This document shows, one piece after another, positions 1 to 64,000 of a DNA stretch of 64,000 bases. The stretch lies in contig NC_010556.1 of NCBI RefSeq assembly GCF_000019905.1, positions 2,382,001 to 2,446,000 of the forward strand, given 5' to 3'. The stretch's first letter is position 1. Each line of letters opens with the position of its first letter. The DNA comes from Exiguobacterium artemiae 255-15 (GTDB taxonomy: Bacteria; Bacillota; Bacilli; Exiguobacteriales; Exiguobacteriaceae). The notes under the pieces are model-generated. The model did not search any database. It was not told the DNA's origin and saw nothing but the letters and a program-made list of their open reading frames with translations. Both the position numbers and the translations under genes were made by a program.

Positions 1-600
1 CCGGGTCTGCAAAATCAACAGCTTCCGCTGCTCTTTTTTTAATTGTCCGAGTACGAGTTCCTGCTCGGACCGTTGTTCGGTTAACTGTTTGACGTTCGCC
101 TGGTACGTCTGCAGGACACCGTCGTCCTGCTTGATGATTTCGCTGACAGTACTGAAACGCGAAATCAAATCTCCGAAATCCTTGGCATCGAGCAATACTT
201 CGATGTATTTGACATCCCCATCCCGTTGGACGGACCGCAACCGGTCCCCGATCAATTTTTCCTGTGTCCGGAGTTTCGATTCCGTTTGACTGACGGCCCG
301 GGTGACGATCGCCAGTTCTTCTTTGGCAACAGAAACAGCCGCCTGTTGATCCGCAATTTTACTCGCTAAATCTTCCAGACGGCTGTTGACTTCATCCAGG
401 CGCGCTTTTGCTTCCTTGCGCTCCTGTTTCGTCAAGACTAACTTCTCCGATGTCTGATTCTGCGATTGTTCCGTCTCTTGCAGACGGGACTCGACCTCCT
501 GTTGTTCCTTCAACAAATCTTCCTTGGACGTTGCCTGAACGGATACACTTGAACCAATTAATGCCAAGCTTAGGACGGTAGAACAGAATCGGACCTTCAT
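1..600 (-). CDS. Murein hydrolase (activator), EnvC/CwlO/PcsB-like, N-terminal part; runs off the window
   Basis: Only the first 200 codons lie in the window; no stop is reached before base 1. Residues 1-23 form a signal peptide (Lys-Arg start, hydrophobic core, cleavage after SVQA). The rest is rich in Glu, Gln, Lys and Arg with heptad-like leucines, the long coiled coil seen in EnvC, CwlO and PcsB. A GAGGAG ribosome site precedes the ATG. It sits 41 bases after ftsX on the same strand. In known systems FtsEX activates exactly this kind of coiled-coil peptidoglycan hydrolase or activator, so it is probably the FtsEX partner. B. subtilis has the S41 protease ctpB next to ftsX instead. The catalytic part (M23, NlpC/P60 or CHAP) is outside the window, so the enzyme class is not settled. 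Confidence 0.75.
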   Translation of the reverse strand, partial: MKVRFCSTVLSLALIGSSVSVQATSKEDLLKEQQEVESRLQETEQSQNQTSEKLVLTKQERKEAKARLDEVNSRLEDLASKIADQQAAVSVAKEELAIVTRAVSQTESKLRTQEKLIGDRLRSVQRDGDVKYIEVLLDAKDFGDLISRFSTVSEIIKQDDGVLQTYQANVKQLTEQRSEQELVLGQLKKEQRKLLILQTR

Positions 601-641
601 GAGAAGCATCTCTCCTCTATCTTTTATTTGATTTTCAGAAT

Positions 642-1541
642 TTAAATCTTCAAGAAACGGCCAAGTGACGTCGTTGATCCCCAGACACCGATGAAGGCAC
701 CGAGTGCGAGCAGAATGACAGACACTTGAATCGACAGTTCACCCGGTGGAATCAAGGTGAAAATTGAGGCATTCAATGATACGAGTTGTGGTTGCAATGC
801 ATTGTACGTCACTTCGTATCCGAAGTAGACGACAGCAATCGGAATCAGTGCCCCGAGTACCCCCATCAGCAGTCCTTCGATGAAGAACGGTGCACGGATG
901 AAGCCGTTTTTTGCACCAACGAGTCGCATGATTTCAATCTCACGGCGACGTGAGAAAATCGTGACCTTGATCGTATTCGAAATGAGGAACATCGCCATGA
1001 ATGTCAAACCGACAATCAGGATGATTCCGCCGATCCGAACCCCTTCAAGGAAGTTGAACATCTTCTCAACATAATCTTCGCCATATTCAACACTATCTAT
1101 ATTTTCCATTTTTTTGACGGTATTTGCAATAGTTTCTGTCTCATTTGGTGAAGTTGCCTTGACGATATACCGGTCGTGGAGCGGATTATCCTTCTCAACC
1201 GACTGGTAGGCCTGTGATCCTTCGCCAAGCTGTTCCTTGAAGCGGTCCAGTTCTTCTTCTTTTGAGCTGTAACGAACAGATTCAACACCCGGCATCTGTT
1301 CTAGTTTTTTTCCAACTGCATCGATTTTTGCCTGATCGGACTCTCGTTCGACGAACACTTGAATTTCGACGTCTTTTTCGACGTTATCGGAAATCTTGTT
1401 GACGTTGAACATGACCATCGCAAAAATCCCGACGAGTAATAAGGTCACGGTAACGGCACTGACGGAAGCGAATGTCATCCAGCCGTTTCGGACGAGACCT
1501 TTTGCCCCTTCCCGTAAATGACGGAATCCATTAAACTTCAT
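642..1541 (-). CDS. ftsX: Cell division ABC transporter permease FtsX
   Basis: Membrane subunit of FtsEX, which passes ATP hydrolysis across the membrane to a peptidoglycan hydrolase. The protein has 299 residues: a first transmembrane helix near residues 22-45, an extracellular domain of about 120 residues, then three membrane helices (around 165-190, 218-245 and 265-290), the usual FtsX plan. The ATG at 1541 (MKFNGFRHLREG) is chosen because it has an AAGGA ribosome site and overlaps the end of ftsE by 11 bases; a longer in-frame reading from 1589 would extend well into ftsE. Operon with ftsE upstream and the hydrolase gene downstream. Confidence 0.95.
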   Translation of the reverse strand: MKFNGFRHLREGAKGLVRNGWMTFASVSAVTVTLLLVGIFAMVMFNVNKISDNVEKDVEIQVFVERESDQAKIDAVGKKLEQMPGVESVRYSSKEEELDRFKEQLGEGSQAYQSVEKDNPLHDRYIVKATSPNETETIANTVKKMENIDSVEYGEDYVEKMFNFLEGVRIGGIILIVGLTFMAMFLISNTIKVTIFSRRREIEIMRLVGAKNGFIRAPFFIEGLLMGVLGALIPIAVVYFGYEVTYNALQPQLVSLNASIFTLIPPGELSIQVSVILLALGAFIGVWGSTTSLGRFLKI

Positions 1542-2217
1542 AGCCGTACATTCCTTTCTCTTCGTCTCGGACGATTTTTCCACCGTCAATTGCGAGGACG
1601 CGATGACGCATCTTATTGACGATATCTCGGTTGTGGGTCGCCATTACGACCGTTGTCCCACGGCGATAAATCTCTTCAAATACTTCCATGATCTCCCATG
1701 CTGTATCCGGGTCAAGGTTTCCTGTCGGCTCATCGGCGATGACAAGTGACGGACGATTGACAATGGCTCTCGCAATCGAGATCCGTTGCTGTTCTCCACC
1801 GGATAATTCATCAGGATAGTTCCGTTCCTTGTGCTTCAACTTCACGAGATCGAGTACTTCAAGTACTTTCTTGCGGATCTGAGATTTGTCTTCACCGACA
1901 ACTTCAAGGGCGAACGCGACGTTTTCATAAACCGTCAAGGACGGGAGTAGTTTAAAGTCTTGGAAGATGACGCCGATTTGGCGACGAAGTTCGGGGATTT
2001 GGCGGTTTTTCAACTTACCTACTTCAATTCCTTTAAATAAAAACGAACCGCTTGTCGGACGTTCTTCGCGATACATCATTTTCATGAATGTCGATTTCCC
2101 GGCTCCGGATGGACCAACGATATAGACGAATTCGCCTTGGTTGATCGTCAAATTGACTTCACGAAGTGCCGTGACACCGTTCGGATAAATTTTGCTGACT
2201 TGTTGCATCTTGATCAC
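1531..2217 (-). CDS. ftsE: Cell division ABC transporter ATPase FtsE
   Basis: Cytoplasmic ATPase of FtsEX. Walker A (GPSGAGKST) lies near residues 36-44, the Q-loop FQDFKLLPSLT follows, then the signature LSGGEQQR and Walker B VIADEPTGNLD, and the H-loop MATHN. The length of 228 residues equals the B. subtilis protein. Two GTG codons compete as start: the one at 2226 abuts the AAGGAT ribosome site, while the one at 2217 is 9 bases from it and gives MIKMQQVSKIYPNG, which matches the family start, so 2217 was taken. Translationally coupled to ftsX by the 11-base overlap. Confidence 0.95.
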   Translation of the reverse strand: MIKMQQVSKIYPNGVTALREVNLTINQGEFVYIVGPSGAGKSTFMKMMYREERPTSGSFLFKGIEVGKLKNRQIPELRRQIGVIFQDFKLLPSLTVYENVAFALEVVGEDKSQIRKKVLEVLDLVKLKHKERNYPDELSGGEQQRISIARAIVNRPSLVIADEPTGNLDPDTAWEIMEVFEEIYRRGTTVVMATHNRDIVNKMRHRVLAIDGGKIVRDEEKGMYGYEV

Positions 2218-2344
2218 TTGCTTCACATCCTTACTTGATTACTGATGCTGATCAGATAGGTCTTAACGCCTACCGACCCCCATTATAACAGGCAACAATT
2301 TTTAAGCACATTACAATCAAATGTCATTTCCGGCTGATTTACAT

Positions 2345-2402
2345 AAAAAAAGGGAGCCGGACAGCGAACATTTGTCATGTTCGTCATCTCTAGCCCCATA
2401 CT
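2345..2402 (-). terminator. Probable terminator of the cytochrome c-551 gene
   Basis: On the minus strand an imperfect stem (inner arms CGAACAT/ATGTTCG, outer GGGGC/GCTCCC) ends in seven T, just after the gene at 2412. The outer pairing is imperfect. Confidence 0.5.
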
Positions 2403-2411
2403 ATCACATAA

Positions 2412-2774
2412 TTATTTTTTGTCAGCTAACCAATCCGCAACGGCGACGATTTCTTTGTCGTCTTTCAGGATACCGGCTGGCATTTGCCCTTTACCGTTTT
2501 TGATGATTTTTTGAATTTCTTCCGAAGAATATTTCGCTCCGACTTTCGTCAAGTTCGGTCCGACATTTCCCTCGAGATTATTCCCGTGACACGAAGCACA
2601 GTTGTTGGCGAAGATTTTTTCAGCGTCGACGGCTGTATTTGTTTTTGACGAATCATCGCTCATCGTCGATTCGTCCTTCGATGTATCCGATGAACTCGAA
2701 TCATCACTGCCACATGCACCGAGTACAAGTGTCGCACCGAGTCCGGCTGCGAGTAAAAGGTTTTTCAATTTCAT
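2412..2774 (-). CDS. cccB: Cytochrome c-551 lipoprotein (CccB type)
   Basis: Small membrane-anchored c-type cytochrome that carries electrons on the outer face of the membrane. The signal peptide ends in the lipobox LGAC (Cys about residue 21), so the mature N-terminus should be lipidated. A Ser/Asp/Thr-rich spacer of about 30 residues follows, then a single haem motif CASCH near residues 57-61 and a distal Met (GQMPAG) as likely axial ligand. The length of 120 residues matches Bacillus CccB (about 112). In B. subtilis cccB also lies just upstream of ftsEX. AAGGGGG ribosome site before the ATG. Confidence 0.92.
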
Positions 2775-2884
2775 TCTTATTCCCCCTTAGTTAAGTACAA
2801 AACGACATCGTTATCTACTAGAGTATAACCGTTATCAGTACTTTCTAAGCGTGATTTCACAAAAATTTCACTCTTTCCAAACGT

Positions 2885-3754
2885 TTACGGCACATTCCGG
2901 TAACGTTTGTCGTCCGAGAAACCGAGCCCGAGCACTTCGTGGGCCTCGCTGACGACCAGAAAAGCGTTCGGATCGATATGTTTGACGATTTCTTTAAGCG
3001 TCGTGATTTCCCCCTGACGGACGACGACCATCAGCATCGGTTTGCGCGTCCGGGTAAACGCACCGGCGGCTTCAATTTCTGTCGCTCCCCGGTCGAGCGT
3101 CTGGAAAATCTCTTTGACGAGCGCTTCCCGTTGATCGGAGATGATGTAGGCCAGCTTATCGTTCGTGATACCAAGTTGCACGACATCAATCATCTTGATC
3201 GTAATGAACAAGGCGACGAGGGCATACAACCCAATCTCAAGCGAAAAGATGATGGCGGCACTGATGACGATCGTCCCGTCGAGCAAGGCGATACAGAAAT
3301 GGAGCGGGATTTTCGTGAAGCGATGCAGAATCTGGGCAATCAGATCCATCCCGCCGGTCGAGGCACGGGCTTTAAAAATCAAACCGAGACCAATCCCGAC
3401 GCCGGCTCCGCCGAAAATCGCAGCAAGCATCGGATTCATCGTCGCTGCCGGCACCTCGAACCGTTCATAAACCAGGATGACGACCGGTAAAAAGATTGAG
3501 CCGACGAGCGATTTGACGCCGAAGCCCATCCCGAGAATCATCCAGCCGATCGCCAGCAAAACGATATTGGCAATCAGCTGAAACAAGCCCGGTGAAATTC
3601 CGAACAGATCGTTTAAGACGATCGACAGACCGCTGACGCCTCCGGAGGCCAACTGGTTCGGTGCCAAAAATAAACTGAAGGCACTAGCGACAAAGACGGA
3701 ACCGAGTAATAAATACACATAGTCGCGGACGACTTCCTGACGTGTTGATGTCAT
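2885..3754 (-). CDS. YitT family membrane protein (DUF161 + DUF2179), YvjA-like
   Basis: 289 residues with five or six hydrophobic segments in the first 200 (YitT/DUF161 domain) and a soluble DUF2179 domain at the end (about 215-280, with GAFTRTRKPMLMVVV). Family members are integral membrane proteins of unknown transport function; the C-terminal domain resembles small regulatory ligand-binding domains. Position beside cccB-ftsE equals yvjA in B. subtilis. A second, diverged member of the family is encoded at 34972-35853 on the other strand. Confidence 0.88.
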   Translation of the reverse strand: MTSTRQEVVRDYVYLLLGSVFVASAFSLFLAPNQLASGGVSGLSIVLNDLFGISPGLFQLIANIVLLAIGWMILGMGFGVKSLVGSIFLPVVILVYERFEVPAATMNPMLAAIFGGAGVGIGLGLIFKARASTGGMDLIAQILHRFTKIPLHFCIALLDGTIVISAAIIFSLEIGLYALVALFITIKMIDVVQLGITNDKLAYIISDQREALVKEIFQTLDRGATEIEAAGAFTRTRKPMLMVVVRQGEITTLKEIVKHIDPNAFLVVSEAHEVLGLGFSDDKRYRNVP

Positions 3755-3855
3755 AACGTTACATTTCCCCTTATATAAGTTCTACAACCCGTTTTTCATT
3801 TTAGCGGAAAAACAGAGGAGCGACTAGAAGGGCTGAGCAACTCGCAGTGGTTCTC

Positions 3856-4359
3856 TTATACCGCACTAAAGGGTTTCGAGTACCGGACTGTTCCGGCAAT
3901 CCCTTTTAACGCCTGCCGTTCGAGCGGCATGACCAGAAAGACGTCCATCGGGACCGGGAATGGTGCTTCGATGCCATAATCGACAGCCCGCTCGAATCCG
4001 AACTGCGGATAATAACTGTCATGCCCAAGGACGACGATATGTGACTCGCCGGCTTCCCGGGCATCTTCAATCACTTGGCGGATCAGTTCCGAGCCGATGC
4101 CTTTGCGTTGCCAGTGTGGTTTGACACCGACCGGCGCGAGTGCGAGCGACGGAATGTCTTCGATGTAAATCCGGCTGAGTAAGACATGCCCAACAATCTC
4201 GCCCTTGTCCGTTACAGCGACGCGGCTGTAATGCGGGAGCGACGCCTCATCTTCCCGTAACGCTTCGACCAGATCGGCTTCCGTCCGCTGTCCAAACGCG
4301 GCTTGATGGACGAGCCGAATTCCGGCCGCGTCTTTGAATATTTCTGTACGAATCTGCAT
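3856..4359 (-). CDS. GNAT family N-acetyltransferase
   Basis: 167-residue single-domain acetyltransferase. The acetyl-CoA loop is visible as VKPHWQRKGIGSELI (about residues 78-92) and the C-terminal beta-hairpin as YYPQFGFERA. The ATG at 4359 is used because an AAGGAG site lies 8 bases before it; the longer reading from 4407 runs through the prfB terminator. The pattern VLGHDSYYPQFGF is like the YhbS group, whose substrates are not known. It follows prfB on the same strand but is separated by that terminator. Confidence 0.85.
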   Translation of the reverse strand: MQIRTEIFKDAAGIRLVHQAAFGQRTEADLVEALREDEASLPHYSRVAVTDKGEIVGHVLLSRIYIEDIPSLALAPVGVKPHWQRKGIGSELIRQVIEDAREAGESHIVVLGHDSYYPQFGFERAVDYGIEAPFPVPMDVFLVMPLERQALKGIAGTVRYSKPFSAV

Positions 4360-4388
4360 CTGTTTCGCTCCTTCAATCGAATTGGTAG

Positions 4389-4416
4389 AAAAAAACCGCC
4401 GACACAAAGGCCGACG
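4389..4416 (-). terminator. Terminator of prfB
   Basis: Minus-strand stem CCGTCGGC/GTCGGCGG (two G-U pairs) followed by seven T, immediately after the prfB stop. Confidence 0.75.
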
Positions 4417-4426
4417 GGATATCCAC

Positions 4427-5527
4427 TTACATATTCATTAAGCGCAGGTACGCATCGATGAAGCCCATGATGTCCCCATCCATCGCGCCTTGCGTATTCC
4501 CGACTTCGTAGTTCGTCCGGTGATCCTTAACCATGCTGTATGGGTGGAAGACGTATGAACGAATCTGACTGCCCCAGGCGATATCTGATTTTTCACCACG
4601 GATTTCGTCGAGTTTCTTTTGTTTTTCTTCGATTTCACGTTGATAAAGTTTTGCTTTCAACATCTTCATTGCCGCTTCACGGTTCTTGATTTGCGACCGT
4701 TCCTGCTGACATGAAACGACGACACCTGTCGGAACGTGCGTAATCCGAACAGCAGAGTCCGTCGTATTGATGTGCTGTCCACCGGCACCGGATGCCCGGT
4801 ACGTATCGACACGCAAGTCTTCTGTCCGGATCTCGATATCGATATCATCGTTGAATTCCGGCATGACGTCACACGACACGAACGACGTATGGCGACGGCC
4901 TGACGAGTCGAACGGAGAAATCCGCACGAGACGGTGAATCCCTTTTTCCGCTTTCAAATACCCATAGGCGTTGTGCCCCTGGATCCGGAGCGTGACCGAT
5001 TTCACACCGGCTTCGTCACCCGGCTGATAGTCCATCGTTTCGACTTTCCAGCCCTGCTTGTCGCAGAAACGTTGATACATCCGTAACAACATCGACGCCC
5101 AGTCCTGTGACTCGGTTCCGCCGGCGCCCGGGTGCAATTCGAGAATCGCGTTGTTGGCATCGTATTCGCCGTTCAATAAGATTTGAAGTTCGAACTCATC
5201 AAATTTCTTTTTGATGTCGCCGAGTTCCGACTCCAGTTCTTCCTGAAGTTCAACGTCCGGCTCTTCTTTAATCAATTCGTACGTTAAAACGATGTTTTCG
5301 TGACCGTCCGCGAGGTGCTGGTATTTATCGACCATCGCTTTCAGACCGTTTGATTCGTCGATGACTTTTTGAGCCGACTCCTGATTGTTCCAGAAGTCCG
5401 GGTACGTCATCTCGTTTTCAAGCTCCTCGATGCGTGAGATCTTCGTCTCGAGATCGAGTGATGCCTTGTATTCATCGAGTTTCTTTTCCATCCACTCGGC
5501 GGTATTGCGTATTTCTGCTAATTCCAT
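4427..5527 (-). CDS. prfB: Peptide chain release factor 2
   Basis: Recognises UGA and UAA stop codons and triggers peptide release on the ribosome. 366 residues; the codon-recognition motif SPF ([10 protein letters not shown]) lies near residue 205 and the catalytic GGQ (SGAGGQHIN) near 248. The gene is one uninterrupted reading frame from the ATG at 5527. The programmed +1 frameshift usual for prfB is absent: codons 24-26, where CTT TGA C is normally found, read CTC GAT CTC. RF2 autoregulation by frameshifting should therefore not operate. AGAAGGTGG ribosome site. It lies downstream of secA as in B. subtilis, with a hairpin between the two. Confidence 0.97.
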
Positions 5528-5551
5528 TGTGTTCCACCTTCTCTTTCCGTC

Positions 5552-5578
5552 AAAAGAGGCAGGAATCTCCCGCCTCTC
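5552..5578 (-). terminator. Hairpin between secA and prfB, possible partial terminator
   Basis: Minus strand stem AGAGGCGGGA/TTCCTGCCTCT followed by only four T. It may separate secA and prfB transcripts or act as a weak attenuator; prfB has no other obvious promoter nearby. Confidence 0.5.
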
Positions 5579-5594
5579 TCAGCCGCTTCGTCAC

Positions 5595-8114
5595 TTATGC
5601 CTGACGGCCGTGACAGTTCTTATATTTTTTACCGGATCCGCACCAACATGGGTCGTTACGTCCGATTTGTTCATTTGGATTTTTCCGGACCGGTGCTTTC
5701 TTGACGACCTTGTCCTCTTTACCGGAAACGGCGACTTCGTCTTTAACGACTTTTTCGCGTTTCAGGTTCGGATCAAGATCCGCCCGAAGAACGAACTGTG
5801 TTACTTCTTCCGCAATCGCTGCGTTCATCGTATCAAACATCATCGAACCTTCCGATTGATACTCACGAAGTGGATCGTTCTGACCGTAAGCGCGTAAGTG
5901 AATCCCTTCACGCAATTGATCCATTTGATCGATATGGTTCATCCAGTGCTGGTCGACGGCGCGGAGAACGATGACTTTCTCGAACTCGTCAAACGCTTCA
6001 GCCGGCACTTCCGATCGTTTGTGCTCGTAATGGGCAAAAGTCCGTTCTTTTAACAGTTCGATGATTTCTTCGCGTTCCTTGCCGAACAGATCCTGCTCGG
6101 AGACTTTTTCTTCGAGCGCAAGTGTCTGGTTGGCCCACTCTGCTAATGCAGCGATGCTCCACTCTTCCGGAACGAACTCGATTGGCGTGTACTGATGGAC
6201 ACCCGCTTCAATCGTCTGTTCGACCATCGGACGGACGATGTCAGAAACCGACTGGGCATCAAGAATCGCCGCCCGGTCCGCGTACATGACTTTCCGTTGG
6301 TCGGCCATGACGTTATCGTATCCGAGAACCTGCTTCCGCGCATCGAAGTTATTTCCCTCGACCCGTTTTTGAGCCGATTCAACGGCACGTGAAACCATCC
6401 GGCTTTCGATTGGTTGCGAATCATCCATTCCGAGACGATCCATCATCGATTGCAGCGAATCCGATCCGAAACGACGCATCAATTCATCTTCAAGTGACAG
6501 ATAGAACTGGGATGCCCCCGGATCTCCCTGACGTCCGGCACGACCACGGAGCTGGTTATCGATCCGGCGGGATTCGTGACGTTCCGTCCCGAGGATGTAA
6601 AGACCACCTTTTTCGATGACACCTTGTCCGAGCTTGATGTCGGTACCACGACCGGCCATGTTCGTTGCGATCGTGACCGCGTTCGGTTGTCCCGCATTCT
6701 CGATGATTTCTGCTTCCCGCGCATGGTTTTTCGCGTTCAAGACTTCATGGCGGATGCCACGTTTTTTGAGGATGCTGCTGAGCAACTCTGATGTCTCGAC
6801 GGCAACCGTACCGACGAGGACCGGTTGTCCTTCGCGGTGAGCACGTTCGATTTCGTCCGCGACTGCGGCAAACTTCCCGTTCATCGTCTTGAAGATCAAG
6901 TCCGGCTGATCGTCCCGGACGATCGGTTTGTTCGTCGGAACCGGCACGACATGCATGTTATAGATGTTACGGAATTCTTCTTCCTCGGTTTTCGCTGTCC
7001 CGGTCATTCCGGCAAGCTTCGTGTACATCCGGAAGAAGTTTTGGTACGTGATCGTCGCAAGTGTCATCGATTCACGTTGAATCTCGACGCCTTCCTTCGC
7101 TTCGATCGCCTGGTGCAGACCTTCCGAATAACGGCGGCCTTCCATGACACGTCCCGTGAATTGGTCAATGATCATGACTTCGTCTTCACGAACCATGTAA
7201 TCGACGTCCCGGTGCATGACCGAGTTGGCACGGAGCGCCAGGCTCAAGTGGTGGTTCAAGGCAATGTGATCGAGCGCAAACAAGTTATCGATGCCGAAGT
7301 ATTTTTCAGCACGGTCGATTCCCTGTTCCGTCAGCAATACACTTTTCGTCTTGATGTCGACCGTATAGTCTTCATCCGCTTTCATCATTTTCGCAAACAT
7401 ATCGGCTTGCGAATAAAGCGCTGTTGATTTTTCGGCAGAACCGGAGATGATCAACGGTGTCCGTGCTTCATCAACGAGAATCGAGTCGACTTCATCGACG
7501 ACCGCAAAGTAAAGCGGACGCTGGACGCGGTCTTCTTTATAAAGGACCATGTTGTCACGCAAGTAATCGAAGCCAAACTCATTGTTCGTTCCGTATGTGA
7601 TGTCACAGCTGTACGCCGCTTGTTTTTCCTGGCGTGACATGCTCGACAAGTTCAGACCAACCGACAAGCCGAGTGCTGCGTAAAGAGGTTCCATGATGTC
7701 CCGGTCACGTTTCGCCAAGTATTCGTTGACGGTGATGACATGAACGCCGTTGCCGGCGAGGGCATTCAAATAGACGGGAAGTGTCGCGACAAGCGTTTTC
7801 CCTTCCCCCGTTTTCATTTCGGCGATATCGCCGTTGTGCAAGACGTATCCACCAATCAATTGGACACGGTAATGACGCATCCCGAGGACACGTGTTGAAA
7901 CTTCGCGACAGACCGCAAAAGCTTCCGGTAAAATATCATCGAGGTCTTCCCCGTTCTCAAGACGAGTCCGGAATTCGACCGCTTTTCCTTCTAATTCCTG
8001 ATCCGATAAGGCAGCGACTTGTGCCTCAAATGATTCCACGGCATCCGCCGCTTTTTCTGCTTTTTTCAGAACACGTTTCGTCGGTGCGAATAACTCTTTT
8101 AGAAAATTAGCCAT
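5595..8114 (-). CDS. secA: Preprotein translocase ATPase SecA (housekeeping SecA1)
   Basis: Motor of the general Sec pathway, pushing unfolded preproteins through SecYEG. 839 residues. Walker A GEGKT is at 103-107, the DEVD box near 209, the preprotein cross-linking region follows, and helicase motif VI ([13 protein letters not shown]) is near 520. The C-terminal SEC-C zinc site ([15 protein letters not shown]), which binds SecB or ribosomes, is intact. That end distinguishes it from the second SecA at 56722-59082, which lacks it. AAGGGG ribosome site 9 bases before the ATG. Confidence 0.98.
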
Positions 8115-8289
8115 GCCTTACAGTCCCCTTACTTCGAACGATTCTTTAAACGAACAGAATTCCGAGATTTTTCCTTTATTCAGTGTACCGAATACGACGT
8201 CAAATTTCAACAAGCGGACCGTTCACGTCATTTGAAATCCAACTTTAGTCTGAGACCATTTCTTATTATGAATAGTTTTTTGCTATACC

Positions 8290-8322
8290 AAAAGAGGACT
8301 TACTCCGAAGAGTAAGCCCTCT
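8290..8322 (-). terminator. Terminator of hpf
   Basis: Stem AGAGGGCTTACTC/GAGTAAGTCCTCT with a TTCG-type loop and a T-run on the minus strand, 10 bases after the hpf stop. Confidence 0.85.
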
Positions 8323-8331
8323 GTCAATTCA

Positions 8332-8895
8332 TTATTCTGGTTCAATTAAGCCGTAACGGCCGTCTTTCCGACGGTAAACGACGTTCGTGTTACCCGTTTC
8401 TGCGTCTGAGAAGACGAAGAACGTGTGACCGAGCATATCCATTTGAAGAATCGCTTCTTCCGTATCCATCGGCTTGAGTGTGAAACGTTTTGTTCGAACG
8501 AGTTCGAGTTCCGCTTCATCCTCTTCGTAGACAGGTGCTTCTGCCTCCGGTCCTTCGAGCGTTTTGAAGTACTCCCCAATACCGCCATCTTTGGCACGGC
8601 CTCTCCGGTTGATCTTCGTTTTATGTTTCCGGATTTGGCGTTCAAGCTTATCGACGACGAGGTCGATGGCTGCGTACATATCGCCATTGACATCCTCCGC
8701 CCGTAGCAAGAGGTTTGGCATTGGAATCGTCACTTCGACTTTTTGCTTCTCATTGTTGACTTTGAGATTGACATAAGCCGTTTGCGCTTCCGTAGGAGTT
8801 GTAAAATAACGAGTTAACTTTTCAAGCTTTTTCTCGACGTAATCCTTGAGAGCATCTGTGACGTCCAAGTTTTCACCGCGAATGTTGTAGATCAT
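8332..8895 (-). CDS. hpf: Ribosome hibernation promoting factor, long form
   Basis: Binds the 30S subunit in stationary phase and joins 70S ribosomes into inactive 100S dimers. 187 residues, the long form of Bacillota: an N-terminal RaiA/HPF domain (MIYNIRGENLDVTDAL to about residue 100), a charged linker, and a C-terminal dimerisation domain (about 128-187, VRTKRFTLKPM...ILQMDMLGHTFFVF). TAAGGAGGAG ribosome site. B. subtilis yvyD/hpf holds the same place between secA and the fliT end. An extended -10 promoter lies about 100 bases upstream. Confidence 0.96.
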   Translation of the reverse strand: MIYNIRGENLDVTDALKDYVEKKLEKLTRYFTTPTEAQTAYVNLKVNNEKQKVEVTIPMPNLLLRAEDVNGDMYAAIDLVVDKLERQIRKHKTKINRRGRAKDGGIGEYFKTLEGPEAEAPVYEEDEAELELVRTKRFTLKPMDTEEAILQMDMLGHTFFVFSDAETGNTNVVYRRKDGRYGLIEPE

Positions 8896-8990
8896 GTAAA
8901 CTCCTCCTTAAGTAACCGGTTGAACCTATGAATTCGTCATCCCTTCAGTCGTTTCCTTCTGAAGATTCAAAATTCTTTTGGTTCGTAATT

Positions 8991-8999
8991 ATTATACCA
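8991..8999 (-). promoter_or_regulatory. Extended -10 promoter element for hpf
   Basis: The minus strand reads TGGTATAAT, a perfect -10 hexamer with the TGn extension. No good -35 hexamer is seen 16-18 bases upstream, which fits an extended -10 promoter. No convincing sigma-B or sigma-H site was found, although hpf is under those factors in B. subtilis. Confidence 0.6.
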
Positions 9000-9126
9000 C
9001 GATAAGCCATGCAAGGAAATGAAAACGATGACATTCTGTTGAACATCCACCTCGAACCTTAGCGTACTATAATAGTTGTTGCCTGTTGATATTAGCGTAT
9101 ATACCCTTAACAAATTGAGATGAAAC

Positions 9127-9163
9127 AAAAAAACCGCTTTTAGGAGATTCCTAAAAACGGTGG
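9127..9163 (-). terminator. Terminator of the cold-shock gene
   Basis: Stem ACCGTTTTTAGGA/TCCTAAAAGCGGT followed by seven T on the minus strand. Confidence 0.85.
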
Positions 9164-9178
9164 TGGCTGCTAACAGGA

Positions 9179-9379
9179 TTACAGTTTCGAGACGTTTGCC
9201 GCTTGCGGGCCACGATCGCCGTCGACGATTTCGAATTCTACTTCTTCGCCTTCTTCAAGTGATTTGTAGCCATCTGCTTGAATTGCCGAGAAGTGGACGA
9301 AGACGTCTTTTGCATCCGATGTCTCGATGAAGCCGTAACCTTTTTCAGCATTAAACCATTTTACTTTACCTTGTTCCAT
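9179..9379 (-). CDS. Cold-shock protein, CspA family
   Basis: Small RNA chaperone that melts secondary structure in mRNA. 66 residues forming one cold-shock domain; RNP1 KGYGFIE (residues 13-19) and RNP2 VFVHF (26-30) are intact. Monocistronic: its own terminator follows and the next gene faces away. The leader between a TATACT-like element at 9433-9438 and the ATG is about 50 bases, shorter than the thermosensor leaders of E. coli cspA. A GAAGGGA ribosome site lies rather far upstream (about 14 bases). Confidence 0.96.
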
Positions 9380-9432
9380 TCGAATTCACGTTCCCTTCGC
9401 AAACTGGATTGCGAGAGCAAGCTCTCTACCGA

Positions 9433-9464
9433 GTATACTATCAAAAGAAGCAATTATTGACAAT
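9433..9464 (-). promoter_or_regulatory. Candidate promoter of the cold-shock gene
   Basis: Minus strand TTGTCA (9459-9464) and TATACT (9433-9438), separated by 20 bases, wider than the ideal 17. The -10 is good; the pairing with this -35 is doubtful. Confidence 0.35.
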
Positions 9465-9629
9465 TAAAAATTCTGATTAATTTGAATTAAATATTCAATT
9501 GAATTAAATTTCCTTATTTATTGCTCTATTTTTCAAAAAATTACATTGTCATTACAGGTGTAGTATTGTATTATATCGTTAGTAATTACCTATTTTATCC
9601 ATTGTCCTATCTAAGGAGGATGTAGTCGA
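9465..9629. promoter_or_regulatory. AT-rich upstream region of the ComK-family gene
   Basis: About 165 bases between the cold-shock promoter and comK, much richer in A+T than the neighbouring genes. It contains overlapping dyads around 9490-9515 (TTGAAT-N5-ATTCAA and the 12-base palindrome ATTCAATTGAAT). Such AT-rich dyads are where ComK, Rok, AbrB or CodY act on B. subtilis comK. No exact ComK box (AAAA-N5-TTTT) or good CodY box was found, so the binding protein is open. The ribosome site TAAGGAGG at 9613 is perfect. Confidence 0.4.
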
Positions 9630-10136
9630 ATGCGACCATTCCATAATGACGAAAAGTATCGAATCACGAAACGGACCGTTGCGATCTTACCGTGCTATGA
9701 CATGATGAAACAATCCATCATCGTCCTGGAAGACGGATCAACGATCATGACACCGCTTCGTCCGTATCAACTCCTGCAGCTCTCCTGCAGACAGTACAAC
9801 AGTTCCATCGAGGAACGGATCGTCACCGCCAAACGTGTCTCTTCCGTGAAAGGAAAAGTCCCTGTCGTCATCGAACCGACACTCGGTCTCGTCTTTTTCC
9901 CTACCAAATCACCAAAACGTGATGATTGCGAGTGGTACGCCTGGAGCCACATGTCCGAAGTCATCGAGGAAGACGGACAGACTAAACTCAAAACTCGTAA
10001 CGGCATGATCCTTCCCGTAAACGCCTCTCCTTACATCGTCCGCAACCAAATGAAAGCAACCGGCGAGCTGATGGCTCGTTACCAGCAATTGAACGCGATG
10101 ACATTAGAGGACCGCTTTAATGCAATCAAATCGTAA
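9630..10136 (+). CDS. comK: ComK-family competence transcription factor
   Basis: 168 residues resembling ComK, the master activator of DNA-uptake genes in Bacillus. Recognised from the pattern: an early strand TVAILPCYD, the SCR box (LSCRQYNSS, compare SCRFFGSS in B. subtilis), the stretch PVVIEPTLGLVFFPTKSP followed by a Cys-x-Trp element (DDCEWYAWSHMSEV, compare QCGWISHVHVKEF), and GMILPVNASPYIVRNQ (compare KTMELPISYNSFENQ). It is shorter than B. subtilis ComK (192), lacking part of the C-terminal tail. Monocistronic, with its own terminator. ComFA/ComFC in the same window are classic ComK targets. It could also be a ComK paralogue without a role in competence. Confidence 0.8.
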   Translation: MRPFHNDEKYRITKRTVAILPCYDMMKQSIIVLEDGSTIMTPLRPYQLLQLSCRQYNSSIEERIVTAKRVSSVKGKVPVVIEPTLGLVFFPTKSPKRDDCEWYAWSHMSEVIEEDGQTKLKTRNGMILPVNASPYIVRNQMKATGELMARYQQLNAMTLEDRFNAIKS

Positions 10137-10143
10137 AAAAAAT

Positions 10144-10176
10144 GGGTTGGGCGATGATTTCGCTCAATCCTTTTTT
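10144..10176 (+). terminator. Terminator of comK, overlapping the next promoter
   Basis: Stem GGGTTGGGCG/CGCTCAATCC (two G-U pairs), 7-base loop, six T. The downstream arm overlaps the -35 region of the sigma-D-like promoter at 10164-10190. Confidence 0.85.
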
Positions 10177-10190
10177 GTTTGTGCCGATAT
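10164..10190 (+). promoter_or_regulatory. Sigma-D-like promoter of the accessory flagellar island
   Basis: GCCGATAT at 10183-10190 is an exact sigma-D -10 box; the -35 position 15 bases upstream reads TCAA (consensus TAAA). A TATAAT at 10190-10195 without a good -35 could serve sigma-A as well. Confidence 0.6.
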
Positions 10191-10230
10191 ATAATAAGAT
10201 GAAGAATTTTTCAAGAAAGGAGGTTCATCG

Positions 10231-12162
10231 ATGAATATCCAGATGAATCCAACGAGTCCGACCCGTTCCGCCCCCACGACCACCTTATCGGAGACCAAAA
10301 CATACAGCGGGACCGTCCTCGAAAAGACGGGTCCGAATACAGCTCTCGTCCAGGTCGGCCGCGAGAAGGTCGAGATGACCTTCACCGGTGATGTTCCGGA
10401 AGGCACGTTTCAATTCCAGGTCAAAGGCCAGACGGCAGAAGGTTATCTGATCGAACAGGTAACGGAACAGACCGAGCCCGATGTCCCGGTAACCGGACCA
10501 ACGAAACCGGATTCGTCTGGTGTCGATGCGACCTTACTCGACAATCTACCGCCGGAATTAAAACAAGCCGTCGCCCGGTTGCTTGCGACCGGTCAACTGC
10601 CTCAGACGCCGGAAACGGTTGCCCGGCTCGTCGCTGCCCTGCAAGGGACGTATAAAGATTTAGTCTTACAACTCGTCACCCGTCCGTCCGACAGTGCGTT
10701 GCCGGCTGACGCCGACGTCCTGATTGCCCAGTTGCTCGGCTCAACCGATTCGTTGGTCGACGTCTTACCGGAGCGCCAGGCGGTCCTCGAGAAACCGACG
10801 CTCAGCAACGTCATCGCGCTCGATGTTGCCCGTGCGACGCTTCCGACGCATCACGATATCGATCAAGCAACACCGGTCGCCCTCCGGCAGATTGCGGCGC
10901 ATGTCCCAGCAGACGCCCGACCGGATCTCCTCGCCCAAATCGACCGCGGTGAACTACCAGAAGTCCGTGAACAGTTGCGGTCTTATTTCCCGAGTGAACG
11001 TCCGGTACTCTCGGAGCGACCAGCGCCAAGCAAACTGGAACAACTGACCGCTGTCATTGCGCAAGCACAAGCAGCACCGGCGGAAAAAAACGTTCCGTCC
11101 GCTGCACCGATCCGGTCGAATTTGACGGTCATCGCTGAAGTGACACCCCGGCTGGCCGAAGTGACCAATGATTTCCGGCGTGAGCAGCGAACGATCGTCT
11201 CGCAACTGCGGCAAATCGAACCGCTTGTCGAAGAACGCCCACTCCAGATGGCCCAAGTGATTGAAAGTACGGCGAACCGCCTACGGCAAACGTTCCAGCA
11301 GACGGACGCGATGTTACATACGAGCATGCGTGACGAAAAACAACTGATCCAACTGTTGTCGAAACTCGAACGCGGAACAGAACTGGCCCTGCTCGGACGC
11401 GGGACGGAAGCAAAAGCCGTCGTCCAGGAAGTCCGCCTGGCGCTGGAAGCGTTCCGCTACTCCCCGGCAAACGTCCGGACCGCTTACTTATCGGAACTGA
11501 ATCCGGGCTTACGGCCGGTTGTTGCCAACCCGCAAACGCCGGTTCCGTCGCAAAGCCAGCCGGTATCACCAAACCAGCCGGCTTCGACCGGACAACGACC
11601 GATTCCCTATGAGCCGGGACAAAACAGTCCGCGTGTCCTGCAGGAGACAGTCCAAAAAACGCTCCAGTTGCAGACGGCAGAATTGAAACTCGCGACACCG
11701 GCAGCGAACCCGGAAGCGGCAAAACTGCAAACGTTTCTGAATACGCAGCAACAGGTCAATAAACCGGACAATAACCAGCAACTGCAGCAACTATTGCTCG
11801 CCCTGCCCGTCCAGCTTGTCGAAGGGACGGCCGGACTGCACGTCCACTTACAAAATAAACGACCGGATGAAGTCATCGACTGGGAAAACAACACGTTGTA
11901 CGTCCAGCTCGAGACCCCACGCCTCGGCGACATCGGCGTCCGTGTCGAAACGGTCAACCGGAAGATGCAGATTACGATTGAAAATGATTTCCCGCTCCTC
12001 GAGCGCCTGGCAACGCCGTTTCTCGAACGGACGACGGAAGCCCTGCAGGCGACCGGTTATCAGGATGTCCGGATCCGGTTTGATGCCTTTACGAAAGACC
12101 AAACGACACCGGAAACCGTCAAACCGGACGAGACACCAACCGGTTACGACTACCGGATTTAA
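10231..12162 (+). CDS. FliK-like flagellar hook-length control protein (YlqG-like)
   Basis: 643-residue protein. The N-terminal 100 residues form small beta-rich repeats (SGTVLEKTGPNTALVQVG), the middle is long, helical and rich in Gln, Pro and Arg, and the last about 110 residues (LLALPVQLVEGTAGLHVHLQNK to YQDVRIRFDAF) have the fold pattern of the FliK C-terminal domain. FliK measures hook length and switches export specificity. It stands directly before an FlhB C-domain homologue, a pairing also seen as ylqG-ylqH in B. subtilis, where the role is unknown. AAAGGAGG ribosome site. The true fliK with the main hook-basal body genes would be elsewhere in the genome. Confidence 0.7.
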   Translation: MNIQMNPTSPTRSAPTTTLSETKTYSGTVLEKTGPNTALVQVGREKVEMTFTGDVPEGTFQFQVKGQTAEGYLIEQVTEQTEPDVPVTGPTKPDSSGVDATLLDNLPPELKQAVARLLATGQLPQTPETVARLVAALQGTYKDLVLQLVTRPSDSALPADADVLIAQLLGSTDSLVDVLPERQAVLEKPTLSNVIALDVARATLPTHHDIDQATPVALRQIAAHVPADARPDLLAQIDRGELPEVREQLRSYFPSERPVLSERPAPSKLEQLTAVIAQAQAAPAEKNVPSAAPIRSNLTVIAEVTPRLAEVTNDFRREQRTIVSQLRQIEPLVEERPLQMAQVIESTANRLRQTFQQTDAMLHTSMRDEKQLIQLLSKLERGTELALLGRGTEAKAVVQEVRLALEAFRYSPANVRTAYLSELNPGLRPVVANPQTPVPSQSQPVSPNQPASTGQRPIPYEPGQNSPRVLQETVQKTLQLQTAELKLATPAANPEAAKLQTFLNTQQQVNKPDNNQQLQQLLLALPVQLVEGTAGLHVHLQNKRPDEVIDWENNTLYVQLETPRLGDIGVRVETVNRKMQITIENDFPLLERLATPFLERTTEALQATGYQDVRIRFDAFTKDQTTPETVKPDETPTGYDYRI

Positions 12163-12171
12163 GGAGGCCCT

Positions 12172-12462
12172 ATGTACCAGAAAATTGATTTAAAACACCG
12201 CAAGTCAGCGGCCGTCCTCCGGTATGATGAAGCGTCGGGCAATGCCCCAATCGTCGTCGCCCGGGCAACGGGTGCCGCAGCGGACCGGATTTTACAGGAA
12301 GCCCGGGCAAGCGGCGTCGCGATTGAACAGGATACGTCGTTGCTCGGTCATCTGCTTGACCTCGATCTCGGAACGGCGATTCCCCCGCAACTCTATGATG
12401 TGATGGCTGAATTGCTACTGTTGATTGAAGAACTCGATCACGCGAAAGGACGGAACTCATGA
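12172..12462 (+). CDS. FlhB C-terminal domain homologue (YlqH/FhlB-like)
   Basis: 96 residues covering only the cytoplasmic substrate-switch domain of FlhB/YscU proteins, with no membrane part. The family autocleavage motif NPTH is replaced by NAPI (GNAPIVVARATG), yet the following pattern A-x-G-x-x-x-A-D-R-I and the closing LYDVMAELL helix are kept. Without the NPTH motif it cannot self-cleave as FlhB does. Its ribosome site TAAGGAGG overlaps the stop of the FliK-like gene and its TGA overlaps the next ATG (ATGA), so the three are coupled. Confidence 0.8.
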   Translation: MYQKIDLKHRKSAAVLRYDEASGNAPIVVARATGAAADRILQEARASGVAIEQDTSLLGHLLDLDLGTAIPPQLYDVMAELLLLIEELDHAKGRNS

Positions 12463-12851
12463 CCGAACAGGAACTGTATCAAATGACTCCGCAACAATTG
12501 ACGGAGACGATGTTAAAAGGACTCGTCTTTCAATATGACCAGGCGATCATCGGTCGCGACGAGCGCCGGTTCGATACCGTCAACGTCCGTCTGCAAAAAG
12601 CGTACCAGCTGCTCGAGAAACTGCAGGCCGGACTGAACGACGAAGGCGGCATCATCACGGCACAACTCGATCAACTGTACTACTACTTAGCCGAACAGAC
12701 GTTACAGGCTTACATCGAACCAACACGCTTGGAAGAATTGTTGCAACTGACGGAAGAATTGCTCGTCACCTGGCAAGCAGCCAGTCTGAAGAAAGACCGT
12801 CCCCTCGTTCGGGCGGCACACCATGAGCGTTACGAAGGGATGGACTATTAA
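12459..12851 (+). CDS. FliS-like flagellin export chaperone (island copy)
   Basis: 130-residue, all-helical protein. The start MTPQQLTETMLKGLVFQYDQAI corresponds to the FliS helix that follows the flexible N-terminus, and the spacing of hydrophobics and the closing helix with W (LVTWQAA) fit FliS. FliS binds the flagellin C-terminus in the cytoplasm and delivers it for export. It starts within the stop of the FlhB-like gene (ATGA) and its own stop overlaps the flagellin ATG (TAATG), so it is most likely the dedicated chaperone of that flagellin. It is quite diverged from the main FliS at 17331-17702. Confidence 0.75.
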   Translation: MTEQELYQMTPQQLTETMLKGLVFQYDQAIIGRDERRFDTVNVRLQKAYQLLEKLQAGLNDEGGIITAQLDQLYYYLAEQTLQAYIEPTRLEELLQLTEELLVTWQAASLKKDRPLVRAAHHERYEGMDY

Positions 12852-13741
12852 TGCGGATTTCAAACAATGTACAGGCTTTGAAAGCCTACCGAAACTTAAG
12901 CGCCAATCAGCTGAACGTTAAAACGACGATGGATAAACTGTCGAGCGGTCAAAAAATCAACCGCGGTGCTGATGACGCGGCCGGTCTCGCAATTTCTGAA
13001 AAGATGCGGAACCGTCTTAAAGCGCTTGATAAAGCGGAACAAAACGTCCTCGACGGCATTTCGATGGTCCAGACGGTCGAAGGCGGACTCAGTGAGACGC
13101 ACAATCTGTTGCAACGGATGCGGGAACTGGCCGTCCAAGCCGGTAATGGAACACTCGCGACGGAAGACCGGACAGCGATTCAGGAAGAAATCAACCAGTT
13201 GACGAACGAAGTCTCACGGATTGCCGAGACGACACAGTTTAACGGCAAAAAATTACTGACAGGTGGATACGGAAAAGACAATGCCGTCTTTATCCAGACA
13301 AACGCCGGTGCGAGTGAAGGCATCTCTTTGACGATCAATGATATGCGGGCACGTAACATCGGGATCGCCTCGACGACACAACTGAACGAAAATGTCCGTC
13401 CTCTCGATTTCCCGAGTGACGACGGCACACCGGAATACGCGCTCAGCGTCATGACGAGCAGTGACGCCGAGCAAGCAATCAGTCTGTACACGAAGGCGAT
13501 CGATACGATTTCCCAACAACGGGCGCAACTCGGCGCGATCCAAAACCGGTTCGAAGCAATGTCATCCGTCCTCAGCGTCAGCAAGGAAAACCTGACGGCA
13601 TCCGAGTCACGGATTCGTGACACCGATATGGCACGTGAGATGATGGAGTATGCGAAGTACAACATTCTCAATCAATCGGGCATGGCGATGATCGCGCAAG
13701 CCAACGCCTTGCCGCAAGGCGTCTTACAATTACTCAACTAA
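12851..13741 (+). CDS. Flagellin, second copy (accessory island)
   Basis: Filament protein of 296 residues. N-terminal D0/D1 (MRISNNVQALKAYRNLSANQ, then SGQKINRGADDAAGLAISEKMR) and C-terminal D1/D0 (AQLGAIQNRFEAMSSVLSVS, ESRIRDTDMAREMMEYAKYNIL, ending PQGVLQLLN) are intact; the variable middle (about 155-200) is short. It is clearly different from the main flagellin at 21011-21838, mainly in the middle and in the helix DMAREMMEYAKYNILNQSGMA. The start codon overlaps the FliS-like stop. It could form an alternative or minor filament. Confidence 0.95.
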   Translation: MRISNNVQALKAYRNLSANQLNVKTTMDKLSSGQKINRGADDAAGLAISEKMRNRLKALDKAEQNVLDGISMVQTVEGGLSETHNLLQRMRELAVQAGNGTLATEDRTAIQEEINQLTNEVSRIAETTQFNGKKLLTGGYGKDNAVFIQTNAGASEGISLTINDMRARNIGIASTTQLNENVRPLDFPSDDGTPEYALSVMTSSDAEQAISLYTKAIDTISQQRAQLGAIQNRFEAMSSVLSVSKENLTASESRIRDTDMAREMMEYAKYNILNQSGMAMIAQANALPQGVLQLLN

Positions 13742-13759
13742 CGAAAGGTGGAATCACCG

Positions 13760-14200
13760 ATGGACATCCGGCGCATCCAAGAAACAAGCCGTCTGCAGAC
13801 ACCGAAGACCGGACCACGCGAGGTGGAAGCATCGACGACGTTTTCGGCTCTGATGCAAGATAAACGCGAGCATAAAGGCTACGAACGCCTCCAGCAAAAA
13901 TTGATGCTCGTTGAAGAACACGGTCAACTGCTGGCGGAAAGTCAGACGATCGAACACCTCGAAGCCTATAAAGAAAAAATCAAGGATTTCCTGAAGGATG
14001 CTCTTGATCAATCGCAACAAATTGAAGAAAAACGTGGCTTCAACCGCCGCGGTCGGATGAAAATCTATAAGGTCGTCGAACAGGTCGACGCTAAACTGCT
14101 CCAACTGACCGACAACGTCATTTCCGGCGAATCACGCCGCCTTGAGATTTTGGATCAAATCGGCGAAATCAAAGGAATGCTCGTCAACGTTTTTGTCTAA
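13760..14200 (+). CDS. YaaR family protein (DUF327)
   Basis: 146 residues, mostly helical and charged, with the family pattern FSALMQ near the start and RRGRMKIYKVVEQVDAKLLQLTDNVI in the second half. The ATG at 13760 is used: AAAGGTGG lies 8 bases before it, whereas the in-frame GTG at 13748 falls inside that ribosome site. YaaR proteins have no firm biochemical role; they are small cytoplasmic proteins of Bacillota. Its place 18 bases after the flagellin gene suggests a link with flagellin expression or assembly. Confidence 0.75.
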   Translation: MDIRRIQETSRLQTPKTGPREVEASTTFSALMQDKREHKGYERLQQKLMLVEEHGQLLAESQTIEHLEAYKEKIKDFLKDALDQSQQIEEKRGFNRRGRMKIYKVVEQVDAKLLQLTDNVISGESRRLEILDQIGEIKGMLVNVFV

Positions 14201-14223
14201 ATTCATCTTGAGGAGCCACCCCG

Positions 14224-14892
14224 ATGCCCGACCTCTATCTTAAAAAATGCCGTTGCCCCTATTGTCTGAAAGAAACAGAGACGAAACGGGTCTTGAGTCG
14301 CCATATCCGAGTCGACAAAACGGATCGTGACGGGATGATCCATTACAAAGGATCGAACGTCTACTATTATGAGCCGGTCCAGTGCACACACTGCCGGTTC
14401 CTGTTTCACGATACGTTCGGTAAGTTGCCACCCGACGTCCGGGAGACGCTCGCAACCAACATCTTGCCGACACTACCAATCCTGCCGTTTGCGGCAACCG
14501 AACGAACAGCAGACCAAGCCCTGCAACTCTATAAACTGTGCCTCTATACCGCGCAGATCACCCGGCAAAAAGACGCTATCCAAGCGATGCTTGGCGTCCG
14601 GATTGCCTGGCTGTATCGTTTGATCGGCAATCACGAACAGGAACTGCTCTGGATGGAGCGGGCTGTTGTGAAGTATGAAGCACTTTATGAATCGTATACT
14701 GATCCGGTGGACACCGGAATTCCGGAAGATGTTCTGTTGCTCCGACTCGCCGATCTGCATGCCGTGCTGGAACGGACGACCGAAGCCCGCACCTGGTACA
14801 GCGTCATCTTTCAAAGTAAAACGGTCTCCGACCGGGTCAAGAAGGATGCCCGGCACCACTGGGAACTGTACCGGGAACAGCACGACCTCTAA
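14224..14892 (+). CDS. DUF2225 family protein with N-terminal zinc ribbon
   Basis: 222 residues. The first 70 carry two CxxC pairs (CRCPYC near residue 10 and CTHC near 59) that should bind zinc, the hallmark of DUF2225; the remainder is helical and resembles TPR packing (LRIAWLYRLIGNHEQELLWMERAV; LHAVLERTTEARTWYSVIF). Function unknown. It is the last gene of the island operon before a terminator. GAGGAG ribosome site; 23 bases after the YaaR gene. Confidence 0.75.
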   Translation: MPDLYLKKCRCPYCLKETETKRVLSRHIRVDKTDRDGMIHYKGSNVYYYEPVQCTHCRFLFHDTFGKLPPDVRETLATNILPTLPILPFAATERTADQALQLYKLCLYTAQITRQKDAIQAMLGVRIAWLYRLIGNHEQELLWMERAVVKYEALYESYTDPVDTGIPEDVLLLRLADLHAVLERTTEARTWYSVIFQSKTVSDRVKKDARHHWELYREQHDL

Positions 14893-14932
14893 CCCTGTTC
14901 GTCTTCGATGTGCGAGATGAAACAGGGTTTTC
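14891..14932 (+). terminator. Terminator at the end of the flagellin-island operon
   Basis: AACCCTGTT/AACAGGGTT arms with an internal partly paired loop, followed by TTTTCT. Its end touches the -35 of the next promoter. Confidence 0.7.
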
Positions 14933-14960
14933 TGACTTCATGCCGAAACAGAACTATAAC
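14932..14960 (+). promoter_or_regulatory. Sigma-A-like promoter of the diguanylate cyclase gene
   Basis: CTGACT (14932-14937), 17-base spacer, TATAAC (14955-14960), directly after the upstream terminator and 28 bases before the ATG. Confidence 0.6.
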
Positions 14961-14988
14961 TACTCTATTTTAGAAAGGAGGCGAACCC

Positions 14989-16737
14989 ATGACCCGGCGC
15001 TCCACTCTCATCCTCTATCTCGGTCTCATCTATTTGGTTTTATTCATGACGTTTGATCCCGTCATCACACCAATGATTGCCGGCACCAGTACGTTAATCG
15101 GTTTAAGCTATTGTGCCCGCTTGGCTTATCTCCACTTCCTCAAGCCGTCCCAGCACCCGTACCGCTTGATTGGTCAAGCCGTGCTGCTGTTTTGGCTCGG
15201 TCTTGTGATTAACTTCGTGTTGGCTTTATTGCCGAGCCGGTTTCATCCTGTCTGGTCGGATGCACTCGCGAACGTTACGTTAACGCTCTTTTTATTCATG
15301 ACGGCCCTTGTTCTGTTCCGGTTGATTGACTGGTCGTCGTTCCAGCAAAACCGCTTGCTGTATCTTGACGGTTTTATTCTTTTTGGTATGGTGTTCGTCT
15401 TCAGTTATGTCCTGATTTTACGGCGGCTCCCCGACTTCGCCCGGACGCCGCTTGAACTGGTCGCGATGACGGTATATTGCTGTTGTTTTTCTCTTCTGTT
15501 ACTGGCTTTTTTAATGCTCTATACGACCGGACTGCGCGGAAAAAAACACCAACTGTTGGTCCAGTCGGTTGCCCTGTTTTGCGTGACGAACCTCGGATAT
15601 TATATTTTTTTAGTCCGCGACCAACTGGATCTCGCGGCGTTCTTTTTACCGCTTTATCCGGTCAGTCTTTGGAGGCTGTTGCTGTATTTCCATGATGCGC
15701 CGTCTGTCGCGTCCGGACAGCGGCAATTGTCACGACCGTACCTGCCTTACCTCAGCCTTGTTTCGCTGTTAATCTGGATTACATTTTTTGATGTCCCCCG
15801 GATTGTCTACCTCTTAGCGGTCACGATTTTATTTTCACTGTTCTTGGTGCGGCAAGTCCTGTCCGAACGGTTGAACCGACAACTGTTACAGGAACACGAA
15901 GTCGTCCAGCTCGATCTCGCCGATCGGGTCAAAGCAAAAACCGCCCTGCTGGAAATCCGGAAAGAAGAGTACCGCCGGCTGTTTTTAGACCATCCGCAAC
16001 CGATTCTCCAAATCACGCGAACCGGTGCCGTGCAAGCGATGAATCCGGCGGCACATGTCAGTTTCGGCGAACAGATTCCGGAACGTTTATTGAATCAGGT
16101 ACAGCAGAAAATCACTCAACTGGAGAGCAGCCTGAAACTGCTCTTACAGGACCATGACCTGACCTATGAAACGACACTGATCCCGGTGCCGGACCATGAT
16201 TATGTCTATGTTCTGTTATCCGACATTACGGAAAAACTCGAGCAGCAACAGTGGCTGGAGGAGCTCGGCTATCACGACGCCTTGACACGGTTACCGAATC
16301 GCCGGTACTTCGAAGATTTCCTGCAAGAACGGTTGGCGCAGATTGACGCCGGTTCGTTGCTGTTCCTTGATCTCGACGGGTTTAAGCAGGTCAACGATTC
16401 GTACGGTCATGATGCGGGTGACTATGTCCTGCAAGAGACGGCGAACCGACTCCGGCTCCATCTCGAGGAACACGAAGTCGCGGCCCGGCTCGGCGGTGAC
16501 GAGTTCATCGTCTTCTTACCCCGTTCGAAAGCAGAGACGATCCGCTACACGGAAGACTTGATTGACCAACTTAACCAACCGTTCTGGTTCCAGGGGACGG
16601 CGATGTCGGTTACACCTTCGATCGGGATTGCCCGGTATCCGGAAGACGGCGCGACGACAAGTCTGCTGTTGATCCGGGCCGACGAAGCGATGTACAGTGT
16701 CAAACAGCATGAAAAAAATGCCTATCGGTTCAAATGA
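14989..16737 (+). CDS. Membrane-bound diguanylate cyclase (GGDEF)
   Basis: Makes the second messenger c-di-GMP from two GTP. 582 residues: eight or nine hydrophobic helices in the first 300, a short linker helix, a PAS-like segment (about 325-420, EEYRRLFLDHPQPILQI), then a GGDEF domain (about 425-582). The active-site motif is canonical: RLGGDEFIVF, preceded by DLDGFKQVNDSYGHDAGD. An I-site of the RxxD type is not obvious at the usual position. No EAL domain. It has its own promoter, AAAGGAGG ribosome site and terminator, so it is probably regulated apart from the flagellin island although adjacent to it. Confidence 0.93.
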   Translation: MTRRSTLILYLGLIYLVLFMTFDPVITPMIAGTSTLIGLSYCARLAYLHFLKPSQHPYRLIGQAVLLFWLGLVINFVLALLPSRFHPVWSDALANVTLTLFLFMTALVLFRLIDWSSFQQNRLLYLDGFILFGMVFVFSYVLILRRLPDFARTPLELVAMTVYCCCFSLLLLAFLMLYTTGLRGKKHQLLVQSVALFCVTNLGYYIFLVRDQLDLAAFFLPLYPVSLWRLLLYFHDAPSVASGQRQLSRPYLPYLSLVSLLIWITFFDVPRIVYLLAVTILFSLFLVRQVLSERLNRQLLQEHEVVQLDLADRVKAKTALLEIRKEEYRRLFLDHPQPILQITRTGAVQAMNPAAHVSFGEQIPERLLNQVQQKITQLESSLKLLLQDHDLTYETTLIPVPDHDYVYVLLSDITEKLEQQQWLEELGYHDALTRLPNRRYFEDFLQERLAQIDAGSLLFLDLDGFKQVNDSYGHDAGDYVLQETANRLRLHLEEHEVAARLGGDEFIVFLPRSKAETIRYTEDLIDQLNQPFWFQGTAMSVTPSIGIARYPEDGATTSLLLIRADEAMYSVKQHEKNAYRFK

Positions 16738-16772
16738 AAAAGGATCTTCCGCAGGTGGAAGATCCTTTTTTC
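16736..16772. terminator. Bidirectional terminator
   Basis: Perfect stem AAAAAGGATCTTCC/GGAAGATCCTTTTTT with a 6-base loop; it can stop both the GGDEF gene and the small minus-strand gene at 16774. Confidence 0.92.
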
Positions 16773-16773
16773 G

Positions 16774-16953
16774 TTACAACGACTCGCGCCGATATTTTTC
16801 TTCTTCATACGCATCCGGTAAATCAGAAATCGGTCGTTCCGCTTCTTCCCAGGATTCCGACTCGACATCCGGTTCGATAAACTGATCGTACGAGCCGTCA
16901 GAGCGATAAAATGGTTTGACGACTTTTCGTTTCTTGTCTTCACGTTTTGTCAC
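16774..16953 (-). CDS. Small hypothetical protein, 59 residues, upstream-region neighbour of fliT
   Basis: GTG start at 16953 with a GGGAGG ribosome site 8-9 bases upstream, stop TAA at 16774, right against the shared terminator. The product (MTKREDKKRKVVKPFYRSDG...) has a basic N-terminus and a strongly acidic C-terminal half (VESESWEEAERPISDLPDAYEEE), without membrane or export signals. It follows fliT by 27 bases on the same strand and may be the last gene of the flaG-fliD-fliS-fliT transcript. Not recognised as any known family. Codon use resembles its neighbours. Confidence 0.65.
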   Translation of the reverse strand: MTKREDKKRKVVKPFYRSDGSYDQFIEPDVESESWEEAERPISDLPDAYEEEKYRRESL

Positions 16954-16980
16954 GCGCGATCCCTCCCTAAGGCTAGAAAG

Positions 16981-17334
16981 TTACTGACGAGAATCAAAAT
17001 ATGGTGAAAAACTGCCTTCGACTTCTTCATACGGATCGATATACGATTTCCGACTTGTTTTCGTCTGACGCAATTGATTGATTTGTACCCCTAATTTAGC
17101 GGTTTCTGACGATAATTTCAAGTCGATTTTTTGACTGTCGGCGACAAGCTCCTGAATAATGGCTTGATTGGCACCGGCGAGTAAGTTCGAGTGCGCTGCA
17201 ATGAATGCTTCCCGTTCATTGAGCAGGTTCTGAATCTTCAATAGCCATTCGTCATAGACGTCTTCCTCCGGTGTGTGTTCCAGCAGTTCCATCAGATGTT
17301 TGGTCTTCAGACGGAGCGGATCAAGCGGACTCAT
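16981..17334 (-). CDS. fliT: FliT-like flagellar chaperone
   Basis: 117 residues, helical and charged, unrecognisable by motif but in the fixed place of fliT after fliS. FliT is the export chaperone of the cap protein FliD. The ATG at 17334 overlaps the fliS stop (ATGA); the longer reading from 17367 would lie inside fliS. It has the expected length (B. subtilis FliT 113). Confidence 0.8.
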   Translation of the reverse strand: MSPLDPLRLKTKHLMELLEHTPEEDVYDEWLLKIQNLLNEREAFIAAHSNLLAGANQAIIQELVADSQKIDLKLSSETAKLGVQINQLRQTKTSRKSYIDPYEEVEGSFSPYFDSRQ

Positions 17335-17702
17335 CGTTGACGCGCGAGTTTCATCGCTTCTTTCCACGTCTCACGGAACTCTTCCGCAAAACCGATCACT
17401 TCGTCGATTGCCACGACATCATTCTTAACGTTGGCGTCAATCAGACGACCCTGCATGTAATCGTATAAATTATTCAAGTCTTTTGACAAAGCAATCGACT
17501 GGTTGAGCGTCAGTTGCAACTCCAAGATAATCGCTTGCGCTTTTTGGATGTTCGTATTTTTTTGTTCAATTAACCCTTGTTCGATTGCCCGTTTGGCAAG
17601 CATTGAAAATTTAATCAGTCCTTCATACAGCATTAACGTCAAATCTTGCGGTAGTGCTGTTGTAACAGAATTCGTTTGGTACGTCGCGTATGGGTTTGCC
17701 AT
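17331..17702 (-). CDS. fliS: Flagellin export chaperone FliS
   Basis: 123 residues; starts NPYATYQTNSVTTALPQDLTLMLYEGLIKF, the FliS signature in which YxxxxV and the LTLMLYEG helix contact flagellin. Binds Hag until export; in B. subtilis FliS-bound Hag is also needed for FliW sensing. TAAGGAGG ribosome site, 12 bases after fliD. Confidence 0.96.
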   Translation of the reverse strand: MANPYATYQTNSVTTALPQDLTLMLYEGLIKFSMLAKRAIEQGLIEQKNTNIQKAQAIILELQLTLNQSIALSKDLNNLYDYMQGRLIDANVKNDVVAIDEVIGFAEEFRETWKEAMKLARQR

Positions 17703-17714
17703 CTGAAGTCCTCC

Positions 17715-19277
17715 TTATTGTCCTAAGTATGAAGCGAGTGTCGCCGATTGGCTGTTCGCTTGGTTCATCGCTTGTTCCATCGCAGCAAAGCGACGGTAGT
17801 AGGCATTCTCTTTTGTTTTTAACTTATCTTCCCACGTCACCATACTCTTATCGAGATCAGCTAACGATTTACCGAGACGATACGTCGTCGCGACCGCACC
17901 ATCGAGCCCGGCGACCTTCGAGATTTTATCGCGCATCGTTGTCGCGAAGCCTTGGATTTGCCGGACAAATCCGTCAAGTCCGCCTGGATTTGGTGTAATT
18001 GAACCATCAGGGTTCTTCACAGGTTCGGGAGCATCTGCTGTAAACAGTTTGTAGACACCCTCCGGCTGTTCTTCGAGCATTTTCTTTAGTTTCGCTTCAT
18101 CGATTTTGAGCTTACCGCCATCCCGGAAGTCACTTGTTGAGGTAATCCCGATTTGCGACATATAATTTAATCCCACTGATTTTGAGTCGACCGTATAGGA
18201 ATAGCCTGTATCAATTTTCGAAGAAATCGCACTACGAAACGCGTCCATTCCTTCGCGAAGGAAACTGTCATTTTTCAGGGCACCACTCATCGCCTTTTCT
18301 TCCCACTTCTTGACTTCATCTTCACTTAACTCTTTGCGCTGCGTATCCGTCAATGGTTGGAAATCACGGTATTTTTCTTCGCGGACTTTTTTATTCATCT
18401 TATCAATCAAGTCGTTATACTTATCAACAAACTTCTTAATGGAATCAAAGTTTGCTTGCGTGTCGAGTTTCGTATTAATCGTTGTGGCTGTTGTAGACGT
18501 ACCGTTTAACGTAATCGTCAGACCGTTTTGCGTGAATGTATTAGTCCGCTGCTCAAGCTCTTGTCCACCAATCGTATACTTGGCATTTTTGCCGTCTTGC
18601 CCCACACCGTCAATTTGAGAATTTACTTTTTCTGTCCCTAAATTCGCATCGATCACTGTGATATCGGCTCCATTAGGATTCAGCTTCCCAGTATTTGTTT
18701 TGGTTAAGACTAACTTTCCCGTAATATCATTGTAAACGGCATTCATACCAAGACTCGTCTTACCATTAATGGCTGATGTCAAATCAGACAATTTTTGGGT
18801 TGCATCCAACGAAATCGTTTCACTGATTGCTTTTCCGTCAGCAGCAAAGCTGTTGATTTGAATGTTAACTTTCCCATTTGTCACGTTAAACATCCCACTC
18901 GCAGCAAGCGTAGTATCGGATGAACTCCCCTTAGTTGTCGTCATCGTTACAGAGGCCGCTGACGCTAACTGACCTATCTCATCAATCGTCACACTACCAG
19001 CTGTTGCCCCCGGACTTGCAGTCACGACAACTTTTGATGCGTCCGAACTAGTTGCCGTCTTCGCGATATAGTTTTTCGATAACAACATATCACTTGCTGC
19101 TGTCCGTAAATCGAGCAAACCACGGTTCATTTCGCGGTAAGCATCACGTTGCCACGTCAACGTTTGTTTCTTTTGTGACAAGCGATCAACCGGTGCACGT
19201 TCTACTTGCATCAATTGTTTGATCATAGTTTCTGTATCAATCCCACTTGCGAGACCACTAAGACGTATTCCTGCCAT
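17715..19277 (-). CDS. fliD: Flagellar cap protein FliD (HAP2)
   Basis: 520 residues. N-terminal FliD domain (RLSGLASGIDTETMIKQLMQVERAPVDRL), variable middle, and C-terminal FliD domain ending in coiled coil (MVTWEDKLKTKENAYYRRFAAMEQAMNQANSQSA). It caps the filament and inserts flagellin subunits. AAAGGA ribosome site; operon flaG-fliD-fliS-fliT. Confidence 0.97.
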   Translation of the reverse strand: MAGIRLSGLASGIDTETMIKQLMQVERAPVDRLSQKKQTLTWQRDAYREMNRGLLDLRTAASDMLLSKNYIAKTATSSDASKVVVTASPGATAGSVTIDEIGQLASAASVTMTTTKGSSSDTTLAASGMFNVTNGKVNIQINSFAADGKAISETISLDATQKLSDLTSAINGKTSLGMNAVYNDITGKLVLTKTNTGKLNPNGADITVIDANLGTEKVNSQIDGVGQDGKNAKYTIGGQELEQRTNTFTQNGLTITLNGTSTTATTINTKLDTQANFDSIKKFVDKYNDLIDKMNKKVREEKYRDFQPLTDTQRKELSEDEVKKWEEKAMSGALKNDSFLREGMDAFRSAISSKIDTGYSYTVDSKSVGLNYMSQIGITSTSDFRDGGKLKIDEAKLKKMLEEQPEGVYKLFTADAPEPVKNPDGSITPNPGGLDGFVRQIQGFATTMRDKISKVAGLDGAVATTYRLGKSLADLDKSMVTWEDKLKTKENAYYRRFAAMEQAMNQANSQSATLASYLGQ

Positions 19278-19294
19278 CCAATCAGTCCTTTCTG

Positions 19295-19651
19295 TTAAAT
19301 CCGTTTATCGATCAATTGATTAAATTCCATAAAAGCTGCGAAAAAATCAAGTTCCTTTTTGCTCGGAATTTCTTGAACGACGTTATTATTCGTATCGACG
19401 ACTTGAATATAAAATTCATTAAGTTTTTCATGTTTAACGAACTTTAAACCCGTTCGCTGCGCTTCAAGTTGGACATTTGCCTTCTCAATGGCCGTTTCGA
19501 ACTTCGTAATATGTTGCGGTGTCGGTAAGATGACGATGCCGTCCTGTGCCAACTCTTCTTGATTTGCTTCAACGAAGACATTCCGTGTCGCTTCGTAAGG
19601 TAACACATTTTCAGGCAGGTGAAGCCGGATTTCCGTATTGATGGAATTCAT
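19295..19651 (-). CDS. flaG: FlaG family protein
   Basis: 118 residues; the C-terminal half has the FlaG pattern (LKFVKHEKLNEFYIQVVDTNNNVVQEIPSKKELDFFAAF). FlaG influences filament length in several bacteria. ATG at 19651 used: AAGGAG is 9 bases before it, whereas the in-frame TTG at 19657 is only 3 bases away. A sigma-D-like promoter lies 33-57 bases upstream, so this operon can be transcribed separately from hag. Confidence 0.92.
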   Translation of the reverse strand: MNSINTEIRLHLPENVLPYEATRNVFVEANQEELAQDGIVILPTPQHITKFETAIEKANVQLEAQRTGLKFVKHEKLNEFYIQVVDTNNNVVQEIPSKKELDFFAAFMEFNQLIDKRI

Positions 19652-19683
19652 GGACAAACACTCCTTTTTCTTCTCTATGTAGT

Positions 19684-19708
19684 ATATCGGTTTGGACCAT
19701 TCTTTTTA
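19684..19708 (-). promoter_or_regulatory. Sigma-D-like promoter of flaG-fliD-fliS-fliT
   Basis: Minus strand TAAA (19705-19708), 13-base spacer, ACCGATAT (19684-19691), seven of eight matching GCCGATAT. Confidence 0.6.
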
Positions 19709-19779
19709 TTAGTTTTATTTTAAAGTTCTCAAAATCGGGAATAAAGGAACGTATGTTCTTTTATGAAAGGAGCTTTACT

Positions 19780-20610
19780 ATGCTGATCGATACATTATCA
19801 AAAGCTCAACAAGCTATCTTACTGGCAAGTGTTTTAGCAGATGGTGAAATTACAAAATGTTATCCAAAATCTCGGCGAAAAAATAATAGTTATCGAGAGC
19901 ACTTTGGTGAGCCACAGCGGTTTTATCGGGAATGGAAACAATGTCAATTTCCCGACCTCCTATATATTCGTCAAAATAATCTCGTCTCCAAATCACTCCC
20001 TCTAATGACCGAACTGTATCCCTATTTTTATCCACATCATAAAAAGGTAATTCCATTTGAACTGCTCTCGCGTTGTACACATCCGTTATTTTTATTGACA
20101 CTCTATTTAGATGACGGTTCACTTATGATTTCTAAACGCACGAACCACGCCAATCAGTTGTATGTGACACCTTCCATCGCACTTTATCTACAGTCGTTTT
20201 CAAAAGAAGAGCTGATTCCTTTTTGTAATTGGTTGAATCAGACATTCCATCTCAATTTTCGTTTATCAAAAACTTCCAACGGTTGCGGTTATTTCTTGAA
20301 AACGACTCGTGTCACAGATACGATCACATTTTTGAAGCAAGTTGCACCATATACAGTGGACTTACCAAAGTTTTCTTATAAGTTAGATTGGGAAGCTCGT
20401 CTCAACAAACTTCAGCATGAACATCCAGAGTATCAAGTACTTCCATCAAATCCTTCAAGACCATATACATCAGAAGAGTGCACTACTATTTTAGAACTCA
20501 AAACAAGTGGATGGACGACGCAAGCCATTGCTGAAAAACTCAACCGGACACACTGGTCCGTCACTTATAAGTTTGGACAACTAAAAAAAGGCCATGGAAC
20601 AAGTCCATGA
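19780..20610 (+). CDS. LAGLIDADG homing endonuclease with C-terminal Myb/SANT-like domain
   Basis: 276 residues. Two LAGLIDADG motifs are visible: LLASVLADG (residues 14-22) and LLTLYLDDG (about 105-113), each with the catalytic Asp near the end, so it is the two-motif single-chain type that cuts a long asymmetric site. Residues about 226-270 (YTSEECTTILELKTSGWTTQAIAEKLNRT) look like a Myb/SANT or helix-turn-helix DNA-binding unit. Start at 19780: AAAGGAG is 7 bases before it. The gene is clearly richer in A+T than its neighbours and runs against hag and flaG, between them, as a late arrival. It lies 75 bases past the end of the group I intron-like RNA rather than in it. Its last codons contain the hag terminator. 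Confidence 0.88.
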   Translation: MLIDTLSKAQQAILLASVLADGEITKCYPKSRRKNNSYREHFGEPQRFYREWKQCQFPDLLYIRQNNLVSKSLPLMTELYPYFYPHHKKVIPFELLSRCTHPLFLLTLYLDDGSLMISKRTNHANQLYVTPSIALYLQSFSKEELIPFCNWLNQTFHLNFRLSKTSNGCGYFLKTTRVTDTITFLKQVAPYTVDLPKFSYKLDWEARLNKLQHEHPEYQVLPSNPSRPYTSEECTTILELKTSGWTTQAIAEKLNRTHWSVTYKFGQLKKGHGTSP

Positions 20611-20616
20611 CCTTTA
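20583..20616 (-). terminator. Terminator of the hag/intron transcript, inside the endonuclease 3' end
   Basis: Minus strand AAAGGTCATGGAC/CCATGGCCTTTTTTT hairpin with T-run. It overlaps the last nine codons of the antisense endonuclease gene. Confidence 0.8.
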
Positions 20617-20640
20617 AGTAAGCTATACGACCAATTACGA

Positions 20641-20685
20641 TTAACGGAGTAATTGGAGAACGCCTTGCGGCTGTTGGTTCGCTTG
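20641..20685 (-). other. Second copy of the flagellin C-terminal codons (candidate 3' exon)
   Basis: Fifteen codons on the hag strand encode QANQQPQGVLQLLR and a stop. They align without gaps to the last fifteen codons of hag (QSNQTPQGVLQLLR, 21011-21055) with 33 of 45 bases identical; only two residues differ and the other base changes are silent. The codon before it in this frame is TAG, so it cannot be translated without splicing. The G of that TAG (20686) is the natural terminal G of the intron. Confidence 0.8.
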
Positions 20686-21010
20686 CTACGCGCATTAACT
20701 TTCGCTAATGATAAGACTATATCTTCATCCTAGGTATACTAGGAGCTGGGCGCTTCCCCCGCCGTTTACGGAGTACGGATTTCATAACCATCAGAAGTCT
20801 CCATTAGGTCGTCTATCCTAGTCGTTGAACCTTCACCAAGGTTTCCCTACAGGTGCTTGGCTGCTGATTGTCCAATCCTTGACGTTTTTCAGAACGGTCA
20901 CGCTCACCGTTTCCAGCCACGTTGTCGTACATCAAGGCTCTAAGGAGTTCCAGCAATTCACCCAGTCATGCTCTGATCAGTTACTCGATCAGACGCCCGG
21001 TGAAATCAAA
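20686..21010 (-). ncRNA. Group I self-splicing intron core at the 3' end of hag
   Basis: On the minus strand the conserved group I elements occur in order: a P2-like hairpin (TCTGATC/GATCAGA, 20993 downward), P (AATTGCTGGAA, 20958-20948), Q (AATCAGCAGCC, 20869-20859; P4 pairs TGCTG with CAGCA), R (GTTCAACGACTA, 20830-20819), S (AAGATATAGTC, 20725-20715; P7 pairs GACTA with TAGTC) and a P9 hairpin with GAAA loop (20710-20693), then G at 20686. P5 (CCTTGA/TCAAGG) and P6a also form. The 5' boundary is uncertain: it may lie inside the hag coding end (up to 21055). No convincing P1 helix with a U-G pair was found for the expected junction after codon GCT at 21056. The intron may splice, or be a relic that lost P1. 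Confidence 0.85.
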
Positions 21011-21838
21011 TTACCGAAGGAGTTGAAGTACGCCTTGGGGTGTTTGATTCGATTGAGCCAACATTGCTTGTGCAGCTTGTCCAAGAATCGAGTTCTTTGT
21101 TTGGTTCATCATTTCTTTCGCCATGTCAACGTCACGGATACGTGATTCTGCAGCCGTTAAGTTTTCAGAAGATGTTTTAAGGTTATTGATTGTATGCTCG
21201 AGTCGGTTTTGGTTTGCACCAAGGTATGAACGAGCAGTACTTACTTTCCCAATAGCTGTATCAATTTTAGCAGTCGAAGCACCACCTGCTGAAACATCTA
21301 ACGTAGTTGCACCTAGTAAAGTCGTTGTATCTGCCTTAGTACTAGAAAGTTTGAGAGTAAGTTTCTCATAAGCTGCGCTTGCAACATCATTAGCACCAAT
21401 CTGTAAATCAACATCTACTGCTGCAGAAGAAATTAAATCTTTACCGTTAAATTTTGTAGAAGAAGCAATACGATCGATTTCTGTAACAAGCTCATCACCT
21501 TCAGCTTTAATTGCAGCTAAATCTTCAGTGTTGTTAGTACCATTCGATGCTTGTACAGAAAGTTCTCGCATTCGCTGAAGAATATCGTGTGTTTCGTTTA
21601 ATGCACCCTCAGCCGTTTGAATCATTGAAATACCATCTTGTGCGTTACGTGACGCTTGATCAAGTCCACGAACTTGTCCACGCATTTTTTCAGAGATTGC
21701 AAGACCAGCTGCATCATCGCCCGCTTTGTTGATACGAAGACCTGAAGCGAGTTTCTCCATTGATTTACCTTGAGCAGCAGTTGCCGCCGAAAGTTTGTTG
21801 TGTGTGTTAAGTGCTGTAATGTTGTGATTGATAATCAT
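21011..21838 (-). CDS. hag: Main flagellin (Hag)
   Basis: Filament protein, 275 residues, with standard ends: MIINHNITALNTHNKLSAATAAQ and GLRINKAGDDAAGLAISEKMRGQ, a short variable middle (about 140-190), and ESRIRDVDMAKEMMNQTKNSILGQAAQAMLAQSNQTPQGVLQLLR. The codons for the last 14 residues are duplicated beyond a group I intron core about 325 bases downstream. If the intron splices after codon GCT (21056), the product would end QANQQPQGVLQLLR instead of QSNQTPQGVLQLLR. TGGAGGG ribosome site, a CsrA-type hairpin in the leader, and a sigma-D promoter about 125 bases upstream. Confidence 0.97.
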   Translation of the reverse strand: MIINHNITALNTHNKLSAATAAQGKSMEKLASGLRINKAGDDAAGLAISEKMRGQVRGLDQASRNAQDGISMIQTAEGALNETHDILQRMRELSVQASNGTNNTEDLAAIKAEGDELVTEIDRIASSTKFNGKDLISSAAVDVDLQIGANDVASAAYEKLTLKLSSTKADTTTLLGATTLDVSAGGASTAKIDTAIGKVSTARSYLGANQNRLEHTINNLKTSSENLTAAESRIRDVDMAKEMMNQTKNSILGQAAQAMLAQSNQTPQGVLQLLR

Positions 21839-21878
21839 TTTAATTTTCCCTCCATAGGAATGAATTTTTTGTCTCTTT

Positions 21879-21892
21879 GAAGATCCGTCTTC
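21879..21892 (-). promoter_or_regulatory. Candidate CsrA-binding hairpin in the hag leader
   Basis: The leader forms GAAGA-CGGA-TCTTC, presenting GGA in a tight loop, the usual CsrA site. A second GGA lies in the ribosome site (ATGGAGGG). Two such sites let CsrA block translation of hag in B. subtilis, relieved by FliW; csrA and fliW are both in this window. Confidence 0.6.
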
Positions 21893-21962
21893 GCCGAGAT
21901 GTGCCCCCTGGCCGGCCCAAGAGTAGCACGGTGGTTGTAGTCGATGACTGCTTCCACTCTAT

Positions 21963-21988
21963 ATATCGTCGCCGTCCCGAAATGTTTA
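21963..21988 (-). promoter_or_regulatory. Sigma-D-like promoter of hag
   Basis: Minus strand TAAA (21985-21988), 14-base spacer, GACGATAT (21963-21970), seven of eight matching GCCGATAT. The leader to the ATG is about 120 bases. Confidence 0.7.
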
Positions 21989-22024
21989 ACAGTTTCTCTC
22001 AAAAAAAATTAAAAAACTTCAAAG

Positions 22025-22057
22025 AAAAATCGCAGACGAATGTATCGTCTACGATTT
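22025..22057 (-). terminator. Terminator of the chemoreceptor gene
   Basis: Stem AAATCGTAGACGA/TCGTCTGCGATTTTT on the minus strand, just after the stop. Confidence 0.8.
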
Positions 22058-22062
22058 CACTT

Positions 22063-23346
22063 TTAAAGACGTGTCGCGCCTGTCTCTTCCTGTAATTGTT
22101 CTGCAACGGCGACGAGCTCTTCCATTGCGCCGTTGACTTCGCCGAGTGACGCTGCTTGATGACTTGAAGCTTGGAGAACTTGTTCCGCGTGTTTTGATGC
22201 TTCTTCAACCATCGCGAGAATATTCGCCGTCGTTAAACCGACCTGATCGATTTCCTTATCCGACTTAATGACAAGCTGATCAACCGACTGGACGCGTGAA
22301 TAGACACTTTCCGTTGACTGATGAATCTCTTCAAACGATGATCCCGCTTGTTCAACGAGGCCAACACCGGTTGCGACTTCTTTTTGGACGTCCGTCATTG
22401 CATTGGCTGTATCGTTGACGAGACGTTTGACACCGGAAATCAAATCGGTAATTTCTTTCGCCGACGTCGCTGTCTGTTCCGCCAGTTTTTTAACTTCCGC
22501 GGCAACAACGGCAAATCCGCGTCCAGCGTCACCGGCACGAGCTGCTTCAATCGAGGCATTGAGACTGAGTAAGTTCGTCTGGGCCGAGATGTCACTGATG
22601 ACATCGGTAATCCGCGAAATTTCACCGGTCATGCCTGTCAGACGACTGTTGAGTGTTGCTGATTGTTCCATCTTACTTGAAATCATATGCATCGCTTCAA
22701 CAGAATCTGTCGCGAGCGTTTTACCGTTCTCGGCTTCCGTCTGCATGACCGTCGCCGATTTTAACGCTTCATTCATTTCTTTGGCGACTTCATCCATCGT
22801 CCGTTTGACGGCACCGAGCGCATCCATCGACAAGTAGGCTTGATCGACGTTTTCGTTCATCTTCGTCGAGAGCTCTGCCATCGCAGAGCGGATGCTTTCG
22901 CCTGATGCATTACCTTCTTGGACAGCAGCCGCGATTTCCTGCGCTGACGCCGTCAATTTATCACTTGAATTGCCCATCTGTGTGGCTTGTTTGCGGATAT
23001 GTAAGACCATGACTTCGAGTTCATGCATTAACTGATCGACTTCGTCGCCGCGTTTTGCTTCTTCGAAATCGACGTTGAAATTACCGTTTGCGACTTCGCG
23101 CGCTGTTTCCGTCGCCTTTTCAATCGCTTTGATTGGTTGACGGAGAATCAATTGAATCAATGCTGAACCAATGATGGATAAAACTAACCCAATCCCAGCG
23201 CCGAACCAAATCGATGTTCCGTCCGCCACGTTTAGTCCCCGGTGTAAGAACAATGTCAACTGTGCTGAAATCCCACCAGTAATGACTGAAATCGCCAAGA
23301 CCCAGACAAACAACCGCATCTTTAAATTTTTGCGTAATCTACTCAT
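22063..23346 (-). CDS. Methyl-accepting chemotaxis-type transducer with two membrane helices
   Basis: 427 residues. Two membrane helices near the start (about 9-35 and 42-68) are joined by only a short loop, so there is no external ligand domain; a HAMP domain follows (about 68-120) and then the methyl-accepting signalling coiled coil with the hairpin tip containing [21 protein letters not shown]. It would pass signals to CheA/CheW. The start at 23346 has AAGGGAG 9 bases upstream; a longer reading from 23382 has none. The sigma-D-like promoter at 23388-23414 ties it to the motility regulon. It may sense internal or membrane state. Confidence 0.92.
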
Positions 23347-23387
23347 CTTCGAAACTCCCTTTCCTGTTTCAAATCTCATCACCTTCT

Positions 23388-23414
23388 CTATCGGTCACTT
23401 CTGAGAACGCTTTA
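23388..23414 (-). promoter_or_regulatory. Sigma-D-like promoter of the chemoreceptor
   Basis: Minus strand TAAA (23411-23414), 15-base spacer, ACCGATAG (23388-23395), six of eight matching the sigma-D -10 box. Confidence 0.5.
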
Positions 23415-23480
23415 ATAGAATTGACCTGATTTTACAGTTCTTCCTTATGCCACTTTCATCACAAATGAAACGATATGCAT

Positions 23481-23528
23481 AAAAATACCCAATCAACACT
23501 TCCTATAGAAAGAAAGTCGATTGGGTAT
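23481..23528 (-). terminator. Terminator of the solute-binding protein gene
   Basis: Minus strand CCCAATCGACTT/AAGTGTTGATTGGG arms followed by TATTTTT. Confidence 0.8.
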
Positions 23529-23544
23529 CTGTAAGTTTAGAACG

Positions 23545-25059
23545 TTACTTGCGGTCAATCTGAACGTATTTATACGAAATATCTGTTCCGACATTGTGAC
23601 GGGCGAGATTTTTGACTTCCGTATTTTGAAGGAAGGTGTTCTTCCGTTGGTAGACCGGTGAAATCGCTTGATCGTCAAGCAACATCGTTTCCGCTTTACT
23701 TAACAGCGCCAGACGTTTATCCTGATCGAGTTCGTTTTCCGCTTGTTTCAACAGTCCATCGTACTTCTTGTTCGAGTAGTCCATCATGTTGAACGGGTTG
23801 CCGGTCATGAACAGGTTCAGGTACGTTGTCGCATCCTGATAGTCCGGAGCCCAGCTCGCGAGTGACAGGTCATAATCCCCTCGTCCTTCTCGCGCCAACC
23901 GCTCTTTTTTCGGGAGTGACAACAGTTTAACGTCGACGTTTTGTTGTTTCAGTGAACCTTGGATGTACTCACCGATTTTCTTCGAGACATCGTCATCTTC
24001 AATGATCATCGTCAGCTCGAGGTTTTGATCAGCGAGGACTTGTTTCGCTTGTGCCGTATCAAACGATGATTCGATCTGCCGTGTCTTATCATAGTTTGAA
24101 TCCAGCTCTTGTGGAACGATGTAATCCGCCGGCAGTGAACCATTGCCGAGTAACGTTTCCGTCAGTGCTTTTTTATCATAAGCCGCGTCAATCGCCTGAC
24201 GGGTCTTATGATCTTTCAGCGCATCCGTTTTTTGATTCATCCGGATGAAGAACATCCGCGAGTCGCTGAACGTGTTGTACTCTTTTTTGTTTTTGTACGT
24301 GACGACGTTTTCCGAGTTCAGTGGTGCGACATCGAGTTCGCCTGTCTCAAACAGGTTGATCGCAAGCATCGGGTCCTTGATGATTTTGACATCCACTTCG
24401 TCAATCTTGACGTTTTTCCGGTCGGCGTAGTCCGCGTTTTTTGCGAGCGTATAGCCTTGCTCCGCCTGATATTTCTTGAACGTGAACGGTCCGTTGTAGA
24501 CGTTTGTTTTTGGATCGGTTCCAAACTTCTCGCCTTGTGCTTTGACGATGTCTTCCCGGACCGGCATGTATGTGCCAAACGTCGTCATGCTGAGGAAGTA
24601 CGGTGTCGGGCGTTTCAGTTCAATCTGTAACGTCTGATCGTCAATGACTTTTGTTTCCTTGACCGGCTCGAGCAGGTACGCGAACGGTGAGTTCGTCTCG
24701 ATGACGCGCTCATACGCATACCGGAAGTTTTCTGCTGTAACCGGTTTGCCATCCGACCATTTCGCGTTCGGGTCGAGTTTAAACGTATAGACTTTTCCGT
24801 CTTCCGACACGCTGTGCGACTTCGCTGCTGCCGGGACCAGTTCATTGCTTGCATCAAACCGGTACAATCCTTCGTAAATCTGGTTAAAGATATTTGACGT
24901 GATAGCATCTGCGGGGTCGACCGACAGGAGATCATAACTTTCCATCGTGTGTAAAACTTTCTTTTCGTTTTTATTGGGTGTTGCTGTTTCCGTGTCCGTT
25001 GTCGAGCATCCTGCAAGCAGGAACGCCGTACTTACCGCCGCGATCAATGTCTTTTTCAT
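23545..25059 (-). CDS. Oligopeptide-type ABC transporter solute-binding lipoprotein (OppA/DppE family)
   Basis: 504 residues. Signal peptide with lipobox LLAGCS (Cys about residue 18), then the SBP family 5 fold (signature region around residues 75-110, FKLDPNAKWSDGKPVTAENFRYAYERV). It should catch peptides or a related ligand outside the cell for an Opp/Dpp permease. No permease or ATPase genes adjoin it, so it is an orphan binding protein that must share another transporter. It is preceded by a T-box leader whose specifier reads UGG, so expression should rise when tRNA-Trp is uncharged; it may bring in tryptophan-containing peptides. AGGAGG ribosome site. Confidence 0.93.
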   Translation of the reverse strand: MKKTLIAAVSTAFLLAGCSTTDTETATPNKNEKKVLHTMESYDLLSVDPADAITSNIFNQIYEGLYRFDASNELVPAAAKSHSVSEDGKVYTFKLDPNAKWSDGKPVTAENFRYAYERVIETNSPFAYLLEPVKETKVIDDQTLQIELKRPTPYFLSMTTFGTYMPVREDIVKAQGEKFGTDPKTNVYNGPFTFKKYQAEQGYTLAKNADYADRKNVKIDEVDVKIIKDPMLAINLFETGELDVAPLNSENVVTYKNKKEYNTFSDSRMFFIRMNQKTDALKDHKTRQAIDAAYDKKALTETLLGNGSLPADYIVPQELDSNYDKTRQIESSFDTAQAKQVLADQNLELTMIIEDDDVSKKIGEYIQGSLKQQNVDVKLLSLPKKERLAREGRGDYDLSLASWAPDYQDATTYLNLFMTGNPFNMMDYSNKKYDGLLKQAENELDQDKRLALLSKAETMLLDDQAISPVYQRKNTFLQNTEVKNLARHNVGTDISYKYVQIDRK

Positions 25060-25109
25060 GAATAATTCCTCCTAAAGATAATGTGCGTTGGATGATTCGG
25101 CGTTCCTTG

Positions 25110-25385
25110 ACGTAAAACAAAAAACGCCCTCTATGCATAGCAAAAGCTGATGCATAGAGGACGCCTGTATCCGCGCGGTGCCACCTCTAGTTGAGATTAA
25201 AAATCTCCTCTTGTCGCTGGTCCAACAACCAGCTAGCCCGGTAACGGGGGCAACCGTCCTGTCTACTGAATCGTTCAACAGGCTCTCAGCGGTCCATTCC
25301 CTGATCAGCTTACCGCGTCAGGCTCTCACCTTTCCTGACTCGCTTTGTCGGCAGTCTTGACGGTACTTACTCCGCGTCGTTGATT
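25110..25385 (-). promoter_or_regulatory. T-box riboswitch, specifier UGG (tryptophan)
   Basis: On the minus strand stem I carries the AGTA/GAA specifier loop at its base and the GGTGAGAG apical motif. The codon after GAA, flanked by pairing GCGG/CCGC, is TGG at 25296-25294. The T-box AGGTGGCACCGCG is at 25186-25174; its UGGC would pair with a tRNA ending GCCA, and bacterial tRNA-Trp has G as discriminator base, in agreement. A terminator stem (GCGTCCTCTATGCAT/ATGCATAGAGGGCGT, then T6) spans 25165-25119. Uncharged tRNA would favour the antiterminator and let the downstream lipoprotein gene be read. Confidence 0.92.
25119..25165 (-). terminator. T-box leader terminator
   Basis: Fifteen-base stem followed by six T; competes with the antiterminator that contains the T-box sequence. 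Confidence 0.9.
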
Positions 25386-25412
25386 TGTTTGATATGGCTT
25401 AACTTGTTGTTT

Positions 25413-25441
25413 ACTTTACACGGCTTGTTTTATCCTGTCAA
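25413..25441 (-). promoter_or_regulatory. Sigma-A promoter of the T-box transcript
   Basis: Minus strand TTGACA (25436-25441), exactly 17 bases, TAAAGT (25413-25418). The -35 is perfect; it lies 11 bases past the stop of the next gene. Confidence 0.8.
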
Positions 25442-25451
25442 CGAAAAAAGC

Positions 25452-25844
25452 TTAGAACGGATGATCCTCTTTGCGTTCCTGTTCTTTCCGGACCGGACGC
25501 GGACGAATCGGTTCGACGCGTTGTACATGTGTCCGCGTGAGAATCCGGCTTCCGAATGCCGCCTCCAGTAAAATCGTGATCGCTGCCGCCATATGCAACA
25601 GCATCCCGACGACCGGAATGACACCGACTGTCGACGCGACAATTCCGACGATGTTCCCTTTTGACACTCGACCCGCTCGTGCCGTCAAGACGACGACCAC
25701 GATGTGAAACGCGAGCATTAACCAAAGGGCATTGTAACCTGAGAAAATGACAATCGAACCACCTAAAAACGGAATCCCGAGCACCGCTTCCATTCCACCT
25801 GATACCCACTTCAACGTCCGTAATGAATTCTGTCGATCGTTCAT
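25452..25844 (-). CDS. Hypothetical membrane protein, 130 residues
   Basis: Not recognised as a named family. Three hydrophobic segments (about residues 18-36, 39-56 and 64-92) suggest three membrane helices, followed by a basic and Pro-rich cytoplasmic tail (VQRVEPIRPRPVRKEQERKEDH). GGAGGCG ribosome site before the ATG. It lies just upstream of the T-box promoter on the same strand but is probably a separate unit. Confidence 0.7.
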   Translation of the reverse strand: MNDRQNSLRTLKWVSGGMEAVLGIPFLGGSIVIFSGYNALWLMLAFHIVVVVLTARAGRVSKGNIVGIVASTVGVIPVVGMLLHMAAAITILLEAAFGSRILTRTHVQRVEPIRPRPVRKEQERKEDHPF

Positions 25845-25985
25845 GACGTCGCCTCCTCTTTTTTTCCATATGTGTAGTATACGACAAAACCGAGAGAAGG
25901 TTTCAGATTTCTTTCAGAATGTAAACTTGTTTTTATCTTTTCATTTCGCCCAATGCCACCATTTTTTCAATACCTCAGTTTTCGG

Positions 25986-26158
25986 TGTCCGGGCGCGACT
26001 CCTGCGGGAAAAGGAAGGGCTTGTCCCTTCCGTCAGGAACAGGCAAGACCCGGTCGGCTGAAAGACGATCGCGGCTTGCGTCAGGAACAGGCAAGACCCG
26101 GTCGGCTGAAAGACGATCGCGGCTTGCGTTCCGCCCGAGGAAAGCAAGCCAACGGACA
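25986..26158. repeat. Interspersed repeat, copy A, with a 48-base internal tandem duplication
   Basis: Non-coding element bounded by TGTCCG (25986) and CGGACA (26153-26158). The left part CGACTCCTGCGGGAAAAGGA resembles a repeat common in Bacillaceae genomes. A 48-base unit occurs twice without mismatch (26032-26079 and 26080-26127). Blocks such as AGACCCGGTCG, CGCGGCTT and GTTCCGCCCGAG are shared with copy B at 31767-31899. It fills most of the gap between the membrane protein gene (25844) and the tandem-GNAT gene (26256); the rest of that gap holds only the GNAT terminator. Confidence 0.8.
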
Positions 26159-26218
26159 ACCGGAAACGATATCGTATCTCGTTAAAAGCGGATAGACCTT
26201 TGGTCTTTGAACTATATA

Positions 26219-26243
26219 TAAAAAAGCCCACTCACGTGGACTT
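26219..26243 (-). terminator. Terminator of the tandem-GNAT gene
   Basis: AGTCCAC/GTGGGCT stem with T-run on the minus strand. Confidence 0.8.
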
Positions 26244-26255
26244 TCTGCAAAACGA

Positions 26256-27086
26256 TTATAAGCCGAGCACGTGGAACTGATACCCACGTCCGACAACGAA
26301 TCCGGCATCTTTATACAAATCAAGCGCCCGTGCGTTGTCTGTCTCAACATCAAGTTCAAGCTGTGTCCGACCAGTCCGGAACATCGCCTGGACCATCAGC
26401 TTCAGCATCTTCTTGCCGTATCCGTTGCCTTGTGCTTCCGGACGGACGGCAAACGCGTGAATGCTCGCCTGTGTGTCAGACGCAAGATAGGCGCGGATGA
26501 CACCGACCGGTTGACCGTTTGCGACGCCGATGTACGTCACACGATCGTCTGACTCAATCGCTTGATAGATCGATTCTGCTTCATCCGCTGTATTGCCGAA
26601 TGACGAACCGAGTGTCTCGACGATGAATGGACGATCGTCTGCTGTCGCTTCCCGCAGTTCGAAATCCGGATCCGCTTTTAAGAACAACTGGGCTTTTTTC
26701 AGAACCATGTTATATTCCGTCATTCGGTATTCGGTACCGAGCTGACCAAGGACGGCCTGACCTGATTTACTCTCATCATCAATGACGAACGTAAATGCTT
26801 CGACGCCTTGCGGACGGGCTGCTTCTTTTGCCGCTTCGACGAGTTGTGTAAAGATACCTTGTTTCCGGTAATCCGGATCAACAAAGACATTGATTTCCCA
26901 TTCGGTCGGCAAGTAGGCAAAAGCCTGCAGGTATCCGACCAACTTCGTGTCGTCGTAGACTGCGAAATCGTTTTGTCCGACCCAATCCGCCGCGACTTTC
27001 AGTTCAATTCCGTCATGATCGTTGACACATTTCTCAAGTTGTAAGACTTCTGTTGTTTGTTTGACTTCTGTTACTGTCCATTCCAT
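26256..27086 (-). CDS. Tandem GNAT N-acetyltransferase (two domains)
   Basis: 276 residues made of two GNAT domains. The first (about 1-130) has INVFVDPDYRKQGIFTQLV as its acetyl-CoA loop; the second (about 140-276) has FAVRPEAQGNGYGKKMLKLMV and the usual ending ALDLYKDAGFVVGRGYQFHVL. In such tandem proteins often only one half is catalytic; here the second has the better Q/RxxGxG/A loop. Substrate unknown. GAGGTG ribosome site. Monocistronic with its own terminator. Confidence 0.85.
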   Translation of the reverse strand: MEWTVTEVKQTTEVLQLEKCVNDHDGIELKVAADWVGQNDFAVYDDTKLVGYLQAFAYLPTEWEINVFVDPDYRKQGIFTQLVEAAKEAARPQGVEAFTFVIDDESKSGQAVLGQLGTEYRMTEYNMVLKKAQLFLKADPDFELREATADDRPFIVETLGSSFGNTADEAESIYQAIESDDRVTYIGVANGQPVGVIRAYLASDTQASIHAFAVRPEAQGNGYGKKMLKLMVQAMFRTGRTQLELDVETDNARALDLYKDAGFVVGRGYQFHVLGL

Positions 27087-27123
27087 TTCACTTCACCTCA
27101 ACCTTTACTATATCGGACCATCA

Positions 27124-27156
27124 AAAGAAGCACTAGCAAAAGCTGGTGCTCCTTGC
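27124..27156 (-). terminator. Terminator of the exported hypothetical gene
   Basis: GCACCAGC/GCTAGTGC stem followed by TTCTTTT on the minus strand. Confidence 0.65.
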
Positions 27157-27163
27157 AGTTTCC

Positions 27164-27646
27164 TTATTTTAATTTAAATGTTTTCATCATCGTCGGAACA
27201 TCACTTGTGATGAGCTTAGCAATTTTCTCTTTGCCGGCTGCCCCTTTGACCGCTTCGGTCGGTTGGACATAGTAGTACGTTTTATTGCCTTTTGTCCCGA
27301 GATACGTGCCGAATCCGACTTGTTTCTCAAATTGTTTTTTCGTTAATTTTTTCGGTTCAAAGTTCAAGTTCACGAGCATTTGATCTTTGCCCTTTACTTT
27401 ATAGTAGAGCGAAAACGTTCCGCTGCGTGTCACGGTACCGTATTTCGTCTTGACCGTTTTGTTTTTGACGACATCGACTTTGTCCTGCTTGATCGCTGTC
27501 TGTAAGGCGGTCGTCGCCTTGACGGAGTAGCCGAAGTCCTTGTTTTGGATCGTGCCTGTTTTATACGTCACGTTACTTGCGCCGAAAGCTGTCACTGGAA
27601 TTAGACATGCTCCGATTAATACCCCTGTCATTGCTACTCGTTTCAT
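27164..27646 (-). CDS. Exported hypothetical protein, 160 residues
   Basis: Signal peptide at residues 1-23 (MKRVAMTGVLIGACLIPVTAFGA), then a basic, beta-rich domain of about 135 residues without cysteines. No family recognised. AAGGGGG ribosome site. Shares the upstream region with the divergent gene at 27784. No lipobox or anchor, so it should be secreted or held in the wall by charge. Confidence 0.7.
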   Translation of the reverse strand: MKRVAMTGVLIGACLIPVTAFGASNVTYKTGTIQNKDFGYSVKATTALQTAIKQDKVDVVKNKTVKTKYGTVTRSGTFSLYYKVKGKDQMLVNLNFEPKKLTKKQFEKQVGFGTYLGTKGNKTYYYVQPTEAVKGAAGKEKIAKLITSDVPTMMKTFKLK

Positions 27647-27783
27647 GCTAACTCCCCCTTAACTCTTCGATAGTAAATCAATTCCCTTTTGTGAAATAGG
27701 TAAACTCTATTCTTGAAAAAGATTTGACGGAATTGTCTAAATTTCTTACGATAGAACTAACGAAACGAAATGGGGTTAAACTG

Positions 27784-28287
27784 ATGGCTGAACAAGAACT
27801 ATTAACGCAAGAACAGCTCGATAATCTGCTGAAGAATTCGTTTGCGATGCAGGTACCAATCCTCGAGAAGTTCATGAAAGATACACATGACCGCTACGCA
27901 CTCGCAACGACATCGTTCAAACGTGATATGGATACGATGAAAGAATCAGAGTGGCACCAGTTCTTCGCCGGTAAATTGTTACCGCACTTCTTCCTTGAGC
28001 ACCTCGGCTTCGGGGCGTCGTTCCGCTTTAACGGACACGACAAAGAAGTCGATCTGCCGGAAAACGTCGTTCCTGTCCGGAATGATGCCGATGATCAAAT
28101 CGCGAAAGTCGTCCTCGGTGTTGAAAAAGCGATGAAAGACATGCACATCAAAAACCATAACCTGGTCGCGAAATTCTACCAGGAGACACTCGAACTCGCT
28201 TGTCAGATGGGCAGTCGCGTCGGGATGAGCGATGAGTTCTATACGCTCGTCAAACCAAGCCTCGTTCAAGCCAACGATTCCGAATAA
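27784..28287 (+). CDS. Hypothetical cytoplasmic protein, 167 residues
   Basis: Starts MAEQELLTQEQLDNLLKNSF; helical, charged and soluble, no signal or membrane segment. The ATG at 27784 is preferred over an in-frame ATG at 27724 because the extra residues are not protein-like and lie in the divergent promoter area, although the ribosome site (GGGG) is weak. No family recognised. Followed by a strong terminator. Confidence 0.6.
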   Translation: MAEQELLTQEQLDNLLKNSFAMQVPILEKFMKDTHDRYALATTSFKRDMDTMKESEWHQFFAGKLLPHFFLEHLGFGASFRFNGHDKEVDLPENVVPVRNDADDQIAKVVLGVEKAMKDMHIKNHNLVAKFYQETLELACQMGSRVGMSDEFYTLVKPSLVQANDSE

Positions 28288-28293
28288 CCAATA

Positions 28294-28334
28294 AGTCCCG
28301 CTCTTCACTTTGGTGAAAGACGGGACTTTTTTTG
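28294..28334 (+). terminator. Terminator of the hypothetical gene at 27784
   Basis: AGTCCCG...CTTCAC/GTGAA...CGGGACT stem followed by seven T. Confidence 0.9.
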
Positions 28335-28340
28335 CACAGA

Positions 28341-29606
28341 TTATTTGAACTGAATATAAAAGCAGGCGCCGCCAAGTGCGCTATCCCGGACACCGTACGC
28401 CAGCCCGTGACTGTCGAGAATCAACCGACTGATCGCAAGACCGAGACCATGCCCGGAGCCGCCTGTCTGTTTGACATACAAATCCCAAATCGTCGAACGG
28501 GCGTTTTCCGCGACACCATTCCCGGCATCCTCGACCGTCAACTCGGTTGCTGTCAGCCGGACTAACACCTCGCTTCCGACCGGCGCCGCGACTTGAGCGT
28601 TCACCAGGAAGTTGACGAGAACCCGTTCAAACATCCGCCGATCCAGCGAAAGTCGAACTGGTACTGTCTCGACCGTCAAACGGAGACCGTCTTTTTGGAA
28701 CGTCGATTGTAACCGTTCCGCTGTTTCCTCAACTAATTGATCGAGTGCCACTTCTGTCCGGTCCAATGGCATCATCCCGCCGGCCAGTTTCGAATAAACT
28801 AACGTCTCGTCAATCAACAGCCCGAGCCGATCTGTTTCTTCGATGATACTGCTCGTGACGTCTGGCAGTTCGTCGACCGGAATGACACCGGCCGCCAGAG
28901 CTTCCGTTTCATTGCGGATGATGGCGAGCGGCGTCCGCAAATCGTGGGTGATCCCGGCAATAAACGATTTCTGCAAGGCTTCTTTTTGGATCAGCTGTTC
29001 CTGCATCTCGTCGACGGCATGAATCAGATCCCCGACTTCATCATTCGGTCGGTCCGGTAAGAGGACATCTTTTCGTCCGTCGCCGATCTGTTTGGCGACC
29101 ATCCGAAGCTCCATGATCGGCCGAATGAATTGCCGTCCCATGTAATAGGCCAGTCCGGTTGCCAGCAGTAAAGCGGCAAGTAACGCTACACCAATCGCCA
29201 GATAGACGCCGTCCAAGGCACTGCTTGCGAGTGGTGCTTCACGGATCGTCGTGATGACCGTATCACCGCTCGTCAACTGATATGTCAACAGCCGGTTCCC
29301 TTGGACTTCGATGCTGTCCTGTTGTTGCAAATCATTCAGAATCGGCAACTCGACGACTTGCCGGCCCCGTCCTCCGATTCGTTCCGTCACCCCGTCACGC
29401 GTGATGAATCCTTGGATTTCCCGAGGAACCGGACGGTCTTCTGCCAGTGCCTCTTTGATGATGTTCGCTTCCCGCGTCAGCTGGCTGTAACGTTCTCCTT
29501 CTGCAAATCGGTTGACGAGAAACGCCGTCAGACTAAAGCTGAGCACACCCATGATCAATAACGGGGCAAGGACTGCCAGTAAAAACTTACGCATCAGTTT
29601 ACTCAT
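28341..29606 (-). CDS. Sensor histidine kinase (two-component system)
   Basis: 421 residues: membrane helix near 8-30, an external domain of about 120 residues, second helix near 133-155, HAMP (about 156-210), then HisKA with the phosphorylated His in FIAGITHDLRTPLAIIRNE (about residue 230) and an HATPase domain with N, G1 (VEDAGNGVAENA) and G2 (GSGHGLGLAISRLIL) boxes. It should phosphorylate the regulator encoded just upstream; the genes overlap as ATGA. The signal is unknown; the divergent His-rich exported protein is the obvious linked target. Confidence 0.94.
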   Translation of the reverse strand: MSKLMRKFLLAVLAPLLIMGVLSFSLTAFLVNRFAEGERYSQLTREANIIKEALAEDRPVPREIQGFITRDGVTERIGGRGRQVVELPILNDLQQQDSIEVQGNRLLTYQLTSGDTVITTIREAPLASSALDGVYLAIGVALLAALLLATGLAYYMGRQFIRPIMELRMVAKQIGDGRKDVLLPDRPNDEVGDLIHAVDEMQEQLIQKEALQKSFIAGITHDLRTPLAIIRNETEALAAGVIPVDELPDVTSSIIEETDRLGLLIDETLVYSKLAGGMMPLDRTEVALDQLVEETAERLQSTFQKDGLRLTVETVPVRLSLDRRMFERVLVNFLVNAQVAAPVGSEVLVRLTATELTVEDAGNGVAENARSTIWDLYVKQTGGSGHGLGLAISRLILDSHGLAYGVRDSALGGACFYIQFK

Positions 29607-30262
29607 TCAATCGCCTCCAACCGGTAGCCGACCCGGTGAACTGTCTTCAACTGCTGTTTAATCGTCGGCAGTTTATCGCGCAACTGTTTGACGTGAGTAT
29701 CGACCGTCCGCGTATCGCCCCCGAATGTATAGCCCCAGACTTCATCGAGAATTTGATCGCGCGTCAGTGCTTCGCCCATGTGCTCAAAGAAGTAGACCAA
29801 CAGTTCGAATTCCATTTTCGCGAGACTGACCGTGTCCGATCCGTTTTGGACACGGCGCGCCTTCTCATCAATCGTTACGTCACCTAACTTCCGTCCGACC
29901 GGCGAGCGTTGCTTCAACGCCCGCTCGAGCCGGATGATCAGTTCCTTCAGGACTACGGGTTTGACGAGATAGTCATCCGCTCCCAGTTCGAGTCCAAACA
30001 CCCGGTCGTCCGCTTCCCCGCGTGATGTTAGCATGAAGACGACCGGTGCCGGGACCGTCGCTTTGATGCCCGGGACGAGCGACCAACCGTCCCCGTCCGG
30101 CAGCCGGACGTCGACAAGGACAGCGTCAAACGATGCATGCGCAAGTTTTGTTTTCGCCTCCGCCAGTGACGCCGCGAGCGTGACTGTATAGCCATGATGG
30201 CGCAGGAAACGTTCCGTCACCTGTGCCAGCTTCAGTTCATCTTCAATCACTAAAATGTTCAT
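29603..30262 (-). CDS. OmpR-family response regulator
   Basis: 219 residues: receiver domain with acidic pair ED (8-9), phospho-acceptor Asp in DAVLVDVRLPDG (about 51), Thr/Lys switch residues (MLTSRG, LVKPV), and a C-terminal winged helix (about 125-219, with TRDQILDEVWGYTFGGDTRTVDTHVKQLRDKL). ATG at 30262 chosen: GGAGGG lies 6 bases before it but directly abuts the upstream ATG at 30268. Probable DNA target: the 11-base direct repeats at 30311-30343. Confidence 0.95.
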   Translation of the reverse strand: MNILVIEDELKLAQVTERFLRHHGYTVTLAASLAEAKTKLAHASFDAVLVDVRLPDGDGWSLVPGIKATVPAPVVFMLTSRGEADDRVFGLELGADDYLVKPVVLKELIIRLERALKQRSPVGRKLGDVTIDEKARRVQNGSDTVSLAKMEFELLVYFFEHMGEALTRDQILDEVWGYTFGGDTRTVDTHVKQLRDKLPTIKQQLKTVHRVGYRLEAIE

Positions 30263-30310
30263 CTGCATCCCTCCACTTGTAGTGTACCGTCTTTTTTAAG
30301 CGGTTGACGT

Positions 30311-30343
30311 TTCTTTACGATTTCCTTGCAACTTCCTCACAAC
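30311..30343 (+). promoter_or_regulatory. Three 11-base direct repeats, likely operator of the OmpR-family regulator
   Basis: TTCTTTACGAT, TTCCTTGCAAC and TTCCTCACAAC follow each other without gaps. OmpR/PhoP-type regulators bind head to tail with this 11-base period. The array ends about 18 bases before a TAACAT -10-like element at 30362-30367, so it would overlap the -35, the position for activation of the gene at 30392. It lies between that gene and the regulator gene. Confidence 0.65.
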
Positions 30344-30391
30344 TTCTGTTCGGATGCCCGCTAACATAAAGGGTGAAAGGAGTGATCACCC

Positions 30392-31534
30392 ATGCAATTC
30401 AAAAAACAATGGATCACCGCACTGACAATCAGCGCACTAACAGTAGGAGCCGCGTCTGCATATGCTGCAACCAATGACGACAGCTCAACAGAAACGAAAT
30501 CAGAACGTCCACATTTTGAAGGGATGAAACGACTCGACTTTACATTACTGCTCAAAAAATTAAACCTGACAGAAAAACAGGTCGATGCTGCCCGTGAAAA
30601 AGGTTTATCAATCGCCGACCTGGCCAAACAAAAAGGAATTTCGTTCAGTGACTATAAAAAGGCGGAACTCGCCGCCGCAAAAGAACAGCTTGCTTCCCTC
30701 GTCAAATCCGATGACTTAACGAAATCGCAGGCAGCGGATATGTTAAAACATCATACGGAACGCTTTAGCGGCGTTTCGAGTTATGCCGATTTAAAAGAAC
30801 AGATGCCAAAAGGACATCACGGTGACAAAGGTGGCTTCTTCAACGAATCATTGATTGCCGACGTCTTGAAAGCACTTGGTCTCAGCCAAGATAAATTCGA
30901 TGCCGCCAACCAATCGCTTGCCGCTTATGCGAAAGCCCAGTCGATTAAGTTCGCGGATTACAAGAAAGCATTGCTTGCAGCGCAGACGACACAGCTCGAT
31001 CAATTCGTCAAAGACGGGAAGATGACGAAAAAACAAGCGACCGAGATCAAAGCCCGTCTGACGGAAGAGTTTTCCGATGCCAACAGCTATGATGACTTAC
31101 CGGACCGCGGTCAACATGGACCAGGCGAACACGGTGGACCGGGTCATGATGTCTTCGGTGATACGACATCTGCCATCCTGAAGCGATTGAATCTCGATGC
31201 GGCGAAATTCAAAGCGGCAAACCAACCATTACCCGAATTCGCGGAAGCGAATAAGATTTCGTTTGCTGAATTTGAAAAGGCTGTCCTTGCTGAACAAACG
31301 AAAGCGATCGATGCGAAAGTCAAAAGTGGTGCCATCACAAAAAAACAAGCGACCGCTATAAAAGAACGGATGCAGGAACGGGCCGATGAAGTCTCAAGTT
31401 ACGATGACCTCCAGCAAGGACCACGCGGCGGACACGAACCGGGACGTCATCACGGTCCTGATATGAACGGTTCCGACCGTCCGGATCAATCTGATCCAAA
31501 TGCCAGTGACACTTCGGTTGACCTTGCCATCTGA
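30392..31534 (+). CDS. Exported three-repeat protein with His/Gly-rich linkers
   Basis: 380 residues. Signal peptide 1-25 (ending ASAYA). Three homologous helical repeats of about 85 residues (about 48-132, 150-233 and 254-338), each with the order LLKKLNL-x-x-K, A-x-x-I-x-FADYKKA, AxxTxQLDxxVK, G-x-(M/I)-T-K-K-QA, and ending SSYDDL. The linkers and tail are rich in His, Gly, Pro and Asp (GQHGPGEHGGPGH; GGHEPGRHHGPDM), suitable for binding metal ions. No wall or membrane anchor. Divergent from a two-component system whose likely operator is in front of this gene. Repeats of this kind are seen in secreted proteins of Bacillales without assigned function. Confidence 0.8.
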   Translation: MQFKKQWITALTISALTVGAASAYAATNDDSSTETKSERPHFEGMKRLDFTLLLKKLNLTEKQVDAAREKGLSIADLAKQKGISFSDYKKAELAAAKEQLASLVKSDDLTKSQAADMLKHHTERFSGVSSYADLKEQMPKGHHGDKGGFFNESLIADVLKALGLSQDKFDAANQSLAAYAKAQSIKFADYKKALLAAQTTQLDQFVKDGKMTKKQATEIKARLTEEFSDANSYDDLPDRGQHGPGEHGGPGHDVFGDTTSAILKRLNLDAAKFKAANQPLPEFAEANKISFAEFEKAVLAEQTKAIDAKVKSGAITKKQATAIKERMQERADEVSSYDDLQQGPRGGHEPGRHHGPDMNGSDRPDQSDPNASDTSVDLAI

Positions 31535-31591
31535 TGTGTAAATCACGGACAAACTTCGACATGTGCCATTCAACAGGCATCGGCGGGGTTT

Positions 31592-31742
31592 GTCTTTTTG
31601 TCTTTTTGTCTTTTTGTCTTTTTGTCTTTTTGTCTTTTTGTCTTTTTGTCTTTTTGTCTTTTTGTCTTTTTGTCTTTTTGTCTTTTTGTCTTTTTGTCTT
31701 TTTGTCTTTTACGTTCTTACGTTCTTACGTTCTTACGTTCTC
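31592..31742 (+). repeat. Octamer microsatellite: about 15 x GTCTTTTT then 4 x ACGTTCTT
   Basis: From 31592 the unit GTCTTTTT recurs every 8 bases to 31710 (14 perfect copies and a 15th with its last base changed), then ACGTTCTT repeats four times to 31742 with a single change at the end. Non-coding, 57 bases after the stop of the three-repeat protein. No promoter is seen in it. The length is likely to vary between isolates by slippage. Confidence 0.95.
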
Positions 31743-31766
31743 ATTCTGAAAGAATGATTTGTCGGA

Positions 31767-31899
31767 GTCTGCTTTCGAAGCTCGACTTCTACGGGAAAAG
31801 GAAGCTCTGCTTCCGACAGGAACAAGGAAGACCCGGTCGACGGTCACGACGACCGCGGCTTCCGTTCCGCCCGAGAAAATCGAGCGAAAGAAAGCAGAC
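31767..31899. repeat. Interspersed repeat, copy B
   Basis: Non-coding element with perfect 10-base inverted ends (GTCTGCTTTC at 31767-31776 and GAAAGCAGAC at 31890-31899) and a second inner pair GCTCGA/TCGAGC. The interior shares ACGGGAAAAGGAAG, CAGGAACA, AGACCCGGTCG, CGCGGCTTCCGTTCCGCCCGAG with copy A at 25986-26158 but lacks its duplication. The RNA could fold into one long branched hairpin. From here to 32064 nothing else clear is seen. Confidence 0.8.
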
Positions 31900-32064
31900 T
31901 TCCCGTCCCACCCCCTTCTTTTCCATTCCACTTCCTCCCATTCTCCAAAAAATGATTCGCTTTTTTTGAAAAAAAAGTCTATTCTTCGAACTTTGATTGC
32001 AATTGATCTTCGTTTACTCCGATACTAAGAGTGAGAGAAAAAATTCGAGTGAGGAGATTTGTCT

Positions 32065-34890
32065 ATGACTTTTTTCGACGCGATGCAACGACTGAGTCGT
32101 TCATCTACATCCCCTCTGCTGATTGGCGGGTTAGAGCTGTCACGCCCAGAACGTGTGGAACCTTTTTTTCAGCAAAGTACAGATGCTGTCTTTTTCTTTA
32201 ATCACCTTGGTGAAATCATCTATTTCAACGAACAGCTTCCACGGATGCTCGGCTATTCGAAAGAAACTTTATATAATCATTTCGCCGTCTTCAATCCACC
32301 GGAGCAGCATGCGTCCGTGACGGCATTTTTCGAGCGGGCTCTGGCCGGTGAGACGGTCCACTATACGGCACAAGGTCTGCATGCCGATCAACACCGGCTG
32401 ACGCTCAAAATCACGAACATGCCAATTGAACAGGATGGGCATGTCGTTGGGGTGTACGGGATTGCACGCGACATCACACGCGAAAAACAGTTGGAGGATG
32501 ATGTCGTCCATATCCGGTCGCAACTGGAACTGACAGAACAGATTCCGGAACTGGTCGTCTTTCACTACGATCCAACGAGCCGGACGATCGAGTATTCACC
32601 TTCGTTAATCAAGTACTTAGGCATCGAGTCCAATCCGGTGCAACCCTTTACGAATGAACAGTTACATCAACGTATCCATCCGCGTGATTTTGATCCGCTC
32701 CGCTTTCAGATGATCCGCCTGCTTGATGGAGAAATCGATACGTTCGAACAGGAAGTATCCGTCCTGAATGCCGACTACGAATATCAACTGTTACGCCTGA
32801 AGGCATTACGACGCGACGGTCCGACCGGATTGATTTCTCTGATTCTTTATGATTTGTCAGAAGTCAGCGAAGCGCGCCGTGAACTGGCACGCGAACGGGA
32901 ACAGACGCGTGAAATCTATGAAGCACTCGAAGCCGCTATTTCACAAATCGACTTATCAACCGGACACCTGTTGTTTCATTCCAAAGGATTTTTCCAGATT
33001 TTCGAAGAGTTGCCGCACGATCTGATCCTCAGTCGGGACTGGCTGTTCGAGCGACTCGATCCGCGTGACGTACCGGCGATGAAACAGTTCATCCGCCGGC
33101 TGACGTCCGGAAAGCCGAGTACGATCCAGTATCGTCTGCTGTTCCCGGACGGGCGTATGAAATGGATTGAGGACCAGCAAATTCCGGTCTTCCAGCTGGA
33201 CGGTTCGATTGCCTACACGAACAGCATCATGCACGACATTACACTTCAAAAAGAGTATGAGGAACGCTTGCAACAGCTGGCGATGTATGATTCGATCACC
33301 GGTCTCCCGAACCGGCTGTCGTTGACGGATACGATCCGTAACTGGATGCAGGCGAACACGCCATTTTCGATTTTATCGATTTCGTTTAACCGGATTTCGG
33401 ATATTAACAATGCGTTTGGTCATGCTTCCGGTGACCAGTGGATTCAGGCGACGAGCGCCCTCCTCAATCGTTCGAGACCGGACGAAGTCTTTTTCGGACA
33501 CCTTGGCGGTGACGAATACGCGATGCTCGTCCCGTCGAGCCTCAAGGACGATATCACGTCCTATGCGGAAACGTTGTTGTCTTTATCCGTCGAACCGATT
33601 TTGATTGATCCTTATGCCTTGTTCACCCGTGTTTCGATCGGCATCAGTCGTTTTCCGGACGACAGCAACGATCCGATTGAATTGATGAAACATTCGTATA
33701 CGGCGCTTCGACGGTCACGGCGGGAAAACCAAAGTGCCGTCCATCATTACGCTTCAAACTTGGATATCGATTATTACCGCCGCTACCGGCTCGAACAGGA
33801 TTTACATTATGCGATTGAACGGAAGCAACTGTTTCTCGAGTATCAACCGAAAGTCGACAGCTGGACCGGGAAAATCATTGGTCTCGAAGCGTTAATCCGC
33901 TGGCAACACCCGGAATGGGGACGGATTCCGCCCAATGATTTCATCCCGCTTGCCGAGGAAAGTGCCCTGCATATCGCAATCGGCGACTGGGTCGTCGAGA
34001 CGGCATGCCAGGCAATGCTTGACTGGTCCAGTGCCGGTGCCGATCTCGTTCCGGTGTCCGTCAACGTCTCACCGAAACGGTTTTTGATTCCCGGATTCGA
34101 ACACCAGATTGAACAGATACTGGCTGCGTATCACTTGCCGGCCGAGCTGCTGGAACTGGAAATCACCGAAGCGGCATTGATCATGGATGACCCGAACATC
34201 AGCCGGACGCTCGAGCATGTCAGCAGGCTCGGTGTCCGGATTGCCCTCGATGACTTCGGCAAGGGTTATTCGTCGATGGTCTATCTGCAACGGTATCCGA
34301 TTGACGTCGTCAAAATTGATCGCCAGTTTGCAACGCATATCGCGGAAGACACGAAAGCACAAGCGATCATCAAAAGTATTCTCTATATGGCGAAGGAGTT
34401 TAATCTGGCTGTCATCGCCGAGGGCATCGAGACGATTCAACAGCTCGAGACGTTCCGGGCTCTTGAATGTCCGAACATCCAAGGGTATTTATTCAGCCGA
34501 CCGGTGTCCGCGGCCGTCATGGAAAGTTTTCTGATCCGGGAAGTTCTCTATCCGATCGAAGCCTGTTCGCTTGCGTCGGATAACATCCCGAGCTTCACGG
34601 TCCAAGGCAAGATCAAGATGCTGCAGCATCAAAATCAGACATTCGACTTTAGTTTTTCCGAGATTCAAGCCCACCGGACGAGTACACGTCATCTCTACTT
34701 TACGACTGATACGCCCTTGCCTCTGCAAACCGCGACGTTTGAAGTCCGGTTGTCGGAAGGGTTGCAGCTGGTCTCCTGTACTCTGACTGTCACTGCTTTT
34801 GAGAACGGACAATATGCCGGACGCTATACGACGACGCAGGAAGCGGAACTGGTCTTACGATTTTTCCAAACCTTACGCTACAACGGGTGA
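32065..34890 (+). CDS. PAS-GGDEF-EAL c-di-GMP protein
   Basis: 941 residues, soluble. PAS domains at about 25-145, 155-265 and 285-395; GGDEF at about 400-565; EAL at about 570-820; and a C-terminal domain of about 100 residues. The cyclase motif is GGDEY (HLGGDEYAML), a variant of GGDEF, and the upstream DxxxFK/R loop reads FNRISDINNAFGHASGD with Asn for the first metal-binding Asp, so cyclase activity is doubtful. The phosphodiesterase part is intact: EALIRWQ, ELEITEAA, DDFGKGYSS, KIDR. It most likely degrades c-di-GMP. The last 100 residues could be a degenerate PilZ domain (inference). ATG at 32065 is 8 bases after GAGGAG. Confidence 0.92.
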   Translation: MTFFDAMQRLSRSSTSPLLIGGLELSRPERVEPFFQQSTDAVFFFNHLGEIIYFNEQLPRMLGYSKETLYNHFAVFNPPEQHASVTAFFERALAGETVHYTAQGLHADQHRLTLKITNMPIEQDGHVVGVYGIARDITREKQLEDDVVHIRSQLELTEQIPELVVFHYDPTSRTIEYSPSLIKYLGIESNPVQPFTNEQLHQRIHPRDFDPLRFQMIRLLDGEIDTFEQEVSVLNADYEYQLLRLKALRRDGPTGLISLILYDLSEVSEARRELAREREQTREIYEALEAAISQIDLSTGHLLFHSKGFFQIFEELPHDLILSRDWLFERLDPRDVPAMKQFIRRLTSGKPSTIQYRLLFPDGRMKWIEDQQIPVFQLDGSIAYTNSIMHDITLQKEYEERLQQLAMYDSITGLPNRLSLTDTIRNWMQANTPFSILSISFNRISDINNAFGHASGDQWIQATSALLNRSRPDEVFFGHLGGDEYAMLVPSSLKDDITSYAETLLSLSVEPILIDPYALFTRVSIGISRFPDDSNDPIELMKHSYTALRRSRRENQSAVHHYASNLDIDYYRRYRLEQDLHYAIERKQLFLEYQPKVDSWTGKIIGLEALIRWQHPEWGRIPPNDFIPLAEESALHIAIGDWVVETACQAMLDWSSAGADLVPVSVNVSPKRFLIPGFEHQIEQILAAYHLPAELLELEITEAALIMDDPNISRTLEHVSRLGVRIALDDFGKGYSSMVYLQRYPIDVVKIDRQFATHIAEDTKAQAIIKSILYMAKEFNLAVIAEGIETIQQLETFRALECPNIQGYLFSRPVSAAVMESFLIREVLYPIEACSLASDNIPSFTVQGKIKMLQHQNQTFDFSFSEIQAHRTSTRHLYFTTDTPLPLQTATFEVRLSEGLQLVSCTLTVTAFENGQYAGRYTTTQEAELVLRFFQTLRYNG

Positions 34891-34893
34891 AAT

Positions 34894-34932
34894 AAGCACT
34901 AAGGTCGTTCTCGCGTGCCTTAGTGCTTTTTT
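34894..34932 (+). terminator. Terminator of the PAS-GGDEF-EAL gene
   Basis: AAGCACTAAGG/CCTTAGTGCTT stem followed by six T. Confidence 0.92.
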
Positions 34933-34971
34933 GTTATAGTAATGAAAAGTGTATGTAAAAGGAGGGGTTCG

Positions 34972-35853
34972 ATGCTCGCAGCTGAACAGGCCAAACGACA
35001 CCGCCGTTCGACGAAATGGCAACTGGTCCGCCGATTGCTGTTACTCACGATCGGTGCCGTGATTTTCGCCATCGGACTCAAAGGATTCCTTGTCCCGAAC
35101 AGTATCATCGATGGTGGAATTGTCGGTATTTCCATCATCGGATCGAAACTGACCGATTCAACACTCGCGTTGTGGTTATTCTTTCTCAACATCCCGTTCA
35201 TCTTTTTCGGTTATAAACAAATCGGGAAGACGTTTGCCTTGTCGACGCTTTACGCCATTTCCGTCATGGCAATTGCGACGAAGTTACTGGAAGACATCGG
35301 TCCGATGACACGGGTCGATCTCCTCGCAACCGTCTTCGGCGGGTTGATTCTCGGAATCGGTGTCGGGATTGTCATCCGGGCGAGTGGTTCACTCGACGGG
35401 ACCGAAATTTTGGCTGTCTCGTTCAGCCGTTCGACCCCGTTTTCCGTCGGCGAAATCGTCATGTTCTTTAACGTCTTCATTTTAGGGGCAGCCGGTTTTG
35501 TGTTCGGATGGGACCGGGCCATGTATTCCTTGATTACCTACTTCATCGCCTTCAAGACGATTGATGTCGTCATCGACGGACTCGATCAGTCGAAAAGTGT
35601 CTGGATTATTTCTGAAAATCATGAAGAGATTGGTCTTGCCATCATGGACCGGCTCGGTCGGACGATGACGTACCTGAACGGGGAAGGTGCCTTTTCCGGC
35701 GACGACAAAAAAATCATCTTTTGTGTCATCAGCCGGTTGGAAGAAACGAAACTGAAGGAAATCGTCCGGGACTTCGATGAGGAAGCCTTTATCGCGATCG
35801 GCAACATCCATGATGTCCATGGCGGTCGTTTCAAGAAAAAAGATATTCATTAA
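34972..35853 (+). CDS. YitT family membrane protein (DUF161 + DUF2179), second copy
   Basis: 293 residues. Basic N-terminus, five or six hydrophobic helices (about 25-200) and a C-terminal DUF2179 domain (about 210-285). ATG at 34972 chosen: AAAGGAGGGG is 5 bases before it; the reading from 34942 has none. Same family as 2885-3754 but clearly diverged. Function unknown. The alpha/beta hydrolase gene follows 30 bases later and may share its transcript. Confidence 0.87.
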   Translation: MLAAEQAKRHRRSTKWQLVRRLLLLTIGAVIFAIGLKGFLVPNSIIDGGIVGISIIGSKLTDSTLALWLFFLNIPFIFFGYKQIGKTFALSTLYAISVMAIATKLLEDIGPMTRVDLLATVFGGLILGIGVGIVIRASGSLDGTEILAVSFSRSTPFSVGEIVMFFNVFILGAAGFVFGWDRAMYSLITYFIAFKTIDVVIDGLDQSKSVWIISENHEEIGLAIMDRLGRTMTYLNGEGAFSGDDKKIIFCVISRLEETKLKEIVRDFDEEAFIAIGNIHDVHGGRFKKKDIH

Positions 35854-35883
35854 CGTATCCTACTGCAGAGAGGAAGAATCGCC

Positions 35884-36786
35884 GTGTCGCTGTTGAAAAA
35901 ACACCGCAAGAAACTGATTGCCGGACTGGTTATACTGATTGTCTTAGTCCTGATTGCCATTGTCGGAATTTCTGCTTATGTCGGTTCTTCTTTGACGGAG
36001 CCGCCCCGGGAACCGTTGACGACCAATCCGAAAAAGGCGGAAGGTCTCGCTTACGAAAACGTCTCGTTCCGCTCTTACAAAGACCGGACCCGTTTATCCG
36101 GCTGGTGGATTCCGAGTGAAGACGCCAAGTTGACAATCGTTTTTGCCCACGGGTACGGAAAAAACCGGGAGCAAAATGATGTCCCGATCCTGCCGTTGTT
36201 CAAGAAATTCCATCAGGCCGGCTATAACGTCCTGACGTTTGATTTCCGCGGCTCCGGTCAATCGGAAGGAAAACGCGTTACGGTCGGTGCAAAGGAGCAG
36301 GATGATTTATTGACTGCCGTCCGCTACGCGAAATCACGCGCCTCGGAACCGGTCGTCCTCTACGGCATCTCGATGGGAGCGGCGACATCTCTCGTCACGG
36401 CACCAAAAGCCGAAGTCGCCGGTGTCATCGCCGACAGTCCGTTCAGTGATCTCAAGAACTATCTCGAGACGAATCTGCCGGTTTGGAGCGGTCTGCCGAA
36501 CTTCCCGTTCACGCCGGTCATCCTGCAGGTGACACCACCTTTGACCGGCTTAAACCCGGAACGCGTCCAACCGATTGAAGCGATTCGCCGGATCGACTAC
36601 CCGATCCTGATGATTCACGGGAAAGACGATGACGCGATTCCGGTCACGGAAAGCATGCGGCTGCAAAAAGCAGCACCGCGGTCCGAGTTATACGTGACGG
36701 AAAACGGCGGTCACGTCCAGTCGTACAAACACGACCGGAAAGCCTATGAAAATAAAATCCTGTCGTATCTCGAAGATATCCGTTAA
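35884..36786 (+). CDS. Alpha/beta hydrolase with N-terminal membrane anchor (YqkD-like)
   Basis: 300 residues. One membrane helix (about 10-35) with a basic start, then a serine hydrolase fold: nucleophile elbow GISMGA (Ser about 165), acid HGKDDDAIP (about 246) and His in NGGHVQSY (about 276). The oxyanion region FAHGYGKNR is seen. It should act as an esterase on the outer or inner membrane face, substrate unknown. GTG start with GAGGAAG upstream. Confidence 0.87.
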   Translation: MSLLKKHRKKLIAGLVILIVLVLIAIVGISAYVGSSLTEPPREPLTTNPKKAEGLAYENVSFRSYKDRTRLSGWWIPSEDAKLTIVFAHGYGKNREQNDVPILPLFKKFHQAGYNVLTFDFRGSGQSEGKRVTVGAKEQDDLLTAVRYAKSRASEPVVLYGISMGAATSLVTAPKAEVAGVIADSPFSDLKNYLETNLPVWSGLPNFPFTPVILQVTPPLTGLNPERVQPIEAIRRIDYPILMIHGKDDDAIPVTESMRLQKAAPRSELYVTENGGHVQSYKHDRKAYENKILSYLEDIR

Positions 36787-36827
36787 AAAAAGGAGGCACT
36801 GTTCCCGAGGAACAATGTCTCCTTTTG
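36786..36827. terminator. Bidirectional terminator between the hydrolase and the synthase gene
   Basis: AAAAGGAG...GTTCC/GGAAC...CTCCTTTTG hairpin between two converging genes. Confidence 0.8.
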
Positions 36828-36835
36828 TTTGTCCA

Positions 36836-37660
36836 TTAACGTTTTAGCACGGCACTCCCGACAATCTTCAAGACTTCCGGGCGGCTCAGTTTTTCTTTGC
36901 CCTTCGCCAAAGCATCGAGCGTTCCGTGGGCGAGCGCAAGCGGAATCTTACAGAATTCATAAATCGTCGTCTGTTTCGGAATCGACGCGAGGTACGCATC
37001 GGCTTCCGCCAGATTTTCCCGGGCATATTCGAACATCGTCTCCGTCGTCCAACCGGGTGGGAAATAGCCGACACCGCGTTCTGCGTCTTCCTGTTGATTC
37101 CGCAGGATGTTGACCGCTTGCAGTCCCCGTCCGAATCCGATTGCCTGTTGTTTGTCCGTCACGATACCGGCTTTCCAGTACCAGATGTCGGATAACATGA
37201 CACCGACGAGTCCCGCAACGTAATACGTGTATTCGTCAAGATCTGCTTCTGTTTTGACTGTCCAGTCCCGTTCGGCCCAAGTGGCCATCCCTTCCGCCAT
37301 CTCGGCCGTCGAGTCGAGGACTTTCGCCCGAATACCGGCCGGACAATACGCGATCCATTCCGCAAGACGTAACGTGACTTCCGGCAACTGATCCGCATAA
37401 TCTGCAATCATCGCCTGATAGGCGTGCGCGTCGAACGTCCCGCGCATCATTAAGGCCGTTTCCCGGAGTAAGGTCGTCTTGACCTCGGTCGGCAATTCCT
37501 CGTGGTCCTCGATTTCATCGATCGCCCGCATACATAAGTAAGCAGCTCCGACGGCTTCCTGTAGTTCCTGTGACAGACGGCTGATCGGTATATAAAAGGT
37601 CCGGCTCGTCGCTTTTAATACACGATTCGCATCTTTCTTCAGCTGCTTCGTCTCATTCAT
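36836..37660 (-). CDS. Squalene/phytoene synthase family protein (YisP-like)
   Basis: 274 residues of the head-to-head prenyl synthase fold. Asp-rich motif 1 is RAIDEIEDH (about 45-53) and motif 2 QQEDAERG (about 169-176), within NILRNQQEDAERGVGYFP. Motif 1 is DEIED rather than DxxDD. In B. subtilis YisP, a related protein, makes farnesol from farnesyl diphosphate rather than squalene; this could be either that or a C30 carotenoid synthase. No crt genes adjoin. AGAGGGAG ribosome site. Confidence 0.85.
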   Translation of the reverse strand: MNETKQLKKDANRVLKATSRTFYIPISRLSQELQEAVGAAYLCMRAIDEIEDHEELPTEVKTTLLRETALMMRGTFDAHAYQAMIADYADQLPEVTLRLAEWIAYCPAGIRAKVLDSTAEMAEGMATWAERDWTVKTEADLDEYTYYVAGLVGVMLSDIWYWKAGIVTDKQQAIGFGRGLQAVNILRNQQEDAERGVGYFPPGWTTETMFEYARENLAEADAYLASIPKQTTIYEFCKIPLALAHGTLDALAKGKEKLSRPEVLKIVGSAVLKR

Positions 37661-37746
37661 CCCTTACACTCCCTCTTTAGTCAAAAAGGTTTCTTTTCTC
37701 TACATTACTATACACGATTCAAAAGAAATGAGCATTTTTTTGTTGA

Positions 37747-37783
37747 ACGAAAAAACAGGACCGACATGAAAGTCCGTCCTGTC
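37747..37783 (-). terminator. Terminator of the flgM-csrA operon after csrA
   Basis: CAGGACGGAC/GTCGGTCCTG stem and six T on the minus strand. Confidence 0.85.
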
Positions 37784-37787
37784 CTGC

Positions 37788-38015
37788 TTATGAATCGGTC
37801 CGTTGTTTCAGCAACTGGCTCATCAGACCGGTGCTCTGTGAGGCTTCCGCGTTTTCATCCTGAATCGCGAGATAGATTTCTTTCCGGTGAATGTCGATTT
37901 GCCGGGGCGCATGGATGCCTAGTTTGACTTGATCCCCTTCGATGGCGAGAATCGTCAGCTCGATGTCATCCCCGATTTGAATCGCTTCTCCCGTTTTGCG
38001 TTTTAAGACGAGCAT
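37788..38015 (-). CDS. csrA: Carbon storage regulator CsrA
   Basis: RNA-binding translational regulator, 75 residues; [23 protein letters not shown] and [19 protein letters not shown] are intact, with a Gram-positive-type C-terminal extension. In Bacillus it represses hag translation and is neutralised by FliW. The ATG overlaps the fliW TGA by one base. Its likely target hairpin is at 21879-21892. Confidence 0.97.
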
Positions 38016-38455
38016 CAGCGGCCACCTACTTCAGTCAGACTGCCGATCATCCGACGGTTCGCATACGTTTCATCGAGAATGATTTGTTTCGCTTGACGGC
38101 GTTTCGTCTCCATGACGAATGGTGCCCGCAGGTTGGTCGTCGACTCCTGGAACGGTTCGCGTAACGTGACCGTCGTATAGACCGCGACTTGTGCCGTTTC
38201 CTGGATACCAAGCTGCTCTTTCGCTGATTCCGGTAACTCAAACACGTAGTCCGGATCGATCCAAAATGGATTCGTTACGACAAAAGCGCACTCCGGCTGG
38301 TCAATCGATTGGAAGGACCAAAATGGAACCCCTTCCCCGAACGGTAAGAGGATAAAGCGGCGTGCTTCCGGAAAACCCGGTACTTCCGAAGCGAAGGTGA
38401 TGATTTCACTTTCGTCGACTTGAACCGGACCAAAAAAATCAGTAGTGATTTGCAT
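38015..38455 (-). CDS. fliW: Flagellar assembly factor FliW
   Basis: 146 residues. Binds either CsrA or free Hag, linking flagellin export to translation. Family pattern [29 protein letters not shown] and [13 protein letters not shown] visible. ATG at 38455 is 6 bases after AAGGAT; the reading from 38473 is out of range of any ribosome site. Coupled to csrA (TGATG). Confidence 0.96.
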
Positions 38456-38459
38456 ATGA

Positions 38460-39038
38460 TTATCCTTCCCCATCGAACATGCCGCCGACCGGCCACATGT
38501 CCAGTTGATTTTGTTCCCGCAGATAAATATCGACCGTACCTTCCGTGACCGTCAATTCGGGACGATTGACCTGAACCTCGATTCGCGGTCGTTCGGCCGT
38601 GTAATTGAGCTGCACTTCTGCCGGTGTATAGTTGATTTTGACCCGTTCGAGACTGCGCGGGACAAAGCCAAGCGTCGTCACTTCGGCAGGCGGTGTATCC
38701 CGTGACTTCGCGACACGGGCGACGGCATTGCCGCCTTGTTCGATCCGCATCATCTGATCGCCTTCCGCCGACGCCTGACTTGTTGCCTGTTGCCCCATCT
38801 GGCGGCCGTAGTCTGCATAACGCTGGACCGATTCCAAAGCCGGAATCCGTCCCGACTCAATCAGCGCCTGCGTCGAATCGATTTCGAGCCGTGCGGCGAC
38901 GGTCTCGATCGAGAGTTTTCCTTGCGGCTGTTCGATTGATAATGTCGCCGGTGCCTGGTGTTGCTCAAGCTTCGCCCGTGTCGTCTGGATACCGATCTTC
39001 GCTGACGTTTGACGCATCTCAAGGTGCGGCAGATTCAT
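38460..39038 (-). CDS. YviE-like protein (DUF6470)
   Basis: 192 residues; N-terminal repeated strand pattern (KIGIQTTRAKLEQHQAPATLSIEQPQ, LSIETVAARLEI), as in YviE. Located between flgL and fliW exactly as yviE in B. subtilis, where its role is unknown. AAGGAGG ribosome site. Cytoplasmic, no membrane segment. Confidence 0.85.
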   Translation of the reverse strand: MNLPHLEMRQTSAKIGIQTTRAKLEQHQAPATLSIEQPQGKLSIETVAARLEIDSTQALIESGRIPALESVQRYADYGRQMGQQATSQASAEGDQMMRIEQGGNAVARVAKSRDTPPAEVTTLGFVPRSLERVKINYTPAEVQLNYTAERPRIEVQVNRPELTVTEGTVDIYLREQNQLDMWPVGGMFDGEG

Positions 39039-39052
39039 CAGACGTCACCTCC

Positions 39053-40015
39053 TTAACGTAAGAAATCAAGCAGGGTCGGCTGAATGATCCGTGCGCCGGC
39101 ACTGAGTGCTGCCCGGTGTAACGTTTCGTATGATTTTAGTTCCATGATGACTTTTTCCGCTTCGATGTCTTCATTGTCTGACATGACCGTCTTGACGATG
39201 ATTTCCTGATCTTCGAGCCGGGACGCATTCAGTTCGAGCCGGTTGACCCGTGCTCCGAGATCGGCCCGCGTTTCGACCGTCTGATTGACCATCACATCGA
39301 GGTCTTTCAGCATCGCCGACAACTGGGCACCGTTGTTTGAGCTGTCCGCAGTTCCGCCGGTTTCCGAAACACCGCCGAGCGCGTCATATAACTTTTTCAG
39401 GGTCGTAAACGTTTCCGGACTAAAGACATCCGTCGGCGAGACATTGACCTGGACCTGAATGCCAGATGAGATTTCGTACTGGATGATTTCACTGCCTTTC
39501 GTTGCCGGATCGCCGTCTGTAAAGACCGAGTCGACCGGCTTGCCGGAAGATGTCAGGTAATCGCGGAGCCCTTCGATCGATACGAACGGTTTGTCCGTCG
39601 CCGTGCCGTTGAAGATACCTTTTTCGTTATATTTCGTATTGGCCATCGTCCCGATATGTTCAATCAGCTGACCGACTTCACTTTGAATCGCTTTTCGTTG
39701 TGTCGCATCATACGTATCCGTCGCGGCTTGCGTCGTCAATTCCCGGACCCGGCTCATCGCCGACGTCACTTCATTGAGGGCGGAATCCGTCAAATCCATC
39801 CAGCCGGTCGCTTCGTTGACGTTTTTCTTGAACTGTTCAACTTCCCGGACCTCGGTCCGGTAACGAATTCCCTGCATCGCGACAACCGGATCTTCCGATG
39901 GGCGTTGGATCTTTTTCCCGCTGATCAATTGTTCCTGCATCGAGCTCAGCTTTTGATAACTGGCTGATAAGTAACCGATATTCGTTTTCGTCAACATCGT
40001 CTGTGTTACGCGCAT
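39053..40015 (-). CDS. flgL: Hook-filament junction protein FlgL (HAP3)
   Basis: 320 residues with flagellin-like ends: MRVTQTMLTKTNIGYL and LISGKKIQRPSEDPVVAMQGIRYR at the start, and RVNRLELNASRLEDQEIIVKTVMSDNEDIEAEKVIMEL near the end. Forms the junction between FlgK and the filament. Eight bases after flgK. Confidence 0.97.
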   Translation of the reverse strand: MRVTQTMLTKTNIGYLSASYQKLSSMQEQLISGKKIQRPSEDPVVAMQGIRYRTEVREVEQFKKNVNEATGWMDLTDSALNEVTSAMSRVRELTTQAATDTYDATQRKAIQSEVGQLIEHIGTMANTKYNEKGIFNGTATDKPFVSIEGLRDYLTSSGKPVDSVFTDGDPATKGSEIIQYEISSGIQVQVNVSPTDVFSPETFTTLKKLYDALGGVSETGGTADSSNNGAQLSAMLKDLDVMVNQTVETRADLGARVNRLELNASRLEDQEIIVKTVMSDNEDIEAEKVIMELKSYETLHRAALSAGARIIQPTLLDFLR

Positions 40016-40022
40016 TTAGTCA

Positions 40023-41552
40023 TCACCGTCCTACGATTCCCATACCGTTGATGATTTTATCGAGCATCTCATCGACGGTCGTAATATTACGCGCTGCCGC
40101 GTTGTATGCATGTTGATACTGAATCATCATCGTCATCTCTTCATCGATCGACACGGCCGAAACGGACATCCGGCGCTGTTCGGCGCTGTCCATCAAGACA
40201 GCCGAGCTTTGCCCCAGTCGTCCTACCTGATCGGTCGCGACACCCATGTCTCCGATGACATTTTGGTAAAACGAACCGATCGTCGTCGTTGTCACGGACG
40301 TGGCAAACAGAAGACTTGTCGTCTTCATTTGAGCGAGTTTCAGTGCCCCGGCGCTATCGCCGATATTTCCGTCTGTCGACGTGGCAATATTATCGAGACT
40401 GCCTTTAATATCTTGACCGACGGCAATCGTCGCTGCTGAAATTGAACCGCTCGTTGCGACGAAAAATTGATCCGTTCCGTTCGTCTTGTCTTTTTTGAAG
40501 TTAGCCGCATGCGCCGCGTTGAATGCCGTCGCGAACGTCGTCGCCATCTCGTCCAAATTGCTTTGCATCTTGACGAATTCACCGGTTGGCTGACCGTTTT
40601 TGATCTGTCCGTACATTTCCAGTAATCCTGCAATGCGTCCATTTGCGAATCCGCCGCCGGCCGCATCAAAGCTGATGGTTTGGCTATTGGTTTCAAAACC
40701 GGTATACAATCCCTTATCGTTTGTTGTAAACGACAATATTCCTGCTTGAGCAACATCAGAGTCGACAGCTCTCAACTTGTTTCCATTTGGCAGTTTAACA
40801 AGAATATCGATGCGTCCTTCCGCAGTTTTTGTAGCGTTACCCAGTTTCCCCTGCGTAATGGCTTCCGCATCAACAGATACTTTCTCGAAATCGACATACT
40901 GCGCCAACTCATCCATGTACCGGTCACGTTCATCATATAAAGCGTTCGGCAATACACCAAGCGGCTCGACTGTATGAATCTCAGCATTGATGTTATGGAT
41001 TTTCTTGAACAGATCGTTGACTTTTTTGGTTGACACGTCAATTTCACTTTTCAGATCTTCCTTGACCTGACTGAGCGATTTCGACATGTAGTTAAAGGTT
41101 TGTGTCAGCGTCTCCGCTTTTTGACGGACGACACTGCGGGCACCGGAGTCCTGCGGATTCGTCGACAATGTCTGAAGTGATTCCCAAAACCCGTCAAACG
41201 CTTTCGCAAGTCCTGTATCCGACGGTTCGTTGATGATGTCTTCCATCCGTCCGAATGCCGCTTCTTTTGTTCCGTAATACGCGGTTTTCGTCGCTTCATC
41301 ACGGTATTGTTTATCGAGCATGACGTCACGGACGCGTTCGAGAATTTCTCCCCGGACGCCGGTCCCGATTTGTCCCATCTTGCCGGTTCCGATGGCCATC
41401 GACAGTTGCTCCGTCGTCGCCATGACCAGACGTTGCCGTGAAAATCCGGCCGTTCCTGCATTAGCGATATTGTTTCCCGTCGACTGGAGCGCCCATTGGT
41501 TCGTCGTCAGTGCGCGACGACCGGTTTCAATCCCCATGAATGTTGAACCCAT
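40023..41552 (-). CDS. flgK: Hook-filament junction protein FlgK (HAP1)
   Basis: 509 residues: N-terminal rod-type motif (IETGRRALTTNQWALQSTGNNIANAGTAGFSRQR) and C-terminal SVSIDEEMTMMIQYQHAYNAAARNITTVDEMLDKIING. AAGGAGG ribosome site. A stretch at codons for about residues 270-300 is richer in A+T than the rest, as is common in the variable middle. Confidence 0.97.
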   Translation of the reverse strand: MGSTFMGIETGRRALTTNQWALQSTGNNIANAGTAGFSRQRLVMATTEQLSMAIGTGKMGQIGTGVRGEILERVRDVMLDKQYRDEATKTAYYGTKEAAFGRMEDIINEPSDTGLAKAFDGFWESLQTLSTNPQDSGARSVVRQKAETLTQTFNYMSKSLSQVKEDLKSEIDVSTKKVNDLFKKIHNINAEIHTVEPLGVLPNALYDERDRYMDELAQYVDFEKVSVDAEAITQGKLGNATKTAEGRIDILVKLPNGNKLRAVDSDVAQAGILSFTTNDKGLYTGFETNSQTISFDAAGGGFANGRIAGLLEMYGQIKNGQPTGEFVKMQSNLDEMATTFATAFNAAHAANFKKDKTNGTDQFFVATSGSISAATIAVGQDIKGSLDNIATSTDGNIGDSAGALKLAQMKTTSLLFATSVTTTTIGSFYQNVIGDMGVATDQVGRLGQSSAVLMDSAEQRRMSVSAVSIDEEMTMMIQYQHAYNAAARNITTVDEMLDKIINGMGIVGR

Positions 41553-41564
41553 GTCTTTGCCTCC

Positions 41565-41972
41565 TTAAGCATTTCGATTGAAATGTGCGCGATCAAGCGC
41601 GGACTGACCATATGTAAAATCATCAGCTTCTGGTATCAGCAGTTCCAGATGCCAGTTTAAGTAATGTAACGACTGGGTGAGCAGCTCAGCATTTAATTCG
41701 TTGAGTACTTTTAACTGCCCGATCGTCTGAAGCAACCGACGCATGGAATCGACATCCTCCGGGTGGGTTTGCAGCCACTCCGTCATCGTCATCGTGCCCA
41801 TCTGCGCGAGGCGTTGCTGCTCCAACTGTTCGATTCGTTTCAAATGAATCGGCTCTTCCTTGACGAGCTGCGAAAGACGTTGCATATCATTTTGAATCAA
41901 AACCTGTTTTTTTTCTTCTGCCAGTTTAAGTAATGCGGCATGTTCCGCCGTCAGCTGATCGATGAGTTCCAT
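41565..41972 (-). CDS. flgN: FlgN-like flagellar export chaperone
   Basis: 135 residues, helical and Gln/Leu/Glu-rich, in the place of flgN just before flgK. FlgN chaperones FlgK and FlgL. ATG at 41972 has GAGGAGG about 9 bases upstream; the reading from 42008 would begin inside the terminator hairpin at 42010-42046. Confidence 0.85.
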   Translation of the reverse strand: MELIDQLTAEHAALLKLAEEKKQVLIQNDMQRLSQLVKEEPIHLKRIEQLEQQRLAQMGTMTMTEWLQTHPEDVDSMRRLLQTIGQLKVLNELNAELLTQSLHYLNWHLELLIPEADDFTYGQSALDRAHFNRNA

Positions 41973-42009
41973 CCGTCCTGTCCTCCTCTTTTGTCTCGAT
42001 TCGTTCATA

Positions 42010-42046
42010 TAAAAAGCGACCCGCGCATCCGTGCCCCGAGTCGCCC
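42010..42046 (-). terminator. Terminator-like hairpin between flgM and flgN
   Basis: Minus strand GCGACTCGGGGCAC/GCGCGGGTCGC stem followed by five T, only about 40 bases before the flgN start. It could reduce flgN-flgK-flgL read-through. Confidence 0.75.
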
Positions 42047-42067
42047 CTATTGTCTAAGTTAGTCTTC

Positions 42068-42316
42068 TTACAAGTTCAAGAAACGTTCCGCGATTTTCTT
42101 CGCATCCGGTTTGTAGGTTCCATCCTGAATGGCTTGTCGAAGAGATTCAATTTTTTCGGTCCGTGAAGGCGTCGTTTCGTTGAAGCGCAGACGTGCTTCG
42201 CTTGAAATCGTCACTTCATCCGGACGATTCGTACGTGTTGGTTCTGTTCCTTCTACTTTTTGATTTCTTTCGTACGTCTTAGGCATGTTAACCCACTTCG
42301 TAGAATCAATTCGCAT
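42068..42316 (-). CDS. flgM: Anti-sigma-D factor FlgM
   Basis: 82 residues; C-terminal sigma-binding pattern VTISSEARLRF...KIESLRQAIQDGTYKPDAKKIAERFL is typical. Holds sigma-D until the hook is finished; in Gram-positives release is not by simple export alone. Between yvyF and flgN, the B. subtilis order. Confidence 0.94.
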   Translation of the reverse strand: MRIDSTKWVNMPKTYERNQKVEGTEPTRTNRPDEVTISSEARLRFNETTPSRTEKIESLRQAIQDGTYKPDAKKIAERFLNL

Positions 42317-42352
42317 GTGAACACCTGCTTTCTAGACTACAAGATTCTTAAT

Positions 42353-42733
42353 TCAAGTTCGATACGTTCGCGGTTTCGAAGGGGTAGAAGAATCAAGCAT
42401 CGCTTGGGCGAGTTCACGTCGTAATTTCTCACGACATTCGGCACAAATCGTGCCATCACGGGAGGGCTTCCCGCAACTCTCACACATGATCTCCATCTGA
42501 GAAATTTCAGAGATCAACAATCGCCCTTCTTTGATGTAACGGAAGACCGTTTCTCTCTTTACTCCGATAGCCATCTCAACATCTTTAGGTGAGGTTCGGA
42601 TTTTTCGCCGTTCTCGCAGGAACTCACGCACCTTCTCAAAATCAGTATGATCTTTTCTGATACAATCGACACACAGATCAGAAGATTGACGAACAAATAA
42701 CTTCCCGCAAGTTTTGCAGTTTAATACATCCAT
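42353..42733 (-). CDS. yvyF: YvyF-like flagellar operon protein
   Basis: 126 residues with two zinc-ribbon-like pairs at the start (NCKTCGK, LCVDCIR), a helix-turn-helix-like middle (VEMAIGVKRETVFRYIKEGRL) and two more pairs at the end (CESCGKP, CAECREK). Found before flgM throughout Bacillales. ATG at 42733 is 6 bases from GAGGTG. First gene after a sigma-D promoter. Confidence 0.9.
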   Translation of the reverse strand: MDVLNCKTCGKLFVRQSSDLCVDCIRKDHTDFEKVREFLRERRKIRTSPKDVEMAIGVKRETVFRYIKEGRLLISEISQMEIMCESCGKPSRDGTICAECREKLRRELAQAMLDSSTPSKPRTYRT

Positions 42734-42752
42734 TTCCTTCACCTCATATTGA

Positions 42753-42778
42753 ATATCGGCAGGAATGAAGATTTTTTA
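42753..42778 (-). promoter_or_regulatory. Sigma-D promoter of the yvyF-flgM operon
   Basis: Minus strand TAAA (42775-42778, overlapping the comFC stop), 14-base spacer, exact GCCGATAT (42753-42760). Confidence 0.8.
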
Positions 42779-43423
42779 AACACTTCGAAATAAAGTTACC
42801 GCAGAAATTTCTTTCGCACCGGCTTCATAGAGCCGCGAAGCCGCTTGGTGCAAGGTGGTTCCGGTCGTATAGACATCATCGACCAGTAAAATCGTTTTTC
42901 CGGTCACCGGTTGCATGACATGATACGGATTGTCCCGTTCCAGTCGTTCGTGCCTCGTCTGATGACTGAATGCGACTCCGTTCGTCCGTTCCAGCACAAG
43001 CCGGATCCGTCCCCGCATCATCCGGGCGATCAGTTCCGCCTGATTGAAGCGGCGCTCGCCCAACCGCTCCGGACTGAGCGGAACCGGGACAATCCATTCC
43101 TGTTTGACTTTTACCTTCTTGAGCTCTGTTTTAAACACGTCGAGCAAAGCCGTGTCCCCGAGAAACTTATACCGTTTCATGAACGCCTTTGCTTGTGTCT
43201 GATAAAGAAATAGCGGGTGCGTGACCAATCGCTGTCCCTGGTTGCGCCAGTTTTGACAATCCGGACAGAGCGGCGGTCCCGGTTTGCCGCAATCCTCACA
43301 TCCTTCGCATTCCCCTCTTTTTACAAATTCTATTTTACAGGTCGGACACAGGGTTTGCCTAGTCCAGACATTTGATAACGTCCAAACGGGTAAAAAGTCC
43401 TGTCCGCACAGGTGACAGTTCAT
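42776..43423 (-). CDS. comFC: ComFC, phosphoribosyltransferase-like DNA-uptake protein
   Basis: 215 residues: N-terminal zinc ribbon pairs (CHLCG, CPTCK, CEGCEDCGK, CPDC) and a PRTase domain with the PRPP loop ILLVDDVYTTGTTL near residue 180. Needed for natural transformation together with ComFA. Overlaps comFA as ATGA. comFB, present between comFA and comFC in B. subtilis, is missing. Confidence 0.95.
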   Translation of the reverse strand: MNCHLCGQDFLPVWTLSNVWTRQTLCPTCKIEFVKRGECEGCEDCGKPGPPLCPDCQNWRNQGQRLVTHPLFLYQTQAKAFMKRYKFLGDTALLDVFKTELKKVKVKQEWIVPVPLSPERLGERRFNQAELIARMMRGRIRLVLERTNGVAFSHQTRHERLERDNPYHVMQPVTGKTILLVDDVYTTGTTLHQAASRLYEAGAKEISAVTLFRSV

Positions 43424-44634
43424 CGAAATCCCTCCCGGTTCGCTCGTTTAATGTGATCAATCGCTTCGTACATCGCGTCGGACCGGTCATTGGCAAACAA
43501 TACGACGTCCCCTTCCGGAAAATCAGCACTTCGTCCGACCCGCCCGCTGATCTGAATCAGGGCCGCACTGCTGAAGGAGTGATCGGCATCGAGAACAGCG
43601 ACCTGAACGTTGATCAACGTCACGCCGCGCTCGAGAATCGTCGTCGTCAACAGAACACCCGTCGTTTGACGGAACCGGGCGACTTTCGTAATCCGGTCCG
43701 GATCGGCCGCATGGACGGTTTCACACGTGATGCCCTGCTGCTGTAAACAGGTCTGCCATGTTTCAAGCGCCTCGACTTGCGGTACGAACAACAGACGTGG
43801 TTTACCCGCATGCGTCAGGACCCAGTCCACGACGTCATGTTTCCCGTAAGGAACCTGCAGGCGGGGTGTAGGCAACGGAAACCCGTGATACCGGCGCATC
43901 AGACGGACTGTCGGCAGTCGTCGATCGCGGAGTGAAGGGGTCGCACTGAGTAAAATCAGGGAAGCACCGGGAGCCGTCGCCTGCCGGACATACCGGTGTA
44001 ACGTCCGATCGGTCCGGTACGGAAAGGCATCGACCTCATCAATGAAGACGACGTCAAAACAAGCCCGGTAATGAATCAATTGGTGGGTCGTACTGATTGT
44101 AATATCGCCGATCCCAAGCCGGTCTTCGGATCCTCCGAACAAGGAGACGATCGTCGCCTGTTGAAACGCACGTCTCAGATGCCCCGTCAATTCCCGGACG
44201 ACATCCGCCCGCGGTGCCGTGATCAGAACACGGCGATTCGTCGAGAGTGCCCGTTCGATCCCCGGAAACAGCATCGGTGTTTTACCGGCGCCGCAAACGG
44301 CATGGACGAGCAACCGTTTCCGTTGATCGATCGTCCGGACGATTGCCTCGGCAATCCGTTGCTGATCACTCGTCAAGTTCAGTTCCGTATGATGATCGGG
44401 ACGGACGGGGTCGAGCGGACGCGGATCCGTGACAAGACGGTCACACGTCCGCAGTTTGCCGAAAATCAAACAATGTCTGCAGTAATAACAGCGTTTCCCG
44501 CACGTACACGGTCCCCGGGTCGGTAACTTTCCGCATCGCTCACAACGCCATGTGACAGCCGGCCGGTATTCAAGAGGAGCATCGACCGGCGTGTCGATCC
44601 GGTAGTCGGGAATCAATCGTCCACGTAAATCCAT
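43420..44634 (-). CDS. comFA: ComFA, DNA-uptake ATPase/helicase
   Basis: 404 residues. N-terminal four-cysteine zinc finger region (CERCGKLP, CTCGKRCYYCRHC), Walker A VCGAGKTPM (about 116-124), DEAD-box variant FIDEVDAF (about 198-205), motif III LLSATPS, and helicase motif VI QISGRVGRSADFP. Drives import of single-stranded DNA. Somewhat shorter than B. subtilis ComFA (463), mainly at the N-terminus. No clear ComK box was found in the 90 bases upstream. Confidence 0.95.
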   Translation of the reverse strand: MDLRGRLIPDYRIDTPVDAPLEYRPAVTWRCERCGKLPTRGPCTCGKRCYYCRHCLIFGKLRTCDRLVTDPRPLDPVRPDHHTELNLTSDQQRIAEAIVRTIDQRKRLLVHAVCGAGKTPMLFPGIERALSTNRRVLITAPRADVVRELTGHLRRAFQQATIVSLFGGSEDRLGIGDITISTTHQLIHYRACFDVVFIDEVDAFPYRTDRTLHRYVRQATAPGASLILLSATPSLRDRRLPTVRLMRRYHGFPLPTPRLQVPYGKHDVVDWVLTHAGKPRLLFVPQVEALETWQTCLQQQGITCETVHAADPDRITKVARFRQTTGVLLTTTILERGVTLINVQVAVLDADHSFSSAALIQISGRVGRSADFPEGDVVLFANDRSDAMYEAIDHIKRANREGFR

Positions 44635-44727
44635 AAGTCACTTCCTTTCGTCAACTGACTCTCCCTTTCGGCAAGACGGACGGACTTCCTGCCGCCGCTT
44701 GAAAGCCCCTATTTGGAATAACGGGAC

Positions 44728-44759
44728 GAAAAAAACGTATCTGCTTTCGCAGATACGCC
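44728..44759 (-). terminator. Terminator of degV
   Basis: GCGTATCTGC/GCAGATACG stem with GAAA loop and seven T on the minus strand. Confidence 0.93.
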
Positions 44760-44793
44760 GTTGTTCGTTGTATGTCCTATGGATAATACAGGG

Positions 44794-45639
44794 TTACGCT
44801 TCTTGATACCAGGTAATACCGATTGCACCGGGTCCCAGATGGGTTCCGATGACCGGACCGAACACACTCATCTCCATCCGGGCGTCCGGGAACCGTTCTT
44901 GCAGGACGGCAATTTCCGCTTCCGCTTTCGATGAATCTTCCGCATGGATGACTCCGATGACATATCCGGCACCGGTTCCTTGAATCGTCTCATCCATCAT
45001 TTCTTCAATCCGTTTGACAGCACGTTTGAACGTCCGGATTTTTTCGAACGGAACGATTTTCCCGTCGACGAAATGAAGAACCGGTTTGATTTTAAGAAAA
45101 GAGCCGACGACGGCCTGCGTCATGCTGAGACGTCCGCCGCGGTGCAGGTGTTCGAGGTCATCGACCACGAAATAGGCACGGATGACGTCTTTTAATGCTT
45201 CAAGACGGGCGACGATTTCAAGTGCCGTCGCGCCGGCGTCACGCATCCGAACCGCTTCCTTGACCAGGAAGGCTTGCGGCATGCAGGAAATCCGGGAATC
45301 AATCGGATGCACCTCGACGTGTTCGACCATCATGTTGATCGTATGTAGTGCCTGGTACGTCCCGCTGATTCCACTCGATAACGTGATGCCGATGATATCC
45401 GTTCCCTGCGGCAACTGTTCAAACGATTCGACGAGATCGCCGATGTTCGGCTGTGATGTCGTCGGTAAGCTTCCGGTCTGAATGCGTTGATAAAAATCAG
45501 GTACGGAAATATCGAGTCCTTCACGATACGCATCTCCGTCGAAGATGACACTAAGCGGTGCAACATGGACATTGTTTTCTTCACAATAGGTAGTTGGCAG
45601 ATAGGCAGTACTATCCGTTAAAATCACAATTTGGCTCAT
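44794..45639 (-). CDS. DegV family fatty-acid-binding protein
   Basis: 281 residues; ILTDSTAYLP at the start, TSQPNIGDLVESFEQL, LSSGISGTYQAL and a GPVIGTHLGPGAIG ending are DegV signatures. DegV (FakB-type) proteins bind a fatty acid for phosphorylation by FakA. Same place as yviA in B. subtilis, between degU and comFA. GAGGAAA ribosome site. Confidence 0.93.
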   Translation of the reverse strand: MSQIVILTDSTAYLPTTYCEENNVHVAPLSVIFDGDAYREGLDISVPDFYQRIQTGSLPTTSQPNIGDLVESFEQLPQGTDIIGITLSSGISGTYQALHTINMMVEHVEVHPIDSRISCMPQAFLVKEAVRMRDAGATALEIVARLEALKDVIRAYFVVDDLEHLHRGGRLSMTQAVVGSFLKIKPVLHFVDGKIVPFEKIRTFKRAVKRIEEMMDETIQGTGAGYVIGVIHAEDSSKAEAEIAVLQERFPDARMEMSVFGPVIGTHLGPGAIGITWYQEA

Positions 45640-45734
45640 TCGTGAATTTCCTCGCTTTTAAGAGTTCCGTCGTGACATAAGGTATTCTGACAGGTCACAA
45701 TCGCTTATTTATCATATCACAGGTTGAAGTTTGA

Positions 45735-45771
45735 AAAAAAGAAAGACGGAGCCGATTCGGCTTCCGTCCGT
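45735..45771 (-). terminator. Terminator of degSU
   Basis: GACGGAAGCCGA/TCGGCTCCGTC stem with a T-run on the minus strand. Confidence 0.85.
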
Positions 45772-45773
45772 AC

Positions 45774-46469
45774 TTAAACGACGACGACCCAGCCGCGGCG
45801 AATCGCTTCGACGACAGCACCGGTCCGGTCGGGCACATTCATTTTACGTAAAATAGAAGAAACATGGTTTTTGACGGTCTTCTCACTGATGAACAACGTA
45901 TCGCTGATCGCCCGGTTCGAGAAGCCGTCCGCGAGCAGCTGTAAGACTTCACATTCCCGGCGTGTCAACACATGTAACGGTGCTTCGGCGACACGTTTTT
46001 CAATCGGTTGCGAAGACATCGTCTGCTTCATCTTCATCAGACGACGGTACTCCTGTAACAAGTTCGGTGTGACTTTCGGGTGAACGTATCCGCCTTCCCG
46101 GTACACGGACCGGATCGCATTCACCAGTTCATCCGTCGCCATTTCTTTTAAGAGATAACCGACCGCACCTGCGCCAAGCGCGTGCATGACATAGGTTTCA
46201 TCGTCATGAATCGACAAAATGATGACCCGGACTTCCGGATGGACTTCCATCAGACGTTTCGTCGCTTCGACGCCATTGACTTTCGGCATATTTATATCCA
46301 TTAAGACGATATCAGGCTGATGCGCTTCAACGAGTGGAATCACGTCTGCTCCACTCTCGCCCTCCGCGACGACGACGAATTCTTCTTCGAAATCAAGAAT
46401 CCGTTTGACGCCTTCCCGGAATAACTGATGATCGTCGATGATGACTACTTTTACTTGCTCGTTATTCAC
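45774..46469 (-). CDS. degU: Two-component response regulator DegU
   Basis: 231 residues: NarL-family. Receiver with DD near 11-12, phospho-Asp in [11 protein letters not shown] (about 56), and LuxR-type helix-turn-helix at the end ([36 protein letters not shown]). Controls exoenzymes, motility and, unphosphorylated, comK in B. subtilis. Overlaps degS (ATGA). Confidence 0.96.
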
Positions 46470-47638
46470 AGTGTTTCTCCTCTCGCTCCGGATTCCTCAA
46501 CTGGAATCCTTACCTTGATGACTGTCCCTTTACCCGGCTGCGTCTCAATCTCAAACTCACCGTCTATCAATTCAATCCGTTCCCGCATCCCGATCAGTCC
46601 GAATGACTCATCACACGATTCGACAATGGAATTAAAGTCAAATCCAATCCCGTTATCCTTGACATGAATCCTAACAGAATGTTGATACTGTTCTATGATA
46701 ATACGAATGTCCACTGCTTTGGAATGCTTAACTGCATTTTGGACCGCTTCCTGAACAATTCGGAAGACAGCGACTTCATAGGTGGATTCAATCCGTTCCC
46801 CGCCACCGAGATAATTAAAGTGAATCGGAATATTAGAAATTTCCTGCATATGCCGTAAATACCGTTCCAGTGTCGGGACGAATCCGAGATCGTCAAGCGT
46901 CATCGGACGTAAATCGTAAATGATACGGCGAATATCGGCGAGTCCGTCACGGATCAATTTCCGCAGACGGTGGATCTCTTCAAAGGCCGCTTCTGCACCG
47001 TTATGTTGGTGAATCTTTTCAATTAAATCGGCGCGGATCAAAACATGTGCAAGTGTCTGCGCCGGACCGTCATGCATATCCCTCGACAGGCGGCGCCGTT
47101 CATTTTCTGCCGATTGGAAGACCTTTAAGCCCATCTCCTGTTTTTGCATTGCTTTTTCGTACTTTTCGTTCATGACCTGCATGTCGTCCGTCAGGAAGTT
47201 CAGCACGACGGAAACCCGGCTGATCAACATGTCGGCACGTTCAATCGTTTCATCCAGTTGAACGAGACGGCGTTCCAGCTCGTCCCGGCGCTTTCGGCAG
47301 TTCATCTCATCACGTTGGTTGATGAACGATTCGAGTTGGAGTGCGTTGGCTGTCTCATAAGCAGTCCGGATGTCTTGTTCTGAGTAGTTGTCGAAGTTCT
47401 TGCTCACGATGACGAGTCGCGCTTTCGAATCCTTAATATGTCGTTCTAGCCGTTCCGCTTCTTTAATATAGTCGTGAACGCGTGTCTTCAGTTCCCGTAA
47501 CTCCTGCTGGATTTCAGCATACTGTTCCCGTGAACTTTCCGTAATCCGGACGATTTCTTCCCGGCTTTCTTCTACGACACCAATGATGTTCTGTACGATA
47601 TCATTCAAGGACAGTCGCTCCCCCATCTCATTCGTCAT
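46466..47638 (-). CDS. degS: Sensor histidine kinase DegS (cytoplasmic)
   Basis: 390 residues with no membrane helix: a long N-terminal coiled-coil sensor (1-175), HisKA_3 with [20 protein letters not shown] (His about 192), and an HATPase domain ([38 protein letters not shown]). Phosphorylates DegU. GGAGGGA ribosome site. Confidence 0.96.
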
Positions 47639-47737
47639 ACTACTCCCTCCGTTCCTTGCCAGTCCCCCACGGTTGTCTCTCTCTCAAATCGTCGTTATGC
47701 TAGAAAGAACTAGTTAACGAGGAGGACATTTTTGATT

Positions 47738-48379
47738 ATGACATTATTTAATTATTATACAGTAAAAGAAAACGGTTTCCATGAAATCATTATCCAAAAG
47801 TCACGATTTATTACATATTTGGCGCGTGCCACCTCGGAAGAAGAGGCTCAAGCCTTCATTGCCGATCTCAAAAAGAAACATTCGAATGCCAATCATAATT
47901 GCTCCGCTTACGTCATCGGTGAACACAATGAGATTCAAAAAGCCAACGATGACGGGGAACCGAGCGGAACGGCAGGCGTCCCGATGCTGGAAGTCTTAAA
48001 AAAACGGAATCTCCGCAATACGGTCGTCGTCGTCACGCGCTACTTCGGCGGCATCAAGCTCGGCGGCGGCGGCTTGATCCGGGCTTACGGTTCCAGTGTC
48101 TCGGAAGGGTTGAACGCTGTCGGTATCGTGGAGCGGATTGCCCACGATTTAGTCGAAGTCACAGTCGATTATACGTGGCTCGGAAAGCTGGAGAATGAGT
48201 TACGGGCAACCGAACACATCATCGATCAGATTCATTATCTCGATCATGTCAAAATCGATGTCTGGGTCGAAGAAACCGCCGTCCCTGCTTTTTTTGAGTG
48301 GATGACGAATTTGACGAACGGACAGGCTCTGCTTGAGAAAACCGATTCGCGCTACGTCGACCGTGACATTCAACCTTGA
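47738..48379 (+). CDS. yvyE: YvyE/YigZ (IMPACT) family protein
   Basis: 213 residues. UPF0029 N-terminal domain with IIQKSRFITYLARATSEEEA, DDGEPSGTAGVPML and VVTRYFGGIKLGGGGLIRAYG, and a C-terminal DUF1949 domain. Role uncertain; the IMPACT family is linked to translation control in eukaryotes. ATG at 47738 lies 12 bases from GAGGAGG; a TTG at 47732 is 6 bases away and could be used instead. Gene order degS-yvyE-LCP-tagO as in B. subtilis. Confidence 0.92.
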   Translation: MTLFNYYTVKENGFHEIIIQKSRFITYLARATSEEEAQAFIADLKKKHSNANHNCSAYVIGEHNEIQKANDDGEPSGTAGVPMLEVLKKRNLRNTVVVVTRYFGGIKLGGGGLIRAYGSSVSEGLNAVGIVERIAHDLVEVTVDYTWLGKLENELRATEHIIDQIHYLDHVKIDVWVEETAVPAFFEWMTNLTNGQALLEKTDSRYVDRDIQP

Positions 48380-48447
48380 CCTGCTATACTGATTGTAAAG
48401 AATTTAAAAGTTTTCTAATAATTCAGTAAAGTAAGGAGTAATGAACC

Positions 48448-49479
48448 GTGGATGATTCCAAACGATCCCGTTCTGCCAAACCAAAACCAAAGCGGTCGTG
48501 GTTTAAAGTGTTCGTCACCGTCTTTCTGGTCGTGTTCATCGCCGGAGGTGCTGCATTTGCCTATGTCGCCAACAAAACGTTTCAAACAGCTAAACAATCG
48601 GAAGTCGAACTGTCGCGCGGAGATAAATCAGACAAACGGGCTGCTGCCGTTGACTTAACGAAAGATCATTTTTCCGTCCTGCTCGTCGGAACGGATGAAC
48701 GTCCCGGCGATACGTCTTCACGCGCCGATACGATGATTGTCGCAACGTTCAACAAAACGGATAAACAAGTCAATTTACTGAGTATTCCCCGTGATTCCCT
48801 CGTCATGATTCCGTCTGTCGGGTACGAAGATAAAATCAATCATTCCTATGCATTCGGTGGCATTGATTCAACGATTGAGACCGTCGAAACGTTACTTGAT
48901 ATCCCGATCGATTATTACGGTTCGATCAACTTCAACGGTGTTGTGGCGATCGTCGATGCCGTCGGCGGCATTGACGTTGATGTCAAATTACCGATCGATA
49001 CGTTGAACTCCTCCGATAAAAAAGGCGGCGTCAAGCTCGAACCCGGTCTTCAACGGTTAAATGGTGAGGAAGCCCTTGCCTACGCCCGGATGCGTTACGA
49101 GGATCCGGAAGGCGATATCGGCCGGACCAAACGCCAACAACAGGTCGTCCAGGCGATCATCGACCAATCGACGTCATTTGGATCCATCACGAAGCTGAAT
49201 AAACTGATGGATGCGACGAGTGATAATTTCACGACGAACATGTCCCTGACGGAAGCGTTCCAATTACAACCGTTCGTCAAATCCTTGAACACCGTCAACC
49301 GGATTGACTTAAAGGGAACGGATACAAAAATCAACGGTGCCTACTATTATCAGCTCGACCCGAGTTCACTCGCCGATGCGAAAACAATGTTAAAGGAACA
49401 GCTGAACTTACCGGAGACGGCTGACGATTCGACCACTACACCGGAGGTTTCCAATGATTCGACCGTTGAAAGCAACTGA
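48448..49479 (+). CDS. LytR-CpsA-Psr (LCP) family wall polymer ligase
   Basis: 343 residues: basic cytoplasmic start, one membrane helix (about 23-45), then the extracellular LCP domain (about 75-280) with VGTDERPGDTSSRADTMIVATF, SIPRDSLV and YARMRYEDPEGDIGRTKRQQQ. LCP enzymes transfer wall teichoic acid or similar polymers from the lipid carrier to peptidoglycan. Same place as tagV (yvhJ) near tagO in B. subtilis. Ser/Thr-rich tail. Confidence 0.93.
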   Translation: MDDSKRSRSAKPKPKRSWFKVFVTVFLVVFIAGGAAFAYVANKTFQTAKQSEVELSRGDKSDKRAAAVDLTKDHFSVLLVGTDERPGDTSSRADTMIVATFNKTDKQVNLLSIPRDSLVMIPSVGYEDKINHSYAFGGIDSTIETVETLLDIPIDYYGSINFNGVVAIVDAVGGIDVDVKLPIDTLNSSDKKGGVKLEPGLQRLNGEEALAYARMRYEDPEGDIGRTKRQQQVVQAIIDQSTSFGSITKLNKLMDATSDNFTTNMSLTEAFQLQPFVKSLNTVNRIDLKGTDTKINGAYYYQLDPSSLADAKTMLKEQLNLPETADDSTTTPEVSNDSTVESN

Positions 49480-49885
49480 TTATCCCGAACTGTACCGGCT
49501 CCAGCAACAAGCGTACCGCGTCGAGGCCGATTTAATCGGCGCCACTTTCTTTCCGCCGCTTCTTCAATCGGAAGCAGCACTTCACGAAGAACAACCGGCC
49601 GGTTACATCACGCGTCTCGACGAACGGCTCGTCGGCGCTTTGACCGTCGAAGGGGAAACGATCACCCGGTTGCTCGTCTCCCCGGATTCTTTTCGTCAGG
49701 GCATCGCGACGCAATTGATCCGGCATACCTTGGAACATCAAGCGCTTCGTATCGTTTCGACGGCCGCCTTAAACGAACCGGCCATCACCTTGTATCGCCA
49801 ATTCGGATTCCGGCCTGTTCATCAAGTCAGACGGGATGCAATCGTTCTCGTGACACTCGAACGTGACGATGCACTTGATGTGTAA
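49454..49885 (+). CDS. GNAT family N-acetyltransferase
   Basis: 143 residues. Acetyl-CoA loop LLVSPDSFRQGIATQLI (about 75-91) and ending ITLYRQFGFRPVHQVRRD. Its ATG and CGGAGG ribosome site lie inside the end of the LCP gene (26-base overlap in another frame), so it is translationally coupled to it. Substrate unknown. Confidence 0.85.
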   Translation: MIRPLKATDYPELYRLQQQAYRVEADLIGATFFPPLLQSEAALHEEQPAGYITRLDERLVGALTVEGETITRLLVSPDSFRQGIATQLIRHTLEHQALRIVSTAALNEPAITLYRQFGFRPVHQVRRDAIVLVTLERDDALDV

Positions 49886-49894
49886 CGAATCATA

Positions 49895-49936
49895 GAAAAA
49901 GGGGTGACGGATATCAATATCCGTCACCCCTTTTTA
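49895..49936. terminator. Bidirectional terminator
   Basis: Perfect 18-19-base palindromic stem AAAAAGGGGTGACGGATAT/ATATCCGTCACCCCTTTTT between converging genes. Confidence 0.95.
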
Positions 49937-49965
49937 GCTGTAAATACTCGTACGTTTGACGTCAA

Positions 49966-51123
49966 TCAGAACCATCCCATGATCGATCCCATCACTGCAC
50001 CGAGGATCACAATCCGGAGCGGTGATTGTTTGTAGAAACGGAGCAGGCAAAACAGTCCGAAAACGATCAAAAAATCGATTCCTGTTTTGACACTCGACGT
50101 GAAGATCGGATCATATAACGCAGCGAGCAGAATACCGACGACTGCTGCATTGACACCAATCAACATCCGTCCGACCTGTTTATTGCCGCGGACCCGGTCC
50201 CAAAACGGCAAGACTCCAAGGACAAGTAAAAATCCGGGCAGGAAAATCGCGAGCGTCGCCAGGATTCCGCCCATTAGTCCGTTCACGACCGTCCCAAGAT
50301 ACGTCGCGAACGTAAAGAGTGGCCCCGGAACAGCTTGCGCTGCCGCATAACCGGCCAGGAAACTATCACCTGTCAAAAAGTCCGGCACCAGAGATTGCTG
50401 TAAAAACGGCAGGACGACATGTCCACCACCAAACACGAGGGCACCGGCACTGTACATGATACTCGTCAGCTGAAGATTCCCCGCGGCATTCGCCGCAAGG
50501 AACGGTGTTACGACAAGCAGGACGATGAACAGGATCAAAGCACTGATACTGAGCCATTTCGGGACACGGATATTGAGTCCGCCTCCACTTTCCGGTTCGT
50601 CCTTAAACAGAAATAATCCAAGCACGGCTGCAAGCAGCAGGACACCGACTTGCGCGAGCGGATGGGCGATCAACAAGACACCGGCCAACGCCAGCAACAT
50701 CAAAAATAACCGTTTCGGACCGACGGCAAGTTTTGTCCCCATACCGAGCACGGCGTCTGCAACGATCGCGACGGCAACAAGCTTGAGACCGTGAATGAAG
50801 CCTGCTTCCGTCAAATCGAATTCGGTTGCGAGCACTGCGAACAGAATCAGTAAAATGCTCGACGGTAACGTAAAGCCGATGAATGAGACGATCGCACCGA
50901 CGACGCCTCCCCGAACGAGACCAATCCCCATCCCGACCTGACTCGAAGCCGGTCCGGGCAGAAATTGACAAAGGGCGACAAGATCGGCGTATGCTTTCTC
51001 ACCCACCCACTTCCTTCGTTTGACATATTCCTCGTAAAAGTACCCTAAATGGGCGACAGGTCCGCCAAATGACGTTAATCCAAGTTTTAATGAGACGATG
51101 AAAATTTCGATCCATCTGTTCAT
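49966..51123 (-). CDS. chrA: Chromate transporter ChrA (two CHR domains)
   Basis: 385 residues, about ten hydrophobic segments in two homologous halves. Half 1 has SLKLGLTSFGGPVAHLGYFYEEYV and QFLPGPASSQVGMGIG; half 2 has AGALVFGGGHVVLPFL and AAQAVPGPLFTFATYLG. ChrA-type proteins export chromate with proton or sulfate exchange. ATG at 51123 has GAGGTG upstream; the reading from 51177 runs into the previous stop. It follows a DUF418 gene by 54 bases. Confidence 0.93.
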   Translation of the reverse strand: MNRWIEIFIVSLKLGLTSFGGPVAHLGYFYEEYVKRRKWVGEKAYADLVALCQFLPGPASSQVGMGIGLVRGGVVGAIVSFIGFTLPSSILLILFAVLATEFDLTEAGFIHGLKLVAVAIVADAVLGMGTKLAVGPKRLFLMLLALAGVLLIAHPLAQVGVLLLAAVLGLFLFKDEPESGGGLNIRVPKWLSISALILFIVLLVVTPFLAANAAGNLQLTSIMYSAGALVFGGGHVVLPFLQQSLVPDFLTGDSFLAGYAAAQAVPGPLFTFATYLGTVVNGLMGGILATLAIFLPGFLLVLGVLPFWDRVRGNKQVGRMLIGVNAAVVGILLAALYDPIFTSSVKTGIDFLIVFGLFCLLRFYKQSPLRIVILGAVMGSIMGWF

Positions 51124-51177
51124 CCGATCACCTCTACGCTGAATTATACGAAAACTTTGTAAATTTTCTGTGACCAT

Positions 51178-52299
51178 TCAGGTGTTTCGTGATTTTTTCC
51201 GTCCATATGTGACAGTTCTCCAAAAAGTCTCGACCGGCCCTTGACGATAGCGCTTTAAGTACCAGCTCGAGAAGATGACTTGTACAACCAATACCGCGAT
51301 GACGAGCAACGTACCTTGCCAGAGCGGAATCGTCCCGTACCGTCCGGTCATGAACAACACCAGTGTAAAGATGACCGTCTGCATGAGGTAATTCGTCAAC
51401 GCCATCCGTCCCAATACTTGAAATCCGCTTAACGGACGCCCAAACCGGACGAGTAAGGCAATTCCCGCCGCATATGCGACAGCAAGGGTACGACCCGACA
51501 GCCAGACGAAAAAGTAATTGGCCAATCCGTCCGGGAAACGCCCTTGATGAATCTGAACAATCGGATAGAGCAACGGCAACGACAGCAACAGACTGGCACC
51601 AAACACAAGACGAATCGTCCGGGTCGCCGGCGGACGGACCGTGAATCGTTCCATCAAGTAGGCTCCGATTAAAAACAGGGAAAGAATTTCCGGCCAGATT
51701 GCCAGAGAATTCGTTAAACCGTGCGGCAATTGAACGGTCGCATGATAGATGACGAATGCCGCGACGTCATGTGCCGCCACGATTGATTGCAGCGTCGTAT
51801 CCGGGTCCGGAATCGACCGGTCGCCGACGGACTCGGCATATTGATAAATCGACAGATACCGAAAGAAGACATACAGCTGTAAGGCGAGAGCGGCCCACAG
51901 CTTCGTCGACGGTCGTGTCTGAACGAACGCAAGCAGCATCAGACCGCACAGGGCATAGGTCTGCAGGATATCTCCTCTCCAGAACAGCAGATGGATGAGA
52001 CCGAACAGAAATAGAGCGAGTAAACGGCGGACGAAAATCCACAGTGATTTTCGCTTCATCCGTAACCGGTGGATGAATAGAATGAAGCCGGCTCCGAATA
52101 AAACGCTGAACAGCGTATAGAATTTCGTTTGGATGAACAAGTCAAACAGGAGACGCAACAGCTGATCGGTGCTCCCCATTTCGCGCGTGAAACGTTCGCC
52201 GAGAAAGCTCGGCATATTAACAAAGAGGATGCCGCATAAAGCGAATCCCCGCAACACATCCAGATAGATAATTCGGTCGGCTCTTTCAATCGGATTCAT
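51178..52299 (-). CDS. DUF418/YeiB-like membrane protein
   Basis: 373 residues with about nine hydrophobic helices. The start RIIYLDVLRGFALCGILFVNM (DxxRGxAxxGI) and ending with YLKRYRQGPVETFWRTVTYG are family signatures (DUF418). Related to acyltransferase-type membrane proteins; function unknown. On the tagO strand, 55 bases beyond the tagO end, past a hairpin at 52318-52352 that lacks a T-run. Confidence 0.85.
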   Translation of the reverse strand: MNPIERADRIIYLDVLRGFALCGILFVNMPSFLGERFTREMGSTDQLLRLLFDLFIQTKFYTLFSVLFGAGFILFIHRLRMKRKSLWIFVRRLLALFLFGLIHLLFWRGDILQTYALCGLMLLAFVQTRPSTKLWAALALQLYVFFRYLSIYQYAESVGDRSIPDPDTTLQSIVAAHDVAAFVIYHATVQLPHGLTNSLAIWPEILSLFLIGAYLMERFTVRPPATRTIRLVFGASLLLSLPLLYPIVQIHQGRFPDGLANYFFVWLSGRTLAVAYAAGIALLVRFGRPLSGFQVLGRMALTNYLMQTVIFTLVLFMTGRYGTIPLWQGTLLVIAVLVVQVIFSSWYLKRYRQGPVETFWRTVTYGRKKSRNT

Positions 52300-52354
52300 C
52301 TCGACTCCCCTATCGCCAAATCAGCCGCCCAAATTCCTTTGAGCGGCTGATTGG

Positions 52355-53398
52355 TCATTTTGATGTCATTCGTTCCAGCAAATTCAGTAACGGTCGATAG
52401 CGCTCGCCCAGTAATCCAAGCGATTCGACTAAAATATCGAGTACGAGCAATAACATCAGCAAGGAAACGAGTGCTCCAAGCGAAGTCGTTTGTGAAAAGA
52501 GGACCGCTGTCATCCCGAAGACGGCACACAATCCGTAAATGACGAGTACCGCCTGCCGCATCGTAAATCCAAGATCGAGTAACCGGTGATGAAGATGGGC
52601 TTTATCCGGTGCAAACGGTGGTTTTCCTTGTAATACCCGGCGCACAATCGCAAACAGCGTATCGGAAATCGGGATGCCGAGCAGGATGACCGGCACCGCG
52701 AGTGAAAACAGGGTGACGTTCTTGAAACCAAGCAACGACAAAACACCCAACATGTATCCGAGGAATAACGCACCGGTGTCTCCCATGAAAATCTTGGCCG
52801 GATAAAAGTTGTGGAACAGAAAACCAAATGTACTCATCAATAAAAGAATCGCGACAATCGTCACGTAGACATTGCCCTGAATGACGGCCAGGCTGATCAG
52901 CGTCAGCAGGACAATACTTGAAACCCCTGCCGCCAGTCCGTCGAGTCCGTCAATCAGATTGACGGCATTTGTGATGCCGATGACCCAGAGAAACGTCAGC
53001 GGGACACTCCACCAGCCGAGATACAATTGTTGATCAAACGGCAGATTGATAAACTCAATCCGGATCCCGCCGTTTAAGACGACCACGGCCGCGACGATCT
53101 GCCCCATCAGTTTCAGCCGGGCATTTAATTGAAAACGGTCATCGAGTGCGCCTGTCAAAATCACGACAAAGCCTCCGACCAGAATATGTGTCGCATACGG
53201 GCTTGAAGGTTGCAAAATAAAGTAACCGATCATAAATGCAATGTAAATCGCAAGACCGCCTAAACGCGGCATAATTCGTACGTGTACCTTTCGCGCGTCC
53301 GGACTGTCAACGGCACCGACGGCAATCGCAAAGCGTTTTACGACGGGTGTGATCAGTAAGGCCGCGATAAAACAGACAATGGACGCCGTCCATAACAT
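52355..53398 (-). CDS. tagO: Undecaprenyl-phosphate GlcNAc-1-phosphate transferase TagO
   Basis: 347 residues, ten or eleven membrane helices, MraY/WecA family. Seen: DSPDARKVHVRIMPRLGGLAIY, NAVNLIDGLDGLAAGVS (catalytic DGLDG) and FMGDTGALFLGY, plus the HLHHRLLDLG loop. Starts wall teichoic acid synthesis by putting GlcNAc-phosphate on the lipid carrier. B. subtilis tagO is in the same neighbourhood. Confidence 0.95.
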   Translation of the reverse strand: MLWTASIVCFIAALLITPVVKRFAIAVGAVDSPDARKVHVRIMPRLGGLAIYIAFMIGYFILQPSSPYATHILVGGFVVILTGALDDRFQLNARLKLMGQIVAAVVVLNGGIRIEFINLPFDQQLYLGWWSVPLTFLWVIGITNAVNLIDGLDGLAAGVSSIVLLTLISLAVIQGNVYVTIVAILLLMSTFGFLFHNFYPAKIFMGDTGALFLGYMLGVLSLLGFKNVTLFSLAVPVILLGIPISDTLFAIVRRVLQGKPPFAPDKAHLHHRLLDLGFTMRQAVLVIYGLCAVFGMTAVLFSQTTSLGALVSLLMLLLVLDILVESLGLLGERYRPLLNLLERMTSK

Positions 53399-53431
53399 AA
53401 TAACATCACGCTCCTGCGCGAATTATATCAT

Positions 53432-53458
53432 AAAAAAAAAGAGCCGACGAGCGGCTCA
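53432..53458 (-). terminator. Terminator of the Rok-like gene
   Basis: GAGCCG/CGGCTC stem with nine T; the hairpin overlaps the stop codon of the gene at 53456. Confidence 0.85.
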
Positions 53459-53857
53459 CATGAAGATTGGGACTTCTGCAGATGGATCATATGTATAGAT
53501 GCCACGTCCGACTTTTTTAATCGCCGGATTCGCTTGTTCCACTTTTGCCATCAGTTGATAAATGTTGCTGATTTGGTGACGGTACCGGAGTTCCAGTTCC
53601 ATTTGAATGTCCCGTGCCGACATTGATTCACGTTCACGCATCAAGTCGCTGATTTGATGGACATAAACTTCCAGTGGGTAACGTTGGTTGACTCGGCGTT
53701 GCTTGAGCGGACGCTCCTGTGTCACGGCAACTTCTTTTGCCGAATCACTTGTTCCCCGACTTAATTCTGCGATTAAATATTCAGCGCGCCGTTGCAGACG
53801 ACGGTATTCCTCTTCAATTTCCATCAGTTCTCGGTAGATATGTTCACTCGATCCCAT
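53456..53857 (-). CDS. Rok-like DNA-binding protein
   Basis: 133 residues: an N-terminal coiled coil (about 1-40, EEEYRRLQRRAEYLIAEL), a polar basic linker, and a C-terminal domain (about 65-130) with the layout of the Rok winged helix: ARDIQMELELRYRHQISNIYQLM then NPAIKKVGRGIYTYD, comparable with the end of B. subtilis Rok (PNMTTFMQSLIK...PEVKKPYRGQYIL). Rok coats AT-rich DNA and represses comK. The gene is preceded by very AT-rich DNA, fitting autoregulation. The match is by eye and moderate; another small winged-helix protein is possible. Confidence 0.5.
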   Translation of the reverse strand: MGSSEHIYRELMEIEEEYRRLQRRAEYLIAELSRGTSDSAKEVAVTQERPLKQRRVNQRYPLEVYVHQISDLMRERESMSARDIQMELELRYRHQISNIYQLMAKVEQANPAIKKVGRGIYTYDPSAEVPIFM

Positions 53858-54149
53858 TTGTTAACCCACTTTCCTAAATTAAACATAAATATTTCAATTA
53901 TGTTTCAATTGTATGTTTTTTGAAATAAAATAAGATACAATTTTCCTCTTTAATATATAATTTTATTATACATTTAATTATTCTGTAATATTTTTCTCTC
54001 GTTGGTTGTCACTTGACTACACTTCATATTAACAGAAAGGAGATAGAACGGAACAGATAAATTATAAATTAAACTATTTTAAAAATACTTAATTGACTAT
54101 ATAAGCATTTCTAAGTATTCATTCTACTTAAAAGGAGACTGGAAATTTA
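53858..54149. promoter_or_regulatory. Very AT-rich divergent intergenic region
   Basis: About 290 bases between the Rok-like gene and the amidase gene, with long runs of A and T (for example around 53880-53980 and 54060-54130). Several -10-like hexamers occur in both directions; none can be singled out. Such DNA is typical of Rok- or H-NS-like silenced regions. Confidence 0.5.
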
Positions 54150-55631
54150 ATGGACAAATTAACTAAAATCCTCACAATGACGCTAGTACTTTTGCTTCTG
54201 GTGACCATCGCTTTTCCGTCCTCATTAGTATCGGCTGCTTCCGGCGTAACGTTTACGAAAACGACCTATCAAACGACAGATTTACTGAATTTACGTTCGT
54301 CCGACTCAGTTTCCTCCAAAAAATTAACGACGATCCCGAAAAAAACGTCGCTGACGTCCAACTACCGGATCGGTGACTGGTACCTTGTCACCCACAACGG
54401 AAAGACCGGTTACGTACTCGGTCAATACTTAACGAAAGTCGTCAGCGGGACGGCCTTCGCGAAGACGGCCTACCAGACGACGGATGCTTTATCGTTGCGT
54501 CAGGATGCTTCGACATCTTCAGTCCGCCTTTTGACCATTCCGGTCAAGACGACGGTTACGTCGAGCTTCCGTGACGGCAATTGGTACAAAGTGACGTATA
54601 ACAATAAAACCGGTTTCGTATCGGGTGCCTATCTAAAGAAAGTGACGGCATCGTCGACAGCCTATACGACGACGGAACGGCTGAACTTCCGGACTGCACC
54701 GACGACATCTGGCGCTCTATTGATGACGATTCCGAGCAATCAAGTCGTCCAGTCCTTATCCGTCAGCTCCAACTGGCACAAAATCAGTTACGGTGGGAAA
54801 ACTGGATATGTCATGGGGACGTATTTAAAAAAAGAGACGGCTTCTCCGACCGTCCCGACTGCCGGAACGGCGGATTACAGCGGTAGCAAGATGTACGTTC
54901 TGATTGATGCCGGAAGCACCGTCGCCTTACGGGCATCCGCTTCCGTTCTCAGCGGACAAATCACCCGTCTCGGCCGTGGTACACCGGTTGTCGTGACAAA
55001 CAATCTTCATAAGACACGTGGTTTTTTAGCTGTCCAAACAGCTGACGGACGTCGCGGTTATGTGGAAGCTACTTATTTGACGCTCTTTCAACCGAGTCCG
55101 GCTAATCGTCCATTGATTGTCCTCGATCCCGGACACGGTGCTTACGATCCGGGCGCTGTCCGGGCAGGACTCGCAGAACGGGACATCGTCCTGTCTGTTG
55201 CCCGTCAAGTCGCCGGTCTGCTGGCAGGAAAAGTGGATTTGACGTTAACACGCTACACAAACGATTATTATCCGTCACTCGGCGACCGGAGTGCGATGGC
55301 AAACGCTTTGTCGACGTCACGGTTCGTCAGCATCCATATCAATGCTTCGAATGGTACCAGTGCGTCCGGTGCGGAAAGTTACTACTATAAGGGAACAACT
55401 TCCGTTCAGCTCGCACAGGCGATTCAGCAACGGCTGACAGGTTACGCCGGCATGCGCGACCGCGGTGTCCACTTTGCCAATTATGCTGTCATTCGCGGAA
55501 CGCAGGCACCGGCCGTCCTGGCGGAACTCGGTTTCCTATCGAATGCGTCAGATCGTGCGAAACTGGCAGACCCCGCTTATCAGGCACGTTATGCCCAAGC
55601 GATTGCCGACGGTATTCTCGCGACACTTTAA
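54150..55631 (+). CDS. N-acetylmuramoyl-L-alanine amidase with four SH3b domains
   Basis: 493 residues. Signal peptide (1-31, ending VSA), then SH3b wall-binding domains at about 35-98, 103-167, 169-230 and 245-310 (LNLRSSDSVSSKKL, LSLRQDASTSSVRL, LNFRTAPTTSGALL and VALRASASVLSGQI), and an Amidase_3 domain (about 320-493). Zinc ligands are visible: His in VLDPGHGAYDPG, Glu in GLAERDIVL and His in FVSIHINASN; the catalytic Glu is in AVLAELGFLSN. Cuts the bond between MurNAc and L-Ala. AAAGGAG ribosome site; own terminator. Confidence 0.95.
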   Translation: MDKLTKILTMTLVLLLLVTIAFPSSLVSAASGVTFTKTTYQTTDLLNLRSSDSVSSKKLTTIPKKTSLTSNYRIGDWYLVTHNGKTGYVLGQYLTKVVSGTAFAKTAYQTTDALSLRQDASTSSVRLLTIPVKTTVTSSFRDGNWYKVTYNNKTGFVSGAYLKKVTASSTAYTTTERLNFRTAPTTSGALLMTIPSNQVVQSLSVSSNWHKISYGGKTGYVMGTYLKKETASPTVPTAGTADYSGSKMYVLIDAGSTVALRASASVLSGQITRLGRGTPVVVTNNLHKTRGFLAVQTADGRRGYVEATYLTLFQPSPANRPLIVLDPGHGAYDPGAVRAGLAERDIVLSVARQVAGLLAGKVDLTLTRYTNDYYPSLGDRSAMANALSTSRFVSIHINASNGTSASGAESYYYKGTTSVQLAQAIQQRLTGYAGMRDRGVHFANYAVIRGTQAPAVLAELGFLSNASDRAKLADPAYQARYAQAIADGILATL

Positions 55632-55643
55632 GTTCAAAGACTG

Positions 55644-55681
55644 TAAAACGCTCATTCCGTCTATCGGAACGAGCGTTTTTT
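55644..55681 (+). terminator. Terminator of the amidase gene
   Basis: AAAACGCTCATTCCG/CGGAACGAGCGTTTTTT hairpin. Confidence 0.92.
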
Positions 55682-55686
55682 ATATG

Positions 55687-55720
55687 ACAAAAGGACCGCT
55701 CAGGGAAGCGGTCCTTTTGT
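55687..55720. terminator. Second, palindromic hairpin between amidase and pgmB
   Basis: Perfect arms ACAAAAGGACCGCT/AGCGGTCCTTTTGT. Could stop transcription in both directions. Confidence 0.7.
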
Positions 55721-55747
55721 ACTCACATGAAAAGAGATTGATCATAT

Positions 55748-55779
55748 AAAACCATCTGCCATCAGGGAATGGCGGATGT
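55748..55779 (-). terminator. Terminator of pgmB
   Basis: CATCCGCCAT/ATGGCAGATG stem then GTTTTAT on the minus strand, four bases after the stop. Confidence 0.7.
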
Positions 55780-55782
55780 TCA

Positions 55783-56445
55783 TTAGCGACTAGCTAGAAT
55801 CTGCTCAAGGGAAAGCAAATCCGTCGAATCGACACGATAGTCTGCCTCATGTAACGTCGTTTCCGGACCGACTCCGACAGCATACATACCCGCTGCGTGA
55901 ATGGCCGTGATTCCTGCCGCTGCATCTTCTACACCGATGCAACGTTCAGGTGCGACGCCAAGCGCCTCTGCTGCCCGTAAAAACACTTCAGGGTGTGGTT
56001 TTGACTGGGCGACGGTTGCCGCATCGACGATGTCATCAAAATAGTGCCGGACTCCAAGTGCCTCAACGACAGTCAACGCATTTTTAGAAGCTGACGCCAT
56101 TCCGATTTTCAGCCCAGTCGCACGGATTTCATCCAGGAATGCAATGATTCCCGGTAAAAGATCCTGTTCTGAAATATGTTGGATCAACGTGACGTAATGG
56201 TCGTTCTTTTTCGTTGCGAGCGCTTCTTTTTCCTGAGCGGTAAAAGCATCCTGCTTCCCGCCAAGTATCAAAATCCGCTCCAGTGAATCGGTCCGACTGA
56301 CGCCTTTCAGTGTTTCGTTGAACTCCCGGTCGAACGGAATGTCCAACTCCTCACCCAGTTGTTTCCAAGCCAGATAATGATACTCGGCTGTATCGGTAAT
56401 TACGCCGTCCAAGTCAAAAATGACCGCTTCAATCGTTGGTGCCAT
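55783..56445 (-). CDS. pgmB: Beta-phosphoglucomutase
   Basis: 220 residues, HAD family. Nucleophile DLDGVITDT (Asp 11, acid/base Asp 13), motif II MASASKN (about 118), Lys and Glu-Asp motif KPHPEVF ... GVEDAAAG. Converts beta-glucose-1-phosphate to glucose-6-phosphate in maltose, trehalose or kojibiose breakdown. It stands alone without the usual glycoside phosphorylase, and has two cre-like boxes upstream, fitting control by CcpA. Confidence 0.93.
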   Translation of the reverse strand: MAPTIEAVIFDLDGVITDTAEYHYLAWKQLGEELDIPFDREFNETLKGVSRTDSLERILILGGKQDAFTAQEKEALATKKNDHYVTLIQHISEQDLLPGIIAFLDEIRATGLKIGMASASKNALTVVEALGVRHYFDDIVDAATVAQSKPHPEVFLRAAEALGVAPERCIGVEDAAAGITAIHAAGMYAVGVGPETTLHEADYRVDSTDLLSLEQILASR

Positions 56446-56500
56446 CCGACATCCATCCTTTCATCCATCGTACATGAAAGACAAGAAATCGAATGATTTG

Positions 56501-56514
56501 CGCAAACGATTGCA
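56501..56514. promoter_or_regulatory. cre-like box 1 upstream of pgmB
   Basis: CGCAAACGATTGCA matches the CcpA site TGNAANCGNNNNCA at all fixed positions but the first. Confidence 0.5.
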
Positions 56515-56600
56515 CTTGCCTCAAGAATTATTTTACCTGTTCCCCTTCCCCTTTGCAAGCGTTATCAAAAAACAAATCCAAATCGTTTCCCTTTCTAGAA

Positions 56601-56614
56601 AGAAACCGTTTTCA
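56601..56614. promoter_or_regulatory. cre-like box 2 upstream of pgmB and secA2
   Basis: AGAAACCGTTTTCA matches TGNAANCGNNNNCA at all fixed positions but the first. It lies 108 bases before secA2, so it could affect either gene. Confidence 0.45.
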
Positions 56615-56721
56615 ATTTCAAGGGAATGTTTTACTTATTTCGTTCTTTTCTATTCGTTTTACAATTTTTAACTGTTATAATAAAAGCGAGTTTGACAGTC
56701 GAACCGAAGGAGTGACCAATC

Positions 56722-59082
56722 ATGTTTCAGCGCGTTAAACAATTAATAGATGAACAGAGTCGCAGAATGCGTCGTTATGAAAAAACCGTTTTATTAATTA
56801 ACAGCTTAGAAGCAGAAATGGAACAAAAAACGGATGAAGAACTACAGCTTTTGACCACATCTTTGAAAAATCGTCTGCAGGCCGGTGAGAAAATCGAGGC
56901 AATCACCGTGACGGCCTTTGCCCTTGTCCGGGAAGCCAGCAAGCGGACACTCGGTCTTCGTCATTACGATGTCCAGTTGATCGGCGGACTCGCCCTTCTG
57001 TCCGGACATATCGCCGAAATGGCGACCGGTGAGGGAAAAACACTCGTCGCGTCACTCGCTAGTTTCACCCAGGCCCTGCACGGTCAAGGGGTCCATGTCA
57101 TCACCGTCAACGAATACCTCGCTCAGCGTGATGCGGAACAGATTGGTCAGATTCACCGTTTCCTGGGTTTGACGGTCGGCATCAATTCAGCAGAACTGTC
57201 ATTCGAAGAAAAACAGCAGGCTTATGCCGCTGATATTACATACGGAGTCGGAACGGAATTCGGCTTCGACTATCTGCGGGACCATTTGGTCATGCGGCAG
57301 GAAGATCGTCTGCAACGTCCCCTCCGCTTCGCGTTAATCGATGAAGTCGACAGTGTTTTGATCGACGAAGCCAAAACCCCTCTCATCATGGCGGAACGGG
57401 ACACCGTTCACGAAGGTTTACAACAGTTGGTCCGTCATGTCGTCAAAGACTTTAAAGAAGACGCCGATTATACGTTCGATGAAGAAATCAAGGCGGTCGC
57501 CTTAACGGATCAAGGCATCGAGACGATTGAGCGGACTTTCGGCATCGATCAGCTGTTTGCAGCGGAACATGCTGTCTTGTTCCATTATGTCATTCAGGCG
57601 CTGCGGGCTCATGTCGTTCTCCAAAGAGACGTTGATTACATCGTCAAGGACGATAAGATTGCACTCGTCGACCTGTTCACCGGTCGGTTGATGGAAGGAC
57701 GCAGTTTATCGGACGGTCTCCACCAAGCGCTTGAAGCGAAGGAACACGTCAGCGTGACCGAAGAAAATCGGACGACAGCGCAAATCACGATCCAGCATTA
57801 CTTCCGTCTCTATCAACACGTGTGCGGGATGACCGGGACCGCTGCCACTTCCCGTGATGAATTTTTGAAGACGTACCGGATGGATGTTGTATCGATTCCA
57901 CCGAACCGTCCGAAAATCCGAATCGATGAAGCGGATGTCCTGTTCTTGACGAGTCCTGAGAAATACAGCGCGATTGCGGCAGCGACCGAAACAGCTCATT
58001 CGACGGGGCAACCGGTCTTGATCGGAACGACTTCGATCGAACAATCCTTAAAGGTCGCCGACGTCCTCGATCAGCGGCACATTCCTTACGAGATTCTGAA
58101 CGCCAAAACGGTCGACCAGGAAATCCGGATCATCGAGTCCGCCGGCCGCCACGGCCGGGTGACGATTGCGACGAACATGGCAGGACGCGGAACGGATATC
58201 CTGCTCGATGATGCGGCGAAAGCGCAAGGCGGTCTGTTCGTCATCGGCACGGAACGTCACGAATCAGTCCGGATCGATAACCAGTTGCGTGGCCGGGCGG
58301 GACGTCAAGGAGATCCCGGTCTGACACGTTTCTACCTGTCGCTCGAAGATGAACTGCCTCGACGGTTTGCCCGTGAACGGTTAGAGCGCGTCAAAAAGAA
58401 GCTCGGTTCCGTCACCGGTCCGATCAGTGCAAAAGAAGCTCAGCAGCTGATGGCTTATGCGCAGGAAACCTGCGAATCGGTCAACCGCAGCGTCCGTGAC
58501 GATCTCGTCCAACTCGAGGAAGTCATCAGTGAACAACGTCTTGCCATCTATCGTCTCCGCAATCAAATCGTTGATTCGGCGACACTGGACCAATTCGTCC
58601 AGCCGTTTGCCGCCCGGACCGTCCACGCCTATCTCGATCAGTATTTGACGGACGACCTCGTTCCGGAAGAATGGCCGATTGAATTATTGACGACGGAACT
58701 GGAACAATTGTTGCATCAGCCGGTCGAACTGCCTCTGGCTGACTCGATTGAAACAATCAAACAGCAACTGGAACCGTTCATTGCTGCGGTCGACCAGCGA
58801 ATGGCCTTACAGATCACCGAAGATGAAGAAACGGCGCGACGGTTCATGTTACTGGCACTCGATGAGCAGTGGACGAGTCATTTGACAGCGATGAATTCCC
58901 TCAAGGAAGGGATTCATTTACGCAGCTACGGTCAAGAACAGCCGGTCCGGATTTTCGAACGGGAAGGTATGGATTATTTCCGTTATGCGATCTTCAGTTT
59001 TGAAAAACAAGTCGTTTCCGGACTATGCCGTCTGGAAGAAACCACTCTGCAAGGAGGACTGCTTCATGCAACCGTCGATTGA
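56722..59082 (+). CDS. secA2: Accessory preprotein translocase ATPase SecA2
   Basis: 786 residues. Walker A GEGKT at 103-107, DEVD in ALIDEVDSVLIDEAKTP (about 208), and [13 protein letters not shown] near 525, all intact. It lacks the C-terminal linker and SEC-C zinc site found in the other SecA of this window and is 53 residues shorter. Accessory SecA2 proteins serve a limited set of exported proteins. Its end overlaps the SLAP gene by 17 bases, which points to export of S-layer proteins, as known for SecA2-SlaP of the B. cereus group. GAAGGAG ribosome site. Confidence 0.93.
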   Translation: MFQRVKQLIDEQSRRMRRYEKTVLLINSLEAEMEQKTDEELQLLTTSLKNRLQAGEKIEAITVTAFALVREASKRTLGLRHYDVQLIGGLALLSGHIAEMATGEGKTLVASLASFTQALHGQGVHVITVNEYLAQRDAEQIGQIHRFLGLTVGINSAELSFEEKQQAYAADITYGVGTEFGFDYLRDHLVMRQEDRLQRPLRFALIDEVDSVLIDEAKTPLIMAERDTVHEGLQQLVRHVVKDFKEDADYTFDEEIKAVALTDQGIETIERTFGIDQLFAAEHAVLFHYVIQALRAHVVLQRDVDYIVKDDKIALVDLFTGRLMEGRSLSDGLHQALEAKEHVSVTEENRTTAQITIQHYFRLYQHVCGMTGTAATSRDEFLKTYRMDVVSIPPNRPKIRIDEADVLFLTSPEKYSAIAAATETAHSTGQPVLIGTTSIEQSLKVADVLDQRHIPYEILNAKTVDQEIRIIESAGRHGRVTIATNMAGRGTDILLDDAAKAQGGLFVIGTERHESVRIDNQLRGRAGRQGDPGLTRFYLSLEDELPRRFARERLERVKKKLGSVTGPISAKEAQQLMAYAQETCESVNRSVRDDLVQLEEVISEQRLAIYRLRNQIVDSATLDQFVQPFAARTVHAYLDQYLTDDLVPEEWPIELLTTELEQLLHQPVELPLADSIETIKQQLEPFIAAVDQRMALQITEDEETARRFMLLALDEQWTSHLTAMNSLKEGIHLRSYGQEQPVRIFEREGMDYFRYAIFSFEKQVVSGLCRLEETTLQGGLLHATVD

Positions 59083-59824
59083 AGATGAAATTCAACCTGC
59101 GCTTTACTTTACCGAAGATATGCCGATCGTCAAAGAAGACGAGTATGTTTTTCGGTACGCACTCAATCAGTTACCGAAACTCGGACCGAATCAGTTGGCT
59201 ATCCACCTCTTTCAAGTATTGCAGACGGAACCGTTGCAACTGATTGCGTTGTTCCAAAATACACTTGAACGTTCTTTCCAGCTCAATGATCTGGTTGTCC
59301 TCGTCCTGTCAGGCGATCAGCTCGTCGCAAGGAAGACATTTACGATTGAAGAGGTACCGGTGTTGCTTCCGAAAGCGACCTTACCGCTTTGGCTCGACTT
59401 TTCGGAGGAAGAGCAGTTCGTCGAGTTGTCGACGCTTGATGCTTCGCTCGAACTGGTTTTCTCCAATGAACAGTTAACGGATCTCGTCATCGATGATTCC
59501 TTTACTGCTTCGGAGCAACGCCTGATTCGTCAAATTGCTTTCTCTCATCCTGCTCCACCGACAGACGGCTGGTCCTTGTTGCCGGTCTCAATTTTCAAAC
59601 AGGAACAGATCGTCGAGTCCATTTTACTGGTCCGCAATCCGAGTGGACAAACGCTCGAACTCGACTCACTTGCGTTTGAGTTGTTGCTTGGTGATCAGGT
59701 GGTCGCCGTAACCCGGCATGCCTCGGTGACCGTGTCTCCGCAAAGCGAACAAGCGGTCCGCCTGCTGTTTGACTGCACGGCACATCCGAGTGATGCTTTG
59801 GCTTTACGGTACCTGCCGGAATAA
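59066..59824 (+). CDS. Accessory Sec system S-layer assembly protein (SLAP domains)
   Basis: 252 residues with two related SLAP-type beta domains. Domain 1 (about 35-135) runs LPKLGPNQLAIHLFQVLQTE, LIALFQNTLERSFQLNDLVVLVL, DQLVARKTFTIEEV; domain 2 (about 160-252) runs PAPPTDGWSLLPVSIF, VESILLVRNPSGQTLELDSLAFELL, DQVVAVTRH. This is the layout of the protein encoded with secA2 in Bacillales, required for secretion of S-layer proteins. No signal peptide, so it acts in the cytoplasm. ATG at 59066 follows AAGGAGG inside secA2. No S-layer gene is in the window. Confidence 0.8.
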   Translation: MQPSIEDEIQPALYFTEDMPIVKEDEYVFRYALNQLPKLGPNQLAIHLFQVLQTEPLQLIALFQNTLERSFQLNDLVVLVLSGDQLVARKTFTIEEVPVLLPKATLPLWLDFSEEEQFVELSTLDASLELVFSNEQLTDLVIDDSFTASEQRLIRQIAFSHPAPPTDGWSLLPVSIFKQEQIVESILLVRNPSGQTLELDSLAFELLLGDQVVAVTRHASVTVSPQSEQAVRLLFDCTAHPSDALALRYLPE

Positions 59825-59831
59825 TTCCTTC

Positions 59832-59872
59832 AAAAAAAAGGGCTTCTCGTCAATGACGAAAAGCCCCTTTTG
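59832..59872. terminator. Bidirectional terminator
   Basis: AAAAAGGGCTTCTCGTCA/TGACGAAAAGCCCCTTTT hairpin between converging genes. Confidence 0.9.
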
Positions 59873-59874
59873 GA

Positions 59875-60207
59875 TTATCCTTTTAATAAACCGATGACAC
59901 GAACGTTGACCGCTTTCGGCTGGAATGCCAACATGTTTTCCATGTCTTGGGCAATCCGTTCCTGTACTTTTCCTGCTGTCTTGATAATCGACATCCCGTA
60001 TTTGATATGAACCGAAAGACTGACCGTAATGGCACCGTCCTCGTCTTCGACCTTCACGAGCTTAACCATCTGTTTTTCCTGTAACTTCGAATCGTCCTGA
60101 GTAAAAGCAATTCCTTCTGTTTCCTGAACCGCTACCCCGGCAATCACTTCAATCACTTGTTGAGAAACGTTGACGACACCATCCGCATTGTTTAAGTTAT
60201 ACGACAT
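59875..60207 (-). CDS. Asp23/Gls24 family envelope stress response protein
   Basis: 110 residues; NADGVVNVSQQVIEVIAGVAVQETEGIAF and a VSLSVHIKYGMSI strand followed by VQERIAQDMENML...VNVRVIG are the family pattern. Asp23-type proteins form a layer at the membrane and answer envelope stress. ATG at 60207 has GAAGGG upstream. The acyltransferase gene lies 51 bases upstream on the same strand. Confidence 0.92.
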   Translation of the reverse strand: MSYNLNNADGVVNVSQQVIEVIAGVAVQETEGIAFTQDDSKLQEKQMVKLVKVEDEDGAITVSLSVHIKYGMSIIKTAGKVQERIAQDMENMLAFQPKAVNVRVIGLLKG

Positions 60208-60258
60208 ACTTTCCACGCCCTTCATCTATTAATCGCTCTACTTTAAAGTGTATAGCAT

Positions 60259-61326
60259 TTAACCTTTTTTTGAAAGGTCTTGTCGTTCTTCGACGATCGG
60301 ACGAATATCGATTTCGATCAACGGACGCATCAGACGGACAATCAACGGATGAATGATGACGCCGACAATCAACAAGGCGACACCGATGACGATCAGCAGG
60401 GCGAGCCAGGTTTGCGGTACGAAGGCTGTCGTTACATACTGCCGCCATGCCATGACGAAGAAAACGTGCAACAGATAGACATATAAACTGAGCTCTCCGG
60501 CCCGTGTCACGAGCGGCAGACGACGCATCGGGACGAGCATCATAAAGCCTAGAGACGCCGTAATCGACAGGAAATAGATGACACTGTGCTTCAACACACC
60601 AACCCAGGCATCACTGTCATACTGTTCGACATACGGGAAACGATGCTTGAATGCATTTGCCAAGGCGACGATTTCCTGTGGTGTGTCGCGCCATGCTTCA
60701 TAGAGAAGGAAACCGACGACGCTTGCGAAAGCCAGTCCGCCGATCAATCGGACGTTCATCCGCCGTTTAAAGCTTTTCGGCATTTCGAAAATCCGGATGA
60801 ATTCGTGTTCCGACAAGTAGTTCCCGAGCAGGAAGTACGGATAGAACATGATTAATTTTCGTAAAGCCAGAAATCCGGTGTTTTCTAATTCAAAACCGTA
60901 TAATAAGGCAAAAGCGAGTCCGAACCAGACATAGCCGCGCAGATGGATGACATACGGCGTGACGATATACCAGACGACCATGACGAATAAATACCAGAGT
61001 GCCCAGTACGGCCGGAGCAGATGCGTTCCGAGATTTTGTCCGGATAACAACGGCAGTCCTTCTCCAAACGTTGCCCATGAGCCAATCAAAATCTGCCAGA
61101 CACAATAGACGGCAAACAGTTGAATGACATGTAAGTATTTATTTTCCCGGAAGAAGTAGCCGCTTAAAATAATGAATAATGGCATGTGAAACGAATAAAT
61201 GACCAGGTACACTGTTTCGAGTAACTTTCCATCGTAATCAAACCGTAAATCCGTCAGCATATGACCAATTACTACGAAAATGACAAGGAATCCTTTGATA
61301 TTATCAAACCACGGATTTCGATTCAT
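60259..61326 (-). CDS. Acyltransferase family 3 membrane protein (OatA-like membrane part)
   Basis: 355 residues with about ten hydrophobic helices. NPWFDNIKGFLVIFVVIGHML at the start carries the conserved His; YSFHMPLFIILSGYFFRENKY follows. Family members move acetyl or other acyl groups across the membrane to sugars. It has no extracellular SGNH domain, but an SGNH protein is encoded divergently 43 bases away, so together they may equal a split OatA. Confidence 0.88.
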   Translation of the reverse strand: MNRNPWFDNIKGFLVIFVVIGHMLTDLRFDYDGKLLETVYLVIYSFHMPLFIILSGYFFRENKYLHVIQLFAVYCVWQILIGSWATFGEGLPLLSGQNLGTHLLRPYWALWYLFVMVVWYIVTPYVIHLRGYVWFGLAFALLYGFELENTGFLALRKLIMFYPYFLLGNYLSEHEFIRIFEMPKSFKRRMNVRLIGGLAFASVVGFLLYEAWRDTPQEIVALANAFKHRFPYVEQYDSDAWVGVLKHSVIYFLSITASLGFMMLVPMRRLPLVTRAGELSLYVYLLHVFFVMAWRQYVTTAFVPQTWLALLIVIGVALLIVGVIIHPLIVRLMRPLIEIDIRPIVEERQDLSKKG

Positions 61327-61369
61327 GTTACACTACCCCTTATACTCCCTCGAAAGGAACGATTGTTTT

Positions 61370-62110
61370 ATGAAAAAAGCACTAGTCATTCTCTCGATCG
61401 TCGCCAACGTCGTCCTCCTCGCGTTATTGCTCGGACGTAAACCGATCGAGTTATTCGAGCAGGCCTTTCCTGCGACGAACACACAGCCTATTTCGACATT
61501 CCAATATACGAAAAATCCGAACTACGTCCGCTTGAATAGTCTTTTCCATACTTATCAATACCCAAAATCACCGAATTCTGTCATGCTCGGTGACTCGATG
61601 ACGAATTTTGGTGATTGGCGGATCCTGCTCAATGATCCGACAATTGTCAATTTCGGAATTCCCGGTGATACGACGGAAGGCTTTCTGACCCGCCTCGACC
61701 TGATTGTCGAGATGAAACCGAAACGTGTTTTCCTGATGGGCGGCATCAACGACATCCGGCACTTCACCCCGATTCCGACGATCACGGAAAACATGACGAC
61801 AATCGTGACGACACTGCGAAAAAATAACATTGATGTCGTCATTCAGTCAACGTTACCCGTCGCACCCAAGTACTCCGATTCGGTCCGTGTCAATCGTGAC
61901 GTCGAAGCCTTGAACCGGAATCTCGAGCAGCTTGCCAAATCAGCCGGTGTTCCGTTTGTCGATTTACGTCCGGAGTTGACGAATCAACAGGGTTATCTTC
62001 AAAACCGGATGACGTACGACGGACTCCATCTAGTCGGCGGCGGCTACCTGCGATGGAGTGATGCGTTAAAACCATTTGCGGAACGGATTCAGATTACGGA
62101 AAACAAATGA
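61370..62110 (+). CDS. SGNH/GDSL-type esterase or acetyltransferase, membrane-anchored
   Basis: 246 residues: one N-terminal membrane helix (about 4-22), then an external SGNH domain. Block I MLGDSMTNFGDW (Ser about 68), block II Gly in NFGIPGDTTEGF, block III GGINDIRHF (Asn about 126), block V DGLHLVGGGY (Asp-x-x-His about 226-229). Acts as esterase or as the acceptor-transfer half of a wall O-acetylation pair with the divergent acyltransferase. ATG at 61370 has AAAGGA upstream; a longer reading from 61280 overlaps the acyltransferase. Confidence 0.87.
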   Translation: MKKALVILSIVANVVLLALLLGRKPIELFEQAFPATNTQPISTFQYTKNPNYVRLNSLFHTYQYPKSPNSVMLGDSMTNFGDWRILLNDPTIVNFGIPGDTTEGFLTRLDLIVEMKPKRVFLMGGINDIRHFTPIPTITENMTTIVTTLRKNNIDVVIQSTLPVAPKYSDSVRVNRDVEALNRNLEQLAKSAGVPFVDLRPELTNQQGYLQNRMTYDGLHLVGGGYLRWSDALKPFAERIQITENK

Positions 62111-62165
62111 ACGTCGAAAAAAGGAGACTCCGTTTTTTACGGAGTCTCCTTTTTTCGACGTTCAT
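62107..62165. terminator. Long palindromic bidirectional terminator
   Basis: About 24-base perfect arms (GAACGTCGAAAAAAGGAGAC... mirrored) around a 7-base loop, with T-runs inside both arms. Confidence 0.93.
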
Positions 62166-62190
62166 CTACGCGGTGACAGGCACCATGTCA

Positions 62191-62292
62191 TCAGTCTTCC
62201 TGGTTTTTAACACCCATGTATGCGGCGACGCTCGATGCTGAAAATACAGCAATCGCGACGATACCGACTGCAATCCATACGACTTGATCCAT
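62191..62292 (-). CDS. Small membrane protein, 33 residues
   Basis: Reads MDQVVWIAVGIVAIAVFSAS, then SVAAYMGVKNQED: one membrane helix (about 4-25) and a short charged tail. GGGGGAG ribosome site 5 bases before this ATG (another ATG directly precedes it). Stop is a double TGA. It stands alone between a terminator and a divergent gene. Not assigned to a family; single-helix proteins of this size are often subunits or regulators of larger membrane proteins. Confidence 0.7.
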   Translation of the reverse strand: MDQVVWIAVGIVAIAVFSASSVAAYMGVKNQED

Positions 62293-62470
62293 CATTTCTC
62301 CCCCTTGTATGTAACCGTTCACTTTCTTTTTTTAGCGTACACGAAATTCGTCAAGAAAGAAACACATTTTCTATGTCTAACGACTAGACGTTTCGGGAAA
62401 AAGTAACTATAGTAGAAAGACAACTATAAATTGTCAGAAAATTCGATTATTTAACAAGGAGGTGATTCTG

Positions 62471-62938
62471 ATGTCAACCCCAATCCTGAAACCCCGACTT
62501 CAGATGAAGCAACGAAGTCTAGTCAACTTTAGTTATTGGTTCGTCATCGGTCTCATTGGATGGACGATGCTCAGTTTCGTAACCGGACTTCGCGATCGAT
62601 TGGCGAGCCTCCCCATCTACGAAAGCATTCCGCTTGTATTGGCTGTCCTCTTGACTACCGGCGTTTTATTAAAGATGGCCCGGGATGAATGGTGGATCCG
62701 GTACCTCAATCGGCAAACCCAGTTTTACATCGGTCATGAAACCGTCGTGACCTGGTGCCTCATCATCGACAGCATGTGGTTGATCCGTAAACCGATGCGC
62801 CGTGAACTCCGTCATCTCTATCGACACATTACCCGAACGAAAACTTCACCAGAAGCCATCGAGACACTTGCGAACGAACTGGTCGAACGTGGTATCCTCA
62901 TCGTCTATTCCCGTCCTAAGAGTGACCATCCTGCTTGA
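62471..62938 (+). CDS. Hypothetical membrane protein, 155 residues
   Basis: Two membrane helices (about 22-43 and 55-75) followed by a soluble basic C-terminal half (RRELRHLYRHITRTKTSPEAIETLANELVERGILIVYSRP). ATG at 62471; the upstream AAGGAGGTGATT is a near-perfect ribosome site, and the in-frame GTG at 62462 is part of it. Family not recognised. Confidence 0.7.
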   Translation: MSTPILKPRLQMKQRSLVNFSYWFVIGLIGWTMLSFVTGLRDRLASLPIYESIPLVLAVLLTTGVLLKMARDEWWIRYLNRQTQFYIGHETVVTWCLIIDSMWLIRKPMRRELRHLYRHITRTKTSPEAIETLANELVERGILIVYSRPKSDHPA

Positions 62939-62943
62939 ATGGA

Positions 62944-62994
62944 AAAAGAGCATAGAAAATCAGGACACGCTTCCTGGATTCCATGCTCTTTTTC
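62944..62994. terminator. Bidirectional terminator
   Basis: AAAAGAGCAT...TCAGGA/TCCTGGAT...ATGCTCTTTTT hairpin between converging genes. Confidence 0.85.
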
Positions 62995-62999
62995 TATGA

Positions 63000-63599
63000 T
63001 TATTTTTGGGCAAGCCAACTTGCTGCTGCTTCAATCGTCGGCATGATGAGCTGATGACCATGGTTCGACCAGGTCACATCGACCGTAGCCCCTGCCTGTT
63101 CGAAAATCACTTTTAAATCTTCCGTCTCCGAAGCCGGACAAATCGGATCATTGGTTCCGGCTCCGATAAAGACGCGAACTTGTGACGAATCCGGTAACGT
63201 CACGCCGCGACGCGGGACCATCGGATGCAACAAGATCGCCTGTTCAAACAACCGTTCTTCGAACATCATATTTGCCGCGATATTCGCACCGTTCGAATAA
63301 CCGACCGGGATGACGTCTTGAAGGGAAAAACCGGACGTACGGCTTGTCTCTTTCACGAAATCAATCAGACGGGCTGTCCGCAAAGCGAGATCCTCTTCAT
63401 CAAAGACACCTTCCGCCAATCGTTTAAAGAACCGCGGCATCCCGTTTTCTGTCACCTCACCCCGGACCGACAGATAACCGGCCTCCGGATCGAGAAGTCG
63501 AACGAGCCCGACTAAATCCTGTTCAGTCCCGCCTGTTCCGTGTAATAAAAGAAAAATCGGTGCGCCCGGTCGTTTCGCCGGTTCAAATAAATGAATCAT
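63000..63599 (-). CDS. mhqD: Phospholipase/carboxylesterase MhqD-like
   Basis: 199 residues, alpha/beta hydrolase: LLLHGTGGTEQDLV at the start, nucleophile GYSNGANIAANMM (Ser about 110), Asp in GAGTNDPICP and His in SNHGHQL. It follows the dioxygenase gene with overlapping stop and start; the pair mhqO-mhqD (or related mhqED) in B. subtilis protects against quinones and catechols under the repressor MhqR. Confidence 0.85.
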   Translation of the reverse strand: MIHLFEPAKRPGAPIFLLLHGTGGTEQDLVGLVRLLDPEAGYLSVRGEVTENGMPRFFKRLAEGVFDEEDLALRTARLIDFVKETSRTSGFSLQDVIPVGYSNGANIAANMMFEERLFEQAILLHPMVPRRGVTLPDSSQVRVFIGAGTNDPICPASETEDLKVIFEQAGATVDVTWSNHGHQLIMPTIEAAASWLAQK

Positions 63600-64000
63600 A
63601 CAAGTCTCCCCTTTGGTAGTGTAATCGGTGCGACATGTCCTTCAATCGTCGCCCGGTGTGCTTCAAACTGTTCCGGTAATTTCAAATCTTCTCCAAGCAG
63701 CTCAAACGCTTCGTCGACCGTAAATCCCGGATTGTCCGTTGCGATTTCATGCAGAATCCGCCCCCGGTCGTGGAAGTAGATCGATGTAAAGTAATTACGG
63801 TCCTTCACTTCCGTCGTCATCAATCCGAATGCATTGATTTGTTTCATCCAGTCCAGTTGTTGGGTCTGGTCGTCGGCCCGCCACGCAATATGGTGGACTG
63901 TGCCGGCACCCGGACGGCCGACCGGTACGTTCGCATGCAAAATATCGATGGTATTGCCGAACTCGCCTTCCGCTGTATAGCGGTCCATCGTCTCGGAGCG
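63596..64000 (-). CDS. mhqO: Ring-cleaving dioxygenase, VOC family (MhqO-like), C-terminal part; runs off the window
   Basis: The last 134 codons are present; the frame is open to the window edge. VHHIAWRADDQTQQLDWMKQI holds one metal-binding His and FHDRGRILHEIATDNPGFTVDE the metal-binding Glu of the second vicinal oxygen chelate repeat. Such enzymes act in quinone or catechol detoxification. The start is outside the window; MhqO has about 310 residues. Its stop overlaps the mhqD start. Confidence 0.85.
   Translation of the reverse strand, partial: RSETMDRYTAEGEFGNTIDILHANVPVGRPGAGTVHHIAWRADDQTQQLDWMKQINAFGLMTTEVKDRNYFTSIYFHDRGRILHEIATDNPGFTVDEAFELLGEDLKLPEQFEAHRATIEGHVAPITLPKGRLV

Follow-up and report, generated by a model that had tools for sequence, protein, structure and literature searches.

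Why should a flagellin gene end twice? In the 64,000-nucleotide stretch of DNA that was analysed (the window), the reading frame of hag closes with a normal C-terminus, and a second copy of the same terminal codons lies downstream on the same strand. The preliminary description of this locus offered two readings: an intron with a spare exon end of its own, which would make splicing optional, or a relic left when recombination repaired hag. The features on which our argument depends are as follows.

21056..21838, minus strand: 5' exon of hag (flagellin), ending ...ATG TTG GCT; open reading frame with Pfam Flagellin_N and Flagellin_C
20686..21055, minus strand: group I intron of 370 bases, first base C21055, last base G20686 (omega G)
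21011..21055, minus strand: spare (carried) flagellin end, QSNQTPQGVLQLLR-stop; the first 45 bases of the intron, 14 codons and stop
21003..21010, minus strand: 3' strand of the P1 extension, UUUGAUUU, pairing with spare codons at 21050-21043 (GAAUCAAA) in the predicted fold
20995..20998, minus strand: internal guide GGGC, which with exon GCU (21058-21056) and intron base C21055 makes P1
20972..20993, minus strand: P2 hairpin, 20993-20987 paired with 20978-20972, from sequence and predicted fold
20641..20685, minus strand: 3' exon, the native flagellin end, QANQQPQGVLQLLR-stop, matching the intronless hag of G005 and G013
20583..20614, minus strand: terminator-like hairpin and T run 3' of hag, read from sequence
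19753..20610, plus strand: LAGLIDADG homing-endonuclease-like gene of 285 amino acids, convergent with hag; Pfam LAGLIDADG_2, E 2.1e-13; homologues beside related introns

The intron and its predicted splice sites

The unspliced hag reading frame (21838-21011, minus strand) continues past the insertion point, which follows MLA (GCT ending 21056), and terminates with QSNQTPQGVLQLLR-stop at 21055-21011. By hand count, 12 of 45 bases and 2 of 14 residues distinguish the spare copy from the native one, exactly as first described. The group I core reported 3' of hag is borne out by a covariance-model match: Rfam RF00028 (group I intron) aligns over its full length (model positions 1-253 of 253) with 21013-20693 on the minus strand, at 75.2 bits (gathering score 50; E 2.9e-17), and thus includes the catalytic core from P3 to P9; in this alignment, a long stretch separates P7 from the 3' strand of P3. 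Two further hallmarks of group I introns are present, a U.G pair at the 5' splice site within P1 and a terminal G (20686), the latter found in all 52 introns that we identified at this flagellin site. The intron boundaries were set by P1, by exon 2 of the intronless alleles and by this terminal G.

Exon 2 is the native end of the host gene, whereas the first copy belongs to the intron: in two sister genomes of the window's genus (G005 and G013), hag lacks the intron, closes with MLAQANQQPQGVLQLLR-stop and has the same neighbouring gene downstream, and QANQQPQGVLQLLR is the commonest flagellin end, accounting for 40 of the 134 ends without this intron among the loci collected. In G013, the bases 3' of the stop are also shared. 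Joining GCT (21056) to CAA (20685) would restore the intronless protein exactly. A hairpin surrounds the native hag stop (20656-20631, minus strand; CCAATTAC...GTAATTGG); it is present also in the intronless G013, and the changes in L021 preserve its pairing.

The preliminary description saw no firm P1 for the junction after GCT, a view that our comparison of introns overturns. The pairing of GCU|C with GGGC occurs in the predicted fold of 51 of the 52 related introns folded up to P3 (the exception is G031), and its pair probability in the window's intron is 0.97 in the fold stopping before P3. When the P3 bases are included, P1 appears in only 25 of the 52 folds and is absent from that of the window's own intron; we prefer the fold cut before P3, since the P3 partner is absent from both fold sets. 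Exon GCU accompanies guide GGGC in 48 introns (two of these guides, in G137 and G357, were read by eye from the sequence 5' of P2), and exon UCU accompanies GGGA in 4, a paired change that restores P1 and counts as one event because its four introns form one clade. P1 has only 4 pairs. The base at -1 is T (U) in 52 of 52 intron-bearing genes, compared to 56 of the 134 flagellin ends that lack the intron.

The predicted P1 extension is stronger within introns than between them: for 44 distinct pairs, the mean duplex energy is -5.59 for a strand with its own partner and -3.81 after permutation, with none of 5000 permutations as low. A longest-stem test across families gave 6.42 versus 5.54, a weak result in which the guide was misassigned in two rows. 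The permutation tests leave the relatedness among introns in place.

As a weak alternative to P1, it had been suggested that TACTT pairs with GAGTA in the P2 loop, a different 5' splice site that would give a flagellin with a longer C-terminus. Five pairs are possible in this one sequence, but the corresponding P2-loop bases are GGGTA, TGGTA or CAGTA in relatives, GCU/GGGC is conserved and co-varying, and splicing at GCU already restores the exact intronless end. We therefore rejected TACTT/GAGTA as P1, for which it is not needed, and see next to no chance that this site is used.

Distribution and conservation of the two ends

If the second copy were an accident of one genome, we would not expect to find it elsewhere. 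RF00028 matches at E 0.001 or better, not all of them in flagellin, are found in 27 of 61 relatives, 63 of 151 genomes of one family, 94 of 398 class genomes and 36 of 398 phylum genomes; searching single-genome families as well brought no gain over the other searches. Introns were extracted from the loci of the stronger matches, and the intron counts are lower bounds. A census of the single flagellin site used in the window yielded at least 52 distinct introns, from ten of our family codes plus Peribacillus muralis and Rossellomorea aquimaris. By our tally, this site is occupied by an intron in 40 or more of the 398 class genomes, of which 20 belong to families other than the window's; within the window's genus, the intron is present in 14 of 19 genomes and absent from 5. 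Exiguobacterium antarcticum DSM 14480 (L037) shares the arrangement seen in the window.

The spare end is carried by 50 of these 52 introns, the carriers coming from eight family codes plus Peribacillus muralis and Rossellomorea aquimaris, and one further carrier (G516) lies outside the class. Both copies occur in 50 of 52 distinct introns, so the doubled end described for the window is more than chance; taken with the protein-level selection described below, this shows that the spare end is not a relic and is not confined to this genome. The two introns without it are placed among carriers, at two separate positions of the intron tree. The starred branches alone force two changes of spare-end state; the tree is unrooted, and we infer loss rather than gain in the two non-carriers. 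Families are intermixed in this tree, which suggests horizontal transfer. Some flagellin genes (L165 of G037, L227 of G376, L230 of G160 and others) contain two group I introns: one at RDVD|MAKEMM and, ∼100 bases from it, another at the window's site.

Both copies had been proposed to be held by selection on the protein. Indeed, dN is far below dS in each: the means are 0.156 and 1.27 for the spare copies (612 of 1081 pairs computable), and the values are 0.061 and 1.26 for the native copies (402 of 666 pairs computable). A single spare peptide is encoded by 12 distinct DNA sequences in the window's genus. The variation among spare copies sits at third codon positions (period-3 excess of 0.842, compared to at most 0.184 in 31 intron-core windows), and the spare end stops with TAA in 44 introns, TGA in 5 and TAG in 1. 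RNA structure alone would not yield this substitution pattern, and thus the spare end is very probably translated and functionally relevant.

This evidence also bears on the proposal that recombination with another flagellin repaired hag and left behind an intron unable to splice and a second copy in decay. In favour of such a dead relic, no splicing is needed for the frame to encode a full flagellin, but the native copy, the guide, P1 and the terminal G are retained in 52 introns, and the native copy changes far less at nonsynonymous than at synonymous sites (the dN of 0.061 and dS of 1.26 given above). With the copies, the ribozyme and P1 kept in many families and 12 versions in the window's genus encoding one peptide, we consider a relic very improbable.

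Residues 2 and 5 consistently distinguish the carried end from the native one. Residue 8, carried/native, is G/G in 38 introns, A/A in 9 and S/Q in 3, which represents only 2 to 4 independent changes. Amino-acid agreement between the two copies of a genome exceeds that in permutations (0 of 2000 as high), although on the tree, with its 2 to 4 independent changes, this agreement may reflect relatedness alone. Gene conversion as the source of the agreement at residue 8 is unsupported: for 38 distinct pairs, synonymous codon sharing within genomes is 0.411 versus 0.405 permuted, and 669 of 2000 permutations are as high.

Proposed fates of the unspliced message

The explanation that best fits these comparisons, and one we hold to be likely, is that the group I intron in hag can very probably splice and supplies a substitute for the piece of the gene it cuts off. 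On the unspliced message, ribosomes would run across the 5' splice site, translate the 14 spare codons and terminate within the P1 loop, and the product would be a complete flagellin whose C-terminus differs slightly; the spliced message, with GCU joined to CAA, would give the native C-terminus. Translation would compete with splicing, since it would open P1. As a usable flagellin would result from either message, the intron would be nearly harmless in a highly expressed gene. The first of the two original readings, an intron whose spare exon end makes splicing optional, is thus favoured by the spare end in 50 of 52 introns, by P1 and by selection at the protein level; we infer from sequence that splicing occurs in this organism, that it is optional and that both proteins are used.

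A selected function for the two proteins is a further possibility, with temperature or translation rate setting the ratio of spliced to unspliced message and thereby tuning two D0 ends. The consistent differences at residues 2 and 5 are in keeping with such a regulated switch, as is the reportedly temperature-dependent splicing of Geobacillus flagellin introns (PMC4853749). However, the two ends are nearly identical and the intron is missing from 5 of 19 genomes of the window's genus, and we think a switch of this kind unlikely.

Introns in bacterial coding genes are confronted with coupled translation. If the spare end does make splicing optional, this intron persists in a highly expressed gene by supplying the missing protein end itself, and the locus offers a directly testable system of one gene with two C-termini.

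Flagellin introns without a spare end begin differently. At a second flagellin site, RDVD|MAKEMM, we found at least 42 distinct introns (38 plus 4 more), in which the in-frame stubs end Ala-Ala in 41 and Val-Ala in 1 (YALAA, YAEAA, YAKAA and others); third codon bases vary in these stubs. At a third place, within ML|AQ, there are nine introns in the phylum-sample genomes, all with stubs ending Ala-Ala, and the stubs of the two non-carriers at the window's site end LVA and QVA. Thus, in every one of the 53 flagellin introns that we found to lack a spare end, the stub finishes Ala-Ala or Val-Ala before its stop, like SsrA tags, although common descent and a common P1 loop may play a part in this and make the independent number lower than the count. 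No such ending was found in 10 other group I insertions (4 plus 6), controls for which the upstream frame was guessed, the splice sites are putative and two are apparently in the same gene. The loci with these degron-like stubs include, under our site labels, L168, L180, L194 and L288 (site A) and L290, L291, L293-L296 and L300-L302 (site C).

ClpXP recognises Ala-Ala-type ends of SsrA tags. Of 15 host genomes, 14 yielded tmRNA tags, each of which ends Ala-Ala. Introns without a spare end probably route the stub to degradation. We lean towards a broader proposal, in which the flagellin introns of Bacillota answer the unspliced message either with a spare C-terminus (51 introns) or with an SsrA-like degron stub (53), so that their first codons would act as a quality-control module and splicing would be truly optional where a spare end is carried. 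The degron-like stubs of the sister introns thereby lead to a general hypothesis on how bacterial introns handle unspliced message.

Related systems and the neighbouring endonuclease

Group I introns are known within flagellin genes of thermophilic Bacillaceae (Geobacillus; Hayakawa and Ishizuka 2009, 2012, cited in PMC3984707 and PMC4853749), and the Geobacillus intron has been classed as IA2 (PMC4853749). These resemble the hag intron in their location, but the passages on them in the citing papers PMC3984707 and PMC4853749 mention no spare C-terminus. Carried C-termini are in turn described for mobile ORFs of fungal mitochondria (atp6 of Allomyces and Glomus, cox2 of Phlebia; PMC3630166, PMC4019555), where a LAGLIDADG-linked inserted element gives a substitute C-terminus and displaces the native one downstream. 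The hag intron likewise provides an in-frame substitute and displaces the native end downstream; its endonuclease gene, however, lies not between the two ends but beyond the native end, on the opposite strand. In the passages on Glomus, the displaced atp6 and cox2 ends are not found in mRNA (PMC3630166, PMC4019555), whereas in hag a group I ribozyme between the copies could rejoin the native end. A full-text search of open-licence literature found neither a spare flagellin end nor a degron-like stub; flagellin introns and carried C-termini are each known, and a group I flagellin intron with a spare end is a combination that this search did not find.

A third parallel is collaborative homing in phages, in which a free-standing endonuclease acts with an ORF-less group I intron (reviewed in PMC3984707). 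The hag intron is similarly ORF-less with a separate endonuclease gene close by, but it resides in a bacterial flagellin gene, and the endonuclease gene is missing at about half of the intron loci. In the window, about 30 bases separate the end of the LAGLIDADG_2 gene, on the opposite strand, from the native hag stop. At 26 of 52 intron loci, including three for which the available sequence is shorter, a homologue lies on the opposite strand within 1.4 kb downstream. The homologue is in pieces in G017, and homologues also adjoin intronless hag in G020 (where it has two stops), G022 and G024, a distribution suggestive of a free-standing homing gene that is gained and then decays. It is probable that the neighbouring endonuclease promotes homing of the intron or did so in the past.

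Two other features of the window deserve mention. A second flagellin gene of the same genome lies on the other strand (about 12854-13735, plus strand), with 48 to 56% identity to hag in two matched parts. A T-box leader (25389-25154, minus strand; 96.7 bits) lies upstream of an open reading frame (25059-23545) that, judged by eye, encodes a putative oligopeptide-binding lipoprotein.
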